DNA from: Flavobacteriaceae bacterium | GTDB lineage: Bacteria; Bacteroidota; Bacteroidia; Flavobacteriales; Flavobacteriaceae | Reading direction: 5' to 3' | Length of the DNA stretch: 64,000 nucleotides | Assembly: GCA_009886755.1 (NCBI GenBank) | Contig: QXYU01000046.1 | Span: 1 to 64,000, forward strand | Shown: positions 1-64,000 of the stretch, piece by piece | Numbering within the stretch: the stretch's first letter is position 1 | Layout of the letters: each line of letters opens with the position of its first letter | Position numbers and translations under genes: made by a program | The notes under the pieces: generated by a model | The model's input: only the letters and a program-made list of their open reading frames with translations | Databases searched by the model: none | Told to the model about the DNA's origin: nothing

Positions 1-479
1 TTGGACATATATATGTTAGGGTAATAATGCATTTTATGTAAATAAGTAGACGATTTCTTTTTATGAGAAAAGCTATATAAATAATCCTCATAGCTTTCTG
101 TCAAGGAAATATTTAGCGTTGTTTCTACTAATCCTTCGCTATAGATGTAGTATGTTGTATTATTATCTCCATAAAAAGAATTAATAGTTAAAGACTCATT
201 TAATGAAGGGTCACTAGAATAAGTAATTTTTCTCTTTGCTAAACCTGAATGTAAAGCTCCGTTATAAATTAATGGTTCATTAGGATCTTCAACTACAGGT
301 ATTTCACCGGAAATCAATCTTTCTTTAACTGATTTAGAAGTAAATGTTTTAACTGGGTATTGAAATTCTTTTATTTCATTATTCATTAAAACATCAAAAG
401 GTTCAATTTTATCCTCAATCAAGTTTTGCCCAAAAGAAACTATTGGAACAAACAGTAAAAAAAGAAGTAGCTTTTTCAT
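1..479 (-). CDS. Secreted hypothetical protein, 3' end outside the window
   Basis: An open frame runs from the ATG at 479-477 to the left edge without a stop, giving at least 159 codons. The N-terminus (MKKLLLFLLFVPIVSFGQ) is a typical signal peptide with a signal peptidase I site after FGQ, so the product is probably exported. The mature part is rich in Asn, Ser, Tyr and Lys, and I recognise no family. The C-terminus lies beyond the edge, so a type IX sorting domain or other anchor cannot be judged. Base composition is more AT-rich than in the housekeeping genes to the right. Confidence 0.75.
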   Translation of the reverse strand, partial: MKKLLLFLLFVPIVSFGQNLIEDKIEPFDVLMNNEIKEFQYPVKTFTSKSVKERLISGEIPVVEDPNEPLIYNGALHSGLAKRKITYSSDPSLNESLTINSFYGDNNTTYYIYSEGLVETTLNISLTESYEDYLYSFSHKKKSSTYLHKMHYYPNIYMS

Positions 480-655
480 TGTGCTGGTTTTAAGATCGTT
501 TAATATACTCATAATAAATAATCCAATCTATTATACAAACAACGGCAAGTCTTCACTTACTTCATTAGCAGCTTATTTAATACTTGGTAAAGTCTATTGT
601 AAGGCTATTTGAAGCATCTTAATACGCTGATTAGCATCTAAACTTTTTCAACTAA
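480..655. other. Intergenic stretch without a recognisable gene
   Basis: AT-rich, with stops in all frames. A 7-base inverted repeat GCAAGTC (545-551) / GACTTGC (691-697) brackets part of it and reaches into the following gene remnant. I see no clear -7 box for the leftward gene. Confidence 0.5.
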
Positions 656-919
656 TTCACCACTAATGCAAGCAAACAAACCCATCTGGGGACTTGCGCT
701 GATTATAATATTAACGTTACTGCTTCTTCAAATACTGATTACACACTTTCAAGAACAGATATAAATGGAACTGTTTCAGGAGATGACCCTTCTATAACCA
801 TAAACTTAGGTGATGAAATTAATTTTATCATTAATGCCCCTAATCATCCATTTTACATTAAAATAGTACAAGAAACAGGCACTAATAATTTAGTAAATGG
901 ACAAACAAATGCTCGGTAA
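656..919 (+). pseudogene. Fragment of a cupredoxin-like (plastocyanin-type) domain protein
   Basis: After a stop at 653-655 this frame is open to the TAA at 917-919 but has no start codon. Its translation contains the segments DYTLSRTDINGTVSG, ITINLGDEINFIINAP and NHPFYIKIVQETGTNN. These match the N-terminal half of a cupredoxin-like domain found in secreted Bacteroidota proteins, where a glycine-rich strand leads to a G-H-P-F-Y motif. The second half, which would carry the copper-type ligands (Y-Y-x-C-x-x-H), is missing. Homology stops at about position 905, where PEP carboxykinase sequence begins. I read it as a gene remnant truncated at both ends; the family match is from memory of the motif. 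Confidence 0.6.
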
Positions 920-1278
920 AAAAAATGGAGTCAGACGATGTGAAGATATGGATGATCAATACAGGATGGACCGGCGGTGGTTTTGGTGTTGGGGAGCGTA
1001 TTCAGCGAAAATATACTCGTGCCATAATTACTGCAATATTGGAACAGAAATTGAATTATGTTGGATATCGAACGCATTCGATTTATGGAACTCAAATTCC
1101 CCTGACTTGTTCTCAAGTGCCCAGTCAGATTCTGAGTCCGAGAGAAATGTGGAAGGACGATGTCGCTTTTTACAAACAAGCCAATGAATTGGCGCAACAG
1201 TTCATTGAGAATTTCAAGAATTTTGAATCCTATGCTACCGAAGAAATTTTAGCGGGAGGGCCAAAACTGAAAGTATAA
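909..1278 (+). pseudogene. pckA: C-terminal fragment of ATP-dependent PEP carboxykinase, frameshifted
   Basis: From 925 the frame reads W-M-I-N-T-G-W-T-G-G-G-F-G-V-G followed by YTRAIITAIL, YRTHSIYGTQIP, VPSQILSPREMW and a final AGGPK. This is the last ~115 residues of PckA (normal length ~530). Slightly upstream, the codons for M-L-G-K-K (909-923) fit the preceding PckA residues but are in another frame. The run of eight A at 918-925 is one base too long to join them. The catalytic kinase domain is absent and unrelated cupredoxin-like sequence sits directly upstream. This is a remnant, not a working gene; a chimeric contig join is the alternative. Confidence 0.8.
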
Positions 1279-1376
1279 AACAGAGTTGCAATTGTAACAA
1301 GGCAGCATCTTGCAAAGATTTACAAATCGTTTATAGGTAGGGGGGTACTGTTTACGCTGTGAAAATTCAGCCAGTT

Positions 1377-2153
1377 TTATTTGCTAAAAATAGCACCCAT
1401 TTTTTCTTTCTCCTCAGCGGCTAATTGGGCATCAATGAGGATTCGCCCACTGTGCTCATCGGTGATGATTTTCTGGCGTGAGGCGATCTCCATTTGTGTC
1501 TGTGGCGGTATGGTAAAGAATGAACCTCCAGAAGCACCTCGCTCTACCGGTACAATGGCTAAGCCGTTTTTGACATTTGAGCGGATTCGTTTGTAGGCCG
1601 CAATCAAGTGTTCTTCTATTTTCTTTTCGAACTCAGCAGATTTTTTGGCGAGCATTTCTTCTTCTTTGGCTGTTTCGCTCAACCTAGCATCCAGCTCACT
1701 TTTCTTGCCTTTCAAGTGCTTTTTACGTTCCTCGGTTTTACCAGTGAGTTCCTCAATGGTAATATTTTTTTGTTCGATTTTGGCTTGGAATTCTTTGATA
1801 TTCTTTTCCGCCAATTGCATTTCCAATTCTTGGAACTCTTGTTCTTTTGTGATGGAGTTGTACTCACGGTTATTGCGAACCTTATCCAAACGAGCGGCAT
1901 ATTTTTTATGCTCTTCTTTAGCTACTTCGATGTCGTTTTTCTTGGCTTTGATTTGCAATTCAAAGTCAGCGACTTCTGTAGTGAATTTTTCCAATCGGGT
2001 ATCCAAACCAGCGATGTCGTTTTCGAGATCTTCTACTTCAAGAGGAAGTTCACCCCGAACGTTACGAATTTCATCCACACGCGTGTCGATTAGTTGTAAG
2101 TCGTAAAGTGCTCTTAATTTTTCTTCAACAGATGTTTCCTTTTTTTTTGCCAT
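1377..2153 (-). CDS. DUF164 / C4-type zinc-ribbon family protein (ribbon cysteines lost)
   Basis: 258 residues. Residues ~10-185 form a long charged coiled coil (repeated E/K/L heptads); the C-terminal ~60 residues correspond to the family's zinc ribbon. In this copy the four ribbon cysteines are replaced: the first pair reads G-A-S-G-G-S and the second D-E-H-S-G-R-I-L, where the family usually has C-x-x-C. Zinc binding is therefore unlikely although the fold is recognisable. It lies one base downstream of the Nif3 gene on the same strand, a pairing seen across Bacteroidota. The function is not known; a scaffold or nucleic-acid-related role has been suggested for relatives. Confidence 0.8.
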   Translation of the reverse strand: MAKKKETSVEEKLRALYDLQLIDTRVDEIRNVRGELPLEVEDLENDIAGLDTRLEKFTTEVADFELQIKAKKNDIEVAKEEHKKYAARLDKVRNNREYNSITKEQEFQELEMQLAEKNIKEFQAKIEQKNITIEELTGKTEERKKHLKGKKSELDARLSETAKEEEMLAKKSAEFEKKIEEHLIAAYKRIRSNVKNGLAIVPVERGASGGSFFTIPPQTQMEIASRQKIITDEHSGRILIDAQLAAEEKEKMGAIFSK

Positions 2154-2154
2154 G

Positions 2155-3258
2155 CTAGAAATAGTTTACTGGATTGGTGTTTGTCCCAGCTAAAATGAAT
2201 GCGAAATTAGGCATTTTTTTGCTAAGATAATCAAGGATTAATTTTTTTGTAAACTGCTCACTTTCATAGTGCCCTATATCGATCAATAAAAGCTTCCCTT
2301 CTGCCTGATAAAAGTCATGGTATTTTAGGTCTGCCGTGATATAAGCATCAGCCATTTGATACTTGGCTGCGCCAATGGCAAAGCTACCGGAACCACCCAG
2401 CACCGCTACTCTCTGAATGGGTTTGTCAAGCCGTTGACTATGGCGAATACTCTTGGGGTTAAATACTTTTTTGAGTTGTTGTAAAAAAGCTTCTTCACTT
2501 GTGGGAGTGGCGAGGGTACCAATACTTCCCATGCCTCTGTTCGGATTTTCATTGTCAGGGGTGTAGATCTCAAAGGCAATTTCTTCGTAAGGGTGTGACT
2601 CGTGCAAAGCACGAAGGACTTTGGACTGCAAATGACTCTCAAAAACGAGTCGCACCTGAGTTTCGGTTACTTGAACGCTTTCTCCTTTTTTTCCAATTGA
2701 GGGTTGTGCTTTTTCGTTAGGACGGTATTGGCCTTGCCCTTTATTTTCAAAGCTACATTCAGTATAGTTTCCCAATGCACCCGCACCTTGGGCAAACAAT
2801 GCTTCTTTGATTTTTTCAACAGCCTCACTGGGAGCATAAAAGCTTAACTTTTTTAGGCTGTCCTTTTTGGGGAGTAAGAAGCTGCAGTTTTGAAGGCCTA
2901 ATTTTTGTGCAATACCATAGTTGACCCCTTTTGGATGGTTGTCCAAAGCGGTATGGAGGGCATAGATGGCAATTTTATTTTCTAAGGCTTTTAGCACAGC
3001 CTTTTCAACGTAGTTTTTTCCAGTAATACTTTTTAAGCCTGAAAAAATAATGGGATGAAAACTGATGATGAGATTGCACTTTTTGGTAATCGCCTCATCC
3101 ACAACAGTCTCTAGGGTGTCCAAGGTGATGAGTGCGCCCGTACACTTTCTGTTTGAATCTCCGACAAGTAGGCCTACGTTGTCAAATTCTTCAGCGGTTG
3201 CAGAAGGAGCCCAAGCTTCAAGCAGGGCAATGATCTCTTTTATAGTTGGCATATTCAT
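2155..3258 (-). CDS. Nif3-like dinuclear metal centre protein
   Basis: 367 residues, the long YqfO-type form with an inserted middle domain. Features are the N-terminal A-E-E-F-D-N-V-G-L-L-V-G motif, the metal-site region IISFHPIIFSGLK (~residues 65-77), and near the C-terminus DAYITADLKYHDFYQA and D-I-G-H-Y-E-S-E, which carry the remaining metal ligands. The family is related to type 2 GTP cyclohydrolase I, but its cellular substrate is unsettled. The gene starts at ATG 3258 and runs into the DUF164 gene with a 1-base gap, so the two form an operon. A -7 box TAAATTTG is read on the minus strand at 3288-3281. Confidence 0.88.
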   Translation of the reverse strand: MNMPTIKEIIALLEAWAPSATAEEFDNVGLLVGDSNRKCTGALITLDTLETVVDEAITKKCNLIISFHPIIFSGLKSITGKNYVEKAVLKALENKIAIYALHTALDNHPKGVNYGIAQKLGLQNCSFLLPKKDSLKKLSFYAPSEAVEKIKEALFAQGAGALGNYTECSFENKGQGQYRPNEKAQPSIGKKGESVQVTETQVRLVFESHLQSKVLRALHESHPYEEIAFEIYTPDNENPNRGMGSIGTLATPTSEEAFLQQLKKVFNPKSIRHSQRLDKPIQRVAVLGGSGSFAIGAAKYQMADAYITADLKYHDFYQAEGKLLLIDIGHYESEQFTKKLILDYLSKKMPNFAFILAGTNTNPVNYF

Positions 3259-3280
3259 GGATGCATCGATAATGATTTCA

Positions 3281-3288
3281 CAAATTTA
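3281..3288 (-). promoter_or_regulatory. -7 box (TAAATTTG) for the Nif3-DUF164 operon
   Basis: A perfect match to the Bacteroidota TAnnTTTG element on the minus strand, 22 bases before the ATG at 3258. No convincing TTG partner was seen upstream. Confidence 0.5.
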
Positions 3289-3319
3289 TTTGACCTAAAT
3301 ATAGCGTATCTTTAGGCTT

Positions 3320-4345
3320 GTGAAGTTAGTACGATTTCTTTTGTTTCCCCTAGCATTTCTTTACGGTGCCATCTTGGAAGTGCGCAACCGTCTTTTTGAT
3401 GTGGGTTATCTATCCTCTAAGACCTTTGCAATCCCATTGATTGGTGTGGGAAATCTCGCAACCGGCGGGACGGGTAAATCGGTAGTGATCGACTATCTGC
3501 TTTCGCACTTCAAAGATCGTTATTCGTTGGCAACCTTGAGTCGAGGATATGGACGATCTACCCAAGGGGTTCTTTTCGGAGATGAGAATGCTACGGCTAA
3601 AACCCTGGGAGACGAGCCCTATCAATTTCTTTCCAAGCACCCTGAAGTAACGGTTGTCGTTGCAGAAAAAAGAGTGGCAGGTATAGAGATGCTTTTGAAT
3701 CAAAAACCGCACATGCAAGCTGTTCTTCTGGATGATGTACTCCAACACCGTTGGATAAAACCCCAACTTCAGATTCTAACAACCACTTTTCAAAATCCCT
3801 ATTCTAAAGATTATTTGGTTCCGGTTGGAAATCTTCGGGAAAGGAGAAAGGGAGCCCACCGTGCCAATATCATATTGGTTACCAAAACACCCAGTGATGC
3901 TTCAAGAGATGCCATCGAAAGTGTCCGAAGCTCGCTTGGAAAGGCACCCCATCAGAACATCTATTTTTGTGCTATAGGATATTCCGATCTGGTATTGGGC
4001 ATAAAACAGGAGCGTCTTATGGATTTTGAATCTGACCCTTTTCTTCTAGTGACAGGAATTGCTAATGCAGCCCCATTGGTAGCCTTTCTCCAGAAAAAAA
4101 AGTTGCACTTTGAGCATTTGGAATATCCCGATCATTATGATTTCCCCCCCGCATCCATTAAAAAAATACAAGCCAAAGCAGCATCAAAGAAAATTCTTAC
4201 AACTGAAAAAGATTATGGTCGATTGAGACCATTGTTGCCAGCAACAACCTCACTGTATTATTTACCCATCCATCTTCAATTTTTAAATGGGGAAGAAGAG
4301 CAATCTTTTTTGAGTCAGATCGAAGCCCAGTTACAGCAGAATTAG
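3320..4345 (+). CDS. lpxK: Tetraacyldisaccharide 4'-kinase (lipid A biosynthesis)
   Basis: 341 residues; phosphorylates the 4' position of the lipid A disaccharide precursor at the inner membrane. The N-terminal hydrophobic segment (residues 5-20) is followed by the Walker A-type motif VGNLATGGTGKS (~43-54). Later come T-L-S-R-G-Y-G-R, L-L-D-D-V-L-Q-H-R and T-T-E-K-D-Y-G-R-L, all typical of LpxK. The start is GTG at 3320, placing the conserved M/V-K-L-V-R at the N-terminus. A TATCTTTA box ends at 3314, so the mRNA may have almost no leader. The stop codon interlocks with that of lipA on the other strand. Confidence 0.92.
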   Translation: MKLVRFLLFPLAFLYGAILEVRNRLFDVGYLSSKTFAIPLIGVGNLATGGTGKSVVIDYLLSHFKDRYSLATLSRGYGRSTQGVLFGDENATAKTLGDEPYQFLSKHPEVTVVVAEKRVAGIEMLLNQKPHMQAVLLDDVLQHRWIKPQLQILTTTFQNPYSKDYLVPVGNLRERRKGAHRANIILVTKTPSDASRDAIESVRSSLGKAPHQNIYFCAIGYSDLVLGIKQERLMDFESDPFLLVTGIANAAPLVAFLQKKKLHFEHLEYPDHYDFPPASIKKIQAKAASKKILTTEKDYGRLRPLLPATTSLYYLPIHLQFLNGEEEQSFLSQIEAQLQQN

Positions 4346-5220
4346 TCAATGTGTTTGTGAGCCTTGTAAGAAGAGCGAACTAAAGGGCTGCTTTCTACAT
4401 GACGAAAGCCTAAATCTAAGGCATAGGTTTCGTATTCTTTAAACTCTTCAGGGTTAATAAAACGCGACACCGGAAGGTGTTTTTTGGAAGGCTGTAAGTA
4501 TTGTCCAATGGTAACGACATCAACATGATGGGTACGGAGGTCTTCCAGCGTTTGTAAGACTTCTTCACGGGCCTCACCCAATCCAAGCATAATTCCAGAC
4601 TTGGTTCTATTGATACCCTGTCGTTTCAAATAGCTAAGGACTTCAAGACTTTGGTCGTATTTGGCCTGAACCCGAACTTGACGAGTGAGTCGGCGAACGG
4701 TCTCCACATTATGTGACACCACTTCGGGAGCTACGGCTATGATCCGGTCGATATTTCTTTCATTACCTTGAAAGTCTGGAATTAGGGCTTCAAGGGTCGT
4801 ATTGGGATTTAGTCTTCGAATGGCGTTAACCGTTTCAGCCCAAAGAATGGAGCCCATATCTTTCAAGTCATCTCGATCAACAGAAGTAATCACAGCATGC
4901 TTGATCTGCATCAATTTGATCGACCGTGCCACTTTATCGGGTTCGTCCCAATCGACGTTTCCGGGACGTCCTGTCTGAACCCCGCAAAAGCCACAAGAAC
5001 GCGTGCATATGTTTCCTAAAATCATAAAAGTAGCGGTGCCTTCTGACCAGCATTCCCCCATATTCGGGCAGCTTCCAGAAGTACAGATGGTGTGCAGATC
5101 GTACTTGTCGACCAAACTTCTTAACTCGGTGTATTTTTTGCCCGTTGGTAACTTTACCCGAATCCATTTGGGTTTCTCCACGCGCTTCATTCCTTTCTCT
5201 ACTTTTTCCAAATGTTCCAT
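4342..5220 (-). CDS. lipA: Lipoyl synthase (radical SAM)
   Basis: 292 residues, normal length. It inserts two sulfur atoms into protein-bound octanoyl groups, using one [4Fe-4S] cluster for radical SAM chemistry and a second as sulfur donor. Both cluster motifs are visible: C46-x4-C51-x5-C57 for the auxiliary cluster and C72-x3-C76-x2-C79 for the radical SAM cluster. The C-terminal R-S-S-Y motif, whose Ser ligates the auxiliary cluster, is present in L-V-R-S-S-Y-K. It supplies lipoate to 2-oxoacid dehydrogenases such as the one represented by pdhB at 23.9 kb. Its stop overlaps that of lpxK by 4 bases. Confidence 0.96.
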   Translation of the reverse strand: MEHLEKVEKGMKRVEKPKWIRVKLPTGKKYTELRSLVDKYDLHTICTSGSCPNMGECWSEGTATFMILGNICTRSCGFCGVQTGRPGNVDWDEPDKVARSIKLMQIKHAVITSVDRDDLKDMGSILWAETVNAIRRLNPNTTLEALIPDFQGNERNIDRIIAVAPEVVSHNVETVRRLTRQVRVQAKYDQSLEVLSYLKRQGINRTKSGIMLGLGEAREEVLQTLEDLRTHHVDVVTIGQYLQPSKKHLPVSRFINPEEFKEYETYALDLGFRHVESSPLVRSSYKAHKHID

Positions 5221-5238
5221 GGGTCAAAGATAAAACTA

Positions 5239-6456
5239 TTACAGCAGACTCAAAAGATAGAATAGTGCGAAAGCTGTGAGGAAAACAATCCCAATTCGAC
5301 TCAGCCAACGCATGACTGTGTTAGGTTGCGCTTCCTTAGGCATGTGAGAACTGGTGACCAAAAAATAATTTAATATCGCAAACAAAGGGGCCGTAATAAA
5401 AGACAAAATGGTTGCAATTTGCACTAAAGTGCCCATTTCTGACAAAAAGAAAAAGAAAATGGAAAGGGTGCCGATACTTAGAACAAGTATCCAAAACAGG
5501 TAACGGTCTTTTTTTTGATTCCAAAGTAATTTTCCGATTTGCGACATCACTCTAGGGGAAGCATCCAGCGTGGTCAGTGTGGTGCTAAACATTGTTGTCA
5601 ATGCTGCCAGTCCGATGATTCCGTAAAAGGCGACCCCGAGATTGGAGGTATAAAGTGCAATCAGTTGTCCAGCAAACACAGTACCTGAATTGGAGAACTC
5701 AAGACCTGATTCGAACATGACCGTAGCCCCCAACCCCATAAAACAAATCCCTAGAAAAACAGTTGTCCAGTAACCGACTTTGAAATCAAAAAGGCCTTCG
5801 GATAAATTGAGTTTGTCTTTGACACTGCGCTTTTTTTCCAATGTCCATAAGGAGTGCCAGATAGAAATGTCCATGGGAGCTGGCATCCATCCCATAAAGG
5901 CTGCTAAAAATAATAAGCCTTCGTTGGCTGGAAAAATTTGAGTGAGCTTGGTCGGTGAGGCATCGTTTCCTAGGGCGATGCTGAAACTAACAACACTGCA
6001 AATCGTTAGGACTAGAATGATGATTTTGATGACACGATCCAAAATGGTGTAACGTCCGATAATTAAAATGAGTAGACAAATCCCTGTAATGATAGCACTC
6101 CAAATCCCCAAGTTGGTTGTGAAACCAAATAGTTCCGAAGCAATACCCGCTGTGACAATGGTGACAGCGGTTTGAACGGTGAACATAGTGGCGATATTTA
6201 ACACAAAGTAGAGCCATAGCAAGGGTTTTCCTAATTTGAAATAACCCTGGAGAAGATTTTCGTTGGTTGCCAAAGCATAACGTGGGCCGTATTGAAAAAA
6301 GGGATATTTGAAAAGGTTGACCAAAAGCAACGCCCAGAGAAGCCCCCAGCCATAATCAGCGCCCGCACGAGTGGATTGTACCAAATGCGAAACTCCTATA
6401 GCAGCCCCAGCAAATAAAAGACCGGGTCCGAGCTTGGCGAAAATCTTATGCTTCAT
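5239..6456 (-). CDS. Nramp-related membrane transporter lacking the canonical DPGN motif
   Basis: 405 residues with about 11 hydrophobic segments and an Nramp/LeuT-type layout. Helix 1 reads G-P-G-L-L-F-A-G-A-A-I-G-V-S-H where metal transporters have D-P-G-N, and helix 6 reads M-P-A-P-M-D instead of M-P-H. The Asp, Asn and Met that bind Mn2+/Fe2+ are therefore missing and the substrate cannot be predicted. The start was set at ATG 6456, which overlaps the sigma-factor stop (ATGA, 6456-6453); an upstream in-frame Met would lie inside the sigma gene. The overlap implies translational coupling to the sigma factor. Relatives in Flavobacteriaceae share these substitutions, as far as I recall. Confidence 0.8.
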   Translation of the reverse strand: MKHKIFAKLGPGLLFAGAAIGVSHLVQSTRAGADYGWGLLWALLLVNLFKYPFFQYGPRYALATNENLLQGYFKLGKPLLWLYFVLNIATMFTVQTAVTIVTAGIASELFGFTTNLGIWSAIITGICLLILIIGRYTILDRVIKIIILVLTICSVVSFSIALGNDASPTKLTQIFPANEGLLFLAAFMGWMPAPMDISIWHSLWTLEKKRSVKDKLNLSEGLFDFKVGYWTTVFLGICFMGLGATVMFESGLEFSNSGTVFAGQLIALYTSNLGVAFYGIIGLAALTTMFSTTLTTLDASPRVMSQIGKLLWNQKKDRYLFWILVLSIGTLSIFFFFLSEMGTLVQIATILSFITAPLFAILNYFLVTSSHMPKEAQPNTVMRWLSRIGIVFLTAFALFYLLSLL

Positions 6457-6992
6457 AGATTTAGTTTTTCGGCCAACAACTTTTTGGCGCGGAACAATTT
6501 CACTTTGATGGTGCTCAGGGGTTGATTGCAATGTTGCGCCAGTGCGTTGTAGGTATACCCTTCAAAATAGCGCAATTGGATTAATTGACGGTAGTCAGGA
6601 GCCAGCGATTGGATATGTACCAGAAGACTTTCCAATTTTTGATTGGCGATCATTTCCTCTTCAGGGCTGAGTTGGGCACGTTCCCATTCGGGAACTTCGG
6701 CCATTGTTTCGGTTAATTTCGATTTTTGGGTTTGGGTTTGACGTTGCTGGTCAATCCACAAATTAAGAGCAATGGAAACAAGCCATGTGGAGAACCGAGC
6801 CTTTCGGTCAAATTGGTCAATTTTATCAAATGCCTTTGAAAAACACTGTACAGCTAATTCTTCAGAAAGTGGCGGGTTGTGGTTTTTTTTCAACAAATAC
6901 CCATAGACATAATCCCAATGAAGATCGAAGAGGTGATTGAAGGCGCGCTGATCGTTTTCAAGCGCATTGTCAAGTAGTTGCTTTACATCCAT
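6453..6992 (-). CDS. ECF-type RNA polymerase sigma factor
   Basis: 179 residues. Region 2 spans ~residues 20-85 (HLFDLHWDYVYGYL, then F-S-K-A-F-D-K-I and FSTWLVSIALNLWIDQ) and region 4 ~115-175 (LAPDYRQLIQLRYFEGYTY and S-T-I-K-V-K-L-F-R-A-K-K-L-L). Only these two domains are present, as in extracytoplasmic-function sigma factors. No anti-sigma gene is adjacent; instead the downstream gene is the Nramp-like transporter, coupled by a 4-base overlap. The sigma factor may control that transporter or respond to what it transports, but this is inference. Confidence 0.9.
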   Translation of the reverse strand: MDVKQLLDNALENDQRAFNHLFDLHWDYVYGYLLKKNHNPPLSEELAVQCFSKAFDKIDQFDRKARFSTWLVSIALNLWIDQQRQTQTQKSKLTETMAEVPEWERAQLSPEEEMIANQKLESLLVHIQSLAPDYRQLIQLRYFEGYTYNALAQHCNQPLSTIKVKLFRAKKLLAEKLNL

Positions 6993-7024
6993 AGGATCGC
7001 CTAAGGCACCTCAAAATAAAAAAA

Positions 7025-7231
7025 TTAATTGAGTTGCGGATCAGTCTTTCGGCATTCTTGTTCTGTAGGAAGTTTCCCACAATACCCACAAGGTTCATTC
7101 TCTTTATTCAAGAATGGAGACTGACTGGCACAGGTTCCAGCAAATTCACCATCTTTTTTAGCCCAAATTTTAATAGCAATACCAGCACATGCTATAGCTA
7201 GGAGTCCAAAAGTGAGTAGGAATAGTTTCAT
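7025..7231 (-). CDS. Small single-pass membrane protein with C-terminal cysteines
   Basis: 68 residues. A hydrophobic helix (residues ~2-20, F-L-L-T-F-G-L-L-A-I-A-C-A-G-I-A) is followed by I-K-I-W-A-K-K-D-G and a short tail with C-A-S-Q, C-G-Y-C and E-C. The tail could bind a metal or form disulfides. Proteins of this shape are conserved in Flavobacteriia but have no assigned function. The start at ATG 7231 is preferred over a GTG at 7246, which lies next to a possible -7 box. Confidence 0.6.
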   Translation of the reverse strand: MKLFLLTFGLLAIACAGIAIKIWAKKDGEFAGTCASQSPFLNKENEPCGYCGKLPTEQECRKTDPQLN

Positions 7232-7495
7232 AGGGTAAAAATACACAAACTTTATAAAAGCAATCGTCTCTAAATTGTAGGACTTGTCTTACAGTTGCGG
7301 AAGGGTTAAGTCAACCAAATTTCACGAAATCATATCCGAAAGCAGTAATAAACCCAAATCCCTCTATGCTTCACTAATTATTCTTAACAACTACAGTTCA
7401 AGTGACTGTAACCAACACAATTACATTTTTCAATAAATAAATATAGTGTTGTGGTTTGATTGAAAAACGAGAATATTTAGGGAGCGAGGGATTTT
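7232..7495. other. Intergenic stretch, no gene seen
   Basis: AT-rich. The only structure noticed is a 6-bp hairpin, TACAGT (7392-7397) / ACTGTA (7405-7410), without a T run. I see no coding frame or promoter worth naming. Confidence 0.5.
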
Positions 7496-7987
7496 TTACA
7501 ATACAAATTGGTAGCAGATTCTGACTAAGAAAAAAACATAAACTAGAGAAACACTGAACTTGAGAAAAACACCAGTGAGAAACCCTATCAAGGAACCTAA
7601 AGCAGATTTTAGGGCCATTTTTTTATCTTTTGGGTTTTGACTGAGTTCTCCTGCAAAAGCGCCTAAAAAAGGCCCGAAAACAATCCCCAAAGGACCTAAA
7701 AACAGTAAGCCAATCACCAAGCCTATGGTGGAGCCTATCATCCCACTTTTTGTCCCCCCAAATTGTTTGGTCCCCAACATAGGGATTATATAGTCTAATA
7801 AAAATACCCCAAGTGCAATGGCAAAAGTTACTATGAGAAAATTTTTATCCATGGGAACCCAATCGGTAAGGTGAAGCAGCAGCAGCCCAAGCCAACTAGT
7901 GATTGGACCGGGAATGACAGGCAAAAAACTCCCTGCAATCCCCAATAGGGCAAGTAAAATTCCAGAAAAAAGCAGTACTAAATCCAT
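7496..7987 (-). CDS. DUF456 family membrane protein
   Basis: 163 residues with four to five hydrophobic, glycine-rich helices. The N-terminal segment LLALLGIAGSFLPVIPGP and the middle G-P-L-G-I-V-F-G-P-F-L-G-A-F-A-G-E are characteristic of DUF456, a small integral membrane family of unknown function that may contain a glycine-zipper pore-like bundle. It starts at ATG 7987 and is divergent from the lipoprotein-ruvC operon. Confidence 0.82.
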   Translation of the reverse strand: MDLVLLFSGILLALLGIAGSFLPVIPGPITSWLGLLLLHLTDWVPMDKNFLIVTFAIALGVFLLDYIIPMLGTKQFGGTKSGMIGSTIGLVIGLLFLGPLGIVFGPFLGAFAGELSQNPKDKKMALKSALGSLIGFLTGVFLKFSVSLVYVFFLVRICYQFVL

Positions 7988-8002
7988 ACTATGAAAAGTG
8001 TC

Positions 8003-8033
8003 TTGACGAACTTAGAAAAAATGATTAATTTTA
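8003..8033 (+). promoter_or_regulatory. Promoter for the lipoprotein-ruvC-hemW operon
   Basis: TTG at 8003-8005, a 20-base spacer, then TAATTTTA at 8026-8033, one base from the Bacteroidota TAnnTTTG box. It argues that the ATG at 7991 is upstream of the transcript start and that translation begins at 8054. Confidence 0.5.
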
Positions 8034-8053
8034 GGCGTAAAAAACATCCAAAA

Positions 8054-8542
8054 ATGTATCGTTCAACTCATAAAATATTAAATCTATTTTTTTTCCTAAT
8101 TGTAATCGCTTCTTGTGATTCGTTTAACACAAAAGTTCCGGCATCAGAAATCAAGAAAGCCTCTGCTTGGTCAGACGCCGACCAGTTTCCTTCTTTTGAT
8201 AACTGCGAAGGACTGGAAGGTGAACAGTTACAGAAGTGTTTTGGAGATACTCTTGGAGAGCGTGTCACACAATACTTAGCTACGCAAGAATTGATTGCTG
8301 ATCGAGCTATTGATGCAGAAATTATTTTGGTGATTGCGATTGATAAAGAAGGAGCTATGAGCTTGAATTCAGTTGAAGATCCCAATTATGTACTTACTGA
8401 CGTGTCTGGCTTAGAGGATATCTTGACGCAGGCTGTTGCTGAAGTACCCAATGCGCTTCCTGCCGTAAAGACTAATGCAGATGCACGTGTATCGGTATCA
8501 TTAAAGCTTCCCGTTCAGATTGTGGCGCAGCCTGCCGAATAA
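8054..8542 (+). CDS. Predicted lipoprotein of unknown function
   Basis: 162 residues from ATG 8054. The N-terminus is a lipoprotein signal (I-L-N-L-F-F-F-L-I-V-I-A-S-C) with the lipobox I-A-S-C, so Cys ~20 should be lipidated. The mature part has C-E-G-L and K-C-F-G, two cysteines that may pair, then a domain with I-I-L-V-I-A-I-D-K-E-G and V-S-V-S-L-K-L-P-V. This alternation resembles the C-terminal fold of TonB-like proteins, but I do not claim membership. The TAA stop shares its last A with the ATG of ruvC, so the two are cotranslated. An ATG at 7991 is rejected because it precedes the promoter and would bury the lipobox. Confidence 0.7.
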   Translation: MYRSTHKILNLFFFLIVIASCDSFNTKVPASEIKKASAWSDADQFPSFDNCEGLEGEQLQKCFGDTLGERVTQYLATQELIADRAIDAEIILVIAIDKEGAMSLNSVEDPNYVLTDVSGLEDILTQAVAEVPNALPAVKTNADARVSVSLKLPVQIVAQPAE

Positions 8543-9096
8543 TGGCAGATGAGAAAATCATCCTTGGGATTGATCCTGGAACCACCATTATGGGATTTGG
8601 ATTGATTCGGGTTATTAAAGGGCAAATGGAACTTATCCAAATGCACGAATTACAGCTTAGTAAATACGGGACGCATTACCTAAAGCTAAAGCAAATCTAT
8701 AAACGGACGGCTGAAATCATAGAGGCACACCTCCCCGATGAAATTGCTATTGAAGCTCCGTTTTTTGGCAAAAATGTACAATCCATGTTAAAATTGGGGC
8801 GTGCTCAAGGGGTTGCAATGGCTGCGGGACTCAATCGAGAAATTCCTATCACAGAATATTCTCCCAAAAAAATTAAAATGGCCATTACAGGTAATGGGAA
8901 TGCATCTAAGGAGCAAGTTGCTAAGATGCTGATGAGTATGCTCAAAATTAAGGAGATGCCCAAAAATCTTGACTCAACCGATGGTTTGGCTGCTGCGGTT
9001 TGTCATTTCTACAACCAAGGGAGCATTACCCAAGGAAAGAAATATACTGGATGGAGTGCTTTTGTCAAGCAAAATCCTAAAAAAACCAATTCCTAA
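8542..9096 (+). CDS. ruvC: Holliday junction resolvase RuvC
   Basis: 184 residues, normal length. This dimeric endonuclease cuts Holliday junctions in concert with RuvAB. The RNase H-like fold shows its acidic catalytic residues: D in G-I-D-P-G-T-T (~11), E in A-I-E-A-P-F-F (~71) and the aspartates in L-D-S-T-D-G-L-A-A-A (~140-144). The phenylalanine that stacks in the junction is in A-P-F-F-G-K-N. It follows the lipoprotein gene with a 1-base overlap and precedes hemW by 7 bases. Confidence 0.95.
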   Translation: MADEKIILGIDPGTTIMGFGLIRVIKGQMELIQMHELQLSKYGTHYLKLKQIYKRTAEIIEAHLPDEIAIEAPFFGKNVQSMLKLGRAQGVAMAAGLNREIPITEYSPKKIKMAITGNGNASKEQVAKMLMSMLKIKEMPKNLDSTDGLAAAVCHFYNQGSITQGKKYTGWSAFVKQNPKKTNS

Positions 9097-9103
9097 ATAG
9101 GGT

Positions 9104-10243
9104 ATGGCTGGCCTCTATGTACATTTCCCATTTTGCAAACAAGCCTGTCATTATTGTAATTTCCATTTTTCAACCCAGCTCAAAAAAGCACCCGATTTTC
9201 CAATACTACTTGAAGAAGAATTGGAATCCAGATACACTTTTTTAGAAGCAGCACCTCTTGAGAGTATTTACTTTGGCGGGGGTTCCCCATCCCTAATGAA
9301 CCCTTCGGATATTCAAAGGCTAATCCAAAAGGCTAAAGAGCTTTTGGGGACTATCCCACAAGTAGAAATAACAATAGAGCTCAATCCCGATGATGTGACC
9401 ATTCCGTATTTGGAAGGTCTACAACAGGCAGGTATCAACCGTGTGAGTCTCGGAATCCAATCATTTTGGGAATCCGATCTGCAACTAATGAACAGAGCTC
9501 ACAATCGAGAACAAGCTTTGACTGCGCTGTCTCAATGCAAAGAGCATTTTGACAATGTTTCAGTAGATTTGATCTACGGAATGCCTGGCAGCAGCTTAAG
9601 AAAGTGGCAAGAAAACCTGGAGGTGTTGGCCTCTTTTGAAGTTCCCCATTTGGCAGCCTATGCCTTAACAGTTGAGCCCAATACTGCTTTAGCCCATCAA
9701 GTGAAAAAAGATCAAATTGAGCTTCTGCCAGAAGAAGAAGTGGCGCAGCAATACGAATGGCTTGTAGACGATATGACGAAACAGGGGTTTGTGAATTATG
9801 AGTTTTCAAATTTTGGACAGCCTGGCTCCTTTTCGGTTAATAACTCGAATTACTGGAAACGAAAACCCTATTTGGGAATTGGCCCTGGAGCGCATTCTTA
9901 TGACGGGAGACTCCATCGGAACTGGAATGTGTCGAACAACGTCTTATATCAAAAAGGGATAGCTTCTGGTCAGCTGGCAAATACGTCTGAAATTCTTACC
10001 CAAAAGGACGTATTCAATGAAACCATTATGACAGGATTACGTACCCGGTGGGGAGTCAATCGGGTGGCAATACAAGAGCAATTTGGAGCAGTTTATGCGC
10101 GTCATTTGGAGACACAAGTTGAGGAACATTTGATTCAGAAAAATTTGTTCTGGGATGGTGACACCTTATTGGTTAGTCGTCAAGCTCGATTTTTGACTGA
10201 TGGAATTGCCGCAGACTTATTCTTAGTCAATTTCGACTCTTAG
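9104..10243 (+). CDS. hemW: HemW-type radical SAM protein (heme chaperone)
   Basis: 379 residues. The radical SAM motif C11-x3-C15-x2-C18 is at the N-terminus in F-P-F-C-K-Q-A-C-H-Y-C. It is followed by the SAM-binding Y-F-G-G-G-S-P-S and by R-V-S-L-G-I-Q-S-F. The family's heme-binding H-N-x-x-Y-W motif appears here as N-N-S-N-Y-W, with Asn replacing His, followed by YLGIGPGAHSY. HemW-type proteins are often annotated as coproporphyrinogen III oxidase-like but lack that activity and deliver heme. The stop codon interlocks with that of the dipeptidase on the other strand. Confidence 0.88.
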   Translation: MAGLYVHFPFCKQACHYCNFHFSTQLKKAPDFPILLEEELESRYTFLEAAPLESIYFGGGSPSLMNPSDIQRLIQKAKELLGTIPQVEITIELNPDDVTIPYLEGLQQAGINRVSLGIQSFWESDLQLMNRAHNREQALTALSQCKEHFDNVSVDLIYGMPGSSLRKWQENLEVLASFEVPHLAAYALTVEPNTALAHQVKKDQIELLPEEEVAQQYEWLVDDMTKQGFVNYEFSNFGQPGSFSVNNSNYWKRKPYLGIGPGAHSYDGRLHRNWNVSNNVLYQKGIASGQLANTSEILTQKDVFNETIMTGLRTRWGVNRVAIQEQFGAVYARHLETQVEEHLIQKNLFWDGDTLLVSRQARFLTDGIAADLFLVNFDS

Positions 10244-11622
10244 TGTTGTGCTTTCCAAAGTGCAACATAATTGTCGTAGAATTGACTGATGGTTTCAATA
10301 CCTAAAAAGAAATTCTTAATTCCATAATGTTCATTTGGAGAGTGAATAGCGTCACTGTCTAGTCCAAAGCCCATTAAGATGGTTTTGCACCCTAGAACTT
10401 CTTCAAACATGGGCACAATAGGGATGCTTCCTCCGTCACGTAATGCAACAGGAGTAATGCCAAATACGGACTCGTAGGATTTGCTAGCCGCTTGGTATCC
10501 TATCGTATTGGTTGGAGTTACATAGGGCTGTCCGCCGTGATGGGTAGTTACCTCCACACGAACCCCTTTAGGAGCGATTTTTTTAAAATGAGTCGCGAAT
10601 AGCTTACTGATTTCATCCCATTGCTGATTGGGAACCAAACGCATGGAAATTTTTGCGTGCGCTTTGCTGGGAATGACTGTTTTGGCCCCTTCGCCCGTAT
10701 AACCACCCCAAATTCCATTGACATCTAGCGTGGGACGAATCGATTTCCGTTCGAGAGTGGTATAACCTTCTTCCCCGTGGAGGGCCTCTAAATCTAATGC
10801 GGCTTTAAAAGCCTCATTGTCGATCGGGGCTTTTTCAATATCATTGCGTTGTTCGGCAGTATACGTTTTGACCGTATCATAAAAATTCGGAATAGTGATT
10901 TGGTAGTTTTCATCATGTAAACTAGCAATCATCTCACATAGCATGTTGATTGGGTTGGCAACCGTACCGCCGTAAAGTCCAGAATGCAAGTCTCGATTGG
11001 GTCCTGTGACCGTTACCTCCATATAGGACAAACCACGAAGTCCTGTGGTAATGGCTGGCTTTTGAAGGCTGTTGATGCCTGTATCAGAAATAAGTATAAG
11101 GTCACATTTCAGTTTTTCGAGATGCCCTTTAATAAAGTTTTCCAAATTATCACTTCCTACTTCCTCCTCACCTTCAATCATAAACTTGATGTTACAAGCC
11201 AGTTCTCCCTGTGATAAAATATTTTCTACAGCCTTTACATGCATAAAAAGTTGTCCTTTATCGTCACAGGCACCTCTTGCGAAGAGTGCGCCTTCTGGGT
11301 GAATTTCTGTAGCCTTGATAACCGGATCAAAAGGGGGGCTATCCCAAAGTGCGACAGGATCGGGTGGTTGTACGTCATAGTGACCATACACCAAGACGGT
11401 GGGAAGGCTATTGTCAACCATCAACTCACCATACACAACGGGGTGCCCGGGTGTATTGATGACTTCTACTTCTTGACAGCCGATCTCTTGAAGGGAATCA
11501 GCGACCCATTTTGCCGCTAAACGAACATCATTAGTGTAGTTAGAATCAGCACTAATTGATGGAATTTTTAAAAATTCAATAAGTTCGTTGAGTTGTTTTT
11601 GTTGCTGATCTGATAGTGTCAT
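10240..11622 (-). CDS. M20 family dipeptidase / metallopeptidase
   Basis: 460 residues. The di-zinc site of M20 peptidases is visible: H81 and D83 in V-Y-G-H-Y-D-V-Q-P-P, the bridging D in A-R-G-A-C-D-D-K-G (~120) and the general base E in I-E-G-E-E-E-V-G-S (~151-157). C-terminal ligands lie in the I-H-S-P-N-E-H-Y region. A dimerisation (lid) domain occupies the middle. There is no signal peptide, so it probably acts on imported di- or oligopeptides in the cytoplasm. Family members include carnosinase-like and succinyl-diaminopimelate desuccinylase-like enzymes; the P-P-D-P and G-A-C-D-D motifs favour the dipeptidase branch. Confidence 0.9.
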   Translation of the reverse strand: MTLSDQQQKQLNELIEFLKIPSISADSNYTNDVRLAAKWVADSLQEIGCQEVEVINTPGHPVVYGELMVDNSLPTVLVYGHYDVQPPDPVALWDSPPFDPVIKATEIHPEGALFARGACDDKGQLFMHVKAVENILSQGELACNIKFMIEGEEEVGSDNLENFIKGHLEKLKCDLILISDTGINSLQKPAITTGLRGLSYMEVTVTGPNRDLHSGLYGGTVANPINMLCEMIASLHDENYQITIPNFYDTVKTYTAEQRNDIEKAPIDNEAFKAALDLEALHGEEGYTTLERKSIRPTLDVNGIWGGYTGEGAKTVIPSKAHAKISMRLVPNQQWDEISKLFATHFKKIAPKGVRVEVTTHHGGQPYVTPTNTIGYQAASKSYESVFGITPVALRDGGSIPIVPMFEEVLGCKTILMGFGLDSDAIHSPNEHYGIKNFFLGIETISQFYDNYVALWKAQH

Positions 11623-11675
11623 AGGAATGTCTTTTGGGGTAAAAGTAACCTAAAATATGCAGTCTAGAAACCTGT

Positions 11676-11703
11676 TTGTTTTTCAAAAAATCGACTATAT
11701 TTA
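11676..11703 (+). promoter_or_regulatory. Promoter of tRNA-Leu
   Basis: TTG (11676-11678), a 17-base spacer and TATATTTA (11696-11703), followed by the tRNA at 11728. Confidence 0.45.
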
Positions 11704-11727
11704 CCCCACTATCAAAACAAACACTAT

Positions 11728-11812
11728 GCGGGTGTGGTGAAATTGGTAGACACGCTAGATTTAGGATCTAGTGCTTCACGGCGTGGGGGTTCGAGTCCCT
11801 TCACCCGCACCA
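11728..11812 (+). tRNA. tRNA-Leu (anticodon TAG)
   Basis: 85 bases including an encoded CCA (11810-11812). The acceptor stem GCGGGTG (11728-11734) pairs with CACCCGC (11802-11808). The anticodon arm CTAGAT-TTAGGA-TCTAG carries TAG. The D arm has TGGTAGA, a long variable arm (GTGCTTCACGGCGT region) marks it as class II, and the T arm contains GGTTCGAGTCC. It is transcribed alone and followed directly by a terminator. Confidence 0.97.
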
Positions 11813-11844
11813 AAAAAACCGGAGTGAAAGCTCCGGTTTTTTTT
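11813..11844 (+). terminator. Bidirectional intrinsic terminator after tRNA-Leu
   Basis: A-run, stem AACCGGAG / CTCCGGTT with loop TGAAAG, and eight T at 11837-11844. The upstream A run makes it symmetric, so it can also end transcription from the minus-strand gene whose stop is at 11843. Confidence 0.88.
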
Positions 11845-12580
11845 ATCGAATTATTTTGAAATTGTTGAGCTTGATATCATCAAGTCCATCTTCATCGAAG
11901 GGATATTCCATCTGATCCTGAATATTATAAAGTGAAATCAGAATAAACTCACTTAGTGCAACAATGAAATAGGTAACCCATCCTGGATTATCAAAACCAA
12001 TCTTATTAATTATGGTGGGTGTATAAACCAATGGAAAGATATAGATGAAAATAAGACAATAGGCCTTCAAGCTAATAGGTGTTCGGTGGGTGTGCACCGC
12101 AATAAGGTTTTCTTGGCCCTCGTGTACGTCTTTCATAAAACGGAATATCTTTTGTCGAGCACCACCCGAGATCATTTCACTATTCTCCTGGATGAAATCA
12201 AAAAGTGCTGCCATATTTTGGTCAATCTTGGTCGTTTCATAGCTATCTCCAGACAAATACTCCATAAAGTCATCACTGATGGTGACCAAAAGAGCTTGAG
12301 CATTTTCTTTTAAATCATCAGGGAGTTTACTACCGTTTAAGATAAAATACTCAATGGTTTTAAGACCGCTTCGAAAGCGTGATAAAAACTCCAAAGCCTT
12401 TTCACGCCTTTTGAATGCGCCGCGAATGGCGAATACCAAAGGAAAGATAATGGCGATACTGACCAGCGTCAGATCAATATTATAGACCACTCCGAAGTGA
12501 TACGAAATGTAGGGAACAATGCACGAAATGATCATCGTGATCAATGTTCGGTGATTCAAAATAGATAAATAGCGTATCAA
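11843..12580 (-). CDS. Bestrophin-like membrane protein
   Basis: 245 residues. Two N-terminal hydrophobic helices (residues ~12-55), a cytoplasmic helical middle, and two C-terminal helices (~170-222) are followed by the segment DQMEYPFDEDGLDDIKLN. That closing motif (E-x-P-F-x-x-x-x-D-D-I) is the conserved end of the bestrophin/UPF0187 core, which forms pentameric anion channels. The protein is shorter than typical bacterial bestrophins (~300), and the N-terminal half is divergent, so channel function is inferred from topology and the tail motif only. It stands alone between the tRNA terminator and a divergent secreted protein gene. Confidence 0.6.
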   Translation of the reverse strand: MIRYLSILNHRTLITMIISCIVPYISYHFGVVYNIDLTLVSIAIIFPLVFAIRGAFKRREKALEFLSRFRSGLKTIEYFILNGSKLPDDLKENAQALLVTISDDFMEYLSGDSYETTKIDQNMAALFDFIQENSEMISGGARQKIFRFMKDVHEGQENLIAVHTHRTPISLKAYCLIFIYIFPLVYTPTIINKIGFDNPGWVTYFIVALSEFILISLYNIQDQMEYPFDEDGLDDIKLNNFKIIR

Positions 12581-12626
12581 GTGCGTGAATTTTATAATTT
12601 AGTGGGATAAAACTATAATTAATATT

Positions 12627-13646
12627 ATGAAAAAACAAGTTGTATTCGCAGCGCTATTTCTCGTAAGTAGTGGTCTCTTTGCTCAAAATGAGGCAATGGT
12701 AACCAAATTGTTTCAAGAAGCCAGCCCCCTTGAAATTCAGTTAAGTTACTCCAATAAAGAATTACGTAGAGACACCAATGATAGTACCTACATTGATGTT
12801 GAGATGAAATATAAAGAAGCCGGAGAGTGGAAGCTTCTTCCAGTAAGACTCCGTGCCCGAGGGAATTTTCGTCGTGCCAAATGCTATTTCCCGCCTGTTA
12901 AAATGAAAATTAAAAAATCCTTATCGAAAGGCACTTTATTCGAAGGAAACAAAAAATTGAAGCTCGTTTTGCCATGCATGTTGGAATCTAACAACAATGA
13001 CAACATCGAACAAGAACTCTTGGCTTACAAATTGTACGAAAAAATCTCCCCCTATCACTTCAAAACGCGCAAAGTGAAAATCACTATGTTGGAACAAAAA
13101 GGGAAAAAAATCAAAGAACACAGTCTAGACGGCTTTTTGATTGAGGATGACAACTTGGTTGCCGATCGTTTCGAAGGGAAAGTATTTGAGCGTTATATTC
13201 ACCCTCTTGCGATGGATGCTGACAGCTCTGTGAAAAATGCATTTTTCCAGTTCATGATTGGAAATACGGATTTTTCTGTTGCTTACCAGCACAATGGAAA
13301 ACTGCTATATATCGACAAAAAGATCATCCCTCTACCGTATGATTTTGACATGGCAGGTTTGGTAGATGCGAGTTACGCTACCGTTAATACCTCTTTAGGA
13401 ATTAACTCTGTAAAGGATCGTGTTTATCGTGGATTCAAACGAGAAGATGATGTACTTGAATCTGTACGGGATCACTTCTTGAGTCTAAAACCAGAATTGA
13501 CTGCGATTGTTCAAGGCATCAAAGGGGATTTTGATAATGAAAAAGAGTATGCGTCTACAGAAGAATTCTTTAACAGCTTTTACAGCGTTTTAGAAGATGA
13601 TAAGGCTTTTAAAAAGAAAATTTCCGACGGTGTTCGGACCAAATAA
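12627..13646 (+). CDS. Secreted CotH-kinase-like protein
   Basis: 339 residues with a signal peptide (A-A-L-F-L-V-S-S-G-L-F-A-Q). Recognisable CotH-fold elements are V-R-L-R-A-R-G-N-F-R-R (~78-88, cf. R-G-N-x-S in CotH), F-P-P-V-K-M-K-I, K-K-L-K-L-V-L-P-C, L-L-A-Y-K-L-Y-E-K-I-S, the F-Q-F-M-I-G-N-T-D-F-S segment and P-L-P-Y-D-F-D-M-A-G-L-V-D. The last supplies the metal-binding Asp residues of the kinase-like fold. CotH homologs phosphorylate secreted proteins, but none is adjacent as an obvious substrate. The assignment is motif-based; activity in this subgroup is untested to my knowledge. Confidence 0.6.
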   Translation: MKKQVVFAALFLVSSGLFAQNEAMVTKLFQEASPLEIQLSYSNKELRRDTNDSTYIDVEMKYKEAGEWKLLPVRLRARGNFRRAKCYFPPVKMKIKKSLSKGTLFEGNKKLKLVLPCMLESNNNDNIEQELLAYKLYEKISPYHFKTRKVKITMLEQKGKKIKEHSLDGFLIEDDNLVADRFEGKVFERYIHPLAMDADSSVKNAFFQFMIGNTDFSVAYQHNGKLLYIDKKIIPLPYDFDMAGLVDASYATVNTSLGINSVKDRVYRGFKREDDVLESVRDHFLSLKPELTAIVQGIKGDFDNEKEYASTEEFFNSFYSVLEDDKAFKKKISDGVRTK

Positions 13647-13658
13647 TACGATACAAGT

Positions 13659-14714
13659 TTACTCTTTAGACACGGCTGTTTTCAACTTAGTGAAAATGGC
13701 CGTGTTTTCGTATATACCAGCAAATTGCTCTGCAGCAGGCCCATAACTAAATACGGGTACCATTGTAGCACTGTGTCCTTTGGTATTAAAACCTCCACTA
13801 ACCTGATTTCTCTTAATATTTCCTTTGGTGAGCGCAAGGCCTCCTGTCTCATGATCAGCAGTTACCACAACAAGAGTATTCCCATGTTTTTTGGCAAACT
13901 CCAAGGCTACACCAATGGTTTGGTTGAATTCTAAAAATTCAGACACCACATAAGGAACGTCGTTGGCATGCCCACCCCAGTCAATTTGTGAGCCTTCGGT
14001 CATGATGAAAAAGGGTTTACCGCTTTGATTTAGCTTATCCAAGGTGGCCGAGAGCATATCTGGCAAAGCCGGTTCGCGTCCCATAGATTTTTTAGGGGGC
14101 TCTTCATAATAGGTCAATAAACCAATTTTGTCTGCTGTACTACTGATATATTCATCAAGGCTCTCCGCAATTTTATAGGGGCTATCAGTGTTTTTCAGTA
14201 AGTTTTTGCCATCGTCTCTTCGAGTGAAATGCTTCTTACCGCCACCTATGAAATAATCCACGTTGGATGACATTAGTTGAAAGGCAATTTCCTCATATTT
14301 TTTACGTGTATCAACATGGGCATAGAACGAAGCGGGAGTAGCATGGACAATACTACTGGTTGCTAGTAGTGCGGTTTTATAGCCAAGATTAGCGCAGTGG
14401 TCTAAAATCGAAGGAATTTTTTCGTTTTTAGAATTCATGCCAATTACACCATTGTATGTTTTTTCTCCACAAGCCATGGCCGTTCCGCTGGCTGCCGAAT
14501 CAGTTACTAGATATCGAGCCGCTTGGGTCTTAGACAACCCAACATATTCAAATTTTTCCAGCTCAGTATTATTGTTGTTGGCATACATTCCAGTGGTTAT
14601 CTGGGTTAGACCCATGCCGTCGCCAATGAGGAAAATGATATTGGGAGGGGTTTCTGTTTGACCAAAAGACAAACTAAAACTAATAAGGGATAGGAGTAGG
14701 ATATAGTTTTTCAT
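13659..14714 (-). CDS. Alkaline phosphatase (PhoA superfamily), secreted
   Basis: 351 residues with a signal peptide (Y-I-L-L-L-S-L-I-S-F-S-L-S-F-G-Q). The metal-binding start N-I-I-F-L-I-G-D-G-M-G and the nucleophile region VTDSAASGTAMACG, with the reactive Ser in D-S-A-A-S, are present. So are V-V-T-A-D-H-E-T-G-G and the late zinc-ligand histidine in K-G-H-S-A. It should hydrolyse phosphomonoesters in the periplasm or outside the cell. It is shorter than E. coli PhoA (~450 mature residues), typical of the Bacteroidota/marine short form. No Pho box was identified. Confidence 0.92.
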   Translation of the reverse strand: MKNYILLLSLISFSLSFGQTETPPNIIFLIGDGMGLTQITTGMYANNNNTELEKFEYVGLSKTQAARYLVTDSAASGTAMACGEKTYNGVIGMNSKNEKIPSILDHCANLGYKTALLATSSIVHATPASFYAHVDTRKKYEEIAFQLMSSNVDYFIGGGKKHFTRRDDGKNLLKNTDSPYKIAESLDEYISSTADKIGLLTYYEEPPKKSMGREPALPDMLSATLDKLNQSGKPFFIMTEGSQIDWGGHANDVPYVVSEFLEFNQTIGVALEFAKKHGNTLVVVTADHETGGLALTKGNIKRNQVSGGFNTKGHSATMVPVFSYGPAAEQFAGIYENTAIFTKLKTAVSKE

Positions 14715-15015
14715 TCTTGTATTTGTGCTACTAATGTAAAAATTTTATCAGTTGCTATCTAGTAGTTTTTTTATTGAAAATGGATTGTTGTTAAAATTGC
14801 TGTTTTTTGTTCTAAGAGAATTCTCGTTTAAAGCAGAGTTTAAGTGGGGAAATCAGCGATTAAAAGTAAAATGGAACACAAAACACACAATGATATCTTT
14901 TTTATCTAATTTTAATCTCTGATTTCTGAACGCTAACAAAGCCATTGAATCGAAGAATACCCACAACACTTGGAAAATAAAACAACTATTTGAAATGATT
15001 TTTTAGGGATTAAAA
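14715..15015. other. AT-rich intergenic region between phosphatase and Stealth genes
   Basis: About 300 bases with long A and T tracts. It must hold divergent promoters for the phosphatase (-) and the first Stealth gene (+), but I found no clean TAnnTTTG box, and no hairpin or coding frame. Confidence 0.5.
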
Positions 15016-16008
15016 ATGGAAATAGACTTTGTCGTTACTTGGGTTGATATGGACGATCCAGCTTGGAGTAAAGAATTCTCTCAATATTCAGAAAAAATTG
15101 ATAACACGGTTAATGAATTATCCGAAGCGCGTTTTCGAGATTATGGATTTCTGAAATATTGGTTTCGAGGGGTTGATAGTTTTGCACCATGGGTTAGAAA
15201 AATACATTTTGTAACCTCAGGCCAAAAACCAGACTGGCTCAACGTGAATCATCCAAAGTTGAATCTGGTAAGTCATAAAGATTATATCCCTCAACAGTAT
15301 TTACCCGTTTTCAATTCCAATTTGATTGAAATCTATATGCACAAAATCCCTGATTTGGCGGAGCAGTTTGTGTATTTTAATGATGATTTTTTTATCACAA
15401 ATCACCTCGATTCGAAACGCTTTTTTGAAAATGGATTGCCGAAGGATATTGCCGCATTTCGGAAAAATACAGGGTTGTCTCAATTCGAAAAAATGCTCAA
15501 AAACAACATCAGGCTCATCAATAAACACTTTGATAAAAAAGAAGTTTTTAAAAAAGATGCTTGGAAATGGTATCATCCGTCTTACGGAAGTAGAGGGAGG
15601 CTTAATTATCTACTGAAGTATTACAATGAATTCATCACGCTGCGCACGCCTCACAATGCCCAACCATTTTTAAAAAGCACCTTTGAAGAGGTTTGGAAGC
15701 ACTGCGAGGAAGAACTCAAAGGAATGTCTTCCCATAGATTCCGGAGTAATAAAGATTATACACCTGAATTGTTTAGAACTTGGCAGATTTGCAGTTCCAA
15801 CTTTATTCCATACAATACCTACAAGGACACAAAAATGTTTCCTCTAATGATTAAGTCTAGAAAAGCGATCAAGGCAGTACGTGAACAGACCTACACTTTG
15901 GTTTGCTTGAATGATAACGTACATATTAGGACTTACCAGCAGACAATGGAAAGCATCAAAGAATCGTTTGAGAGTATTTTACCAGAAAAATCTGCTTTTG
16001 AATTGTAA
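15016..16008 (+). CDS. Stealth family sugar-phosphate transferase
   Basis: 330 residues with the conserved regions of the Stealth family. CR1 is D-F-V-V-T-W-V-D (~4-11). CR2 covers R-F-R-D-Y-G-F-L-K-Y-W-F-R through WVRKIHFVTSGQKPDWL (~43-84) and continues F-N-S-N-L-I-E-I-Y and F-V-Y-F-N-D-D-F-F. CR3 is around H-N-A-Q-P (~214-218). CR4 is the final V-C-L-N-D motif. Stealth proteins transfer hexose-1-phosphates in capsule, exopolysaccharide or teichoic-like polymers. There is no signal peptide, so the enzyme is cytoplasmic or membrane-associated. No other capsule genes flank it except a second, convergent Stealth gene. Confidence 0.85.
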   Translation: MEIDFVVTWVDMDDPAWSKEFSQYSEKIDNTVNELSEARFRDYGFLKYWFRGVDSFAPWVRKIHFVTSGQKPDWLNVNHPKLNLVSHKDYIPQQYLPVFNSNLIEIYMHKIPDLAEQFVYFNDDFFITNHLDSKRFFENGLPKDIAAFRKNTGLSQFEKMLKNNIRLINKHFDKKEVFKKDAWKWYHPSYGSRGRLNYLLKYYNEFITLRTPHNAQPFLKSTFEEVWKHCEEELKGMSSHRFRSNKDYTPELFRTWQICSSNFIPYNTYKDTKMFPLMIKSRKAIKAVREQTYTLVCLNDNVHIRTYQQTMESIKESFESILPEKSAFEL

Positions 16009-16030
16009 AATGAATCCTTAAAGGGAGGTG

Positions 16031-16951
16031 TTATTTTTCAAACGTAGCTTTTACGGGAAATATTTTCTTCAAAAAGGGCTCAACATGTGACCTGTGAAAG
16101 TCCGTGGCGTGCTCTGAGTCGTTTAGGCAAAAAAGTTGTGGATCGTATTTAGATATATATTTTTGATAATTCGTCCGATGCACCCGTAATCGACATGATT
16201 CTTTTCGATCCGCATATTTTAAAATTCCACGCTTGTTTGCTAAAGCATAATAATTGATTAGCATTCGATGAATATCTGTTTTATGTCTAAAACGATTTAA
16301 AAACATGGTTTCTAATTCTTCTTTGAATACCTCTTCAACCACGGCTTTATAATCACTTTTCAAAAAGGCATCAATATTGTGATGCTGACTGACAGGATAA
16401 AATAAGCCAAACCTTTTTTTGAACAATGTATAAGCATTTTCAATGGCTAGGCGGTAGGTGTTGACGTTGATGTTAAGCGCTTTTTTGAGCTTTATTTTAT
16501 ACCGGATCAAGGGGTTATAAAGCATTCTCATGATAGGAATACCGTCTTTGAAAAAGAAAGATGGTTCAAGGTCAGCATTGACAAACATATCATCATTAGC
16601 ATAGAGAAAATGCTCTGATAAGCCTGGAATTTTATAAATAAAGTATTCAATAAGACTGGAGTTAAAAGAAGGGATTACCTCCTTTGGGAAAATTTCGGAA
16701 TGAAAAACGACCTCAATCTTTGGATGATTGGTGTCTAAAAAGGCAGGGATTTGATCATCAGTAACAATGAATATTTTTCGAATCCAAGGAAGGTGTTTTT
16801 CAACCGATCGTAAAGAATACTTTAACTCTTGATTGTCTTGATAACGCCCTACAGTATTAATTTCCGTATCCATATAGCGCCTTTTTTTCTCCTGCCATTT
16901 GGGGTCGTTCCCATCCACCCATAGGTACACTAAATCGATATTTTTTTCCAT
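16031..16951 (-). CDS. Second Stealth family sugar-phosphate transferase, convergent
   Basis: 306 residues with the same family architecture. CR1 is D-L-V-Y-L-W-V-D-G-N-D (~6-16). CR2 runs from D-N-Q-E-L-K-Y-S-L-R-S-V through PWIRKIFIVTDDQIP and S-F-N-S-S-L-I-E, with L-Y-A-N-D-D-M-F-V. CR3 is S-Q-H-H-N-I-D-A-F (~191-199) and CR4 is F-C-L-N-D-S (~276). Sequence identity to the neighbouring Stealth protein is limited to these motifs, so they are not a recent duplication. The region is notably AT-rich compared with flanking metabolic genes, which would fit acquired surface-polysaccharide genes. Confidence 0.83.
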   Translation of the reverse strand: MEKNIDLVYLWVDGNDPKWQEKKRRYMDTEINTVGRYQDNQELKYSLRSVEKHLPWIRKIFIVTDDQIPAFLDTNHPKIEVVFHSEIFPKEVIPSFNSSLIEYFIYKIPGLSEHFLYANDDMFVNADLEPSFFFKDGIPIMRMLYNPLIRYKIKLKKALNINVNTYRLAIENAYTLFKKRFGLFYPVSQHHNIDAFLKSDYKAVVEEVFKEELETMFLNRFRHKTDIHRMLINYYALANKRGILKYADRKESCRLRVHRTNYQKYISKYDPQLFCLNDSEHATDFHRSHVEPFLKKIFPVKATFEK

Positions 16952-17144
16952 GTAAAAAACGTGCTAAATAATTTCCCAAAATTACTAATAATTGCGGAAC
17001 AATTGCGGGCATAACGACCCCAAGAAAGAAAGGCGCGGCTCCTTGTTAAAGATAACTCGCAACGAACGGGAAAAGACGAAGTTGAAAAATGAAGCCGATA
17101 CTGTTTTTCTTGTTTTTTAATTAATGAAGTGCCTTCAGTTTTTT

Positions 17145-17152
17145 TACATTTG
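17145..17152 (+). promoter_or_regulatory. -7 box (TACATTTG) for the DegT aminotransferase gene
   Basis: A perfect TAnnTTTG match 17 bases before the ATG at 17170. No TTG lies at the usual distance. Confidence 0.45.
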
Positions 17153-17169
17153 AAGAGAAAAAAAATGAC

Positions 17170-18306
17170 ATGGAAAATATCCGAATGGTTGACCTTCAGG
17201 GACAGTATCAACAAATAGAAAAGCCGCTATCAGAAAAAATGAAGGCGGTAATTGAAAGTACTGCATTCATAAATGGTCCAGCGGTTCAAGAATTTCAAAA
17301 AAACCTAGAGGCTTATTTAGGAGTTAAACATGTGATTCCCTGTGCCAATGGAACAGATGCGTTGCAAATTGCATTGATGGGTCTGGGTCTAAAGCCAGGG
17401 GATGAGGTGATCACGGCTGATTTTACTTTTGCCGCTACCGTGGAAGTTATTGCGCTTTTGGGATTGACCCCTGTATTGGTTGATGTCGATCCGCAAACAT
17501 TCAATTTGGATTTGGAAGCTGTAGCCGCTCGTATAGGCGCTAGAACCAAGGCAATTATTCCGGTTCATCTTTTTGGTCAAACCGTGGATATGGAGCCATT
17601 GATGGCCTTGGCAAAAACACATCAGCTTTATGTAGTAGAGGACAATGCTCAAGCCATTGGCGCTACCTACACTTTTTCCTCAGGAGAAAAACAAAAAGCA
17701 GGAACCATTGGAGATATTGGAACAACCTCATTTTTTCCTTCCAAGAATTTAGGAGCTTATGGGGATGGAGGTGCTCTTTTCACCAATGACGATGCGTTGG
17801 CACATGCTCTTAGGGGAATTGTCAATCATGGAATGTATCAGCGCTACCACCATGATGTGGTAGGCGTCAACTCTCGATTGGACGCCCTGCAAGCTGCGGT
17901 GCTTGACACCAAGTTGCCTCTATTGGACTTCTACAATGAAAGAAGGAAAATGGCAGCCGCACTTTACACCGAACGTTTACAAGCTAACGAAGCCATTACA
18001 ACTCCTCATCGTAGTGGAGACTGTGATTCGCATGTATTCCATCAATACACCCTCAAAATAAAGGGTGTCGATCGGGACAAGCTGGTTCAGCAACTGGGTG
18101 CTTTTGGTATCCCAACAGGAGTCTACTACCCCATTCCACTGCATTCCCAAAAGGCATATACAGATCCTGACTACAATGAATCAGACTTCAAGGTGACCAA
18201 TCAAATTGTAAATGAGGTACTATCCCTTCCCATGCACACAGAGCTGACGGTAGAACAAATCGATTATATTTGTGAGAAGCTGCTGCATTCGGTAGCATCG
18301 AACTAA
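17170..18306 (+). CDS. DegT/DnrJ/EryC1/StrS family sugar aminotransferase
   Basis: 378 residues. This PLP-dependent family transaminates nucleotide-linked keto sugars. Visible are A-N-G-T-D-A-L-Q-I-A-L (~58-68), V-V-E-D-N-A-Q-A-I-G-A, and F-F-P-S-K-N-L-G-A-Y-G-D-G-G with the Schiff-base Lys at residue 192. V-N-S-R-L-D-A-L-Q-A-A and a C-terminal G-V-Y-Y-P-I-P-L-H also fit. The likely product is an amino sugar for lipopolysaccharide or capsule, in line with the Stealth genes just upstream. The exact sugar substrate cannot be read from the sequence. The secreted amidohydrolase follows after 11 bases. Confidence 0.9.
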   Translation: MENIRMVDLQGQYQQIEKPLSEKMKAVIESTAFINGPAVQEFQKNLEAYLGVKHVIPCANGTDALQIALMGLGLKPGDEVITADFTFAATVEVIALLGLTPVLVDVDPQTFNLDLEAVAARIGARTKAIIPVHLFGQTVDMEPLMALAKTHQLYVVEDNAQAIGATYTFSSGEKQKAGTIGDIGTTSFFPSKNLGAYGDGGALFTNDDALAHALRGIVNHGMYQRYHHDVVGVNSRLDALQAAVLDTKLPLLDFYNERRKMAAALYTERLQANEAITTPHRSGDCDSHVFHQYTLKIKGVDRDKLVQQLGAFGIPTGVYYPIPLHSQKAYTDPDYNESDFKVTNQIVNEVLSLPMHTELTVEQIDYICEKLLHSVASN

Positions 18307-18317
18307 AAAAAATCAGC

Positions 18318-19595
18318 ATGAAAAAACTAAGCATTTTCCTTGTATTAGCGACTACTGTGGCTTTTTCACAGCAAACGTATTTGCATTGTGGAGCCATTTT
18401 TGACGCTCCAAAAGGCAAACTTATAAAAGAACAAACCATTGTAGTTGAGGGGAATAAAATCATCCAATTGCAGAAAGGATATATCCAACCGACGGGTGAA
18501 AACACCACTGTCATTGATTTAAAAAACAAAACCGTACTGCCTGGTTTCATTGATATGCATGTTCATATTGAAAATGAGTACAACGCAACGAGCTATATCA
18601 ATCAATTTGTTGATAACGATGCCGACACAGCTTATGATGCGGCCTTGTATGCGCAACGTACATTATTGGCGGGTTTTACAACGGTTCGTGATATGGGCGG
18701 TAGCGGGGTAAATGTCTCCTTACGTGATGCCATTGCGGCAGGCAAAGTGCCAGGTCCACGGATCTTTACAGCGGAAAAAGCCATCGGAACGACTGGAGGG
18801 CATGCAGATCCAACCAACGGATCAAAGAAAAGTCTTATGGGAGATCCAGGACCCGCTCAGGGGGTAATCAATTCTCCTGAAGACGGCAAAAAAGCCGTTC
18901 GTCAACGGTATAAAAATGGTGCGGATTGTATTAAGATTACAGCTACAGGAGGTGTGTTGAGTGTTGCCAAAAATGGACAAAATCCTCAGTTTACACTAGA
19001 AGAAATAAAATCCATTGTATCGACAGCAAATGACTATGGAATGCATGTGGCAGCCCACGCCCATGGAGATGAGGGAATGTATCGTGCGGTCTTGGGGGGT
19101 GTAACCACCATAGAACATGGAACCTTGATGTCTGTCCGGACTATGGATCTAATGAAAGAAAAAAACGCCTATTTGGTAGCAACGATTACCGCTGGAAAAC
19201 AAGTGGCTGAAAAAGCAAAAATCAAAGGCTATTTTCCAGATGTGGTAACTCCGAAAGCATTGGAAATTGGGCCACAAATTCAGGACACCTTTGGACGTGC
19301 TTACAAACGTGGTGTTCCGATTGCTTTTGGAACCGATGCTGGGGTATACCCACACGGCTTGAATGCGCTTGAGTTTGGATATATGGTAGAAGCCGGCATG
19401 CCCGAAGTGAAAGCCCTTCAATCGGCTACAATCACCAATGCACGACTTCTTAAAAGCGAAAATGAATTGGGGCAAATTGCCGTTGGTTTTTATGCTGATA
19501 TTATTGCCACCGACAGCAACCCATTGGAAGATATCAAGACATTGGAGTCCATTCCTTTTGTGATGAAAAATGGACTTGTTTACAAGCAGGACTAA
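18318..19595 (+). CDS. Secreted amidohydrolase (imidazolonepropionase-like)
   Basis: 425 residues with a signal peptide (S-I-F-L-V-L-A-T-T-V-A-F-S-Q). The amidohydrolase metal centre is visible: P-G-F-I-D-M-H-V-H-I-E for the H-x-H pair (~81), a Lys in C-I-K-I-T-A-T-G-G-V, His in A-A-H-A-H-G-D-E-G and in T-I-E-H-G-T-L, and the catalytic Asp in A-F-G-T-D-A-G-V. Exported relatives are mostly dipeptidases or cyclic amide hydrolases of unknown specificity. Its stop interlocks with that of fabD by 4 bases. Confidence 0.87.
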   Translation: MKKLSIFLVLATTVAFSQQTYLHCGAIFDAPKGKLIKEQTIVVEGNKIIQLQKGYIQPTGENTTVIDLKNKTVLPGFIDMHVHIENEYNATSYINQFVDNDADTAYDAALYAQRTLLAGFTTVRDMGGSGVNVSLRDAIAAGKVPGPRIFTAEKAIGTTGGHADPTNGSKKSLMGDPGPAQGVINSPEDGKKAVRQRYKNGADCIKITATGGVLSVAKNGQNPQFTLEEIKSIVSTANDYGMHVAAHAHGDEGMYRAVLGGVTTIEHGTLMSVRTMDLMKEKNAYLVATITAGKQVAEKAKIKGYFPDVVTPKALEIGPQIQDTFGRAYKRGVPIAFGTDAGVYPHGLNALEFGYMVEAGMPEVKALQSATITNARLLKSENELGQIAVGFYADIIATDSNPLEDIKTLESIPFVMKNGLVYKQD

Positions 19596-20479
19596 AGCAA
19601 ATCCTGACCAGAGGCGGTAGTTGCTTCTCGATCTATTTTCTTAATCAGTCCTTGGAGTACTTTACCGGGACCAATTTCTGTAAAATCAAGAGCACCATCA
19701 GCGCGCATATTTCGTACACTTTGGGTCCATTTGACAGCTGCTGTTAGCTGCGCAATCAAATTCTTTTGGATGTTTTCAGGATCTGTTTCTCCTTGCGTAC
19801 TAACATTTTGATAGATCGGAATACTTGGGCTCTTAAAATTGGTCGCTGCAATGGCTGCCGCCAACGTTTCTTGTGCGGATTCCATCAAGGGAGAGTGAAA
19901 AGCGCCACCCACAGGAAGAACTAAAGCACGACGGGCTCCTGCTTCGGTAAGGGCTTCACAAGCAGCGGTTATGGCGGCGCGTTCTCCAGAGATTACCAAT
20001 TGACCGGGGCAGTTGTAATTAGCTGCCACTACCACACCGGGCGTACCTTTACAGACTTTTTCCACAACGGAGTCTTCCAGACCCAATACGGCGGCCATGG
20101 TTCCTTCTGTTTTTTCACAAGCTTGTTGCATGGCTTGAGCTCGTTGACTGACCAATTGAAGGCCCGATTCAAAATCTAAGACCCCGGCAAAAGTCAAGGC
20201 GGAAAACTCTCCCAAGGAATGCCCAGCTGCTGCTTGCGCTTCGACCGTATCTCCTAGAATTTCGGCCAAAATTACCGAGTGAAGAAAGATGGCAGGCTGG
20301 GTGACCTTTGTTTGTTGTAAATCCTCTTTACTGCCTTCAAACATGATTTTGGCAATATCAAACCCCAATATTTTATTGGCTTGTTCAAAACGTTTCTGTG
20401 CTTGTGGATAGGCTTGGTGTAAATCCTTGCCCATTCCTTCAAATTGGGCTCCTTGTCCCGGAAAAACAGCTACTTTCAT
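19592..20479 (-). CDS. fabD: Malonyl-CoA:ACP transacylase
   Basis: 295 residues from ATG 20479. It transfers malonyl groups from CoA to acyl carrier protein in fatty acid synthesis. Landmarks are F-P-G-Q-G-A-Q at the N-terminus, the nucleophile motif A-G-H-S-L-G-E-F-S-A-L (Ser ~85), the arginine in Q-R-A-Q-A-M-Q, and the catalytic His in G-G-A-F-H-S-P-L-M. The in-frame ATG eight codons upstream would add residues absent from the family, so the start giving M-K-V-A-V-F-P-G-Q-G was chosen. Confidence 0.95.
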   Translation of the reverse strand: MKVAVFPGQGAQFEGMGKDLHQAYPQAQKRFEQANKILGFDIAKIMFEGSKEDLQQTKVTQPAIFLHSVILAEILGDTVEAQAAAGHSLGEFSALTFAGVLDFESGLQLVSQRAQAMQQACEKTEGTMAAVLGLEDSVVEKVCKGTPGVVVAANYNCPGQLVISGERAAITAACEALTEAGARRALVLPVGGAFHSPLMESAQETLAAAIAATNFKSPSIPIYQNVSTQGETDPENIQKNLIAQLTAAVKWTQSVRNMRADGALDFTEIGPGKVLQGLIKKIDREATTASGQDLL

Positions 20480-20545
20480 CAGTTTAATTTTTATTGGTTT
20501 CAATGCGATGGCATGTTAGCCATATTGGTTTCAAATGTCTGTTTC

Positions 20546-21034
20546 TTATTTTCTTTGATAGGTAAGATAAGAATGTGGAAGAACTTCGGATTCACCCGTA
20601 TGATTTTCTTCATTTACTAGCTCCCAATGCTCGGGATCAATGTCAGGGAAAAAAGTATCTCCTTCATAATCTTTATGAACACGCGTAAGTTCCAGTTGAT
20701 CCGAAAGAGGAAGAGCTTCTTTGTAGATTTCTCCACCTCCGATAATAAAGGGTTGCGGGTCTTCTGCTGCAATTTTAAGTGCCGCTTCCAAAGAAGAACA
20801 AACAACAGCATCGGCTGCTGTATAGTCAGTATTGCGAGTGATCACAATATTGGTACGATTGGGAAGTGCTTTGGGGAGCGATTCAAAGGTTTTGCGGCCC
20901 ATGATGATGGCATGACCAGAGGTCAGAGCCTTAAAACGTTTTAGGTCATCGGGGAGGTGCCACAAAAGTGTATTGTCTTTTCCAATGGTGTTATTGGTAG
21001 CAGCGGCAACGATGATGGTGATTTTTTTACTCAT
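20546..21034 (-). CDS. folA: Dihydrofolate reductase
   Basis: 162 residues, normal length. It reduces dihydrofolate to tetrahydrofolate with NADPH. Recognisable segments: I-I-V-A-A-A-T-N-N-T-I-G-K-D-N-T-L-L-W, containing the substrate loop, then H-L-P-D-D-L-K-R-F-K with the acidic residue contacting the pterin. G-R-K-T-F-E-S-L-P and F-I-I-G-G-G-E-I-Y bind NADPH. thyA, which generates dihydrofolate, lies 1.1 kb away on the same strand, with an aminotransferase gene in between on the other strand. Confidence 0.95.
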   Translation of the reverse strand: MSKKITIIVAAATNNTIGKDNTLLWHLPDDLKRFKALTSGHAIIMGRKTFESLPKALPNRTNIVITRNTDYTAADAVVCSSLEAALKIAAEDPQPFIIGGGEIYKEALPLSDQLELTRVHKDYEGDTFFPDIDPEHWELVNEENHTGESEVLPHSYLTYQRK

Positions 21035-21116
21035 AAATAAAACATACCCTCAAGACTTGGTTGATAACTATCCTTCAATTCCTTATTTCAGATTCAAGCC
21101 TATTGAGATTTACTTG

Positions 21117-21124
21117 TATTTTTG
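21117..21124 (+). promoter_or_regulatory. -7 box (TATTTTTG) that fixes the start of the class V aminotransferase
   Basis: A perfect TAnnTTTG match. The in-frame TTG at 21122 lies inside it and so cannot be the start; ATG 21152 is 27 bases downstream. Confidence 0.5.
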
Positions 21125-21151
21125 ACAGCAAAAGTACGTTTCCTAATTGAA

Positions 21152-22183
21152 ATGAGAGATACCTTTCCGGCCCTTGATGAGTCGATTTATTTAAATACCG
21201 CATATGTTGGCTTGCCCAGTAATTCTTTGATGGATCTTCGCGCCGCATTTGATCGCCAATATTTGCGAGAAGGAGATCAATTTAAAATCAAAGGATATGA
21301 GCGTCTGGAAAGCCAGCGCGAAGCTGTTGCGTCCTTTTTGGGAAGCGATGCTACACAGACTTTTATCACACCAAATTTTTCGATTGGTTTTCGATTTTTA
21401 TTGGATGTTCTTCCGGCCAACACACGAACTTTAATCCTTCATGATGAGTACCATTCTTTGGAAAATGCATGGAACGAAAGAGGGCTGATTGCCAAACGAA
21501 TTGCATTGTCGGTGACTGTGGAAGCTACTATAGAAGCGGAGTTGGTAACGGGGAACTACGATGTTTTTACATTTAGCGTTGTGCAATACACTTCGGGGGT
21601 CTTGTTGGATTTGGAGGTTCTGACTCGAATAAAAAAGCGATTTCCCGAGGTTTTATTTATTGCGGACGGCACCCAGTTTATTGGCGCTGAAGCTTTTAAT
21701 TTCGAACAATCTCCTTTGGATGTGATTGCTGCCAGTGGTTATAAATGGCTCTTGGCGGGTTTTAGTAATGGTTTGACTTGTGTCAACCAGGCGTTTTTGG
21801 ATTTTTGTGGTATCACCAAAGAAAAACTAGAGGCCATTGTATATGCCGGACACTTTGATTTTTTAGGGGCGGCCTCATTGGCTTTTGCGACCGATCAATT
21901 GACCGAGCTCAATTTTCCTGCTTTATTAGAAGAAAAAAACAAGATTGCCAACTGTCTACGCCAGGGACTTGCGAACCGCAATTTGCTTGATCCGATAGTA
22001 AATGCGCGTAAAAAACATGCTTCTATTTTCAATATTTCAGGAGATGCGGCATTGTATGAGCAACTGCAAAATCGAGGGGTGCGCTGTTCTCAACGAGCTG
22101 AAGGCATTCGCTTATCGGTTCATTTTTACAATAATGAAAACGATATCGATCGTTTTTTTCAAGTTTTTGATTCGCTGGTCTAA
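21152..22183 (+). CDS. Class V aminotransferase / cysteine desulfurase-like PLP enzyme
   Basis: 343 residues from ATG 21152. Fold-type I PLP enzyme with the N-terminal [10 protein letters not shown], the cofactor Asp in I-A-D-G-T-Q-F-I-G and the Schiff-base Lys in [11 protein letters not shown]. The catalytic Cys loop of true cysteine desulfurases (S-S-G-S-A-C type) is not visible, and the protein is ~50 residues shorter than SufS/IscS. A desulfurase role is therefore doubtful; kynureninase- or isopenicillin-epimerase-like chemistry is as likely. Its stop interlocks with that of thyA. Confidence 0.78.
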
Positions 22184-23004
22184 ACCGCTACTTTTCCACG
22201 AATAAGAGGGTGCGGATCGTATCCAATCAATTTAAAATCATCATAACTGAACTCGAGGAGGTCTTTGATCTCAGCATTTAGTTTCATTTGAGGAAGCAGT
22301 TTGGGTGTGCGCTCCAGTTGGGTTGCGATTTGTTCTTGGTGATTGGTGTAGATATGGGTGTCACCAAAAGTGTGGATAAAATCTCCCGCTTGGTAGCCGC
22401 AAACTTGAGCAACCATCATTGTGAGAAGGGCATAGGAGGCAATATTAAAAGGCACCCCTAAAAAGACATCAGCACTGCGCTGATAGAGTTGACAAGAAAG
22501 TTTTCCATCGGCAACATAAAACTGAAAGAATGCATGACAAGGGGGAAGGGCAGCTTTGTTGTTGGCTACATTTTCTGCAAATGAAACGGAAGTATCTGGG
22601 AGCACTGATGGATTCCAAGCTGTAACCAACATTCGACGGCTGTCAGGATTGGTTTTCAGGGTTTTGATGACTTCTTGAATTTGATCGATACCTTCACTAT
22701 TCCAATTGCGCCATTGATGTCCATAAACTGGACCAAGGTTGCCCTTGTCATCAGCCCATTCGTTCCAAATACGCACTCCGTTGTCTTGTAAGTATTGAAT
22801 ATTGGTGTCGCCTTTTAGAAACCAGAGCAATTCATGGACAACCGATTTTACATGAATCTTCTTGGTGGTGACCAGCGGAAACCCTTCGGATAAATCAAAA
22901 CGCATTTGATATCCAAACACACTTTTGGTTCCGGTGCCGGTTCGATCCGTTTTATTACTGCCGTGATGTTGAATGTGTCGGATTAAATCAAGATACTGTT
23001 GCAT
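22180..23004 (-). CDS. thyA: Thymidylate synthase
   Basis: 274 residues. It methylates dUMP using 5,10-methylene-THF. The catalytic Cys is in [18 protein letters not shown] is near the N-terminus. The phosphate-binding arginines are in [12 protein letters not shown] and C-Q-L-Y-Q-R-S-A-D. Substrate-contacting N-I-A-S-Y-A-L-L-T and G-D-T-H-I-Y-T-N-H are present. A -7 box TATTTTTG on the minus strand at 23028-23021 sits 16 bases before the ATG. Confidence 0.97.
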
Positions 23005-23020
23005 GCGTTGCTATTTTACT

Positions 23021-23028
23021 CAAAAATA
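23021..23028 (-). promoter_or_regulatory. -7 box (TATTTTTG) for thyA
   Basis: A perfect TAnnTTTG match on the minus strand, ending 16 bases before the thyA ATG at 23004. Confidence 0.5.
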
Positions 23029-23089
23029 GAAAGGCAAAAGACAAACAGACGAGTCCTTTGGGAATAGTTTTCAAATAAAGATTAACAAG

Positions 23090-23710
23090 CTATTGCTTGC
23101 GTTTGGAAATCTCGTCGCGAATCAGAGCGGCTTTTTCGTAATCTTCGGCGGTGACAAACTTTTTTAAGAGCGTTCTGAGCTTGCTCAGAGAGATTTTCTC
23201 CAATTTTTCTGGGAGTGCCGTGGGTTGTTTGCTTTGTTCGGTGACAAACTCCTGAATCCAGTTGTCTTCCGAGAGCTTTCGCTCATTGCTGGTGCTAATG
23301 GCGGCTGAAAATCCAGCGCGTTTCAAAATGGTGTCATAAGTGAAGATTGGCGCATTGAAGCGCAAAGCCAAGGCAACGGCATCGGAGGTGCGAGAATCGA
23401 TGATTTCTTCAATTTTGTCACGCTCACAAATAAGACTGGCATAAAAAACACCATCCAATAGTTTGTGAATAATGACTTGTTTGACATGAATCTCAAAACG
23501 AGAGGCAAAATTTTTAAATAAATCGTGGGTTAGTGGACGGGTTGGTTTGATTTCTTTTTCCAGAGAAATGGCAATAGCTTGGGCTTCAAACCCGCCAATA
23601 ACAATAGGGAGTTTGCGGTCACCTTCTGCTTCGTTTAGGATTAAAGCATAGGTTCCTGATTGCGTTTCGCTGTAGGAGATTCCTTTAATTTTTAGTTCCA
23701 CTAATTTCAT
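23090..23710 (-). CDS. Bifunctional nuclease (DUF151) with C-terminal UVR motif
   Basis: 206 residues. Residues ~1-140 are the DUF151/BFN domain, with L-P-I-V-I-G-G-F-E-A-Q-A-I-A, the H-D-L-F-K-N-F segment and D-S-R-T-S-D-A-V-A-L-A-L-R. Residues ~168-204 form a UvrB/UvrC-type helical hairpin (T-A-E-D-Y-E-K-A-A-L-I-R-D-E-I). This two-domain form is common in Bacteroidota. DUF151 members have been reported to cleave RNA and DNA; the in vivo role here is unknown. It lies upstream of thyA on the same strand, 85 bases away. Confidence 0.87.
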   Translation of the reverse strand: MKLVELKIKGISYSETQSGTYALILNEAEGDRKLPIVIGGFEAQAIAISLEKEIKPTRPLTHDLFKNFASRFEIHVKQVIIHKLLDGVFYASLICERDKIEEIIDSRTSDAVALALRFNAPIFTYDTILKRAGFSAAISTSNERKLSEDNWIQEFVTEQSKQPTALPEKLEKISLSKLRTLLKKFVTAEDYEKAALIRDEISKRKQ

Positions 23711-23811
23711 GCGCTCTTGGCTAGGTACATTAACAACGCGTAAACTTGCGTTCTAGTACACATACAAGGTAATTATTTTTCAAATATTAACGAATAAGTA
23801 GTTTTCGATCC

Positions 23812-23845
23812 TTGTTTCACGCCTTGTAGATATTTCGTAAATTTG
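23812..23845 (+). promoter_or_regulatory. Promoter for pdhB
   Basis: TTG at 23812-23814, a 23-base spacer and a perfect TAAATTTG box at 23838-23845, 26 bases before the ATG at 23872. Confidence 0.5.
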
Positions 23846-23871
23846 TCCCGAATTTGACATTATATAGTCCT

Positions 23872-24855
23872 ATGATTACAATCCAATTTAGAGAGGCGAT
23901 TCAACAAGCCATGACGGAGGAAATGCGAAGAGATGAAACAGTTTACCTGATGGGGGAGGAAGTTGCCGAATACAATGGTGCTTACAAGGCTTCCAAGGGG
24001 ATGCTTGATGAGTTCGGCCCCGATAGGGTGTTGGACACCCCAATCTCTGAGTTGGGATTTGCAGGAATTGGCGTAGGTTCTACCATGACTGGAAACCGAC
24101 CTATCATAGAATTTATGACATTTAACTTTGCGTTGGTTGGAATCGATCAGATTATCAACAATGCGGCGAAGATTCGTCAGATGTCTGGAGGACAATTTCC
24201 GTGTCCTATCGTATTTCGGGGCCCTACGGGCTCTGCGGGCCAATTGGCTGCCACACACTCCCAAGCTTTTGAAAGCTGGTATGCGAACTGTCCTGGTTTA
24301 AAAGTAATAGTACCTTCCAATCCCTACGATGCCAAAGGCTTATTGAAGTCTGCCATTCGCGATAACGATCCTGTGATTTTTATGGAATCGGAACAAATGT
24401 ATGGCGACAAAGGCGAGGTGCCTGAAGGTGAATTTACGCTTCCGATCGGTGTTGCTGACATCAAGCGTCAAGGAAATGATGTGACCATTGTTTCTTTTGG
24501 AAAAATTATCAAAGAAGCCTACAAAGCCGCTGATGCTTTGGAAAAAGAAGGCGTTTCTTGTGAAATCATTGATTTAAGAACGGTTCGTCCGCTGGATTAC
24601 AATACTGTTTTTGAATCCGTAAAGAAAACAAATCGCTTGGTAATCCTAGAGGAAGCCTGGCCATTTGGAAATGTTGCTACTGAAATCACCTACCAAGTGC
24701 AACAAGAATTATTTGACTATTTGGACGCACCGGTGGAAAAAATCAATACCGCTGACACCCCAGCGCCCTATTCTCCAGTACTTTTGAAAGAATGGCTTCC
24801 CAATAGCGAAGACGTTATCAAAGCTGTGAAAAAAGTACTGTATGTAAAAGCTTAA
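23872..24855 (+). CDS. pdhB: Pyruvate dehydrogenase E1 component, beta subunit
   Basis: 327 residues from ATG 23872, matching the family N-terminus (I-T-I-Q-F-R-E-A-I). The thiamine-diphosphate-contacting E is in D-T-P-I-S-E-L-G-F-A-G. Further family motifs are F-M-T-F-N-F-A, R-G-P-T-G-S-A-G-Q, H-S-Q-A-F-E-S-W-Y and the C-terminal V-I-L-E-E-A-W-P-F-G. With E1 alpha and lipoyl-E2 it decarboxylates pyruvate; lipA at 4.3 kb supplies lipoate. The alpha subunit is not adjacent, so the complex is encoded at more than one locus. An in-frame TTG at 23854 was rejected because it adds non-family residues. Confidence 0.93.
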   Translation: MITIQFREAIQQAMTEEMRRDETVYLMGEEVAEYNGAYKASKGMLDEFGPDRVLDTPISELGFAGIGVGSTMTGNRPIIEFMTFNFALVGIDQIINNAAKIRQMSGGQFPCPIVFRGPTGSAGQLAATHSQAFESWYANCPGLKVIVPSNPYDAKGLLKSAIRDNDPVIFMESEQMYGDKGEVPEGEFTLPIGVADIKRQGNDVTIVSFGKIIKEAYKAADALEKEGVSCEIIDLRTVRPLDYNTVFESVKKTNRLVILEEAWPFGNVATEITYQVQQELFDYLDAPVEKINTADTPAPYSPVLLKEWLPNSEDVIKAVKKVLYVKA

Positions 24856-24931
24856 CCCTCCCCAAAGTATTATTTTTCAAATCCATTGTGGTTGTTTATT
24901 TTTACGCCGCTAAAAATTTAGATTCAATTAT

Positions 24932-27334
24932 ATGACTTCGATTCTTTATGTACCAATAGCCCTATCCATTGTGGGCCTCCTTTATATGTTTGCTCGCGCA
25001 CAGTGGGTTCGCAAACAAGACGGAGGAAACGAAAAAATGCAAGCCATTTCTAAAAGCATCAAAGAAGGTGCTTTGGCGTTTCTCCACGCAGAATACCGAT
25101 TGCTACTGATTTTTGTACTGATTGCTTCTGGAGGTCTTTTTGCCATTTCAAGCTATGTAGAGACCACGAGTGTCCTTATTATCCCTGCCTTTGTAGTGGG
25201 GGCCTTCTTTTCAGCTTTTGCTGGAAATATTGGGATGCGTATCGCTACGGAAGCCAATGCACGAACCACACAAGCCGCACGTGAAAGTCTGCCCAAAGCG
25301 CTTCAAGTCTCCTTTGGCGGAGGAACCGTTATGGGATTGGGAGTTGCTGGATTGGCTGTTTTAGGTCTTTCTCTTTTCTTCATATTATTCCTTAACATTT
25401 TTATGGGACAAGAAGGAAGCTTCTACGATAATATGACAATTGTATTAGAAGCCTTGGCTGGATTTTCACTAGGAGCTGAATCAATTGCTCTATTTGCACG
25501 TGTGGGGGGTGGTATCTATACCAAAGCCGCAGACGTAGGGGCTGACCTTGTAGGGAAAGTAGAAGCAGGAATTCCAGAGGATGACCCTCGTAACCCAGCA
25601 ACAATTGCTGATAATGTAGGAGACAATGTAGGGGACGTAGCCGGAATGGGTGCCGATCTTTTTGGTAGTTATGTTGCGACCGTTTTGGCTTCTATGGTAT
25701 TGGGGAACTATATCATCAAAGACATGACAGATGCTTCTGGAGCGCAATTTGATGACGCTTTCGGCGGAATGGGACCTATTTTGCTTCCTATCATGATTGC
25801 TGGTGTTGGAATCATTGCTTCCATCATCGGAACCTTTTTGATTCGTATTTCAAATAACGACGCAAAAGAAGCAGAAGTTCAACGTGCTCTTAATGTTGGA
25901 AATATCACATCTATTTTGATCACTGCCGTTGCCGGTTATTTCTTGATTGACTGGATGTTGCCTGAAACCATCAATGGAATGAAGTTCTTTGGTGAAGGAA
26001 CTAAAGACATCAGTAGCTTTAATGTATTCCTTGCCACGATTGTTGGTTTGGCAGTTGGCTACTTGATTTCATTGTTTACAGAATACTATACCGCTTTGGG
26101 TAAAAAACCCGTTTTGGATATTGTACAAAACTCATCAACAGGAGCGGCCACAAATATCATAGCAGGCTTGGCTACAGGGATGATCTCTACGGCGAGCTCT
26201 GTATTGCTTTTTGCCTTTGCGATTTGGGGTTCTTATACCCTAGCAGGGTTTTATGGAGTGGCACTTGCTGCTTCTGCAATGATGGCCACTACTGCCATGC
26301 AATTGGCTATTGATGCCTTTGGCCCGATTGCTGATAATGCTGGTGGTGTTGCTGAAATGAGTGAATTACCAGATGAGGTTCGTGAACGTACCGATATCCT
26401 TGATTCCGTTGGGAATACCACAGCCGCTGTAGGAAAAGGATTTGCGATTGCTTCGGCAGCGCTTACAGCCTTGGCTCTTTTTGCCGCTTATGTCACCTTT
26501 ACAGGAATTGACGGAATTAATATTTTTAAAGCTGATGTTTTGGCTGCCTTATTCATCGGGGGAATGATTCCCGTAGTTTTCTCTGCACTAGCGATGAAAG
26601 CTGTAGGGAAAGCGGCCATGGAAATGGTTGAAGAAGTACGTCGTCAGTTTCGTGAAATCCCTGGAATTCTTGAAGGAAAAGGGGAACCCGAATATGGAAA
26701 ATGTGTTGAGATTTCAACGCGTGCAGCCCTTCGTGAGATGTTGATTCCTGGATTTATCACCTTGGTAACACCGATCATCATTGGATTTGTCATGGGGCCA
26801 GAAGCCCTTGGAAGCTACATGGCTGGGGTGACGGTATCGGGAGTGTTATGGGCTATTTTCCAGAACAATGCTGGAGGCGCTTGGGACAACGCGAAAAAAT
26901 CTTTTGAAGCTGGAGTTGAGATCAATGGTGAAATGACCTATAAAGGATCCGAAGCTCATAAGGCTGCTGTTACAGGAGATACTGTTGGAGATCCTTTTAA
27001 AGACACTTCAGGACCTTCAATGAATATCCTAATCAAACTAACCTGTTTGGTTGGCTTAGTGATTGCTCCTATTTTGGGAGGTCATGGCGCAGAAGGGCAT
27101 GCCACTGCATCCACAACCATGCATCAAGAAACGATACAGAAAGAAGTATCTGTAAATGTTGAAACAGTGGAAGGAACTGAAACGATGAAAGCTACGATCA
27201 CTGTTACTACAACCAAAGACGGTCAAACGACTGAGTTTGTAGAGTTGATTGAAGGCACTAAAGAAGAAATTGCAGCGGTTGTTGCAAAGAGAAAAGGGGT
27301 TGATGTTAAAATCACTTTGGAGAACGAAGAATAA
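24932..27334 (+). CDS. hppA: Membrane-bound ion-pumping pyrophosphatase, K+-dependent type
   Basis: 800 residues with about 16 transmembrane helices. The PPi-binding loop [10 protein letters not shown] is followed by the cluster [19 protein letters not shown] (~215-235). A second site is [12 protein letters not shown], and a third is [11 protein letters not shown]. The G-N-T-T-A-A motif has Ala where K+-independent enzymes have Lys, so it should need K+. Whether it pumps Na+, H+ or both is not settled by eye. About 95 residues after the last helix form an unusual Thr/Glu-rich tail. It probably recovers energy from biosynthetic PPi and may share a Na+ circuit with NQR. Confidence 0.94.
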
Positions 27335-27356
27335 AATCGTTTTTTAGTATAATAGA

Positions 27357-27382
27357 AAAGCCGGTCTTAAACCGGTTTTTTT
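27357..27382 (+). terminator. Bidirectional terminator between hppA and the kinase gene
   Basis: Stem AAGCCGGT (27358-27365) / ACCGGTTT with loop CTTAA (27366-27370), ending in a T run. A's on the upstream side let it work for the minus-strand kinase gene, which ends at 27382. Confidence 0.85.
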
Positions 27383-27999
27383 CATTGGAAGAGACCGTGG
27401 AGTTCGGCGTCAATTTTTTCTATAATGCTTCCGAGGTCATTGGGATTTTCGACAAAGTCGAGGTCGTCCACATCAACAATCAATAGCTTTCCTTTACTGT
27501 ATTGACTGATCCAAGCCTCGTAGCGTTCGTTCAATCGACTTAAGTAGTCGATGCTTATACTGGTTTCATAGTCCCTGCCACGCTTGTGGATTTTATTGAC
27601 CAGATTGGGAATGCTGGATCGGAGATAAATCAATAAATCCGGCCCTTTGACAGCTGCTTCCATCAACTCAAAAAGTGAGTAATAATTGTCGTAGTCTCGT
27701 TTGGTCAAGAGTCCCATCGCGTGCAAGTTGGGTGCAAAAATAAAAGCATCCTCATAGATGGTTCGATCTTGAATCACACTGTGCTGGGCATCGCGAATCT
27801 GCATGAGTTGTTGAAAACGACTTTTCAGAAAATAGACCTGTAGATTAAAAGACCAACGTTCCATATGATTGTAAAAATCATCCAAATAAGGATTGTCAAT
27901 CACGTCTTCGTACTGGGCTTCAAACCGATAATGTTTGGCAAGGAGTTCTGTCAGGCTGGTCTTTCCAGCACCAATATTTCCTGCAACGGCAATGTGCAT
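27382..27999 (-). CDS. Deoxynucleoside kinase
   Basis: 205 residues from ATG 27999. P-loop G-N-I-G-A-G-K-T near the N-terminus, the substrate-binding Q-D-R-T-I-Y-E-D-A-F-I-F (D-R-x-x-Y-E-D), L-I-Y-L-R-S-S and the lid K-R-G-R-D-Y-E. These mark the dNK/dGK family that phosphorylates deoxynucleosides for salvage. Base specificity cannot be read reliably. A TTG three codons upstream is an alternative start but extends the family N-terminus only by Lys residues. Confidence 0.9.
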   Translation of the reverse strand: MHIAVAGNIGAGKTSLTELLAKHYRFEAQYEDVIDNPYLDDFYNHMERWSFNLQVYFLKSRFQQLMQIRDAQHSVIQDRTIYEDAFIFAPNLHAMGLLTKRDYDNYYSLFELMEAAVKGPDLLIYLRSSIPNLVNKIHKRGRDYETSISIDYLSRLNERYEAWISQYSKGKLLIVDVDDLDFVENPNDLGSIIEKIDAELHGLFQ

Positions 28000-28369
28000 T
28001 TTTTTCAAATCGTAACGCGTTATTCGCTTGCTGCAAAGTACTAAATTTTGATTAAAATCGACAGCGTCAAATCAGGAAACAACGCCTTCTGATGTTCCCG
28101 TTATACCTGAAACATCATACAATTAGTTTACAGAGTTGCTATTAAGGGTTGACCATCGATTAAACTTAAACAGAGCTATTAAAACTTTTTTTTGGTAAGA
28201 GATATTCAGCCAACCCCAAAACAACCACTTTCTCCCAAAGTAAAATTCTATCAAAAGCAAGGTATTTGCCCTTGGGATGGTATCGATATGGCTTGGATGG
28301 CAACAGTAGGTTTATCATTAAAAGAGGGTACAGGTTTGGGTTTTGTACAGTACTAACCTACAAAAAACT
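28000..28369. other. Intergenic region upstream of the metK promoter
   Basis: No complete gene. One plus-strand frame is open without a start codon from 28183 to the TAA at 28356 (57 codons) and has a protein-like composition (e.g. KQGICPWDGIDMAWMATVG), so it may be the tail of a lost gene. I do not recognise it. Confidence 0.4.
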
Positions 28370-28399
28370 TTGTTATTTATAATTTAGTCCTTAAATTTG
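28370..28399 (+). promoter_or_regulatory. Promoter of metK (TTG-N19-TAAATTTG)
   Basis: TTG at 28370-28372, exactly 19 bases, then a perfect TAAATTTG at 28392-28399. Transcription should begin near 28404, just before the SAM-II aptamer, giving a leader of about 105 bases. Confidence 0.75.
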
Positions 28400-28407
28400 C
28401 ACCAATA

Positions 28408-28458
28408 CGAGGAAGGATTTGACTGATTGCAACCTCGATAAAAAAATGCTAAAGCAGT
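28408..28458 (+). promoter_or_regulatory. SAM-II riboswitch aptamer upstream of metK
   Basis: P1 is CGAGG (28408-28412) with CCTCG (28433-28437). The 20-base loop contains GATTTGACTGATTGCAA, matching the SAM-II loop core (GATTTAAC...ATTGCAA in the well-known metX example). After P1 comes GATAAAAAAAT, then GCTAAA (28448-28453), and CAGT (28455-28458), which pairs with ACTG (28422-28425) in the loop. This is an H-type pseudoknot, as in SAM-II. The order and spacing of conserved elements and the position before SAM synthetase make the call strong. SAM-II normally shuts off translation when SAM is bound. Confidence 0.87.
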
Positions 28459-28511
28459 GTTGCTTTTACCAAAAGACAAATCCTTCCCCCATTTAAAAGC
28501 AACAAAAAATG
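28451..28511 (+). promoter_or_regulatory. Predicted expression platform of the metK SAM-II riboswitch
   Basis: Two exact 11-bp complementarities are visible. GGAAGGATTTG (28411-28421, inside the aptamer) pairs with CAAATCCTTCC (28477-28487). TGTTGCTTTTA (28458-28468) pairs with TAAAAGCAACA (28494-28504), ending 4 bases before the metK ATG. A short hairpin AAAGCA (28451-28456) / TGCTTT (28461-28466) competes with the second helix. In the SAM-free fold the first helix plus hairpin leave the start region open; in the SAM-bound fold the second helix closes it. The pairings are seen; the switching logic is inferred. Confidence 0.7.
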
Positions 28512-29765
28512 TCATACTTATTTACCTCAGAATCTGTCAGTGAAGGCCACCCCGATAAGGTCGCCGATCAAATCAGCGATGCCTTACTCGATCATTTCTT
28601 GGCTTTCGATGCCGACAGTAAAGTAGCTTGTGAAACCCTTGTCACCACGGGTCAAACCGTTTTGTCTGGAGAAGTAAAAAGCAAAACCTATTTGGACGTT
28701 CAGCAAATTGCGCGAGACACCATCAATAAAATTGGCTACACCAAAGGAGCCTATCAATTCAGTGGAGATTCCTGTGGGGTGATTTCCCTAATCCACGAAC
28801 AGTCCCAAGACATCAACCAAGGGGTGGATCGTGCTTCCAAAAAAGAACAAGGTGCCGGCGACCAAGGCTTGATGTTTGGGTATGCCACGGACGAAACCGA
28901 GAACTATATGCCGTTGGCACTCGATTTGTCTCACAAGATTTTGATTGAACTAGCGGCGTTGCGTCGCGAAAACAAAGACATCACCTATTTACGCCCAGAT
29001 GCCAAATCACAGGTGACGATTGAGTACAACGATCAAGACCAGCCGGTTCGCATCGATACCATAGTGGTTTCCACCCAACACGATGCTTTTTCCAATAATG
29101 ATGAAAAGATGTTGGCCAAGATCAAAAAGGATATTGTCGAGATTTTAATCCCGCGGGTGGTAGCCCAACTGCCTGTATCCCTACAGGCACTTTTTAATGA
29201 TGACATTAGGTATCATATCAATCCTACCGGGAAATTTGTCATCGGAGGACCGCATGGCGATACCGGATTGACGGGTCGTAAAATCATTGTGGATACCTAC
29301 GGCGGAAAAGGAGCCCACGGAGGCGGTGCCTTTAGCGGGAAGGACCCCAGTAAGGTGGATCGCTCAGCGGCCTATGCCGCTCGTCATATTGCCAAAAATC
29401 TTGTGGCAGCTGGAGCCGCCAAAGAAGTCTTGGTTCAGTTGAGCTACGCCATTGGTGTGGTCGCACCCACTTCGGTGTTTGTAAACACCTACGGCACCAA
29501 CCAAACGAACTTGACGGATGCCGAATTGGCCGCACAAATCCAAACGCTTTTTGATTTGACGCCCTATGGAATTGAAACTCGTTTGAAGTTGCGCAACCCG
29601 ATCTATTCCGAAACGGCAGCTTATGGTCATATGGGAAGAGCACCCGAAACGGTTTCCAAAACCTTTGAGTCTCCTTATAGCGGAAAGGTCACCAAGGAAG
29701 TAGAACTTTTCACCTGGGAAAAATTGGATCAAGTCGCCGCCATTAAAAAGGCATTTCAACTTTAA
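28509..29765 (+). CDS. metK: S-adenosylmethionine synthase
   Basis: 418 residues. It makes SAM from methionine and ATP. Family motifs include F-T-S-E-S-V-S-E-G-H-P-D-K at the start, G-A-G-D-Q-G-L-M-F-G-Y-A, G-P-H-G-D-T-G-L-T-G-R-K and GGGAFSGKDPSKVDRSAAY. C-terminal A-A-Y-G-H-M-G-R completes the signature. It is the first gene of a methionine cluster running to 37.2 kb and is under the SAM-II riboswitch, so its product SAM should feed back on its own translation. Confidence 0.97.
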   Translation: MSYLFTSESVSEGHPDKVADQISDALLDHFLAFDADSKVACETLVTTGQTVLSGEVKSKTYLDVQQIARDTINKIGYTKGAYQFSGDSCGVISLIHEQSQDINQGVDRASKKEQGAGDQGLMFGYATDETENYMPLALDLSHKILIELAALRRENKDITYLRPDAKSQVTIEYNDQDQPVRIDTIVVSTQHDAFSNNDEKMLAKIKKDIVEILIPRVVAQLPVSLQALFNDDIRYHINPTGKFVIGGPHGDTGLTGRKIIVDTYGGKGAHGGGAFSGKDPSKVDRSAAYAARHIAKNLVAAGAAKEVLVQLSYAIGVVAPTSVFVNTYGTNQTNLTDAELAAQIQTLFDLTPYGIETRLKLRNPIYSETAAYGHMGRAPETVSKTFESPYSGKVTKEVELFTWEKLDQVAAIKKAFQL

Positions 29766-29782
29766 GGTAAGCAGTTCGTTAG

Positions 29783-30739
29783 ATGCAATCGCAGCTTGAC
29801 ATACAACAACTTTCAGTGACCGCCCCTAGGAATCTAGGGGGTGTGTCCCTGTCTTACCAACTGTTTGGACAAAACCCGGCGACCCATCCCGTGGTGATGG
29901 TCAACCACGCTTTGACAGGAGATGCGCAAATCACGGGTAATGGAGGATGGTGGGATCAATTGGTGGGGCCTCAAAAAACAATTGACACCAATCGCTTTGC
30001 CGTTGTGGCTTTTAATATTCCCGGCAATGGGGTGTTGGATTCTCAATTGAACAACTATATGGATTTCCATACGGGAGACATTGCTGATCTTTTTTATCAG
30101 GGATTGGAACAGCTGGGCATTCAGAAACTATTTGCCATCATTGGCGGTTCGATTGGCGGCTGTATTGGGTGGGAGTTTATGGTGCAGTACCATTCGATGG
30201 TGGAGCATTTTATCCCCATTGCCACAGATTGGAAAGCCACCGACTGGCTGATTGCCAATACCTATCTGCAAGATCAGATTCTAAAGAACTCGTCCAATCC
30301 GGTTCATGATGCACGGCTGCATGCCATGTTGTGCTATCGAACTCCGGAATCATTTGCCTATCGTTTTCAACGAACAGTGAATGAAGAAGCACAATTGTTT
30401 AATGTAGAAACCTGGTTGCGTCATCATGGAGAAAAACTCAAACGACGTTTTAGCGTACAATCGTATTTAACGGTCAATCATCTGTTGCGTTCGGTAAATA
30501 GTGAGCGGAACGGAATTTCGTTAGCCAAGGCCTTTACTGCAACAAAGACCCAATTCCATCTGATTGGAATTGACAGTGATCTTTTTTTTACCCCCAACCA
30601 AATACAAACGACCTATGAAACCCTTAACACCGAAGGAGTAGCGGTTTCCTATGCGGAGATTCAGTCCTTGCACGGACATGATGCTTTTTTAATTGAATAC
30701 GAACAAATGGAACAATTCCTAACCCCCATTTTTTATTAA
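29783..30739 (+). CDS. metX: MetX-like homoserine O-acyltransferase (alpha/beta hydrolase)
   Basis: 318 residues. The N-terminal N-H-A-L-T-G-D-A and G-G-W-W-D-Q-L-V-G-P are the MetX signature. The nucleophile is Ser ~123 in G-G-S-I-G-G, with an acid in I-G-I-D-S-D (~264-266) and His in L-H-G-H-D-A-F-L (~297-299). It is ~40-50 residues shorter than classical MetX and lacks the usual C-Y-G-T-T-G-P-S loop after the first domain, reading F-N-I-P-G-N-G-V instead. The genomic setting beside metK and the sulfhydrylase supports activation of homoserine; acetyl versus succinyl specificity cannot be told. Confidence 0.82.
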   Translation: MQSQLDIQQLSVTAPRNLGGVSLSYQLFGQNPATHPVVMVNHALTGDAQITGNGGWWDQLVGPQKTIDTNRFAVVAFNIPGNGVLDSQLNNYMDFHTGDIADLFYQGLEQLGIQKLFAIIGGSIGGCIGWEFMVQYHSMVEHFIPIATDWKATDWLIANTYLQDQILKNSSNPVHDARLHAMLCYRTPESFAYRFQRTVNEEAQLFNVETWLRHHGEKLKRRFSVQSYLTVNHLLRSVNSERNGISLAKAFTATKTQFHLIGIDSDLFFTPNQIQTTYETLNTEGVAVSYAEIQSLHGHDAFLIEYEQMEQFLTPIFY

Positions 30740-30749
30740 ATATCCTATC

Positions 30750-31175
30750 ATGAAAGTAGAACTAGAACGACTAAACAACGATTATTTATTTGAAGTAACC
30801 AATTCCAATGGCCATCGGGTATTGCTGGACAACAAATCCAAAACGGAAGGAAGTGTCAAAGGGATCAGCCCAATGGAATTACTGTTGATGGGCCTTGCGG
30901 GCTGTAGCAGCATTGATGTGGTGGCTATTTTAAACAAACAAAAAATCAACCCCACTTCAATAAAAATGGAAGTAGTGGGCCAACGCCCGGAAAATGCCGT
31001 TCCGGCGCTTTTCAATACCATTACAGTCAAAGTATTGCTTGAGGGTGATTTTTCGGCTGACAAAGCCAAGCGTGCTGTTGCCCTTTCTTTTGACAAGTAC
31101 TGCTCTGTTTCCAAAACCTTGGAACACACCGCAGCCATTAATTATGAAATTTATCTAAACGGAGAAAAAGTATGA
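30750..31175 (+). CDS. OsmC/Ohr-family protein inside the methionine operon
   Basis: 141 residues. Both redox cysteines of the family are present: C52 in G-L-A-G-C-S-S-I-D-V-V and C118 in F-D-K-Y-C-S-V-S-K-T-L. OsmC and Ohr reduce organic hydroperoxides with these thiols. Its place between the acyltransferase and the sulfhydrylase, with a 4-base ATGA overlap to the latter, suggests a link to sulfide or homocysteine handling rather than general stress. That link is inference. Confidence 0.87.
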   Translation: MKVELERLNNDYLFEVTNSNGHRVLLDNKSKTEGSVKGISPMELLLMGLAGCSSIDVVAILNKQKINPTSIKMEVVGQRPENAVPALFNTITVKVLLEGDFSADKAKRAVALSFDKYCSVSKTLEHTAAINYEIYLNGEKV

Positions 31176-32341
31176 GTACTCAATTTGAGACCAAAGCGAT
31201 TCGAGAGCAGTTAGAGCGTTCCCAGTATATGGAGCACTCCACTCCGCTCTACCTGACCTCTAGCTTTGTCTTTGAGGACGACGAAGACATGCGTGCCTCT
31301 TTTGCAGAAGAAAAGAAACGCAATATCTACAGTCGTTTTACAAATCCAAACTCGGAGGAGTTTGTCAATAAAATCTGTGTACTGGAAGAAGCGGAAGCAG
31401 GGGTTGCCTTTGCCAGTGGCATGGGAGCTGTGTTTTCCACCTTTGCAGCACTGCTCAATAGCGGCGATCATATTGTCTCCGCCCGATCTGTTTTTGGTTC
31501 AACCCATTCCATGTTTACCAAGTTTCTACCCAAATGGAATATTGAGACCACCTATTTTGATGTCAGCCAACCCGAAACGATCGAGGCTTGTATCCGTCCA
31601 GAAACCAAACTCATTTATGCAGAAACGCCCACCAATCCGGGTGTGGATCTTTTGGATTTGGAACAGTTGTCACAAATCGCTAAAAAGCATCATCTGATTT
31701 TGGTGATTGACAATTGTTTTGCCACTCCTTACCTTCAGCAACCCATCCAATTTGGAGCGGATTTGGTGATTCATTCCGCCACCAAATTAATCGACGGACA
31801 GGGACGGGTCTTAGGCGGCGTGACCGTTGGTAGAAAAGACTTGATTCGTGAAATCTTTCTCTTTGCCCGCAACACTGGTCCGGCCTTGTCTCCCTTTAAC
31901 GCTTGGGTGCTTTCAAAGAGTTTGGAAACCCTGGCGGTGCGTTTGGATCGCCATTGCGATAGTGCTTTGGCTTTGGCACAGTTTCTAGAAGCCCATCCGC
32001 AGGTCAACTGGGTGAAATATCCCTTCTTGCCCTCACATCCGCAATATGAGATCGCCAAAAAACAAATGCGAAAAGGGGGGAATATTATTTCTTTTGAAAT
32101 AAAAGGCGGCATTGAATCGGGTCGTGTATTCCTCAATGCCATTCAAATGTGTTCGCTATCGGCCAACCTTGGGGATTCCCGAACCATTATAACCCACCCA
32201 GCCTCAACGACCCACAGCAAACTCCAGGAAGAAGACCGTCTATCGGTGGGTATTACCGATGGGATGATTCGTCTTTCCGTTGGATTGGAGCATCCAGATG
32301 ATATTCAAAATGATGTAGCAAACGCTTTAGAACAACTATGA
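31172..32341 (+). CDS. metZ: O-acyl-homoserine sulfhydrylase (Cys/Met metabolism PLP enzyme)
   Basis: 389 residues. Family motifs: S-R-F-T-N-P-N near residue 55, A-F-A-S-G-M-G-A, Y-A-E-T-P-T-N-P, and H-S-A-T-K-L-I-D-G-Q-G-R with the PLP Lys at ~204. The S-x-x-T-K-x-I-x-G-Q-G-R form and the length match MetZ-type direct sulfhydrylases that make homocysteine from an O-acylhomoserine and sulfide. Cystathionine gamma-synthase is the alternative, but no cystathionine lyase is nearby and the homocysteine methyltransferase follows directly. It overlaps OsmC upstream and MetH part 1 downstream by 4 bases each. Confidence 0.87.
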   Translation: MSTQFETKAIREQLERSQYMEHSTPLYLTSSFVFEDDEDMRASFAEEKKRNIYSRFTNPNSEEFVNKICVLEEAEAGVAFASGMGAVFSTFAALLNSGDHIVSARSVFGSTHSMFTKFLPKWNIETTYFDVSQPETIEACIRPETKLIYAETPTNPGVDLLDLEQLSQIAKKHHLILVIDNCFATPYLQQPIQFGADLVIHSATKLIDGQGRVLGGVTVGRKDLIREIFLFARNTGPALSPFNAWVLSKSLETLAVRLDRHCDSALALAQFLEAHPQVNWVKYPFLPSHPQYEIAKKQMRKGGNIISFEIKGGIESGRVFLNAIQMCSLSANLGDSRTIITHPASTTHSKLQEEDRLSVGITDGMIRLSVGLEHPDDIQNDVANALEQL

Positions 32342-33348
32342 AAGGACTTGAATCAATTTTAAAGGAGCGAATACTGGTGCTTGATGGCGCCATGGGAACC
32401 ATGATTCAAGCCTATGGCTTTAAGGAAGATGATTTTCGTGGGTCTCGTTTTCAGGAGCATCCCTCTCCTTTGCAAGGGAATAACGACTTGCTAACACTCA
32501 CACAGCCAGAAGCTATAAAGGCCATTCACGGAAAGTATTTTGAGGCCGGTGCGGATATCGTAGAAACCAACACCTTTTCTTCCACCTCTATTGGGATGGC
32601 GGATTATCAAATGGAAGACTTGGTTTATGAGCTGAATTACGAAGCCGCTACAATCGCCAAAGAAGTAGCCGATGCTTTTACCGCCAAAGAACCCAACAAA
32701 CCTCGTTTTGTTGCAGGATCTATTGGGCCCACCAACCGAACCGCTTCCATGTCTCCCGATGTTAACGATCCCGGATTTCGTGCGGTTACTTTTGAAGATT
32801 TGGTAATCGCCTATAAAGAGCAGGTTGAGGGTTTGGTGGCAGGAGGTGCCGATATCCTTCTTGTCGAAACGGTCTTTGACACCCTCAATGCCAAAGCGGC
32901 GCTTTATGCGATTGATGAACTCAAACAAAAAAATCACTGGGAGATTCCGATCATGGTTAGTGGGACCATTACCGATGCCAGTGGTCGCACTCTTTCAGGG
33001 CAAACGGTTGAAGCCTTTGCGGTTTCGGTATCTCATATTCCGTTGCTTAGCATTGGTTTTAATTGCGCCTTGGGCGCAGACCAATTATATCCGTATTTGA
33101 AGCGTCTTTCTGATTTGACTCCTTTTGCGGTTTCGGCGCATCCCAATGCAGGATTGCCCAATGCCTTTGGCGCCTACGATCAAACCGCAGAAGAAATGCG
33201 GGATCTGATCAAAAATTATGTAGACAATAAGCTAGTGAACATCATCGGTGGCTGTTGCGGAACCACACCAGAACACATTCGTTTGATTGCGGAAGTCGCC
33301 CAACAAAGCTCCCCTAGATTGTATAAAAAAGTATCTCATGTCCAATAA
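32338..33348 (+). CDS. metH: Methionine synthase, N-terminal module (homocysteine-binding)
   Basis: 336 residues, corresponding to the first domain of cobalamin-dependent MetH encoded as a separate gene. [12 protein letters not shown] opens the domain. The zinc-binding cysteines are in F-N-C-A-L-G (~242) and [11 protein letters not shown] (~305-306). It activates homocysteine for methyl transfer and must act together with the protein encoded next. The last codons overlap the start of the second metH gene by 11 bases in another frame. Confidence 0.93.
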
Positions 33349-36022
33349 AGCACCGACACTTCAACTTTCGGGCTTGGAATTACTCGAAGTAACGCCCGAT
33401 ACCAATTTTGTGAATATTGGGGAGCGCACCAATGTAACCGGTTCTCGAAAATTCTTACGATTGATTGAAAATGGAGATTTTGAGACAGCTGTAGAGGTGG
33501 CTCGTGAGCAGGTCGAAGGCGGAGCTCAGATCATCGACATCAATATGGATGAGGGGCTTATTGATGGCGTAAAAGCCATGACGACTTTTTTGAACCTGAT
33601 CGCTGCTGAGCCAGATATTGCCAAAGTTCCTGTGATGATCGATAGCTCCAAATGGGGAATCATAGCGGCTGGTTTGCGCGTGGCACAAGGCAAAAGTGTG
33701 GTGAATTCCATTAGCCTCAAAGAAGGGGAGGAAGCCTTTATTCGTTTGGCTAAAAAAATCAAGCAATTTGGAGCTGCCGTTGTAGTAATGGCTTTTGATG
33801 AAGACGGACAGGCTGACAACCTAGAACGCCGCATCGAAATTTGTCAACGCTCCTATAATATCTTGGTGAATCAAGCGAACTTTGCGCCGCAGGATATCAT
33901 TTTTGATCCCAATATTTTCCCAGTAGCTACAGGTATGGAGGAACACCGTCGGAATGCTTTAGACTTTTTCCTAGCAGCCCAATGGATTCGTGAAAATTTA
34001 CCGTATGCCAATGTCAGTGGTGGTGTGAGTAATGTGTCCTTTTCCTTTCGTGGAAACAATGCTGTGCGAGAAGCCATGCATTCTGCTTTTTTATATCATG
34101 CCATTCAGCATGGGATGAATATGGGAATTGTAAATCCAAGTCTGTTGGAAGTTTATGATGAGATTCCCAAAGATTTATTGGAACACGTAGAAGACGTTTT
34201 GCTAGACCGTAGAGACGATGCTACGGAGCGTTTGCTCGATTTTGCGGAAAGCGTCAAAGGGCAAACCAAAGAAAGCAATCAAGAAAAAAACGTATGGCGG
34301 GAAAAGCCCTTGCAGGAACGTATTTCCTATTCGTTAGTCAAAGGGATTGATGCGTTTATTATAGAGGATGTCGAAGAAGCGCGAACGCAAGTAAAGCGCC
34401 CTTTGGAGGTTATCGAAGGACATTTGATGTCTGGGATGAATATCGTTGGGGATTTGTTTGGAGAAGGGAAAATGTTTCTTCCTCAGGTGGTCAAGTCGGC
34501 GCGTGTGATGAAAAAAGCCGTAGCCTACCTACAACCCTTTATCGAAGATGAAAAAGACAGCGCAACGCAAAGTGCTGGAAAAATACTAATGGCCACTGTA
34601 AAAGGGGACGTTCACGATATTGGGAAAAACATTGTGAGTGTGGTTTTGGCCTGTAATAATTTTGAAATTATCGATCTTGGCGTGATGGTTCCCCCGGAGA
34701 AAATCTTGGAGGCAGCTGTCCAAAACCAAGTGGATGTGATTGGTCTATCCGGTTTGATTACTCCATCGCTAGATGAAATGGTATTTGTAGCGCAGGAGAT
34801 GCAACGTCAGAAAATAGAGATTCCCCTTTTGATTGGAGGAGCCACAACTTCCAAAGCACACACAGCGGTCAAAATTGCTCCCATAAGTGAGAATCCGGTG
34901 ATCCATGTGAACGATGCTTCCCGAGCTGTGACGGTAGTGAGTAACCTGCTGAGCAAAGACCAACAAAAAACCTATGTGGCTGGAATTCGATCGGACTACG
35001 ATGCGTTCCGTGAAAAATTCTTGCAGCGCAGTGAACGAAAAACCTATCTGTCACTGACCGAAGCACGCTCTAATGCGCTGACGTTAGACTGGAAAAACTA
35101 TCAGCCCCTCAAACCCAAAAACTTGGGGACCCATACCCTTCGTGATTTCCCATTGGATCGTTTGGTGCCTTATATCGATTGGACTCCATTCTTCCGTTCT
35201 TGGGATTTGCATGGCAAATATCCTGAGATTCTCTCGGATGCTGTGGTGGGACCTCAGGCGACAGAATTGTTTGCCGATGCACAAAAAATGCTAACCGTAC
35301 TTAGGGAGGAAAAGTGGTTGGAGGCACGAGCTCGTTTTGGACTGTTTCCTGCACACAGTCAAGGCGATGATATTATTTTGTACGATCCAGAGCAGCCCGA
35401 AAAACCCATCAGTAAACTGTTGACCCTGCGACAACAATTGCAGAAAAAAGCCGGTCAGCCCAATATTGCGCTATCGGATTTTATGGCTCCCTCAACAGTG
35501 GGCTATCAAGACTATTGTGGTGCCTTTTGTGTGACAACAGGTTTTGGCACCCAAGAAAAAGCAGCTGCCTTTGAAGCGGACAATGATGACTATAGCGCTA
35601 TTATGATCAAAGCTTTGGCAGACCGTTTGGCGGAAGCCTTTGCGGAATATTTGCATGAGGCCGTACGCCAAAACACTTGGGGCTATGCCAGCGATGAGGG
35701 GCTGTCAAATGAAGAACTAATCGCGGAGCAATACAAAGGAATTCGTCCGGCACCGGGCTATCCCGCATGTCCGGATCACTTGGAAAAAAGGGAACTCTGG
35801 AAACTCCTTGAAGTAGAAGAAACCATTGGGGTAAGCCTGACCGAAAGTTTGGCTATGTGGCCAGCGGCTTCGGTTTCTGGCTACTATTTTGCCCATCCCA
35901 AAGCACAGTATTTTGGCTTGGGAAAAATCACAGAAGAGCAGTTGGAAGACTATAGCCAACGACGTAATATTTCGATTGACGAAGCACGAAAGTGGCTCAA
36001 TCCAAACCTTGTAACCATATGA
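33338..36022 (+). CDS. metH: Methionine synthase, folate-, B12- and SAM-activation modules
   Basis: 894 residues from ATG 33338. The pterin-binding barrel begins with [13 protein letters not shown] (~20) and has D-I-N-M-D-E. The cobalamin cap and Rossmann domain carries [10 protein letters not shown], with the B12-coordinating His at ~425. The C-terminal reactivation domain has [12 protein letters not shown] (~802-813). Only the homocysteine domain is missing, and it is encoded by the preceding gene. A TTG start 51 bases upstream was rejected because it would give 17 residues foreign to the family. Confidence 0.95.
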
Positions 36023-36033
36023 AAGCCCATAAT

Positions 36034-36052
36034 CTGCCTGTCGGCAGACAGG
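36034..36052. repeat. REP-like palindromic hairpin
   Basis: CTGCCTGTCGGCAGACAGG contains CCTGTC (36037-36042) / GACAGG (36047-36052). Short GC-rich palindromes of this CCTGCC...GGCAGG kind recur between flavobacterial genes. Without a T run it is not a standard terminator, and only one copy was seen in this window. Confidence 0.5.
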
Positions 36053-36146
36053 TTGGCATTTAACACAGCAAATACCAAATACCAGTCGAAATGATTAAAG
36101 CTTAAATAACAACTACTTGTATTTTTTAAACAGTGAAAACCGTTAA

Positions 36147-36214
36147 ACAGACATACGAACTAAATGATATCACGAGCCTAGCGAATAGGCGTAGCAATGA
36201 GGTATTTTGTCTGT
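36147..36214 (+). other. Possible structured leader before metF
   Basis: ACAGACA (36147-36153) can pair with TGTCTGT (36208-36214), enclosing a hairpin GCCTA (36176-36180) / TAGGC (36186-36190) with loop GCGAA. I know no RNA family of this shape; it may be chance. Confidence 0.3.
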
Positions 36215-36236
36215 CACCTAGCAACCATTCATAGCC

Positions 36237-37193
36237 ATGAAAATTTTAGACCATATCGCCCAATCCCAAGGGAAAACACAGTTTGCCTTTGAAATACTTC
36301 CGCCCGTAAAGGGACAACATATCGATTCTATTTTTGCAGGGATTGATCCTTTGATGGAGTTTCAACCTTCCTTTATTGATGTAACCTATCACCGAGAGGA
36401 ATATGAGCTTAAAACCTTGGACAACGGTTTACTCGAAAAACGAATGATCCGTAAAAGACCCGGTACCGTGGGGATCTGCGCTGCCATTATGAGTAAGTAC
36501 AATGTGGACGCCGTACCTCATGTGCTTTGTGGGGGTTTTACCAAAGAAGACACCGAAAACCTCCTTATCGATTTGGATTTTTTAGGCATTGATAACGTGG
36601 TAGCCCTTCGAGGGGATGCGGTGAAAAACGAAACCTATTTTACTCCAACCGAAGGCGGACATCACTATGCTAGTGAGCTGGTAGCTCAAATTGCTGATCT
36701 CAACAAAGGGGTTTATTTGGATGAAGACCTTGAACAGGCTTCCGCTACTGATTTTTGTATTGGCGTTTCCGGTTATCCCGAAAAGCATATGGAAGCTCCG
36801 AGTTTGGATACGGACATTCAATACTTAAAAGAAAAAATTGCCGCTGGTGCCGATTATATCGTTACCCAAATGTTCTTTGATAACAGCAAGTTTTTTGCAT
36901 TTCAGGACAAGTGCCGAGAAGCGGGCATTGAGGTGCCGATTATTCCCGGACTAAAACCGATTGCCACAAAGCGACAGTTGAACTTGTTACCGCATCGCTT
37001 TCATGTGGATCTGCCAGAGGACTTAATCAAGGAAGTAATGGTTTGTAAAGACAACAAAGCCATTAAGCAGGTGGGTGTTGAATGGTGTATTACACAAAGT
37101 AAGGAATTACAACAGGCAGGCGTTCCTTTTCTCCATTACTATTGTATGGGGAAATCAGAAAACATCAAAAACATTGCAGAGGCGATTTTTTAA
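36237..37193 (+). CDS. metF: 5,10-Methylenetetrahydrofolate reductase
   Basis: 318 residues. It reduces methylene-THF to methyl-THF, the methyl donor for MetH. Motifs: F-A-F-E-I-L-P-P-V-K-G with the catalytic Glu, F-I-D-V-T-Y-H, H-V-L-C-G-G-F-T-K, V-A-L-R-G-D that contacts FAD, and GADYIVTQMFFDNSKFF. It lies 214 bases beyond metH and probably has its own promoter or partial readthrough. Its stop interlocks with that of gldA on the other strand. Confidence 0.95.
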   Translation: MKILDHIAQSQGKTQFAFEILPPVKGQHIDSIFAGIDPLMEFQPSFIDVTYHREEYELKTLDNGLLEKRMIRKRPGTVGICAAIMSKYNVDAVPHVLCGGFTKEDTENLLIDLDFLGIDNVVALRGDAVKNETYFTPTEGGHHYASELVAQIADLNKGVYLDEDLEQASATDFCIGVSGYPEKHMEAPSLDTDIQYLKEKIAAGADYIVTQMFFDNSKFFAFQDKCREAGIEVPIIPGLKPIATKRQLNLLPHRFHVDLPEDLIKEVMVCKDNKAIKQVGVEWCITQSKELQQAGVPFLHYYCMGKSENIKNIAEAIF

Positions 37194-38086
37194 GTACTTG
37201 TCAACTCGTTAAAACGTTGTTCCAAGTTTTTGCTTTTGTGTTGGAGGGCGACAATCTTGAGACCGTTGTCGTGCGCAAAATCAAAGACCATGGGGCGGCG
37301 GTCTTCCTCAGTGTCAAATTCAATTTCGTATTGAAAGTCGAATACATTTTTGACGCTTACAGCATTTTTTATGCGCTCCAAAGCAACGGGTTCCACCCGA
37401 TAGTCAAAACTGACTTCTACAATTTGTTTTTCTTGTGCTCTGAGATTTTGAAGCGACTCATCCAAAACGATTTTTCCTTGGTGTAGAATCACCACCCGAT
37501 CACACAGGGCTTCTACTTCGGATAAAATATGGGTGGAAAGGAAAATAGTTTTTTCTTTTCCCAAATCCAAAATCAGTTGCCGAATCTCCCCAAGTTGGTT
37601 GGGGTCAAGCCCAGTGGTAGGCTCATCCAAGATAAGCAGCTGGGGATCGTGAAGCAAGGCAGCGGCCAGCCCCACCCGTTGTTTATAGCCCTTGGATAGG
37701 GTCGTTATTTTTTTATCCAGATGTTGTTCAAGTCCTACTTTGGCAGCGATGTCTTCAATTGGTATTGCCGTAAGACCGTAAAGCCTTCCTACAAAAAGGA
37801 GGTATTCTTTGACATACATATCGCCATAAAGCGGATTGTTTTCCGGGAGATAGCCCAGTTGTCTTTGCACGCTTTGTGGATCTTTTTTTAGGTCGTGTGT
37901 CTCAAAACGAATGCTTCCTTCCCATTGGGTCAAATAGCCCGTTAGGATTTTCATCAAGGTTGTTTTACCTGCTCCGTTGGGACCTAAAAAACCAATGATT
38001 TCTCCTTTTTTGAGACGTAGGGTTAAGTTTTTTAAAATGACTTGGTCGCCATAGCTTTTACTTACGTTCTCAAGATGGAGTTGCAT
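37190..38086 (-). CDS. gldA: GldA-type gliding-associated ABC transporter ATPase
   Basis: 298 residues from ATG 38086. Walker A G-P-N-G-A-G-K-T, Q-loop region Y-L-P-E-N-N-P-L-Y (the P-E-x-N-P-L-Y form is a GldA hallmark), signature L-S-K-G-Y-K-Q-R-V and Walker B L-L-I-L-D-E-P. The ~80-residue C-terminal extension is typical of GldA. In Flavobacterium, GldA works with GldF and GldG and is tied to gliding motility; those partners are not in the window. A -7 box TATCTTTG (38106-38099, minus strand) excludes the in-frame TTG at 38101 as start. Confidence 0.85.
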   Translation of the reverse strand: MQLHLENVSKSYGDQVILKNLTLRLKKGEIIGFLGPNGAGKTTLMKILTGYLTQWEGSIRFETHDLKKDPQSVQRQLGYLPENNPLYGDMYVKEYLLFVGRLYGLTAIPIEDIAAKVGLEQHLDKKITTLSKGYKQRVGLAAALLHDPQLLILDEPTTGLDPNQLGEIRQLILDLGKEKTIFLSTHILSEVEALCDRVVILHQGKIVLDESLQNLRAQEKQIVEVSFDYRVEPVALERIKNAVSVKNVFDFQYEIEFDTEEDRRPMVFDFAHDNGLKIVALQHKSKNLEQRFNELTST

Positions 38087-38098
38087 GCTGCTTTTTTT

Positions 38099-38106
38099 CA
38101 AAGATA
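38099..38106 (-). promoter_or_regulatory. -7 box (TATCTTTG) for gldA
   Basis: A perfect TAnnTTTG match on the minus strand, 12 bases before the ATG at 38086. Confidence 0.5.
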
Positions 38107-38237
38107 TAACTATATCGCATATTAAAAGGGAAACGATTCGTCTCAGGTGAGACTCGTTAGGATTTTAGACAGCCCTGCTTTTTCTGTTGCAAAAAGACAT
38201 CCGTTGGCCGTTCTAGTAAAAAAAGAAAGGCAAAAAT

Positions 38238-38267
38238 TTGTTTTTTAGCCCAAGCCCATTAGATTTG
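38238..38267 (+). promoter_or_regulatory. Promoter of the aromatic amino acid operon (TTG-N19-TAGATTTG)
   Basis: TTG at 38238-38240, exactly 19 bases, and TAGATTTG at 38260-38267. Transcription should start near 38272, about 10 bases before the leader peptide ATG. Confidence 0.75.
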
Positions 38268-38282
38268 TAGCTTATTACAATT

Positions 38283-38351
38283 ATGAACACACAGTTTACC
38301 TATTATCGCAGCTTTTTTTACTTCTTTTCAGAAGGTGGCCGGGCTTTGTAA
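38283..38351 (+). CDS. Phe/Tyr-rich leader peptide of the pheA operon attenuator
   Basis: 22 codons, ATG 38283 to TAA 38349-38351. Phe is at codons 5, 11, 12, 14 and 15 and Tyr at 7, 8 and 13, so eight of 22 residues are the end products of the downstream pathway. They are clustered as F-F-Y-F-F at codons 11-15. The tail is S-E-G-G-R-A-L. It follows a strong promoter and precedes a terminator and pheA. This is the layout of ribosome-mediated attenuation: scarcity of charged tRNA-Phe or tRNA-Tyr stalls the ribosome at the cluster. Confidence 0.82.
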   Translation: MNTQFTYYRSFFYFFSEGGRAL

Positions 38352-38383
38352 TTAGTAAACACTATATAAAACATAAAAAGTCC
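38341..38383 (+). promoter_or_regulatory. Antiterminator pairing of the pheA attenuator
   Basis: GGGCTTT (38341-38347), within the last codons of the leader, can pair with AAAGTCC (38377-38383), the 5' arm of the terminator, with one G-U. A ribosome at the leader stop would cover 38341-38347 and let the terminator form; one stalled at codons 11-15 would not. Confidence 0.65.
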
Positions 38384-38409
38384 TGACCATTGTTCGGGAC
38401 TTTTTTTTT
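38376..38409 (+). terminator. Attenuator terminator upstream of pheA
   Basis: Stem GTCCTGA (38380-38386) / TCGGGAC (38394-38400) with loop CCATTGT and one G-U, extended by AAAA/TTTT, then nine T at 38401-38409. It lies immediately before the pheA ATG at 38413. Confidence 0.85.
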
Positions 38410-38412
38410 GAT

Positions 38413-39234
38413 ATGACACAAAAAATTGGAATACAAGGCGTGGCCGGATCTTTTCACCATCAAGTGGTGATGGAATATTTTGGTGAATCGTCACCCATCA
38501 GCCCCTATGACAGCTTTCCTTCGCTCGTTCAGGGCCTTTTGGCTGGAGCTGTTGATGTGGCCGTCATGGCCATTGAGAATTCCATTGCGGGTTCTATTAT
38601 TCCAAACTACGCCCTCATTGACCATAACAATCTGGTGGTGACAGGAGAACACTATCTCAATATCAATCACCAATTACTGGCCTTGTCGGGAGAAACCCTT
38701 GAAACCATCCAAGAGGTTCGTTCGCATCCGATGGCCTTGTTGCAGTGTGCCAATTTTTTTCAGCAACATCCGCATATTCGTTTGGTGGAAGCTGACGATA
38801 CTGCCGCTGTAGCACAGCGTATTGCAGAAAATCAATGGAAAGGATTAGCGGCGATTGCGAGTGCCGCAGCTGCCAAACGCTATGATTTAGCAACTTTAGC
38901 ACCGTCCATTCAAACGATTGAAAACAACATTACCCGTTTTGTGATCGTAGAAAGAGAAGTTCCTGAATTGAATGCAACAGTGAACAAAGCGGCTTTGATG
39001 TTTACTCTTGACCACCAGCGCGGGAGTCTGGCGACCATTCTCAATGTGATGAGTGACTGCCAACTCAATCTGACCAAAATACAATCGCTACCTGTGATTG
39101 AAATTCCCGGTAAATATGCCTTTTTTGTTGATGTTACTTTTGATGCGCTAGCGCATTACACTAAGGCCAAGTCCATCCTAACGATTATGGCGCAACACTT
39201 TAAAGTGTTGGGCGAATACACCAAGAAAAAATAA
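38413..39234 (+). CDS. pheA: Prephenate dehydratase with ACT domain
   Basis: 273 residues without a chorismate mutase domain, which here is fused to the DAHP synthase. Catalytic region: A-I-E-N-S-I-A-G (~53-60), the H-P-M-A-L-L-Q-C motif, and the catalytic T-R-F at residues 174-176. An ACT domain covers ~195-270 (R-G-S-L-A-T-I-L-N-V); the usual E-S-R-P effector motif reads I-Q-S-L-P, so phenylalanine binding may differ. First gene of a four-gene operon under attenuator control. Confidence 0.94.
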   Translation: MTQKIGIQGVAGSFHHQVVMEYFGESSPISPYDSFPSLVQGLLAGAVDVAVMAIENSIAGSIIPNYALIDHNNLVVTGEHYLNINHQLLALSGETLETIQEVRSHPMALLQCANFFQQHPHIRLVEADDTAAVAQRIAENQWKGLAAIASAAAAKRYDLATLAPSIQTIENNITRFVIVEREVPELNATVNKAALMFTLDHQRGSLATILNVMSDCQLNLTKIQSLPVIEIPGKYAFFVDVTFDALAHYTKAKSILTIMAQHFKVLGEYTKKK

Positions 39235-39235
39235 C

Positions 39236-40381
39236 ATGACAGCCAACCGATTAGCCAGTGTTAAAGAATATTATTTTTCCACCAAATTGCGGGAAGTAGC
39301 GGCATTGGTGCAGGCAGGCAAACCCATTATCAATATGGGGATTGGCTCTCCCGACTTGGCACCCCACCCAGCTGTGGTGGAAGCTCTCAATGCAGGAATG
39401 GCACATCCCAAAGCCCATATGTATCAAAGCTACCAAGGCTTGCCTGAATTGCGAAACGCCATGGCAGACTTCTACCAGCGGTTTTACCAGGTGTCTTTAG
39501 ACCCACTATCCGAGGTGCTGCCCCTTATGGGATCCAAAGAAGGAATCATGCATATATCCATGGCCTTTCTCAACAAAGGCGATCAGGTATTGATTCCCAA
39601 TCCGGGTTATCCGACCTATAGTTCGGTGACGAAATTGCTAGAAGCAGAACCCGTATTCTACGACTTGCAAGCTGAAAACCAGTGGCAACCCGATTTCGAA
39701 GCACTGGAAGCTTTGGATACTCGCAAGGTGAAATTAATGTGGCTTAATTATCCACATATGCCCACAGGAGCCATTGCCCAAAAAGGAAGCTTTGAAAAAT
39801 TAATTATATGGGCCAAGGAACGTTCCATTCTGATTATCAATGACAACCCCTATAGTTTTATTCTAAACAAACAGCCGGAAAGTATCTTGTCTATTCCTGG
39901 AGCCAAAGAAGTCGCATTGGAATTAAATTCCTTGAGTAAAGCTTTTAATATGGCGGGTTGGCGCGTAGGGATGTTGAGTGGTCGATCGGAGACACTCCAA
40001 GAAGTGTTGAAAGTAAAAAGCAATATGGACTCTGGAATGTTTTACGGCATTCAGCAAGGGGCTATTGCGGCACTTCAAGCAGATCCCCAGTGGTTTGAAG
40101 ACCTTAATACCGTCTACCGAAAGCGACGCGATAAAGTAGAAGCCCTTGCCACGACTTTAGGAACTACTTTTGACTCCCAAAGTGTAGGAATGTTTGTTTG
40201 GGCTAAGCTGCCGGCAGAAGTCTCCGATGCGGAAGCCTATATCGATTGGATCCTGTATGAAAAAGATATATTCATCACGCCCGGAAGTATTTTTGGGAGC
40301 CAAGGAGCCGGCTATATCCGTTTTTCACTGTGCGTGTCTGAAGAAAAAATTCAAGAAGCACTAAACCGAATGCAATCATGA
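39236..40381 (+). CDS. Class I/II aminotransferase of the aromatic operon
   Basis: 381 residues. PLP enzyme with M-G-I-G-S-P-D-L-A-P near the N-terminus, Y-Q-S-Y-Q-G-L-P-E-L-R, the cofactor-site N-D-N-P-Y-S-F, and the Schiff-base Lys in N-S-L-S-K-A-F-N-M-A-G-W-R-V-G. It sits between pheA and tyrA with 1-4 base gaps or overlaps. It therefore probably transaminates phenylpyruvate and hydroxyphenylpyruvate, or prephenate. An aspartate or LL-DAP-type activity cannot be excluded from sequence. Confidence 0.87.
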   Translation: MTANRLASVKEYYFSTKLREVAALVQAGKPIINMGIGSPDLAPHPAVVEALNAGMAHPKAHMYQSYQGLPELRNAMADFYQRFYQVSLDPLSEVLPLMGSKEGIMHISMAFLNKGDQVLIPNPGYPTYSSVTKLLEAEPVFYDLQAENQWQPDFEALEALDTRKVKLMWLNYPHMPTGAIAQKGSFEKLIIWAKERSILIINDNPYSFILNKQPESILSIPGAKEVALELNSLSKAFNMAGWRVGMLSGRSETLQEVLKVKSNMDSGMFYGIQQGAIAALQADPQWFEDLNTVYRKRRDKVEALATTLGTTFDSQSVGMFVWAKLPAEVSDAEAYIDWILYEKDIFITPGSIFGSQGAGYIRFSLCVSEEKIQEALNRMQS

Positions 40382-41232
40382 AAATCGCTGTTATAGGAAT
40401 TGGGCTGATAGGAGGTTCTTTAGCCAAAGAACTCAAAAAGCAATACCCTCAAGCTACTTTCTTGGGGATCGATCATAATGCAGCGCATTTGGAAACGGCC
40501 ATTGCCCAAGAAACGGTTGATACGGTTGCTACACTCTCGGATATAGACAAGGCAGATCGCGTCATACTTAGTATTCCTGTCAAAGCAAGCGTGGCGTTGC
40601 TGCCGCAGCTATTGGATCGGATTTCGGAAAATTGCTTGGTATGGGACGTAGGGTCGACCAAAAAGAGTATTTGTGAAGCGGTGGCATCGCATCCCAAACG
40701 AGAGCAGTTCCTCGCAGCACATCCTATTGCTGGAACGGAAAATTCAGGACCCCAAGCCGCCCATTTAGGTTTGTTTGACGGAAAACCACAAATTTTATGT
40801 GAAGCCAAAAAAACCCGAGCCGACTTGCTGGATTGGGCCAAAAAAAGCTTTCGCCAAATGGGTATGTACTTGCGCTTTATGGAGCCAAAGGAACATGATA
40901 AGCATATGGCTTATGTGTCCCATTTATCACATATCAGCTCCTTTATGCTCGGGAAGACCGTTTTGGAACGAGAAGATGATGAACAAAATATTTTTGATCT
41001 AGCAGGGAGTGGATTTGAATCAACAGTCCGTCTGGCAAAGAGTTCTCCAGAGATGTGGCTTTCCATCTTTGAAGACAATAAAGCGCCCATTTTGGATATT
41101 TTGACCGCCTACATCGACAACCTAGAGAATTTTAGAAAGCAACTGGAAGAAGGGGCTTACAACGACTTATACAATCAACTGAAAAATACAAATCAATTAA
41201 AAACCATCCTTAACGGAATTAAACCAAATTAA
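40378..41232 (+). CDS. tyrA: Prephenate dehydrogenase
   Basis: 284 residues. N-terminal Rossmann motif G-I-G-L-I-G-G-S-L-A. S-I-P-V-K-A and V-G-S-T-K-K-S-I precede the substrate region A-A-H-P-I-A-G-T-E-N-S-G-P with the catalytic His, and H-M-A-Y-V-S-H-L-S-H-I-S-S is the second helical domain signature. It makes 4-hydroxyphenylpyruvate with NAD+. No ACT domain is attached. It overlaps the aminotransferase by 4 bases and precedes the DAHP synthase by 1 base. Confidence 0.93.
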   Translation: MKIAVIGIGLIGGSLAKELKKQYPQATFLGIDHNAAHLETAIAQETVDTVATLSDIDKADRVILSIPVKASVALLPQLLDRISENCLVWDVGSTKKSICEAVASHPKREQFLAAHPIAGTENSGPQAAHLGLFDGKPQILCEAKKTRADLLDWAKKSFRQMGMYLRFMEPKEHDKHMAYVSHLSHISSFMLGKTVLEREDDEQNIFDLAGSGFESTVRLAKSSPEMWLSIFEDNKAPILDILTAYIDNLENFRKQLEEGAYNDLYNQLKNTNQLKTILNGIKPN

Positions 41233-41233
41233 A

Positions 41234-42316
41234 ATGGAAAATACTCCCGCAATGCGTGACTGGCTAACCGATTTTGGTCTCGATCATCCTTTGGTGATTG
41301 GGGGGCCTTGTAGTGCTGAAACAGAAGAACAGGTGATGAAAATCGCCCAAGAATTAAAAGATAGCGACGTCACGGTATTTCGTGCCGGTATATGGAAGCC
41401 GCGAACCCGTCCTGGAAATTTTGAAGGTGTTGGTGCCATTGGTCTCAAATGGCTCCAGCGTGTCAAAGAAGAAACAGGGATGCTTACGGCGACGGAAGTA
41501 GCTAATAAAGACCATGTGAAATTGGCTTTGGAACACGATATTGATGTTTTATGGATAGGTGCTCGTTCAACGGTGAGCCCTTTTATTGTGCAAGAAATTG
41601 CCGATGCCTTGGAAGGCACGGATAAAATTGTGTTGGTCAAAAACCCGGTAAACCCTGATGTGGCTTTGTGGCTAGGTGGGGTGGAACGTTTGTACACTGC
41701 AAACATCAAAAACCTAGGTTTGATCCATCGTGGTTTCTCCAGTCATGGTAAAAGCAAATACCGCAACAATCCCGAATGGCAAATTGCCGTTGAAGTACAA
41801 AATCGTTTTCCAGACCTCCCTTTGATTTGTGACCCCTCACACATTACAGGCAAGCGCGATATGATTTTTGACACCTGTCAAATGGCATTGGACCTTAATT
41901 TTGATGGCCTGATGGTTGAAAGCCATTGGGATCCAGACAATGCTTGGAGTGATGCTGCACAGCAAGTAACACCTGCGGCTTTGGTTCAAATCATGGAAGA
42001 CCTCAAAATCCGTAAAACGACCACAGAGGAAGAAAGCTATCAGTCCGAGTTGCAAAATTTACGAGCTCAGATTGATGTAGCAGATCAAACGATATTGGAT
42101 ACTTTGGGCAAGCGAATGAAGGTGGCTGAGGCCATTGGAGAACTCAAAAAATCGAATAATGTAGCGGTGCTTCAAAGCAAACGTTGGAATGAGATTTTGG
42201 GAAAAATGGTTTTGGAAGGAGAGGAACGCGGTTTGAGTGAAGAGTTTGTATTGAAGCTTTTCAAAGCGATTCACCAAGAATCCATCAATCACCAAGAACA
42301 GATTGTGAAAGCATAG
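41234..42316 (+). CDS. Fused DAHP synthase - chorismate mutase
   Basis: 360 residues. Residues ~1-260 are a type I-beta DAHP synthase: I-G-G-P-C-S-A-E-T (metal Cys), F-R-A-G-I-W-K-P-R-T, L-V-K-N-P-V-N-P, H-R-G-F, and L-I-C-D-P-S-H-I-T-G. Residues ~270-355 are an AroQ chorismate mutase (L-R-A-Q-I-D-V-A-D, K-R-M-K-V-A-E-A-I-G). The fusion joins the first step of the shikimate pathway to the branch step toward Phe and Tyr, and the mutase domain may mediate feedback. A strong terminator follows, closing the operon. Confidence 0.92.
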   Translation: MENTPAMRDWLTDFGLDHPLVIGGPCSAETEEQVMKIAQELKDSDVTVFRAGIWKPRTRPGNFEGVGAIGLKWLQRVKEETGMLTATEVANKDHVKLALEHDIDVLWIGARSTVSPFIVQEIADALEGTDKIVLVKNPVNPDVALWLGGVERLYTANIKNLGLIHRGFSSHGKSKYRNNPEWQIAVEVQNRFPDLPLICDPSHITGKRDMIFDTCQMALDLNFDGLMVESHWDPDNAWSDAAQQVTPAALVQIMEDLKIRKTTTEEESYQSELQNLRAQIDVADQTILDTLGKRMKVAEAIGELKKSNNVAVLQSKRWNEILGKMVLEGEERGLSEEFVLKLFKAIHQESINHQEQIVKA

Positions 42317-42318
42317 TC

Positions 42319-42350
42319 AAAAAAAACCGGCTTTTAAGCCGGTTTTTTTT
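42319..42350 (+). terminator. Bidirectional terminator of the aromatic operon
   Basis: A run, then AACCGGCTT / AAGCCGGTT (9 bp around TT), then eight T ending at 42350. Symmetric, so it can also serve the minus-strand aspartate aminotransferase gene, which ends at 42390. Confidence 0.9.
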
Positions 42351-42389
42351 ATAATCAAATGAGCTACTTGTTGGCAAGGATCGAATGGT

Positions 42390-43574
42390 TTAGGCCAAAG
42401 CTTTGGCAACTCGTCCCATTGCTTTTTTGATTTGATCTTCAGAGGCGGCATAGGAAATCCGAATACAGTTAGGATCTCCAAAGGCATCACCTGTTACGGT
42501 GGCCACATGCGCTTTTTCAAGAAGATAGAGCGCAAAATCGGTGGCATTAGCTATCGTATGCCCTTGTAGGGTTTTTCCAAAAAAGGAAGATACGTCTGGA
42601 AAAACATAAAAAGCTCCGTCGGGTTCATTGACGTTAAAACCATCCATTGCACGAAGCAAATCGATAATCAATTGGCGACGGTTTTTAAACTCATCAACCA
42701 TATACTGAATTTTAGACACAGGTGCTTTGAGAGCACTGATAGCAGCGCGTTGGGCAATACAATTGGTTCCGCTGGTAATTTGTCCTTGCATTTTATTACA
42801 AGCCTTGGCAATCCATTCAGGAGCTCCAATATATCCAATTCGCCAACCCGTCATGGCAAAGGCCTTGGCCAAGCCGTTAACGGTAATGGTGCGATCATAA
42901 AGCGAAGGAATAGCAGCAAGGCTAAATACCGCTACACCGTAATTGATGTGTTCGTAAATCTCGTCTGAGAGAATGAAGATATTGGGATATTTTTCCAATA
43001 CTGCTGCCAGTGCATGGTATTCAGCTTCCGTATAGACCGTTCCAGAAGGATTATTGGGAGAATTGAACATGATGAGCTTGGTTTTGGGCGTAATAGCCGC
43101 ATCTAACTGCTCGGGTGTTATTTTAAAGTTTTGTTCGATTCCTGTAGGAACAATCACGGGAGTGGCTTCAGCCAGTGTGGCTATAGCGGAATAGCTAACC
43201 CAATAAGGTGCGGGAAGCAACACTTCATCACCAGGGTTAAGCAAGACCATACAGACGTTGGCGATAGACTGTTTGGCCCCAGTGGAAACAACCACTTGGG
43301 AGGGTTTGTAGTCTAGATTATTATCGCGTTTAAATTTTTCACAAACGGCTTCTTTCAGATCTGCATAGCCATCTACTGGTGAATAGGAATTGTAATTGTC
43401 GTTGACCGCCTGAATGGCTGCATCCTTGATGAAGTCAGGAGTATTAAAGTCGGGTTCTCCTAAACTCAATCCAATGACGTCAATTCCTTGACTTTTAAGT
43501 TCTCTTGCTTTGGCTGCCATTGCTAGTGTAGCAGAAATGGGCAGACTATTAATTCTTTCGGACAGTGCCTCCAT
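42390..43574 (-). CDS. aspC: Aspartate aminotransferase-like PLP enzyme
   Basis: 394 residues, class I aminotransferase. L-S-L-G-E-P-D-F-N-T-P near residue 40, N-S-P-N-N-P-S-G, L-S-D-E-I-Y-E-H-I, and the PLP Lys in V-N-G-L-A-K-A-F-A-M-T-G-W-R-I-G. The C-terminal R-I-S-Y-A-A-S carries the substrate-carboxylate Arg. The motif set fits the AspC subgroup (I-gamma) found in thermophiles and Bacteroidota, which may also act on prephenate. It lies next to the aromatic operon but on the other strand. Confidence 0.88.
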   Translation of the reverse strand: MEALSERINSLPISATLAMAAKARELKSQGIDVIGLSLGEPDFNTPDFIKDAAIQAVNDNYNSYSPVDGYADLKEAVCEKFKRDNNLDYKPSQVVVSTGAKQSIANVCMVLLNPGDEVLLPAPYWVSYSAIATLAEATPVIVPTGIEQNFKITPEQLDAAITPKTKLIMFNSPNNPSGTVYTEAEYHALAAVLEKYPNIFILSDEIYEHINYGVAVFSLAAIPSLYDRTITVNGLAKAFAMTGWRIGYIGAPEWIAKACNKMQGQITSGTNCIAQRAAISALKAPVSKIQYMVDEFKNRRQLIIDLLRAMDGFNVNEPDGAFYVFPDVSSFFGKTLQGHTIANATDFALYLLEKAHVATVTGDAFGDPNCIRISYAASEDQIKKAMGRVAKALA

Positions 43575-43589
43575 AATATAAAAAAATAG

Positions 43590-44678
43590 TTAGAGCGCAG
43601 GCTTGAGCCCCATTCTCTTTATAAATTTAAAATGCGAAAGTAAAGCACTTCGAGTCGTTTTGTACTCATTGTAGGGTAAATTAAACTCTTTAGCTGTTTT
43701 TTTAATGATTTTCGCAATTTCACGATAATGTACATGCGAAATATGGGGGAAAATGTGGTGCTCAATTTGAAAATTAAGCCCTCCAACATACCAATTAACC
43801 AACCAGTTTTTTGGGGAAAAATTTGCTGTTGTGTATAACTGATGGATGGCCCATGTGTTTTTCATTTCTTTACGATTCTCATCAGGGAGAGGCATTTCGG
43901 TGTCTTCCACTACGTGCGCCAATTGGAAAACCAAACTTAGAATAAGTCCTGCCGTATAATGCATTAGCAAAAAGCCGATTAAAATTTTCCAAAAAGCAAT
44001 ATCAAGAACCAAAAATGGAATGACCAGCCATCCGATGAAATATAATATTTTGGTTATCACCAATGTGGTCCAAAGTCGGCGAGGGCTCTTAGTTTCCGCC
44101 ACACTTTTGTGATCTCTCAAATAGCGTCGCATTTGACTAAAATCTGAGACTAGGGCCCAACGGAGGGTTAGCAATCCATAGAGGAATACAAAATAAAAAT
44201 GCTGGAAACGGTGAAATGGTTTCCAGGGTTGATGGTCAGAAAAACGCAAAATTCCATTCGCCTCAATGTCCTCATCGTGTTCGTGGATATTGGTAAAAGT
44301 GTGATGGAGGAAGTTGTGTTGGACCTTCCAGTTGTAGGAATTTCCTGCCAAAAAATAGATGGTATCTCCCATAAGTTTGTTGATCCAAGGTCGTGAAGAG
44401 TAGGATCCATGGTTGCCATCGTGCATCACATTCATGCCAATTCCAGCCATGCCCACACCTGCTAAAAAGCAAAGTCCGAGTTGCTGCCAAGAAGACATAG
44501 GTATCGTTAACAGCAGTAAATATGGAACAACCAAGAGGCCGATCATTACGACCGATTTGATGTGGAGTTGGAAGTTTCCTGTTTTCTTTAATTGATTTTT
44601 TTTAAAATGGGCATTGACCCTATTGGTCAATTCTTTGTAGAAACCCTTTAAGTCTTTTCGCGGGAATTTTATATACAT
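43590..44678 (-). CDS. Membrane fatty acid desaturase
   Basis: 362 residues with two pairs of hydrophobic helices. The three histidine boxes are H-D-G-N-H-G (~107-112), H-N-F-L-H-H (~142-147) and Q-I-E-H-H-I-F-P-H (~308-316), which bind the di-iron centre. The Q-x-x-H-H form of the third box is that of front-end or acyl-CoA/acyl-lipid desaturases. No cytochrome b5 domain is fused. It lies 15 bases upstream of aspC on the same strand, but functional coupling is not evident. It likely adjusts membrane fluidity. Confidence 0.9.
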   Translation of the reverse strand: MYIKFPRKDLKGFYKELTNRVNAHFKKNQLKKTGNFQLHIKSVVMIGLLVVPYLLLLTIPMSSWQQLGLCFLAGVGMAGIGMNVMHDGNHGSYSSRPWINKLMGDTIYFLAGNSYNWKVQHNFLHHTFTNIHEHDEDIEANGILRFSDHQPWKPFHRFQHFYFVFLYGLLTLRWALVSDFSQMRRYLRDHKSVAETKSPRRLWTTLVITKILYFIGWLVIPFLVLDIAFWKILIGFLLMHYTAGLILSLVFQLAHVVEDTEMPLPDENRKEMKNTWAIHQLYTTANFSPKNWLVNWYVGGLNFQIEHHIFPHISHVHYREIAKIIKKTAKEFNLPYNEYKTTRSALLSHFKFIKRMGLKPAL

Positions 44679-44723
44679 AGCATTGTTTGTTATTACGAAT
44701 GTAATAAAGATTGATAGGTTTAC

Positions 44724-44731
44724 TACCTTTG
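44724..44731 (+). promoter_or_regulatory. -7 box (TACCTTTG) for rsmG
   Basis: A perfect TAnnTTTG match 11 bases before the TTG chosen as rsmG start; it makes starts upstream of it implausible. Confidence 0.45.
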
Positions 44732-44742
44732 AATTAAAATTC

Positions 44743-45360
44743 TTGGAACAACTTTTACATTATTTTCCGAACCTCACATCATTTCAACAGCAGCAGTATA
44801 AAAAAATGTTCTCTTTGTATGTTGAATGGAATGCTCAAATCAATGTAATTTCAAGAAAAGACATGGATGGATTTTATGTTCGTCATGTTCTCCATGCCCT
44901 TGCCATTGCTAAGTATATCCATTTTCAAAAAGGAACGCGTGTGTTTGATGTAGGAACAGGTGGAGGATTTCCAGGGATTCCTTTAGCCGTTTTTTTTCCT
45001 GAGGTCGAATTTCATTTGATCGATAGTATTGGAAAAAAAATAAAGGTAATCAATGCCGTAGCGGAATCACTAAAGCTTACCAATGTCGCCACACACAACA
45101 CACGGATGGAACAACTTCCGTTAAGGGCTGATTTTGTGGTTTGCCGTGCTGTGGCTCCTATGGAAACCCTAGTACATTGGGTGGGTGATAAAATCCAAAA
45201 AACTTCTCAAAACAACATACCCAACGGGTTGCTTTGCCTCAAAGGAGGTGATCTTTCAGGGGAATTAACTGCCTACCCCAAGGCAGCGGAAATGGCGCTA
45301 AAAAATTATTTCTCTGATGCTTTTTTTGAAACCAAAAAACTGGTGTATCTCCCCCGATAA
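44743..45360 (+). CDS. rsmG: 16S rRNA (guanine-527-N7) methyltransferase
   Basis: 205 residues from TTG 44743, equal to the family length. Motif I F-D-V-G-T-G-G-G-F-P-G-I-P binds SAM. W-N-A-Q-I-N-V-I-S-R-K-D, H-V-L-H-A-L-A-I, V-C-R-A-V-A and L-K-G-G-D-L also fit RsmG. No ATG is near the family N-terminus; TTG gives E-Q-L-L-H-Y-F-P, aligning with the usual start, while longer in-frame starts precede the -7 box. Confidence 0.92.
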   Translation: MEQLLHYFPNLTSFQQQQYKKMFSLYVEWNAQINVISRKDMDGFYVRHVLHALAIAKYIHFQKGTRVFDVGTGGGFPGIPLAVFFPEVEFHLIDSIGKKIKVINAVAESLKLTNVATHNTRMEQLPLRADFVVCRAVAPMETLVHWVGDKIQKTSQNNIPNGLLCLKGGDLSGELTAYPKAAEMALKNYFSDAFFETKKLVYLPR

Positions 45361-45364
45361 ATAC

Positions 45365-46996
45365 CTACTCTTTGGCTAAAAAAGGATAGCGGTAGTCCGT
45401 AGGAGTTACAAAAGTTTCTTTGATCAAGCGAGGGGATACCCAACGCAATAGGTTGAAAACCGATCCAGCTTTGTCATTGGTTCCCGAACCTCTAGCACCT
45501 CCAAATGGTTGTTGTCCTACCACAGCCCCAGTGGGTTTGTCATTAAAGTAGAAATTTCCAGCACAATTTTCGAGCGCATCAAAAGCCTCTTGCAAAGCGT
45601 AACGATCTTGAGAAAAGACCGCTCCCGTCAAGGCATATTCTGATGTCTGATCCACCAATTGAAGCGTTTCTGCCCATTGTTCGTCTTTGTAAACATAAAT
45701 AGTTACTAAAGGACCAAAGAGTTCAGTGCTCATGCTAAAATAGTTAGGATCTGTAGTTCGAACGACGGTTGGTGATACGAAATAACCAACGCTATCGTCG
45801 CAATTTCCTCCAATGAAAATCTCTGCCTCGGTATCTTTTTTAACCTGTTCAATAGCCCCTTTCAGACGATCAAAGGCGCCTTTGTGAATGACTGCAGTCA
45901 TAAAGTTTTCAAAATTCTCCGGAGATCCCATTTTGATTGTGGCGACTTCTTTTTTTACATATTGCAATACCTCTTCTGCAATGGATTCTGGCAGATAGAC
46001 ACGTGAAGCAGCGGAACATTTTTGTCCTTGAAACTCAAATGCCCCTCGGATAATCCCCGTTGCTACCTGTGCGGGGATGGCAGAAGGATGAGCGACGATA
46101 AAATCTTTTCCACCGGTTTCTCCTACTATTTTAGGATAGGACTTGTAGTTTTGAATATTGTTTCCGATTTTCTCCCAAATGTTTTTAAAGACAAAAGTAG
46201 ATCCAGTATAGTGCACTCCGGCAAAATCTGGTGAGGCCAAAACACGGTTGGTGACCATTTCGGGATCGCCCATTACCATATTAATGACGCCATCGGGAAG
46301 TCCGGCTTCACGGAAAACATCCATTACAATCTTGGCAGAGAAAATTTGATGATCGCTGGGCTTCCATACAATAACATTCCCCATCATGGCAGCACTGGCT
46401 GATAAGTTTCCAGCAATGGCTGTAAAGTTAAAAGGGGAGATGGCATAGATAAACCCTTCGAGAGGTCTGTATTGCAAGCGATTCCATATTCCCGGACCGG
46501 ATACGGGCTGGTTTTGGTATATTTCCTGCATAAAGGCGACATTGAATCGCAAAAAGTCAATGAGTTCGCAGGCAGCATCAATTTCGGCTTGATGAATGGT
46601 TTTGGATTGTGCTAGCATGGTAGCGGCATTGATTTTGGCGCGGTAGGGACCAGCAATGAGTTCTGCAGCCTTTAAGAAAATAGAAGCACGAGCTTCCCAA
46701 GGCATGACGCTCCATTGTTTTTTGGCAGCTAAAGCACTTTCAATAGCCGTGTCCACTTCTGTGGGAGTTGCTAGATGATAGGTTCCTAGTGTGTGTTGAT
46801 GCTCATGCGGTGGATGCATGCTGGCAGTTTGCCCTGTTTTCTCTTCTTTCCCTCCAATAAATAACGGCACCTCAATGGGCGTTTTGTACATTTTCTTATA
46901 AGTGGCCAATACATCTTTCCGTTCCTGGCTTCCAGGGGCATAAGCGAGTATGGGTTCGTTTTCGGGTACGGGTACAAAAGAATTGCTATTCGACAT
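45365..46996 (-). CDS. pruA: L-glutamate gamma-semialdehyde dehydrogenase
   Basis: 543 residues, the stand-alone P5C dehydrogenase form. It oxidises glutamate semialdehyde to glutamate with NAD+ in proline catabolism. The general base Glu is in I-V-G-E-T-G-G-K-D and the nucleophile Cys in F-Q-G-Q-K-C-S-A-A-S-R. E-L-F-G-P and Q-P-F-G-G-A-R-G-S-G-T-N complete the pattern. Proline dehydrogenase is not in the window. Confidence 0.95.
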   Translation of the reverse strand: MSNSNSFVPVPENEPILAYAPGSQERKDVLATYKKMYKTPIEVPLFIGGKEEKTGQTASMHPPHEHQHTLGTYHLATPTEVDTAIESALAAKKQWSVMPWEARASIFLKAAELIAGPYRAKINAATMLAQSKTIHQAEIDAACELIDFLRFNVAFMQEIYQNQPVSGPGIWNRLQYRPLEGFIYAISPFNFTAIAGNLSASAAMMGNVIVWKPSDHQIFSAKIVMDVFREAGLPDGVINMVMGDPEMVTNRVLASPDFAGVHYTGSTFVFKNIWEKIGNNIQNYKSYPKIVGETGGKDFIVAHPSAIPAQVATGIIRGAFEFQGQKCSAASRVYLPESIAEEVLQYVKKEVATIKMGSPENFENFMTAVIHKGAFDRLKGAIEQVKKDTEAEIFIGGNCDDSVGYFVSPTVVRTTDPNYFSMSTELFGPLVTIYVYKDEQWAETLQLVDQTSEYALTGAVFSQDRYALQEAFDALENCAGNFYFNDKPTGAVVGQQPFGGARGSGTNDKAGSVFNLLRWVSPRLIKETFVTPTDYRYPFLAKE

Positions 46997-47051
46997 TGGA
47001 TAGAATTTTAAGTTTTGGTAAAGATGCTAAAAAAAAGGAAAAAATCGAATG

Positions 47052-47438
47052 CTAGTTGAGCGCAAAGGGAGCTGCAAGTTTAAAGGCCGGAATGTCTACA
47101 TGGAATTTTTTGGTACTGCTAAAGTCAATCATAATATACGATCCTTTCATTGCTCCAATAGGCGAGGTGAGCAGACAGCCAGAACTATACTCGTATTGTT
47201 CTCCCGGATTGATCACAGGTTTTTTACCGACAACCCCCGAACCATTGACATATTGAGGACCGTTATGGCCTTCCATAATTTTCCAATGACGTGTTAGGAG
47301 CTGGACAGAATTTTTGCTTTCATTCTCAATCCGAATGTTGTAGGAGAAGGCGTAATGTTTGATATAATTCTTCACATAGCTGCCATTATAGGAAGTAGCT
47401 ACAGAAATTTTGATACCACGAGTGACTTGATCTAACAT
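47052..47438 (-). CDS. apaG: ApaG domain protein
   Basis: 128 residues, standard length for this single Ig-like domain. N-S-V-Q-L-L-T-R-H-W-K-I, V-N-G-S-G-V-V-G-K-K-P, Y-S-S-G-C and G-S-Y-I-M are the diagnostic stretches. Bacterial ApaG is linked to Co2+/Mg2+ resistance phenotypes, but its biochemical role is unclear. It lies 55 bases upstream of pruA on the same strand. Confidence 0.92.
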   Translation of the reverse strand: MLDQVTRGIKISVATSYNGSYVKNYIKHYAFSYNIRIENESKNSVQLLTRHWKIMEGHNGPQYVNGSGVVGKKPVINPGEQYEYSSGCLLTSPIGAMKGSYIMIDFSSTKKFHVDIPAFKLAAPFALN

Positions 47439-47510
47439 AATGAATAACCAAACGTTAGCACTAAATTACAAAAAATGCTTGAAAATCAAGCGATAAGGAT
47501 TTTTTTATGT

Positions 47511-48773
47511 TTAATTCAATAATTGGAAAGAGGAACCAATGCCCACACCAATTAAACGATCATTCAAATCTCCAAAATTTCGATAATACACTAACACCAA
47601 ATAGCGGTTCTCTGTTTGGGCAAAAGACCCTCCGATGGCATAGGGATCAACCCCTTCAGGGGTCTCAATAGTATAGCGGTAATTATAGAACCCTTGCTTT
47701 AGTAGTAAGGTCGCTTCATAGGCGTTTAATCCTTGATTATACTGCATACGAGCGCTTTCTTCTCGCTGGTAATTGTTAAACTTTCCGAGGATGTAAAGAT
47801 CGGCATTGGGGATGGCAGCGAGAGCCGAAAGGCTAAAGTGCACACGGGTGTAATCAGCTTCAATAGCACTGTCTTGGGTGCCCTGTAGGGTGCGGATTTC
47901 AAAATCACCGTTGATATCTGGAGCTAGGGTATAAGGAAGATTGGCTCGTAGAATATCGGTATATAAAAAACTATCATAACGATCGCTTCGCTCCACAAAG
48001 CTGACACTAGGAGAGCTCACGCGTAGGTCTTTGGTGTCAAAAAACAAAAATTCATTCCCACCACTAAATCGACTTTGTTCTTCATAGCGATACTCCAAAC
48101 TGGTATTATTGTAGTATTGAGGTGTCAAATCTGTGATGGCGGTATCCCAGTTATCGTTTTGCAACACAACTACCTTGACCAAACGTTCTGGATCCCGAAA
48201 GGCAGCCCCTTTGGGTGTGACAGAAAACCGAATGCTTTGATGGGTGTTGAAAAAGTCTAAGGCACGGGTTCGAAAAACACCCACCGCAACATTGGCTTCG
48301 TTTTTTGAAATTAAAAAACGTCGTGAAAACACCAATGCGTCATCACTGTTATAAATTTCAAGCATATAATTTCCTGACAATAAAAACCGCGTATTGTCAT
48401 TGGGGAGTTGCAGTCGATAATGAGTATAACGTTGGAGGGTATTGGTGGAACTTCGGAAGTCATCAATTCGGAGATTGTCAAACCCAGCCAAATATTCATT
48501 TTTGAACAAATTTGAAGGGCTCCAATCGTAATTGAAATAGGAAATCTTATAGTAATAATCGGCATCAATGGCTTTTAGATCGTCAAATTCGAGCACAAAA
48601 CGAGCTCCCGATTCCAAAACGGGAAACTGAATTTCGGAATTCAAAGCCTTGAACACAACGGATTTGATATAGTCTGGAGAATTTTGTTCAAGCCCCTCTT
48701 GACTGTGGCTAAAAAAACAGTTTAGGCTAAAGACCCAGTAAAATAGCCAATTAAGCTGAATAGGGGTTGCCAT
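47511..48773 (-). CDS. DUF5103 protein (type IX secretion system plug family)
   Basis: 420 residues from ATG 48773, which gives a signal peptide (L-N-W-L-F-Y-W-V-F-S-L-N-C-F-F-S-H-S-Q). The domain has I-K-S-V-V-F-K, I-Q-F-P-V-L, Y-Y-Y-K-I-S-Y-F-N-Y-D-W-S-P-S, then R-Y-T-H-Y-R-L-Q-L-P-N and later L-Y-I-L-G-K-F-N-N-Y. This is the DUF5103 pattern; one family member was shown to plug the SprA translocon pore of the type IX system. An alternative ATG at 48803 adds ten residues. Together with GldA it indicates a gliding and T9SS-bearing flavobacterium. Confidence 0.75.
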   Translation of the reverse strand: MATPIQLNWLFYWVFSLNCFFSHSQEGLEQNSPDYIKSVVFKALNSEIQFPVLESGARFVLEFDDLKAIDADYYYKISYFNYDWSPSNLFKNEYLAGFDNLRIDDFRSSTNTLQRYTHYRLQLPNDNTRFLLSGNYMLEIYNSDDALVFSRRFLISKNEANVAVGVFRTRALDFFNTHQSIRFSVTPKGAAFRDPERLVKVVVLQNDNWDTAITDLTPQYYNNTSLEYRYEEQSRFSGGNEFLFFDTKDLRVSSPSVSFVERSDRYDSFLYTDILRANLPYTLAPDINGDFEIRTLQGTQDSAIEADYTRVHFSLSALAAIPNADLYILGKFNNYQREESARMQYNQGLNAYEATLLLKQGFYNYRYTIETPEGVDPYAIGGSFAQTENRYLVLVYYRNFGDLNDRLIGVGIGSSFQLLN

Positions 48774-48883
48774 GTTGGGAGGAAAAAAAGATTGAAAAGC
48801 CATGCTAGTTAAACAACTATTTAGATTATTTATAAATAAGAAGGATTGATCCGCATTCGCTTTACCTCCACAAGCATAATTAG

Positions 48884-48891
48884 TAAATTTG
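48884..48891 (+). promoter_or_regulatory. -7 box (TAAATTTG) of the nqr operon
   Basis: A perfect match 24 bases before the nqrA ATG at 48916. An in-frame TTG at 48889 lies inside the box and is rejected as start. Confidence 0.55.
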
Positions 48892-48915
48892 AACGATTTT
48901 AGAAAACTTGATTCA

Positions 48916-50265
48916 ATGTCAAAAGGCATCCGTACCCGAAAAGGGGCCACCATCTCTCTAAATGGTGAGGCTGAAAAGATAATTAAAGAATACACATCCA
49001 GTTCATCTGTAGCAATACAACCTGACGATTTTTTTGCAATGACTCCTAAGCTTTTAGTAAAAGAAGGGACTGTTGTGGAGAAAGGAGCACCTATATTCTT
49101 TGACAAAAACAAGCCCGAAATTCAATTTGTATCTCCTGTTGCTGGGAAATTAACACAAGTACTAAGAGGAGCTAAGCGAAAGATTCTCGCATTAGTGCTC
49201 ACCCCCGAAGGCGATAAAGCTGTAAAGCACAAAACGACACAATGGGAAAAACTCAATCGAGAAGAAGCGATTCGTCTTTTGCTTGATTCAGGAAACTGGC
49301 CTTTTTTAGGTCAAAGACCCTACGGAGTTGTAGCCAATCCCAAAGCAGATCCTAAGGCTTTGTTTATTTCAACCTTTGCTTCGGCACCTTTGGAAGTGGA
49401 TTTTGATTTTTTATTAAAAAATAACAAAGAAGAATTCCAAAGAGGAATTAACTTTCTTAGCAAACTGGTTCCAGAAATATTTTTGAGCGCGGAAGCCTCC
49501 TTTGGTGGATTCTTTGAAAATATTGAAAACGCGACCTATGTTCCTGTAAAAGGACAGCATCCGGTTGGAAATTTGAGTGTTCAAATCCACCAGTTAGCCC
49601 CCTTGAATATGGGCGAAACTGTTTGGACTATTCGCCCAGAAGATGTAGTCAATATTGGCGTCTTTTTGGAGACAGGCGAATTTTCGGCACAACGAACTGT
49701 GGCTGTCGCGGGAAGCGCTGTGGGTGCACCACAGTATATCAAAACCATTATTGGAACCCAACTTTCTGAATTGTTAGACCAGGCAGAAGTTGATCAAAAC
49801 CTAGCCAATAGATATATCAATGGGGATGTTCTTTCGGGAACAGCCACTACCGAAAACGGCTATTTAGGCTATTTCAATAATTTAGTAACAGTAATTCCAG
49901 AAGGAAACGAATACCGCATATTTGGTTGGCTTCCCTTTTTGGATAATCATATCCCTAGTTTGTCCAAGACTTCATTGGCCTGGCTTTTTGGGAAAAAGAA
50001 ATTTGATGTAAACACCAATCTCAATGGCGAAGAACGTGCTCTTGTGGTAACGGGTGAAATGGAAAGAGTATTTCCGATGGATATTTTCCCTATGCAATTA
50101 ATCAAAGCCTGTATGACCGGTGATATTGAAAAAATGGAAGCCCTCGGAATTTACGAAGTGGTGCCTGAAGATTTTGGTTTGGTAGATTATGTCAATACCT
50201 CCAAGATCGAGGCGCAAGAGATAATTAAGGATGCGTTAACGCTGATGATAAAAGAAGTAGGATAA
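48916..50265 (+). CDS. nqrA: Na+-translocating NADH:quinone reductase subunit A
   Basis: 449 residues from ATG 48916. Cytoplasmic peripheral subunit of the Na+-pumping NADH:ubiquinone/menaquinone oxidoreductase. N-terminal I-R-T-R-K-G, D-D-F-F-A-M-T-P-K-L, and P-E-I-Q-F-V-S-P-V-A-G-K are typical, as are F-L-G-Q-R-P-Y-G-V-V-A-N-P and G-E-M-E-R-V-F-P-M-D. First gene of nqrABCDEF, all closely spaced on the plus strand. Confidence 0.95.
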   Translation: MSKGIRTRKGATISLNGEAEKIIKEYTSSSSVAIQPDDFFAMTPKLLVKEGTVVEKGAPIFFDKNKPEIQFVSPVAGKLTQVLRGAKRKILALVLTPEGDKAVKHKTTQWEKLNREEAIRLLLDSGNWPFLGQRPYGVVANPKADPKALFISTFASAPLEVDFDFLLKNNKEEFQRGINFLSKLVPEIFLSAEASFGGFFENIENATYVPVKGQHPVGNLSVQIHQLAPLNMGETVWTIRPEDVVNIGVFLETGEFSAQRTVAVAGSAVGAPQYIKTIIGTQLSELLDQAEVDQNLANRYINGDVLSGTATTENGYLGYFNNLVTVIPEGNEYRIFGWLPFLDNHIPSLSKTSLAWLFGKKKFDVNTNLNGEERALVVTGEMERVFPMDIFPMQLIKACMTGDIEKMEALGIYEVVPEDFGLVDYVNTSKIEAQEIIKDALTLMIKEVG

Positions 50266-50276
50266 TATTTAGACGT

Positions 50277-51434
50277 ATGAATTTTTTAAGAAACCAACTA
50301 GACAACCTCAAAAGACCTTTTGCCAAAGGCGAAAAATGGGAGCGTTTTGCTCCAGCTGTTAATGCCTTTGACACCTTTTTGTTTGTACCCAACCACACTA
50401 CTACCAAAGGAGCGCACATTCGTGATGCAGTGGACTTGAAGCGTACGATGGTAACCGTTATTTTAGCATTGATGCCCGCTTTGTTTTATGGGATTTACAA
50501 TACAGGTTACCAACATTTTATTCAACTAGGGACACCCTTCACTTTTATGGAAGCCTTTGTTCACGGTGCGTTTAAAATCGTCCCGATGATCATCGTTTCC
50601 TATGTAGTCGGATTAACTATTGAATTTGCTTTTGCTGTATATCGCGGTCATGAGGTAAATGAAGGTTACTTGGTCACAGGAATGTTGATTCCTATGATTA
50701 TGCCTGTTGATATTCCACTTTGGATGGTTTCTATTTCGGTGGCTTTTGCGGTTTTGATCGCTAAAGAAGCTTTTGGAGGAACTGGGATGAACATTCTAAA
50801 TCCAGCACTAACGGCACGGGCTTTTGCCTTTTTTGCATATCCCACTTATATGTCAGGAAACAAAGTATGGGTTTCGGAAGCGGGTAACGTAGATGCTATT
50901 TCCGGAGAGACTATTCTAGGAACATTGGCGGCTGGACAACAAGTTAATTACTCCTTATTCGAAATGTTTCAAGGAGCCATCCCTGGTTCCATAGCCGAGA
51001 CGTCCACTTTATGGATCTTGGTTGGTGCTGTGATCTTGATTGCAACGGGTGTAGGAAGCTGGCGAATTATGGCAGGTGGTGTCCTCGGTGCTGCTGTTAT
51101 GGGCTTCCTATTTAACCTTTGGGGTGCCAACGCTTTGATGAGCTTTAATTGGATGAACCATCTGGTTGCGGGAGGCTTTGCTTTTGGGATTGTATTCATG
51201 GCTACCGATCCAGTATCTGCAGCACAAACAACCAAAGGGAAATGGATATACGGAATTTTGGTAGGGATCTTTTGTATCATGATTCGGGTCTTTAACCCGG
51301 CCTATCCAGAAGGGGTAATGCTTGCCATTCTATTGATGAATGTGTTTGCCCCTACTATTGATCACTATGTGATCCAAAGCAATGTCAATAAACGAAAGAA
51401 ACGCTGGGCTACCAGCCAACTTAAAACGGCCTAA
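50277..51434 (+). CDS. nqrB: Na+-translocating NADH:quinone reductase subunit B
   Basis: 385 residues with about ten helices. It carries a covalently bound FMN on a Thr, here in D-A-I-S-G-E-T-I (~205-212), where the usual S-G-A-T has Glu for Ala. N-H-T-T-T-K-G-A-H-I-R-D and G-G-T-G-M-N-I-L-N-P-A-L-T-A-R-A-F are conserved signatures. FMN attachment needs ApbE, encoded 5 kb downstream. Confidence 0.95.
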   Translation: MNFLRNQLDNLKRPFAKGEKWERFAPAVNAFDTFLFVPNHTTTKGAHIRDAVDLKRTMVTVILALMPALFYGIYNTGYQHFIQLGTPFTFMEAFVHGAFKIVPMIIVSYVVGLTIEFAFAVYRGHEVNEGYLVTGMLIPMIMPVDIPLWMVSISVAFAVLIAKEAFGGTGMNILNPALTARAFAFFAYPTYMSGNKVWVSEAGNVDAISGETILGTLAAGQQVNYSLFEMFQGAIPGSIAETSTLWILVGAVILIATGVGSWRIMAGGVLGAAVMGFLFNLWGANALMSFNWMNHLVAGGFAFGIVFMATDPVSAAQTTKGKWIYGILVGIFCIMIRVFNPAYPEGVMLAILLMNVFAPTIDHYVIQSNVNKRKKRWATSQLKTA

Positions 51435-51440
51435 GAAGAT

Positions 51441-52169
51441 ATGAACAGAGATAGCAACGCATACACGTTTTTATTTGCTGCTGCCATGGTAATGGTAGTG
51501 GCTTCTTCCTTGGCTTTTACGGCTACTACTTTGAAGTCGCGCCAAGCAGACAATATCCGTAAGGAGAAAATGCAAAACATTTTGGCTACCATCGGAATTG
51601 AAACCGATCGGGAAAAAGCCGAGCTTTTGTACAAGGACTACATCACGAAGGAAATGGCACTCACAGCTACTGGGAGTGTGGATAAAGAAACCAACGCCTT
51701 TACCCTTAAGCTAAACAATGAAATCAAAAAACCGGCTTTGGAACAACGTTTTCCTTTATACATCGCCGAGGTAGATGCCGAAAAATTTTACATCATTCCA
51801 CTTCGCGGTGCTGGACTATGGGATGCCATCTGGGGCTATGTAGCTTTAGAAAGTGATAAGAACACTATTCGCGGTGCCGTATTTGATCACAAAGGAGAAA
51901 CCGCTGGTTTGGGAGCTGAAATCACACAGCAGTGGTTTCAAGATCGCTTCAAGCAAGAAAAGGTTTTTGATAAAAACGGTCAATTGGTAGGGATTAATGT
52001 TTCCAAGACCAACAACGATCCAACGGATAGCGACAAAAATGATCACGAAGTAGATGCAATCTCAGGAGCGACCATCACAGGAGATGGCGTTACAGCAATG
52101 ATATACGAACGCTTACAACACTACTTACCGTTTTTCAGTCAAGAGAACAACACAGTAGCTGCAAACTAA
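51441..52169 (+). CDS. nqrC: Na+-translocating NADH:quinone reductase subunit C
   Basis: 242 residues: one N-terminal helix and a periplasmic FMN domain. The flavinylation motif D-A-I-S-G-A-T-I-T has its Thr at residue 211. G-L-W-D-A-I-W-G-Y-V-A-L and G-A-V-F-D-H-K-G-E-T-A-G-L-G-A-E-I are family stretches. It passes electrons between NqrF/D/E and NqrB. Confidence 0.95.
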   Translation: MNRDSNAYTFLFAAAMVMVVASSLAFTATTLKSRQADNIRKEKMQNILATIGIETDREKAELLYKDYITKEMALTATGSVDKETNAFTLKLNNEIKKPALEQRFPLYIAEVDAEKFYIIPLRGAGLWDAIWGYVALESDKNTIRGAVFDHKGETAGLGAEITQQWFQDRFKQEKVFDKNGQLVGINVSKTNNDPTDSDKNDHEVDAISGATITGDGVTAMIYERLQHYLPFFSQENNTVAAN

Positions 52170-52176
52170 TACAACC

Positions 52177-52872
52177 ATGGCAAACACAAACAAAACCTCC
52201 GAAAAAGAGCCTAGTATTCTCTTTGTAGCCAAAGAGAAAGAGCCACTTTTTTCCAAAAAAAACAGAGCCTTACTGACCGACCCGATGGATGACAACAATC
52301 CCATTACGGTTCAAGTATTGGGAATTTGTTCTGCCCTTGCGATTACGGTACAACTCAAGCCAGCCTTGGTGATGAGTATTTCGGTGATGGCAGTGATGGC
52401 AGCCAGTAATGTCATCATCTCTTTGCTTCGCAACCTGATTCCTAACCGAATCCGAATCATCGTCCAATTGGTCGTTGTTGCCTCCATGGTGATTTTGGTA
52501 GATCAAGTACTCCGCGCTTTTGCTTATGACGTCAGTAAAGAACTTTCCATCTTTATCGGCCTTATTATCACCAACTGTATCGTAATGGGACGATTGGAAG
52601 CGTTTGCCCTAGGTAATGGAGTTTGGGAATCCTTTTTAGACGGGATAGGAAATGCAGCCGGTTATGGATTTATCTTAATCGTAGTGGCTTTCTTCCGGGA
52701 GCTGCTAGGTTCTGGAAAGCTTTTTGGAATGCAAGTCATTCCCGATGCAGTTTATGAAATGGGATATGTAAACAACGGATTGATGTTGCTTTCTCCCATG
52801 GCCTTGATTACGGTGGGTGTTTTTATATGGATTCAACGTTCTCGCAATAGAGACCTAATCGAAAAAAACTAA
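52177..52872 (+). CDS. nqrD: Na+-translocating NADH:quinone reductase subunit D
   Basis: 231 residues, six hydrophobic helices. Includes N-N-P-I-T-V-Q-V-L-G-I-C-S-A-L-A-I-T and F-I-G-L-I-I-T-N-C-I-V-M-G-R. Each of these two segments contributes the cysteine to the iron site shared with NqrE. An N-terminal extension of ~25 residues is hydrophilic. It follows nqrC after 7 bases. Confidence 0.94.
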   Translation: MANTNKTSEKEPSILFVAKEKEPLFSKKNRALLTDPMDDNNPITVQVLGICSALAITVQLKPALVMSISVMAVMAASNVIISLLRNLIPNRIRIIVQLVVVASMVILVDQVLRAFAYDVSKELSIFIGLIITNCIVMGRLEAFALGNGVWESFLDGIGNAAGYGFILIVVAFFRELLGSGKLFGMQVIPDAVYEMGYVNNGLMLLSPMALITVGVFIWIQRSRNRDLIEKN

Positions 52873-52878
52873 GCACTT

Positions 52879-53496
52879 ATGGAAGCCTATTTGAATTTAT
52901 TCGTCAAGAGCATTTTTATCGAAAACATGATTTTCGCCTACTTCCTAGGAATGTGCTCCTACCTTGCGGTATCTAAAACAGTTAAAACAGCGGTAGGACT
53001 TGGATTTGCCGTGATCTTTGTTTTGGCCATCACTGTGCCAATCAACTTTTTGTTGGACACCTATTTACTTCGCCCTGGCGCTTTACAATGGCTTGGGGCT
53101 GAATATGCTGAAATTGATTTGAGCTTTTTGAGTTTTATCATGTTTATCGCTGTCATCGCCTCTATGGTGCAATTGGTAGAGATGATTGTAGAAAAATTTG
53201 CGCCAGCTCTTTACGGTGCCCTTGGAATTTTCTTGCCTTTGATTGCAGTAAACTGTGCCATCCTCGGAGGCTCTTTGTTTATGCAACAAAAAGATTTTTC
53301 AGGAGTGAGTGAATCAGCTGTTTATGGTTTGGGATCTGGAATTGGATGGTTGTTAGCTATTGTTGCCATTGCCGCCATTCGCGAAAAGATCACCTATTCC
53401 AATGTTCCTGCGCCACTTCGTGGGTTGGGAATCACCTTTATCATTACGGGATTGATGGCGTTAGGATTTATGAGTTTTATGGGTATTAAATTATAA
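52879..53496 (+). CDS. nqrE: Na+-translocating NADH:quinone reductase subunit E
   Basis: 205 residues, six helices in inverted topology to Nqr[13 protein letters not shown] and [11 protein letters not shown] hold the two iron-ligating cysteines, and [16 protein letters not shown] lies near the end. It starts 6 bases after nqrD. Confidence 0.94.
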
Positions 53497-53499
53497 GAA

Positions 53500-54795
53500 A
53501 TGGATAGTACTGTAATCATTGCAAGTATCGTAGTATTTTTAACAATCACCTTTGTCTTGGTGGGGATGCTTTTGGGGGCGAAAGCCAAGTTGTTGCCTTC
53601 AGGTCCTGTGATGTTAAAGATCAATGGAGAACAAGATGTAGAGGTAGGTTCTGGAGGGACGTTGCTTTCCACATTGGGAAATAATAAAATATTTTTACCC
53701 TCTGCCTGTGGTGGTGGTGGAACCTGTATTCAGTGTAAATGCCAAATCCTCGATGGAGGAGGGGAAATCTTGCCAACAGAAGCCCCTCACTTTACTCGTA
53801 AAGAAATTGCCGAAGGATGGCGACTGGGCTGCCAGGTAAAAGTGAAAGAAGATATGGTCATCCAAGTGCCTGAAGAGGTTTTTGGAATCAAAAAATGGAA
53901 AGCCAAAGTGGTGAGAAACTACAACGTTGCTTCTTTTATCAAAGAATTTGTGGTAGAGATTCCTGAGGCGATGGACTACAAAGCCGGGGGATACATCCAG
54001 ATTGAAATCCCACAATGTGAAGTTAAATATGAAGATATTGACATCACAGCCCACCCAGAGGAGCATCCTGGTGAACCAGAGAAATTCAAAATGGAATGGG
54101 ATAAATTTAATCTTTGGCCACTAACAATGAAAAATGCCGAAACCGTGGATCGTGCTTATTCGATGGCTTCCTATCCTGCCGAAGGATGTGAGATCATGCT
54201 GAATGTCCGTATTGCAACCCCGCCATGGGATCGCGCCAAAAACAATTGGATGGACGTTAATCCAGGAGTAGCCTCTTCATATATTTTCTCCAAAAAAGCA
54301 GGAGATTCGGTAACGATCTCAGGACCTTATGGGGAATTCTTCATCAATCACTCCGAATCTGAAATGATGTATGTAGGAGGGGGCGCTGGAATGGCTCCAA
54401 TGCGTTCTCATTTATATGAATTGTTCCGTACCCTGAAAACGGGACGTAAAGTGACGTTCTGGTATGGTGGTCGCTCTAAGCGTGAGCTTTTCTATGTGGA
54501 TCATTTCCGAGCCCTAGAAAAAGACTATCCAAACTTTAAATTTTACATTGCTCTGTCAGAGCCTATGGAAGAAGACAATTGGAAAGTAAAGGATGGTTTG
54601 GATGGCGAAGGCGATGGTTTTGTCGGTTTTGTTCACCAAGTAGCTATTGACAATTATTTGAATCACCATGACGCACCAGAAGATATCGAGGTGTATTTCT
54701 GTGGCCCTCCATTGATGAATCAAGCAGTTGAAAAGATGGCGGATGACTTTGGAGTACCTCCCGAAAATGTGCGTTTTGACGACTTTGGGGGTTAA
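53500..54795 (+). CDS. nqrF: Na+-translocating NADH:quinone reductase subunit F
   Basis: 431 residues. One N-terminal helix, then a 2Fe-2S ferredoxin domain with C70, C76, C79 and C111. An FAD domain (R-A-Y-S-M-A-S-Y-P) and an NADH domain ([22 protein letters not shown]) follow. It is the electron entry point that oxidises NADH. Last gene of the nqr operon proper; a minus-strand bactofilin remnant follows 17 bases later. Confidence 0.96.
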
Positions 54796-54811
54796 TCAAC
54801 CCGATCATTTT

Positions 54812-55404
54812 TTAGATTTGGTGCTTTTTTATTGATTCCGCTACTGTTTTACTGATTTTAGATTCTTTGGGTTCTATTCTTCGTTTTAAAACCTTCAGTT
54901 GATCGGTGAATTCATATTTGATTCGTTCACCAGGATTTGATATTCTTGCATACACATTGTTGTAGAAACAATTTCGAATAGTTGTAAGTAATTCGTCTTT
55001 GGATAATCCGATATCTGTTTTGAGTCCATCGAGATGTTTTCTAATTTCATTCAAAATAGATTTTTTGAGAATCTGAACAACAAAATTAGAATCTGTTTCA
55101 GATAAGTTGGTGAAAGTTGATGTATAAACCTTTCTTTGGATACTTGAATCAGGATTCATTTCTACTCTCCCAGTACAAAAAATATTTCCCTTGATGACAC
55201 CTGAAAGCAATAAATCTTCACAGATAAAACACCGATGACAACTGAGGTGCTTTCGATAATGACTTTTTTTTGGGTCAGAATAGCACCTTTGAAGTTACAT
55301 TCAATTCGCAGGGATTTGTGTGATTTTAAATAGCCTTCTAAATAACTATTTGTTGGGATAAGGATGGGTGATGAAGAACCCCCATTTTGCGTTGACGATT
55401 TCAT
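54812..55404 (-). pseudogene. Bactofilin-family protein, interrupted by a frameshift
   Basis: Two minus-strand frames join into one protein of ~197 residues. From ATG 55404: N-S-Y-L-E-G-Y-L-K, L-R-I-E-C-N-F-K-G-A-I and V-I-I-E-S-T-S-V-V-I-G. In the next frame: C-E-D-L-L-L-S-G-V-I-K-G-N-I-F-C-T-G-R-V-E-M. This short-repeat pattern, with hydrophobic residues alternating around Gly, is the bactofilin beta-helix. About 100 charged residues follow. One extra T in the run of four (A run at 55226-55229 on the plus strand) would restore the frame, so this is either a recent mutation or a sequencing error. Confidence 0.7.
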
Positions 55405-55494
55405 GGATTAAAATTTAGGTGACATAAAAATATATATTTAAGTGTTATACCTAGGATTTTTATAAATTTACGTTCCCTGAAAGAAAGGGGCTTA

Positions 55495-55851
55495 ATGGAC
55501 TTGACAGAACAGGAAATCCATAACATGGCCATGCAAGTGGTTGGAGAACTTTTGAAAGAAGATGGTTTTGAATTCCTCGCGGTGAATTCCAAACTAAAGA
55601 AAGACCCTCAGTTTGTCTGCTTGAAGGAAAAAAAGCTTCATTTTGTGGTTGTCAAAGGGTCTTTATATCCTGAAAATCCCAAGCAGTATGACCTCAAACT
55701 CATGGCTCAAATCAAAGAGCATGCCACCAAATACAACGCTTTTACTTATTATGCTGGAGTGGGTTTTGCGCATGCTGACGACTATGAAAAACCACTTTCC
55801 AAAACAGAGCCCTATGTTGTCAATTACGACGGTTTGCAAGAAATACATTAG
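55495..55851 (+). CDS. Conserved 118-residue protein next to the nqr operon
   Basis: 118 residues, no signal peptide or helix. L-T-E-Q-E-I-H-N-M-A-M-Q-V-V-G, then G-F-E-F-L-A-V-N-S-K-L-K-K-D-P-Q-F-V-C and L-H-F-V-V-V-K suggest a small alpha/beta fold. Homologs occur beside nqr genes in Flavobacteriia and are sometimes mislabelled NqrF, which they are not: there are no Fe-S or flavin motifs. A restriction-endonuclease-like fold is possible from the E...K/Q-F pattern, but I cannot support it. Its end overlaps the start of apbE by 38 bases in another frame, so the two are cotranscribed. TAAATTTA at 55463-55470 may be its promoter box. Confidence 0.8.
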   Translation: MDLTEQEIHNMAMQVVGELLKEDGFEFLAVNSKLKKDPQFVCLKEKKLHFVVVKGSLYPENPKQYDLKLMAQIKEHATKYNAFTYYAGVGFAHADDYEKPLSKTEPYVVNYDGLQEIH

Positions 55852-56818
55852 CATCCTTGCAATTCTTTTTGTGGCTTGTGAAACCCCAAGCTCGCTGCAA
55901 ATTCATCAAGGACGTGCGCTAGGCACCTCCTACACGATTCAATATGAAGGAGTGTTTCATCAATATGCTCAATATCAAAAGAGCATCGACAGCCTATTTC
56001 AAGTGATCAACCAGTCTTTATCCACTTATTGGCCTGATTCGGATATTTCCAAAATCAATAGAGGGGATAGTCTTGTGGTTGTAGATTCTCATTTTAAAAA
56101 GGTCTTTCGCAAGGCAACAACAGTTTGGAAAAAAACCGATGGTTTTTTTGATCCTACCATTGGTAGTTTTGCGAACGCCTATGGCTTTGGTCCCCAAAAA
56201 CCCTTAAGGCGCATTGGAATGGTTCAATTGGATAGTTTACGACAATTCACCGGTTGGGAGAAAATAAGCCTACGAGAGAATGGAACGATACGCAAAGACC
56301 ACCCCGCTATTTACTTAGACTTTAATGCTATTGCCAAGGGGTATACGGTGGATGTTATTGCGAATTATTTGTTGGAAAAAGGACAGCAAAATTATTTGGT
56401 AGAAATAGGAGGGGAAGTGGTTGCCAAAGGAATCAGTCCAAAGTTTCAAAAAGCTTGGACGGTTGCTATTGACGATCCCCAACAAGGAGCTGAACGTCGT
56501 TTTAAAACCACTCTTTCCCTGGTTGATGAGGCTTTGGCAACTTCTGGTAATTACCGAAAATACCGTATTGACTCCCTAACTGGGGAGAAGTATGTTCACA
56601 GTCTAAACCCTCATACTGGGCTACCGGTAAAGTCTTCCATTCTGAGTGCTAGCGTCCGAGCTACGGATTGTATGACTGCCGACGCTTACGCCACTGCCCT
56701 AATGGTTTTGCCACTAGAAAAGGGGCAAGAACTTATAGCGAGTGCAACAAATTTGGAAGCCTATTGGATAGTAAGTCAGGGTTCCACCACACTTGAGGTA
56801 AGCACAAAAGGCTGGTAA
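55814..56818 (+). CDS. apbE: FAD:protein FMN transferase (ApbE), lipoprotein
   Basis: 334 residues from ATG 55814, which gives a lipoprotein signal (I-S-I-L-A-I-L-F-V-A-C). It attaches FMN to Thr of S/T-G-A-T motifs in NqrB and NqrC outside the inner membrane. Features: G-T-S-Y-T-I-Q-Y, W-P-D-S-D-I-S-K-I-N, Y-L-D-F-N-A-I-A-K-G-Y-T-V-D, L-V-E-I-G-G-E-V, A-T-S-G-N-Y and H-S-L-N-P-H-T-G. D-C-M-T-A-D-A-Y-A-T carries the metal Asp. Its place behind nqrA-F is functionally consistent. Confidence 0.93.
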   Translation: MLSITTVCKKYISILAILFVACETPSSLQIHQGRALGTSYTIQYEGVFHQYAQYQKSIDSLFQVINQSLSTYWPDSDISKINRGDSLVVVDSHFKKVFRKATTVWKKTDGFFDPTIGSFANAYGFGPQKPLRRIGMVQLDSLRQFTGWEKISLRENGTIRKDHPAIYLDFNAIAKGYTVDVIANYLLEKGQQNYLVEIGGEVVAKGISPKFQKAWTVAIDDPQQGAERRFKTTLSLVDEALATSGNYRKYRIDSLTGEKYVHSLNPHTGLPVKSSILSASVRATDCMTADAYATALMVLPLEKGQELIASATNLEAYWIVSQGSTTLEVSTKGW

Positions 56819-56867
56819 ACAACCATCTATTACATTTGCCTACGGTTTTTCGCTTTCCAATTGGAAC

Positions 56868-57254
56868 TTGTCCAATGCTAGAAAAGCGTACACTGTTGAT
56901 TCAAAGTTATTGCGATACAAAGTACTCCTAGGTAGTGTTTTTGAATCGTTACCAAAACACAAACTTCACGGATTTGTGGGAATGGAAAAAGAAGCCTCAG
57001 AATACAGTTATTGGACACGGATCCAATGGGAGGCTCCATCAGGGATTTTGTTGGGGGTAGATGTTCGTATTCCTTTCCAATGGCAAGGACAATTTGCTTT
57101 TCCGTTGACCGATCATTGGAAGCTAGGGTTTTATTACGGGCGTTATTCCAATCGCTTTAACCAGCGATTTTTGGGAGTAAATATTCAGTATGGATGGTCT
57201 CTAAATTTTGCTAATGACCGTCCTGTGGAGTCTTTGGATTATGAAATTGATTAG
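56868..57254 (+). CDS. Beta-strand-rich hypothetical protein, start uncertain
   Basis: 128 residues from a TTG at 56868. The same frame is open upstream to 56802 without ATG or signal sequence and reads S-I-T-F-A-Y-G-F-S-L-S-N-W-N-L. Alternating aromatic and polar residues (W-T-R-I-Q-W-E, G-I-L-L-G-V-D-V-R-I-P-F, W-K-L-G-F-Y-Y-G-R-Y-S) look like strands of an outer-membrane beta-barrel. Either the N-terminus has been lost or it is a small atypical gene cotranscribed with apbE. I do not recognise a family. The stop interlocks with the methyltransferase stop on the other strand. Confidence 0.45.
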   Translation: MSNARKAYTVDSKLLRYKVLLGSVFESLPKHKLHGFVGMEKEASEYSYWTRIQWEAPSGILLGVDVRIPFQWQGQFAFPLTDHWKLGFYYGRYSNRFNQRFLGVNIQYGWSLNFANDRPVESLDYEID

Positions 57255-58006
57255 TAGCTTTTCACCCCCACTGGAATCCGCTCCTGCTGGAGCGAAAAGT
57301 AGTTGATTTCTTCAGGGGATATCTTTGCGTAAAGATCTACTGCCTCCGCCTGAAAACCAGCGGTTTTCAAACGCTGATAATAATCTTGCCCATAAATACG
57401 TACGTGATCGTATTGCCCGAAAATTTGAGTACGTTTCTTTGGGTCGGTGATGCTGTTGTCCTCAAAAGTGGTCTTTCGGTTTTCATCAAGGGGTACTTGA
57501 AGGATGGCGGTTCCTCCTTTTTTCAAAACGCGATAGAGTTCGGAAAGCGCTTTTTGATCCTCGGGAATATGCTCCAAAACATGATTGCAAAAGATTAGGT
57601 CAAAAGTTTCCTCGGCAAAGGGTAATGCTGTGAGATCGGCTTTGACGTCAGCTAGGGGAGAATGTAAATCAGTGGTGGTGTATTCCCAATGCGAAAAGTT
57701 TTTAAATCGTTGGTAAAAAGCCTGTTCAGGGGCTACATGAAGTACACGTAGGGTTTGACTTAGTAAGCTCGTTTCCCGTTCCAAATACAACCACAGTAGC
57801 CGATGTCTTTCCAATGAGAGCGTTCCGGGACTCAGGGCATTGGGACGTATTTTATCGTACCCATAGGGGAGAAATTTCCGATAGCCACGACCATCAATCG
57901 GATCTTTAAATCGGGAACCGCGATACCACCATCGAAGAAGGGGGCGGAGTTGGATGCTGCCCCAGATCAACACGGGACGTTGGAAAAGGGAAAGAATCCA
58001 TTTCAT
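57251..58006 (-). CDS. SAM-dependent class I methyltransferase
   Basis: 251 residues. Motif I reads L-H-V-A-P-E-Q-A-F-Y (~93), D in T-T-T-D-L-H-S-P-L-A-D-V-K-A-D-L, F-D-L-I-F-C-N-H-V-L-E-H-I and L-Y-R-V-L-K-K-G-G-T-A-I-L-Q-V-P. The A-P-E variant of motif I and the C-R-x-K-F-L-P-Y-G-like N-terminus (Y-R-K-F-L-P-Y-G-Y) mark a Bacteroidota subgroup of unknown substrate. Last gene of a unit with gpmI, a thioredoxin-like gene and map, joined by a 4-base overlap. Confidence 0.85.
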   Translation of the reverse strand: MKWILSLFQRPVLIWGSIQLRPLLRWWYRGSRFKDPIDGRGYRKFLPYGYDKIRPNALSPGTLSLERHRLLWLYLERETSLLSQTLRVLHVAPEQAFYQRFKNFSHWEYTTTDLHSPLADVKADLTALPFAEETFDLIFCNHVLEHIPEDQKALSELYRVLKKGGTAILQVPLDENRKTTFEDNSITDPKKRTQIFGQYDHVRIYGQDYYQRLKTAGFQAEAVDLYAKISPEEINYFSLQQERIPVGVKSY

Positions 58007-58815
58007 TGCTTGGTTTTTTTCCGAAAAGGGATTTCTTCATCGCTCTGAATCCCCAAGGATTCATAGATATAATCAAAAGTGGATAACAGCTCTGGCTGAC
58101 CATTAACAATTGCCACATCATGCTCAAAATGAGCGCTAGCTTTACCGTCAGCGGTGAGAATAGTCCAACCGTCTTTGAGTTGTTTGATACGTCGGGTTCC
58201 TTGGTTGATCATGGGCTCTATAGCCACCACTAAGCCTTCTTTAAACTGTTTTCCACGGCCTCGACGACCGTAGTTTGGCATTTCGGGTGCTTCGTGCATT
58301 TCAGCCCCCAAACCATGCCCAACCAGTTCTCGAACGACACCATAACCTGCCGCTTTAGTGTAGTTTTGAATGGCATAACCAACATCACCTACGCGATTGT
58401 TAGCCTTAAATTGTGCGATGCCCACATAAAGGGACTCTTTGGTTACTTGAAGTAATTTGGCCACGGCAGGATCAATTTGTCCCACGGCAAAAGTATAGGC
58501 ATGATCTCCATAAAATCCGTCTTTCAAGGCGCCGCAATCTACGGAGAGGATATCGCCTTCTTCCAAAGGAGTTTCATTGGGGATGCCGTGGACGACTTGT
58601 GCATTGGGACTTACGCAAAGGGTGTTGGGAAAATCGTAGAGTCCCAAAAACCCTGGTTCGGCACCATGATCCCGAATGAAGGTCTCAGCCAAAGCGTCTA
58701 GTTTTAAGCTCGTTACTCCGGGTTTTATTTCCCCTGCGAGCATCCCAAGCGTTTTCGATACAATCAGCGCACTTTCTCGAATGCGTTCAATTTCTTCGGC
58801 TGTTTTGAATATCAT
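58003..58815 (-). CDS. map: Methionine aminopeptidase, type I
   Basis: 270 residues. Removes the initiator Met. Metal ligands: D in D-I-L-S-V-D-C-G-A and D in Y-G-D-H-A, H in V-G-H-G-L-G-A-E-M-H, E in A-I-E-P-M-I-N and E in S-A-H-F-E-H-D. V-V-H-G-I-P-N is the substrate loop. The type Ia form lacks an N-terminal zinc finger. ATGA overlaps join it to neighbours on both sides. Confidence 0.96.
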   Translation of the reverse strand: MIFKTAEEIERIRESALIVSKTLGMLAGEIKPGVTSLKLDALAETFIRDHGAEPGFLGLYDFPNTLCVSPNAQVVHGIPNETPLEEGDILSVDCGALKDGFYGDHAYTFAVGQIDPAVAKLLQVTKESLYVGIAQFKANNRVGDVGYAIQNYTKAAGYGVVRELVGHGLGAEMHEAPEMPNYGRRGRGKQFKEGLVVAIEPMINQGTRRIKQLKDGWTILTADGKASAHFEHDVAIVNGQPELLSTFDYIYESLGIQSDEEIPFRKKTKQ

Positions 58816-59372
58816 GGATTGGCTACATCAAAGTAGGCATGTTGATACGCCTCGTTTTTGAGAATCTTACCCATGTCTTTGTAAAGTGATTCTACAGGAA
58901 ACTCTACAATACGATTCATTTCTTTTCCGTCCTTATAAAAAATCAAAGTTGGGATGTTGATGATATCAAGTCCTTCTTCGAAATATTGTGGGGTTGTTTT
59001 GTCCTCATCCATTGCATATAGGGTCATATCGCCTGCCTGTACGTCAAGGGCATCCAGTATTTTTAGCATTCCAGGTACTTCTCGTTGACTGTCTTCACAC
59101 CAAGTTCCGAGGAATAGCGTATAGGTCAAGCCATGGGCCAGTGGTTTCATTTCAGCCACCCAGCTTGGGTTGAGCTTAAAAAAATCGTATTCTTTTTGAA
59201 ACCATTGACTGTGCTCGTAGGTCAGCAGATTGGTTCGGTTGATTTCTCCAATCATGTAGGGAGTACCTTCTTCGAGGGTTGTTTTTTCAGTTACGGGAAG
59301 AGCTTTGGGCGGGGTTGTGGTGGTGCCGCAAGCCGTAAGAGAAAAGAGCAGGAGTAGGACTAATTTTTTCAT
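58812..59372 (-). CDS. Thioredoxin-fold lipoprotein with a single active-site cysteine
   Basis: 186 residues. Lipoprotein signal L-L-L-L-F-S-L-T-A-C. A thioredoxin fold follows with L-F-L-G-T-W-C-E-D-S-Q-R-E-V-P (~87-101) and the cis-Pro motif N-I-P-T-L-I-F-Y. The active site is C-E-D-S, so the resolving cysteine of C-x-x-C is replaced by Ser. It cannot run a standard dithiol cycle and may act as a binding or peroxiredoxin-like protein. It should be anchored outside the cytoplasm. Confidence 0.82.
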   Translation of the reverse strand: MKKLVLLLLFSLTACGTTTTPPKALPVTEKTTLEEGTPYMIGEINRTNLLTYEHSQWFQKEYDFFKLNPSWVAEMKPLAHGLTYTLFLGTWCEDSQREVPGMLKILDALDVQAGDMTLYAMDEDKTTPQYFEEGLDIINIPTLIFYKDGKEMNRIVEFPVESLYKDMGKILKNEAYQHAYFDVANP

Positions 59373-60892
59373 TCGTCTTCTAATAATGAGTTTTGTGTCA
59401 TAGCAGCGGGTTGGGCTACTTCTAACAAATCTAATACAGTTGGCGCAATATCTCCCAATACTCCGGATTTGACCTTACGTTTTTTACCATCCACAAAAAT
59501 AAACGGAACGGGATTGGTGGTATGCGCTGTGTGGGGACTTCCATCTTCATTAAACATGGTTTCACAATTTCCATGATCGGCAATCAAAAGGGTGACATAG
59601 CCTTGAGCTAAGGCAGCGGTAATTACTTTTTCAGCGCATTGGTCAACCGTTTCACAGGCCTTAATGGCTGCTTGCATGTCTCCGGTATGTCCAACCATAT
59701 CGGGATTGGCAAAGTTGAGACAGATAAAATCGGGGGTGTCACTTTGGATGGCGGTAATAATCTTGTCTTGGATTTCAAAAGCACTCATCTCGGGTTTAAG
59801 ATCATAGGTGGCCACTTTAGGGGAAGGGCATAGGATTCTTTTTTCACCTTCAAAAGGGGTTTCTTGACCACCATTAAAGAAGAAAGTTACATGGGGGTAT
59901 TTTTCTGTTTCGGCAATTCGTATTTGTGTTTTCCCTGCTTTAGAAAGCGTTTCTCCAAGGGTGTCTTTCAAATTGTCTTTGTCAAAAATGACGTGAACGT
60001 TTTCGAAATTTTCATCGTAATTGGTCAACGTAAGGTAGTGCAGCGCAAGGGGTTCCATACCGTATTCTGAAAAGGCTTGTTGGGTCAGTACTTGACTGAG
60101 CTGCCGCCCGCGATCGGTTCTAAAATTCATAAAAATCACCACATCGTCCGCTTGAATGGTCGCAATGGGCTTGCCATCAGCATCTACTCCGACGAGCGGC
60201 TCCATAAATTCATCCGTGGTTCCATCTTGGTAGCTGGCATCCATGGCTGCTGCAAAATCTGTGGTGGCTTTTCCATTTCCTTCCACCAAAAGTTGATAAG
60301 CTTTTTGGACACGTTCCCAGCGCTGGTCTCGATCCATAGCGTAGTACCGACCGATCAAGGAAGCCAATTCTCCAGAGGTGTTTTCCAAAAGGGTACTGAT
60401 TTTTTTTACAAAAGAGGTACCTGACTTGGGAGCCACGTCGCGCCCATCACTAAAGGCATGAAGGTAGAATGGTAGTTCGGTACTGGCCAATGTTTTGATC
60501 ATGGCTTCGTAGTGGTCGATATGGGCGTGGACACCACCATCGGATAATAAGCCTAAAAGATGAATAGCTTTTCCTTTTTCTTTAGCATAAGCGATAGCGG
60601 CCTGCAAAGGGGCTTGGTCTCCCAGGGCACCTTCTGCAACCACTTTATTGATTTTTGCCAAATCTTGATAGACAATTCTCCCAGCTCCTAAGTTCATATG
60701 CCCTACTTCGCTATTGCCCATTTGTCCACTAGGTAAACCCACGTGCTCCCCATCGGTACGCAAGGCACTAAAATGGTAGTTTTCATAGAGTGAATCAATA
60801 AAAGGGGTTTGGGCCTGCTCCACGGCAGAGGCTTCTTTACGACTGGCATTTCCCCAGCCATCTAAAATCATTAAAAGGGCTTTATCCGACAT
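59369..60892 (-). CDS. gpmI: 2,3-Bisphosphoglycerate-independent phosphoglycerate mutase
   Basis: 507 residues from ATG 60892. Glycolytic enzyme of the alkaline phosphatase superfamily. The metal Asp is D11 in L-M-I-L-D-G-W-G; the phosphoryl-accepting Ser is S61 in G-Q-M-G-N-S-E-V-G-H. H-A-F-S-D-G-R-D, F-R-T-D-R-G-R-Q-L, A-N-P-D-M-V-G-H-T-G and A-D-H-G-N-C-E complete it. An upstream ATG (60946) precedes the -7 box TATCTTTG (60914-60907, minus strand) and is rejected. Confidence 0.96.
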   Translation of the reverse strand: MSDKALLMILDGWGNASRKEASAVEQAQTPFIDSLYENYHFSALRTDGEHVGLPSGQMGNSEVGHMNLGAGRIVYQDLAKINKVVAEGALGDQAPLQAAIAYAKEKGKAIHLLGLLSDGGVHAHIDHYEAMIKTLASTELPFYLHAFSDGRDVAPKSGTSFVKKISTLLENTSGELASLIGRYYAMDRDQRWERVQKAYQLLVEGNGKATTDFAAAMDASYQDGTTDEFMEPLVGVDADGKPIATIQADDVVIFMNFRTDRGRQLSQVLTQQAFSEYGMEPLALHYLTLTNYDENFENVHVIFDKDNLKDTLGETLSKAGKTQIRIAETEKYPHVTFFFNGGQETPFEGEKRILCPSPKVATYDLKPEMSAFEIQDKIITAIQSDTPDFICLNFANPDMVGHTGDMQAAIKACETVDQCAEKVITAALAQGYVTLLIADHGNCETMFNEDGSPHTAHTTNPVPFIFVDGKKRKVKSGVLGDIAPTVLDLLEVAQPAAMTQNSLLEDE

Positions 60893-60906
60893 TTGGTTTC
60901 TTTTGG

Positions 60907-60914
60907 CAAAGATA
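60907..60914 (-). promoter_or_regulatory. -7 box (TATCTTTG) for the gpmI operon
   Basis: A perfect TAnnTTTG match on the minus strand, 14 bases before the gpmI ATG at 60892. Confidence 0.5.
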
Positions 60915-60962
60915 CGAAAAGCAATGCCCAAGCGTTTCTGGCACAAGCGAAAAAAATGTTAG

Positions 60963-60970
60963 TATTTTTG
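60963..60970 (+). promoter_or_regulatory. -7 box (TATTTTTG) for rsgA, 6 bases before its ATG
   Basis: A perfect TAnnTTTG match. With a start site a few bases downstream, the rsgA message would be leaderless or nearly so. Confidence 0.45.
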
Positions 60971-60976
60971 TGATTC

Positions 60977-61903
60977 ATGCTAGAAGGAATTGTTTATCGC
61001 TCTACAGGAAGTTGGTACTTGGTTAAAACCGATGATGGTTTTTTGAATTGTCGGATCAAAGGGAAAATTCGCTTGCAGGGAATCAAGAGCACCAATCCAG
61101 TGGCTGTAGGCGATCGGGTAGCGGTGGACAAAGACCCTAAAGATTCAAGTCAAGGCGTGATTTCCGATATTTTGGAACGTAAAAACTACATCATCCGACG
61201 CTCGGTAAACCTGTCCAAGCAAACCCATATTATTGCAGCCAATATCGATCAGGTATTTTTATTGGTCACACTAAACAATCCGGTGACTACATTTGCTTTT
61301 ATCGATCGCTTTTTGGTATCGGCAGAGGCTTATGGTATCCCCGTGATTTTGCTTTTCAATAAGATGGACAGTTATAACGAAGGAGAACGACAAGCCTTGG
61401 AGGAAATGCAAGCTGTTTATGGAAAGATCGGTTATGAAACTCGCTTTATTTCTGCCTTGGCGCAGCAAGGGGTTGACGATTTAAAAAAGGCTATGGGGGG
61501 AAAGGTTAGTATGTTTTCTGGGCATAGTGGAGTGGGAAAATCTACTTTAGCCAACGCCATTGCCCCCGATTTAGACCTTAAGACAGCCACTATTTCCAGT
61601 AGTCATTCTCAAGGGCAACACACTACTACCTTTGCTGAGATGTTTGATTTGGATGCGAATATTCGCATTATAGACACACCAGGGATTCGCGGGTTTGGTG
61701 TTGTGGATATGAGTCCAACCGAACTGGCTGATTATTTCTTGGAATTTTTACCACTTCAAGAAGGCTGTAAATTCCACAATTGCCTGCATGTAGAAGAGCC
61801 AAAATGCGCCATCAAACAGGCAGTAGCGGAAGGGCAAATTGCGGAAAGCCGCTATGATAGCTATTTGAAATTGTTAGAAGAAGATACTCCGTACCGAAAA
61901 TAG
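60977..61903 (+). CDS. rsgA: Ribosome small-subunit-dependent GTPase A
   Basis: 308 residues. A circularly permuted GTPase acting in 30S maturation. An N-terminal OB fold (residues ~1-70) precedes the G domain with G4 L-L-F-N-K-M-D before G1 G-H-S-G-V-G-K-S-T (~181-189) and G3 D-T-P-G-I-R-G-F. A zinc site follows at ~263-276 (C-K-F-H-N-C-L-H and C-A-I). dtd follows 6 bases later. Confidence 0.95.
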   Translation: MLEGIVYRSTGSWYLVKTDDGFLNCRIKGKIRLQGIKSTNPVAVGDRVAVDKDPKDSSQGVISDILERKNYIIRRSVNLSKQTHIIAANIDQVFLLVTLNNPVTTFAFIDRFLVSAEAYGIPVILLFNKMDSYNEGERQALEEMQAVYGKIGYETRFISALAQQGVDDLKKAMGGKVSMFSGHSGVGKSTLANAIAPDLDLKTATISSSHSQGQHTTTFAEMFDLDANIRIIDTPGIRGFGVVDMSPTELADYFLEFLPLQEGCKFHNCLHVEEPKCAIKQAVAEGQIAESRYDSYLKLLEEDTPYRK

Positions 61904-61909
61904 ATAATT

Positions 61910-62362
61910 ATGCGTGTAATCGTTCAAAGGGTCAGTGAAGCTAGTGTGAGTGTTGACCAGCAAGTGGTGGGAAGCATCAATCAAGGGGTTTTGATTTTGC
62001 TGGGTATTGGAACGGATGATTCCGAAGCCGATGCCGATTGGTTGCTTCAGAAAATCGTTGCTTTGCGGATATTCAATGATGCCGATGGGGTAATGAACCG
62101 ATCGCTAATTGATGTGGGAGGAGAGGCTTTACTGATCTCTCAATTTACGCTGATGGCCGCAACCAAAAAAGGGAACCGTCCGTCCTTTATCAAAGCAGCT
62201 CGACCCGAACAAGCCATTCCTTTATATGAATATTGTATTGATAAACTGGAAAAGCTTTTAGGTCAAAAAATCGCAACGGGTATTTTTGGAGCGGACATGA
62301 AAGTACATTTGCTCAACGACGGCCCGGTTACGATTCCAATAGATTCTAAAAATAGAGAGTGA
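61910..62362 (+). CDS. dtd: D-aminoacyl-tRNA deacylase
   Basis: 150 residues, standard length. It removes D-amino acids mischarged on tRNA. The active-site S-Q-F-T-L-M-A and the cross-subunit Gly-cisPro motif N-D-G-P-V-T-I are both present. M-R-V-I-V-Q-R-V-S-E-A-S-V is the typical start. Its stop abuts the murB stop on the opposite strand without a gap. Confidence 0.95.
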   Translation: MRVIVQRVSEASVSVDQQVVGSINQGVLILLGIGTDDSEADADWLLQKIVALRIFNDADGVMNRSLIDVGGEALLISQFTLMAATKKGNRPSFIKAARPEQAIPLYEYCIDKLEKLLGQKIATGIFGADMKVHLLNDGPVTIPIDSKNRE

Positions 62363-63367
62363 TCAATAGCGTGTTACCTCTGCTTCCAAAGCAATCCCAA
62401 AAGTAGTTTGTACGGCCTCCTGGATTTCTTGGGCCAAAGCCCATATTTCGGCCCCTGATGCATTAGCATAATTGACCAGCACCAAAGCCTGATTCGGATG
62501 GACACCTGCGTCGCCTCTACGAATACCTTTAAATCCAAGTTGGTCAATCAGCCAAGCGGCTGGAATTTTCACTGCTTGATCTGCTGGATAAGAAGGCAGA
62601 TTGGGATACTTTTTTTGAAGCGCCATGAAGACCGATTGGGAAACGATAGGATTTTTGAAAAAACTACCACAGTTACCAATTTCTTTGGGGTCGGGGAGTT
62701 TTCGTTGCCGAATTCGAATCACGGCTTGCGCCACTTCTTGAATTGTTTGATGCCTTGTTGCTAATTCCTGCGCTAAGGCTCCGTAGGAAGTGTGCAAAGA
62801 ATGCGGGGCTTTGAACAGGCGAAACCGCACCGAAGTAATCACCACCTGGTCTTTGAGTTTGTTTTTGAAAATAGAGTCGCGATATCCCAAATGACAGTCT
62901 GCTGTGCTAAGGATTTCTTCTTTTAAGCTGTTGCGATGGAGTAGTGTGCAGTTTTCCATGACGTCTTTGAGTTCAACCCCATAGGCGCCTATATTCTGAA
63001 TGGGTGCTGTACCTACATTGCCTGGGATTAAGGCTAAATTTTCAACCCCGCCCAGATCGTTTTTGAGCGTCCACAAAACAAAGTCATGCCAGTTTTCCCC
63101 AGCTTGTACATCTACGAGAACATCTTTTTCAGTGGTTTCGAGGGTTGTGATTCCTTTTAGATTCAAATGAATGGTACGGCCATCAAAATCTTGGGTCCAC
63201 AACATATTGCTCCCTCCACCCAGTAGTCTGATTTTTTGAGGGGGAATATTCTCTAGCGCTTCTTTGAGCTCAGCAATGGATTGTACAGAGACAAACTCTG
63301 CGGAATGAGCCGCAATATTGAAGGTAGTGTAAGGGCGAATAGAATGCTTGTATTGGATTGCTTTCAT
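62363..63367 (-). CDS. murB: UDP-N-acetylenolpyruvoylglucosamine reductase
   Basis: 334 residues, type I MurB. An FAD enzyme of peptidoglycan precursor synthesis. R-L-L-G-G-G-S-N-M-L and I-P-G-N-V-G-T-A-P-I-Q-N-I-G-A-Y-G bind FAD. The catalytic Ser is in C-G-S-F-F-K-N-P. The region H-P-N-Q-A-L-V-L-V-N precedes the C-terminal end. It follows the aminotransferase at the right edge by 22 bases on the same strand. Confidence 0.95.
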   Translation of the reverse strand: MKAIQYKHSIRPYTTFNIAAHSAEFVSVQSIAELKEALENIPPQKIRLLGGGSNMLWTQDFDGRTIHLNLKGITTLETTEKDVLVDVQAGENWHDFVLWTLKNDLGGVENLALIPGNVGTAPIQNIGAYGVELKDVMENCTLLHRNSLKEEILSTADCHLGYRDSIFKNKLKDQVVITSVRFRLFKAPHSLHTSYGALAQELATRHQTIQEVAQAVIRIRQRKLPDPKEIGNCGSFFKNPIVSQSVFMALQKKYPNLPSYPADQAVKIPAAWLIDQLGFKGIRRGDAGVHPNQALVLVNYANASGAEIWALAQEIQEAVQTTFGIALEAEVTRY

Positions 63368-63389
63368 GCCCCTCTAAGATACGAACTCC

Positions 63390-64000
63390 TTAAGAATTTT
63401 GATAGCGATTGAGTGCTTTCTCTAGAATAATGGCTGCCCGCGTAAGCTTTTCTTCATTGAGTACAAAGGCGATGCGCACTTGATCTTTCCCAAGATTTTC
63501 AGAGGAATAAAAGCCGGCAGCAGGTGCCAACATGACGGTTTGATTTTGGTCCGAAAAATCTTTCAAAAGAAAACGCGAAAAATCTTCCGCATCCGATACA
63601 GGAAGTTTGGCGATGCAATAGAAAGCACCTTTGGGTTTGGAAACTTCCACACCGGGGATTTTTCCCAGTACCTCAATTAAAGTCGTGCGACGACGTCGGT
63701 ATTCTTCTTTTACCCCTTCTAGATAAGAGGCTGGGGCTTCCAAGGCGGCTTCACTTGCCATGAGTGCCAAGGTGGCAGGGGACAAGCGCAAATGAGCAAA
63801 ATTCATAGCTGTTTTCAACAACTGTTTGTTTTTGGAAATCATACAGCCTACACGTGCCCCGCACAAACTATAGCGTTTGGATACCGAATCTATCATGATG
63901 GCATGTTCGCTCCAGGCTGGATTTTGAAGGACAGAATAGTGCTTTTCATCCCCATAGATAAATTCTCGATAGACTTCATCCACAATCAAAAAAAGATCGT
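63390..64000 (-). CDS. Class I/II aminotransferase, N-terminal part outside the window
   Basis: The frame is open to the right edge, so the 5' end is missing; an internal Met at 63989 is not the start. The visible ~203 residues are the second half: L-I-V-D-E-V-Y-R-E-F with the cofactor Asp, the Schiff-base Lys in D-S-V-S-K-R-Y-S-L-C-G-A-R-V-G, and C-terminal V-R-I-A-F-V-L that carries the carboxylate-binding Arg. It is of the aspartate aminotransferase type; the substrate is not predictable from this half. Confidence 0.88.
   Translation of the reverse strand, partial: DLFLIVDEVYREFIYGDEKHYSVLQNPAWSEHAIMIDSVSKRYSLCGARVGCMISKNKQLLKTAMNFAHLRLSPATLALMASEAALEAPASYLEGVKEEYRRRRTTLIEVLGKIPGVEVSKPKGAFYCIAKLPVSDAEDFSRFLLKDFSDQNQTVMLAPAAGFYSSENLGKDQVRIAFVLNEEKLTRAAIILEKALNRYQNS

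Follow-up and report, generated by a model that had tools for sequence, protein, structure and literature searches.

The closest described relatives of the transporter studied here are proteins of the Nramp metal-transporter family. Canonical members carry the D-P-G-N motif (DxxN) on TM1 and a histidine on TM6. Asp56 of DraNramp is described as strictly required for Mn transport, the D56G variant being inactive (PMC13060092). The NRMT have the signature DxxG-TxxA/T, and their description indicates that a rebuilt site can change the choice of cation while the Asp is retained (PMC8806188). They have been set apart from Slc11, as has an outgroup (PMC9606685). The Nramp-related proteins are presented as paraphyletic, mostly uncharacterised, and lacking the canonical motifs (PMC12873925). 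MumT is reported as a protein of the NRAMP family that raises the Mn content of cells, even with less than 25% identity to reported NRAMPs (PMC5050338). Here, we analysed a locus in which a gene for such a transporter overlaps that of an ECF sigma factor, in a Flavobacteriaceae genome of 1.78 Mb in 51 contigs. Our literature search found no paper on this sigma-transporter pair. The transporter belongs to a conserved and, as it seems, unstudied branch of the Nramp family.

Gene order and overlapping frames

The two genes are on the minus strand of the window (the whole stretch of 64,000 nt that was analysed), in the order DUF456, SML, sigma, transporter, lipA. Protein-family scans (Pfam, NCBIfam) took in six proteins around the site. 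The DUF456 gene (7496-7987), named from these scans, is separated by 264 nt (7232..7495), the likely promoter region of an operon, from a gene encoding a protein of 68 aa that we call SML (7025..7231). SML has a single hydrophobic stretch followed by C-x13-C-x2-C-x8-C, looks membrane-anchored, and matched no Pfam or NCBIfam family. Then come the genes for the ECF sigma-70 family factor (6453..6992, 179 aa), the Nramp-related transporter (5239..6456, 405 aa), and the lipoyl synthase LipA (4342..5220; TIGR00510, 362.6 bits for a cut-off of 310.25). Since only 32 nt separate SML from sigma and 18 nt the transporter from lipA, the genes from SML through lipA look like a single operon. The cluster of Flavobacteriaceae is laid out as SML-[GT2]-sigma-[transporter]-lipA, where brackets mark optional genes and GT2 is a glycosyltransferase-like gene named by reading its sequence. 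SML relatives occupy the equivalent neighbourhood in other genomes. No Rfam family reached its gathering score at 3300-9100.

An earlier reading of this DNA, made from the sequence only, had noticed that the sigma stop and the transporter start share ATGA. This is indeed the case (6453..6456, minus strand): the sigma TGA is at 6455-6453 and the transporter ATG at 6456-6454. Taken alone, such an overlap is ordinary, as overlaps of 4 nt occur in seven of the 33 codirectional ORF pairs of the window, the sigma/transporter pair counted in. We gathered 89 loci (G loci), in which the same genomes were repeated and 11 sigma factors recurred. Deduplication resulted in 79 distinct sigma-transporter pairs, window included, with an assignable start in 78. 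The frames overlapped at 54 of these 78 junctions (by 4 nt at 23 of them and by a single nucleotide at 14); another 19 were spaced by 0-50 nt, and five were wider. Two pairs are ~900 nt apart, and in one of these (L072) a 293-aa ORF (4446-5327) that has hydrophobic stretches and no Pfam match lies between sigma and transporter.

GT2 is the gene 5' of sigma in most relatives. Among 96 pairs of GT2 and sigma, 84 share exactly 10 nt, and sigma starts with TTG in 77 of these. In this fixed junction, seen for example in L036, L038, L039 and L044, the sigma start lies within the stop region of GT2. Such a conserved weak start could restrict the synthesis of the sigma factor. The GT2/sigma junction and the other overlaps together indicate that overlap is a property of the cluster, whose gene order is likewise widely conserved.

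Conservation and separation of the pair

We surveyed 149 genomes of the same family (Flavobacteriaceae), defining close transporters by E < 1e-120 and sigma homologues by E <= 1e-15. An intact close transporter was found in 80 genomes and a sigma homologue in 141. The sequence-only reading had regarded separation of the pair in most relatives as evidence against its view; the survey found the opposite, since 77 of the 80 genomes have sigma next to the transporter, upstream of it and in the same orientation. The remaining three had no sigma match at E <= 1e-15, and in all of them the transporter was preceded by SML and followed by lipA. Among 80 named loci, sigma was absent upstream in 13, of which 12 had SML directly before the transporter and lipA after it; this set and that of the three genomes have at least one locus in common.

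Many sigma factors were found away from any close transporter. There were 60 such genomes among the 141 with sigma, none with a remnant of the transporter gene. A copy 37-46% identical was encoded elsewhere in 25 of the 60, and none of these copies was found beside sigma. In the other 35, which have no sizeable GxSH copy, 30 have lipA after sigma and on its strand (25 of them within ~330 nt), and five showed no lipA. SML relatives were present in 33 of these 35 loci and in the three sigma-less transporter loci. Two genomes carry a damaged transporter: in G051 the match contains at least seven stops and the sigma frame is intact, and in G030 (L140 2126-10784) the gene is split by ~8.7 kb next to an open sigma frame. 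The G030 insert encodes transposase, TetR, phosphodiesterase, and SusC/SusD-type genes.

Neither sigma nor lipA was found beside the transporter in 21 loci from outside Flavobacteriaceae (among L161-L182), nor in 13 order-level loci, including one of the same family (L312), all with flanks of ~1.5 kb or less. In L160, also of the same family, SML lies directly 5' of the transporter and the sigma cluster is absent. In L087, one of the loci that we labelled 'mid', a sigma-like ORF two genes upstream clustered by BLAST with the window sigma. A DUF218/SanA-like gene is present in 8 of 17 'mid' loci and a haemolysin III-like gene in 12 loci, both identified by reading. We recognised no metal pathway in the gene neighbourhood of transporters elsewhere.

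The presence of the transporter changed 29 times on the sigma tree, for a mean of 33.0 in shuffled data; of 500 shuffles, 42 gave a count no higher than this. The resolution of the tree is poor, with 61 open branches among the 115 inner ones, and it took in three of the 25 sigma loci from genomes with a 'mid' transporter. Covariation between the partners is slight, a little above chance: the highest mutual information between a sigma column and the transporter label was 0.232, where permuted labels gave maxima of 0.218 (95%) and 0.26 (overall), with relatedness ignored. A single origin of the linkage is compatible with the transporter tree, the root of which is unreliable because the outgroups are too long. 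The simplest inference from these sequences would be a single cluster with repeated losses of the transporter and few losses of sigma. The conserved overlap should not be taken as mechanistic coupling, since the loss patterns show that the partners part.

Substrate site of the transporter

The transporter passes the cut-offs of PF01566 (53.2 bits, cut-off 29.8) and NF037982 (59.3, cut-off 50). The latter labels it a divalent metal transporter, although the canonical ligands are missing. The sequence-only reading had inferred the loss of D-P-G-N, and this motif of DraNramp is aligned to G21-V22-S23-H24 of TM1, with the Gly and the His in all 95 same-family copies (78 close and 17 distant, picked by similarity and not by motif). 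It had also described M-P-H as lost. This is accurate for the His, absent under every alignment, but not for M191-P192, which is present here (TM6 reads GWMPAPMD) and in the 95 copies. The register of TM6 depends on the aligner: HMMER and MAFFT set A193 opposite the metal-binding Met (Met230), whereas hhalign sets M191 there. The residue facing the Met of the TM6 A/C-x-x-M motif is therefore A193 or M191, and that facing the canonical His is M195 or A193. The protein lacks two canonical elements, D-P-G-N and the TM6 His. It also lacks the NRMT signature, since Gly replaces the TM1 Asp in it and in the 95 copies.

A different signature is conserved instead. The residues G21, S23, H24, K50, K144, W190, M191, P192, D298, and R302 are invariant in the 95 copies, which all have an acidic residue at position 196 of TM6. 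We aligned 161 rows, of which 123 (122 distinct) were chosen by G21 and H24, these two being therefore invariant by choice. This choice included 28 of the 66 rows that were not same-family copies of this set; they are in open frames, come mostly from Bacteroidota of other families, and also have GxSH, GWMP, and the TM6 acid (M191-P192 in 28 of 28). Position 196 is Asp in 108 of the 123 rows and Glu in 15. All 78 close copies have Asp, the 17 distant ones divide into 13 with Glu and four with Asp, and the 28 further rows into 26 with Asp and two with Glu. No acid is found at this position in the other 38 rows, which include an unrelated ORF of L283 that had strayed into the alignment. D196 may be no more than a helix N-cap. 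Most other Flavobacteriaceae copies that we aligned read IGPG or IGTG in place of GxSH. The window protein has no acid within the aligned TM3 stretch (84-104). The sequence-only reading had regarded clustering with canonical metal-transporting Nramps as evidence against its view; in our tree, the window protein did not group with the one canonical DPGN protein included.

The AlphaFold2 model of the transporter (42 alignment rows, pLDDT 88.2, pTM 0.88) has the Nramp (LeuT-type) fold. Its top match was DraNramp (6d91; Z 41.1, rmsd 2.8, 383 residues, 15% identity), and other matches were the NRMT 7qji (Z 33.5), the YcsG model 9a52 (Z 32.0), and AdiC (3l1l, Z 31.4). TM1 is predicted as one unbroken helix (11-35) and TM6 is broken at 190-196. 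As a control we modelled a protein of the same order that has DPGN (19 rows, pLDDT 83.1), in which TM1 is broken at 52-53, at Asp53, and TM6 at Met230; the TM1 contrast is one between predictions of unequal alignment depth (42 and 19 rows), with this protein as sole control. The transporter model has no cytosolic domain: its longest non-helical stretch has 14 residues, the N-terminal tail 10 and the C-terminal tail one.

The source genome encodes a second Nramp (L001 1408-2604; G000:C17:49893-50912). We considered it as a canonical MntH and rejected it, because it reads IGPG instead of DPGN; the genome has three matches to PF01566, and no DPGN Nramp was seen among them. Matches to PF01566 above 450 bits were found in only seven of the 149 same-family genomes (the reference DPGN protein scores 461 bits), and from the score these seven are presumably canonical Nramps. 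They are G037:C7, G100:C1, G117:C24, G127:C3, G128:C13, G133:C6, and G144:C25; their open frames, 626-648 aa long, suggest that an extra domain is fused to them. The IGPG of the second Nramp and the few high scorers make the loss of the TM1 Asp look common in Flavobacteriaceae.

Control of the sigma factor

The sigma factor passes the Pfam cut-offs for Sigma70_r2 (PF04542, 38.1 bits) and r4_2 (PF08281, 43.9 bits). No anti-sigma family of Pfam or NCBIfam matched any of the five neighbouring proteins that we scanned, the nearest being SML, LipA, and the DUF456 protein, which bears out the earlier remark that an anti-sigma gene is absent. We scanned the region upstream of SML for promoter-like motifs. 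In this crude scan, with repeated genomes included, the ECF-like AAC-N15-18-CGT occurred in 17 of 153 loci (shuffled mean 18.8) and the sigma-A-like TTG-N16-20-TAnnTTTG in 13 of 153 (3.1 in shuffles). Neither is present in the 264-nt gap of the window. A dyad scan upstream of SML gave only A/T-rich dyads.

Function of the pair

The explanation that we favour, with a probability of about 0.6, is that of a compact cluster encoding an autonomous sigma factor and an active Nramp-fold carrier, of a distinct clade and with a rebuilt site, whose coupling is not stoichiometric. Through the ATGA overlap, the two genes would be translationally coupled in the ordinary way and co-expressed, without forming a stoichiometric sensor, and co-translation of the compact operon would yield sigma, carrier, and LipA together. 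The sigma factor would work without the transporter and without an adjoining anti-sigma, and would probably be governed through its own synthesis. The strict conservation of the replacement signature suggests that the carrier is probably active, and it would operate by the rocking-bundle mechanism of the Nramp fold. In the predicted central site the TM1 Asp is gone, His24 is invariant, an Asp or Glu is found at the start of TM6b, and TM1 is not unwound; His24 and Asp/Glu196 probably stand in for the classical Asp/Asn ligands.

Could the transporter itself sense a signal or sequester the sigma factor, as the sequence-only reading proposed on account of a stoichiometric coupling? The survey argues against both: the 60 genomes with sigma and no close transporter, the loci without a sizeable GxSH copy in the genome where lipA follows sigma (30 of 35), and the three of 80 transporters lacking a detectable sigma show that each partner occurs without the other. 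Sensing by the carrier is unlikely because the model has no cytosolic domain, the partners are separable, and broken or split transporters stand beside intact sigma factors (G051, G030). One version of the idea makes the transporter the missing anti-sigma, a membrane sensor that holds sigma until the substrate comes. It would account for one-to-one overlapping genes and for the lack of an anti-sigma family match beside sigma. Yet, the predicted protein offers no cytosolic sigma-binding domain and at most 14 consecutive non-helical residues, sigma is retained in 60 genomes where the close transporter is missing, these genomes do not group together on the sigma tree, itself of poor resolution (29 changes for 33.0 in shuffled data), and covariation is only slight. 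We regard such a sensor as very improbable, and discarded the transporter as an anti-sigma given the dissociation of the pair and the missing domain. Alternatively, sigma might sense a shortage of substrate and transcribe the operon in which it lies, mainly so as to increase the amount of transporter, as a dedicated and autoregulated system for uptake; autoregulation of the transporter by sigma had also been suggested by the sequence-only reading. The near-fixed adjacency (77 of 80) would also be expected, and equally so, from a dedicated regulator and its target, and the 54 overlapping junctions in 78 fit as well. This scenario is nevertheless rather unlikely, as 60 of the 141 sigma genomes do without the close transporter, AAC-N15-18-CGT is no more frequent upstream of SML than in shuffled sequences in the crude scan, and the copies of other families do not have this sigma alongside.

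Concerning the substrate, the sequence-only reading had proposed that it may not be a divalent metal; the idea that it could differ from the classical Mn/Fe ions is reasonable. Our first guess would be that the favoured carrier probably transports a small or divalent cation, either other than Mn/Fe or with less selectivity than for Mn/Fe. The main rival, which is possible without being our preference, is that the protein carries no metal but, for instance, an organic solute. This would agree with the loss of an Asp on which Mn transport by DraNramp is reported to depend strictly (PMC13060092) and with a fold that AdiC (3l1l, Z 31.4) and other amino-acid transporters also have. However, the invariant His24 and the acid at position 196 could still bind a cation, the NRMT are described as altering cation choice with a rebuilt site, even if they keep the Asp (PMC8806188), and the divergent MumT is reported to raise cell Mn nonetheless (PMC5050338). 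That the protein is a degenerating Nramp remnant with no transport activity is hardly credible: the loss of the classical binding residues and the broken or split copies of G051 and G030 would be in keeping with decay, but the replacement signature is strict in the 95 same-family copies and recurs in 28 further rows, in open frames and mostly from other Bacteroidota families. Returning to an active carrier with a rebuilt site, a possible reading, though less likely than not, is that the substrate-binding carboxylate has shifted from the TM1 Asp to Asp/Glu196 of TM6, with TM1 not unwound and the invariant TM1 His completing the site. The GxSH proteins might then form a class of their own within the SLC11 superfamily, with a substrate not transported by any Nramp characterised so far. 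The replacement signature is fixed in many Bacteroidota, and knowing what the protein carries would reveal how the Nramp fold shifts specificity.

Comparison with known systems

The window sigma shares regions 2 and 4 with ECF sigma factors that have no neighbouring anti-sigma. It differs from them by its place in a SML/GT2/lipA cluster. The transporter has the fold of canonical Nramp/MntH proteins (DraNramp, BfraNramp), but neither their D-P-G-N nor their TM6 His, and its TM1 is unbroken in the model. It also shares this fold with the NRMT (EleNRMT, CabNRMT), and in one of the two alignments the Met position is occupied by Ala or Thr in many rows. The NRMT are described as retaining the TM1 Asp (PMC8806188), whereas the window protein has a Gly there and a His at the position of the Asn. 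With the Nramp-related proteins (PF01566 outside canonical SLC11), which include the 'G-motif 3' group of MntG/YcsG of B. subtilis, the window protein shares a match to PF01566, the Nramp fold, a Gly for the TM1 Asp, and the lack of an acid in the aligned TM3 stretch; YcsG itself was compared by its fold (9a52, Z 32.0). The window protein is distinguished by GxSH on TM1, where most other aligned copies of Flavobacteriaceae read IGPG or IGTG, and by G-W-M-P-x-x-x-D/E on TM6. By its sequence, the GxSH clade departs from canonical Nramps and from the NRMT signature alike, and may coincide with an unnamed group of the Nramp-related proteins described in PMC12873925.

Follow-up and report, generated by a model that had tools for sequence, protein, structure and literature searches.

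A putative Phe/Tyr leader-peptide attenuator upstream of the pheA operon in Flavobacteriaceae

The pheA operon and its leader region

The analyzed window is a stretch of 64,000 nt from the 1.78-Mb assembly (51 contigs) of a Flavobacteriaceae MAG. Among the named relatives, an uncultured Flavobacteriaceae MAG (locus L032) is the closest, with a PheA protein of 91% identity. The region studied here separates pheA from a divergent ABC-transporter gene (37190-38101, minus strand). In 5' to 3' direction it comprises a Bacteroidota-type promoter, an open reading frame (ORF) of 22 codons and an intrinsic terminator, followed by pheA as the first of four tightly packed genes. The following features were assigned:

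38237-38240, + strand: -33 element TTTG of the predicted Bacteroidota sigma-A promoter (motif scan, family promoter score)
38260-38267, + strand: -7 box TAGATTTG, consensus TAnnTTTG (consensus and position -12 to -5 from PMC9723704)
38283-38351, + strand: leader peptide ORF MNTQFTYYRSFFYFFSEGGRAL, 22 codons with 5 Phe and 3 Tyr, TAA stop (ORF reading, similar ORF in relatives)
38294-38314, + strand: arm 1 of the protector helix, consisting of GTTTAC (38294-38299), ATTA (38302-38305) and AGCTT (38310-38314), inside the Phe/Tyr codons (MFE of the free leader, swap and recoding tests)
38321-38334, + strand: inner hairpin of the protector, CTTCT-TTTC-AGAAG (MFE fold)
38341-38347, + strand: arm 2, 5' strand of the antiterminator, GGGCTTT, codons 20-22 (7-bp duplex with arm 3, -9.1 kcal/mol)
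38349-38360, + strand: stop codon and post-stop segment TAATTAGTAAAC, pairing with arm 1 (MFE fold)
38375-38386, + strand: arm 3, 5' strand of the terminator, AAAAAGTCCTGA, of which AAAGTCC (38377-38383) also pairs with arm 2
38394-38410, + strand: arm 4, 3' strand of the terminator, TCGGGACTTTTT, with the T-run (terminator -13.2 kcal/mol)
38413-39234, + strand: pheA, prephenate dehydratase, first gene of the putatively regulated operon (Pfam PDT, E 3.4e-55)
39236-40381, + strand: PLP aminotransferase, class I/II (Pfam Aminotran_1_2), 1-nt gap to pheA
40378-41232, + strand: tyrA, prephenate dehydrogenase (Pfam PDH; NCBIfam NF006307 above cut-off), 4-nt overlap with the aminotransferase gene
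41234-42316, + strand: bifunctional DAHP synthase/chorismate mutase (Pfam DAHP_synth_1 and CM_2)

The promoter of the window reads TTTG-N19-TAGATTTG (38237-38267) and is followed by 15 nt up to the ATG of the leader ORF. Promoter, gap, ORF, the antiterminator strand GGGCTTT with its partner AAAGTCC and the terminator before pheA were all found where the initial annotation had placed them. In a transcriptome study of Flavobacterium psychrophilum, TAnnTTTG is described as the sigma-A -7 box, located at -12 to -5 (PMC9723704, 2021). Applying this spacing, transcription would start near position 38272 and leave a 5' UTR of about 11 nt. Upstream regions were scored against TTTG-N17-22-TAnnTTTG with a maximum of 10, and a score of at least 9 was reached upstream of 105 of the 143 leaders found in the family (see below), compared to 8.4 expected from shuffles. 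A scan for sigma-70 promoters gave no site at the leader, since the phylum uses TAnnTTTG.

The leader ORF and its pairing partners in the family

Phe and Tyr account for 8 of the 22 codons of the ORF in the window. These eight fall within 12 codons, a density that was reached in none of 3000 shuffles of the local region. For comparison, we analyzed the upstream regions of pheA from one genome per genus of the same family together with named relatives (149 loci). An ORF with at least 5 Phe/Tyr in 12 codons precedes pheA in 143 of these loci and is followed by a terminator in every one of the 143. When the threshold is raised to 7 Phe/Tyr in 12 codons, 139 of 149 loci still have the ORF, compared to 2 of 149 on the reverse strand and 4 of 745 shuffles. 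Among the six loci for which no leader was called, one (L008) visibly keeps it, cut by the contig end; in the other five of the 149 none was seen. The leader ORFs of the family have 18-29 codons with a dense Phe/Tyr run, and related leaders share an aromatic core, e.g., NWFYFFF or FYFYFFF. As the comparison suggested in the initial annotation would predict, Phe and Tyr codons are conserved while their nucleotides change (TTT 514/TTC 248, TAT 399/TAC 105). Trp codons occur in 88 of the 143 leaders and are missing in that of the window. The mixture of Phe and Tyr codons had been taken to fit an operon which makes both amino acids, and the Pfam domains of the four gene products (PDT, aminotransferase, PDH, DAHP synthase and CM) agree with this.

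The terminator stem (38375-38405) consists of 12 bp with a loop of 7 nt and is directly followed by the T-run, which ends 2 nt 5' of the pheA ATG (38413). The last codons of the leader contain a segment that resembles arm 4 of the terminator and, like it, pairs with arm 3. This pairing of GGGCTTT with AAAGTCC (7 pairs, one of them G-U) had already been proposed from the window and was found to covary in the family. From 30 leaders aligned freely with MAFFT, RNAalifold retrieved no structure other than the terminator, because the leaders differ in length and their 5' parts are misaligned. Partner-swap and synonymous-recoding tests were therefore used in place of alignment-based covariation. Cognate 2:3 duplexes are more stable than swapped ones among the 143 leaders (mean -10.8 vs. 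-8.0 kcal/mol, z -16, kinship ignored). In the more conservative swap within groups of similar peptides the effect is weak, with the cognate partner being better in 55 of 95 cases. At one core position of the helix, a C in arm 3 is accompanied by a G in arm 2 in 64 of 65 leaders and a T by an A in 63 of 68, although arm 4 accepts a G opposite this T in 30 of the 68. Arm 2 thus appears to be selected for its pairing independently of arm 4. By covariation and swap tests, the antiterminator (2:3) and the terminator (3:4) are mutually exclusive.

The ORF sequence of the free RNA forms a long protector hairpin which sequesters GGGCTTT, with 38294-38314 pairing to 38341-38360 in the window. This 1:2 helix joins early codons to arm 2 and to the region around the stop codon. 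With at least 6 outer pairs, it is part of the MFE structure of all 143 leaders, and an inner hairpin of at least 4 pairs is found in 125 of them. Cognate 1:2 halves beat swapped ones in 127 of 143 leaders (z -17.5, kinship ignored) and, when swapped within groups of similar peptides, in 75 of 95 cases. When the last codons of the window are recoded synonymously, only 3% of the variants pair equally well with arm 3. Across the family, both the 2:3 (p 4e-24) and the 1:2 helix (p 2e-21) are better paired with the natural codons than after synonymous recoding, which argues for selection on RNA pairing beyond the peptide. The initial annotation had described a switch with only one competing helix, unlike the classical layout, and had missed the protector hairpin over GGGCTTT. 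Given the covarying 1:2 helix, this point has to be revised and the layout is the classical one of 1:2, 2:3 and 3:4 helices. Many substitutions between the window (38305-38345) and L032 have rearranged the inner hairpin, and both sequences are still able to form one. The two do not differ in arm 2, in the post-stop segment or in the terminator.

Ribosome position and the proposed switch

The distance from the last Phe, Tyr or Trp codon to the first base of arm 2 has a median of 11 nt (IQR 9-11) and is 13 nt in the window. About 11 nt is also the approximate distance from the A-site codon to the leading edge of the ribosome. The effect of the ribosome was calculated in a folding model, in which a fixed ribosome footprint is masked, arm 4 is not yet made and pairing is at equilibrium. 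For the window, the model predicts the antiterminator with a probability of 0.97-0.98 while the ribosome occupies the Phe/Tyr codons and of 0.82 when it is on the next Ser codon. The probability is 0.00 on Glu17 as well as on the stop codon and 0.10 without a ribosome. The family means are 0.95 on Phe/Tyr/Trp codons, 0.00 on the stop codon and 0.68 without a ribosome. According to the model, a stalled ribosome would leave arm 2 free and a finishing ribosome would cover it.

Based on the ORF, the terminator, the covarying arms and the spacing in relatives, we consider it very probable that a ribosome-mediated transcription attenuator controls the pheA-aminotransferase-tyrA-DAHP synthase/chorismate mutase operon, as read from the window at the outset. 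In the proposed mechanism, the leader RNA would be transcribed and terminated in response to charged tRNA. A shortage of charged tRNA-Phe or tRNA-Tyr would slow down the leader ribosome on the Phe/Tyr codons (codons 5-15), where it would hold arm 1 and the inner hairpin open, with its leading edge just short of arm 2. The free arm 2 (GGGCTTT) would then pair with arm 3 (AAAGTCC), no terminator would form and transcription would go on. With ample charged tRNA, the ribosome would reach the end of the ORF and cover arm 2, arm 3 would pair with arm 4 and transcription would stop before pheA. On an untranslated leader, or once the ribosome has been released, the 1:2 hairpin would hold arm 2 and termination would be favored. 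In folding calculations the full leader at equilibrium favors the terminator. Therefore, antitermination would need a kinetic advantage.

The contribution of the protector is less clear. At equilibrium and without a ribosome it beats the antiterminator in only 44 of the 143 leaders, and in the closest relative L032 it is predicted not to hold (antiterminator 0.99). The protector helix thus seems to be weak in many leaders, with a variable and uncertain strength. From the modelled family means and the count of 44, masking of arm 2 by the ribosome is the robust step of the model and, in view of this count, may still be the dominant one. A block of pheA translation by the hairpin was considered as well. 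It is possible in the window, where the T-run lies so close to the ATG, but not as a general mechanism, because the terminator of some relatives is located well upstream of pheA.

If masking were all that matters and the 1:2 helix had no function, untranslated RNA would tend to read through. In line with this, the equilibrium of the free RNA without arm 4 lies on the side of the antiterminator and not of the protector in 99 of 143 leaders, including L032. However, the covariation of the 1:2 halves in both swap tests and the bias of synonymous codons toward 1:2 pairing argue against a helix without function, and for the window the protector is the favored fold. We therefore regard a switch without a functional protector as unlikely. 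Even less probable is an arrest of the ribosome by the nascent peptide, similar to SecM or TnaC, which would respond to a ligand such as free Phe instead of tRNA charging. Such an arrest could account for the conserved hydrophobic aromatic run and its conserved position, but the aromatic residue at each position changes freely, so that the composition alone is kept, and the residues at the C-terminus change along with the RNA pairing. The amino acid content moreover matches the product of the operon. Terminators and small ORFs are each common singly, and a plain constitutive terminator next to a chance ORF or a small functional protein would require no regulation. This is highly improbable in view of their family-wide co-occurrence, the covariation of mutually exclusive helices, the constant spacing of 11 nt and the constraint that acts on synonymous codons at the RNA level. 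A T-box or small-molecule riboswitch acting on the same terminator can practically be dismissed, since no Rfam model matches 38200-38450 at its gathering score and the 22-codon ORF fills the leader with little room for an aptamer, even though riboswitches occur in the same genome (SAM-II at 28403).

Distribution, known systems and further leaders

Phe/Tyr leaders with terminator and antiterminator before pheA were also found in other families of the same order (f2 and f15) and in several families of the class beyond the order. Such a leader is not evident at pheA in the class families c27, c30, c38 and c69. In eight genomes of about 0.6 Mb from one family of the same order (f16; L166, L170-L173, L175-L177), pheA is kept and a Phe/Tyr leader is not evident. 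This suggests that leader control was lost in these reduced genomes.

The pheA/pheST and trp attenuators of E. coli combine a leader ORF rich in codons of the end product with mutually exclusive 1:2, 2:3 and 3:4 helices and a terminator before the first gene. The leader of the window shares all of these features. It differs from the E. coli leaders in its mixture of Phe and Tyr codons (with Trp in addition in the 88 relatives mentioned above), in its Bacteroidota promoter, in the lack of an evident Shine-Dalgarno sequence and in the position of arm 2 inside the last codons. It also stays below the gathering scores of the Rfam leader families: Thr_leader, Leu_leader and others reach at best 19-28 bits, far below their cut-offs of 47-90. 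No T-box or riboswitch covariance model of Rfam matched at the leader, and neither Rfam nor NCBIfam yielded a family for the element or its peptide. This type of switch is ordinary and well known, and the added value of the present analysis is the comparative anatomy. To our knowledge, leader-peptide attenuators are hardly catalogued in Bacteroidia; a comparative paper by Lopatovskaya et al. from 2010, cited in PMC4833913, may cover Bacteroidota.

In the transcriptome of F. psychrophilum, a structured 5' element without Rfam hit was reported upstream of pheA, which is also present in other genera of Flavobacteriaceae, and strong clues to leader-peptide attenuation were described before amino-acid operons of this species (PMC9723704). 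Gene and family are the same as in the window. The main text of that study gives no peptide, helices or range for the pheA element, which are described here, and the two are presumably the same attenuator. The histidine leader of bacilli (hisS/hisZ) was presented by its authors as the first known leader-peptide case beyond Proteobacteria and Actinobacteria (PMC2965389, 2010). It resembles the leader of the window as an attenuator outside these two phyla and differs from it in phylum, amino acid and gene.

If the proposed reading is correct, classical leader-peptide attenuation would be a standard and conserved control of aromatic amino acid synthesis in Flavobacteriaceae, widespread in Bacteroidia and matched by no Rfam family. 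It is conceivable, but rather doubtful at present, that an ancestral attenuator of Bacteroidia integrates all aromatic amino acids in a single switch (Phe and Tyr, with Trp in 88 of the 143 Flavobacteriaceae) by coupling of ribosome and RNA polymerase, in a phylum which largely initiates translation without Shine-Dalgarno sequences. In that case, the two must be tightly coupled in the phylum, if only along the initial ~100 nt of a transcript. We know of no direct test of transcription-translation coupling in Bacteroidota. The pheA leader could serve as a ready natural reporter for it, because the proposed switch would work only when the ribosome keeps up with RNA polymerase.

Other attenuators of the genome were checked for at hisG and at chorismate-binding genes. 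A His-rich leader (MNLKTHHTHHS) with a strong terminator precedes hisG (L203:1237-1272, contig C2) and is likely a histidine attenuator. A Trp-containing leader, MNNRKTIWWPLDDWKHS, with a terminator (L205, reverse strand, ~683-736, contig C46) is located ~165 nt upstream of a trpE-like gene for a chorismate-binding protein. With these His and Trp leaders also present, the organism probably uses leader-peptide control for several amino acids. The SAM-II riboswitch of the window (28403-28462, + strand, 78.9 bits) is located directly upstream of a metK-like gene (28509-29765). This gene is followed by a metX-like gene, a PLP sulfhydrylase gene, two overlapping ORFs for a methionine synthase (32338-33348 and 33287-36022) and a metF-like gene at 36237, with the names of this met-like cluster being read from the translations.
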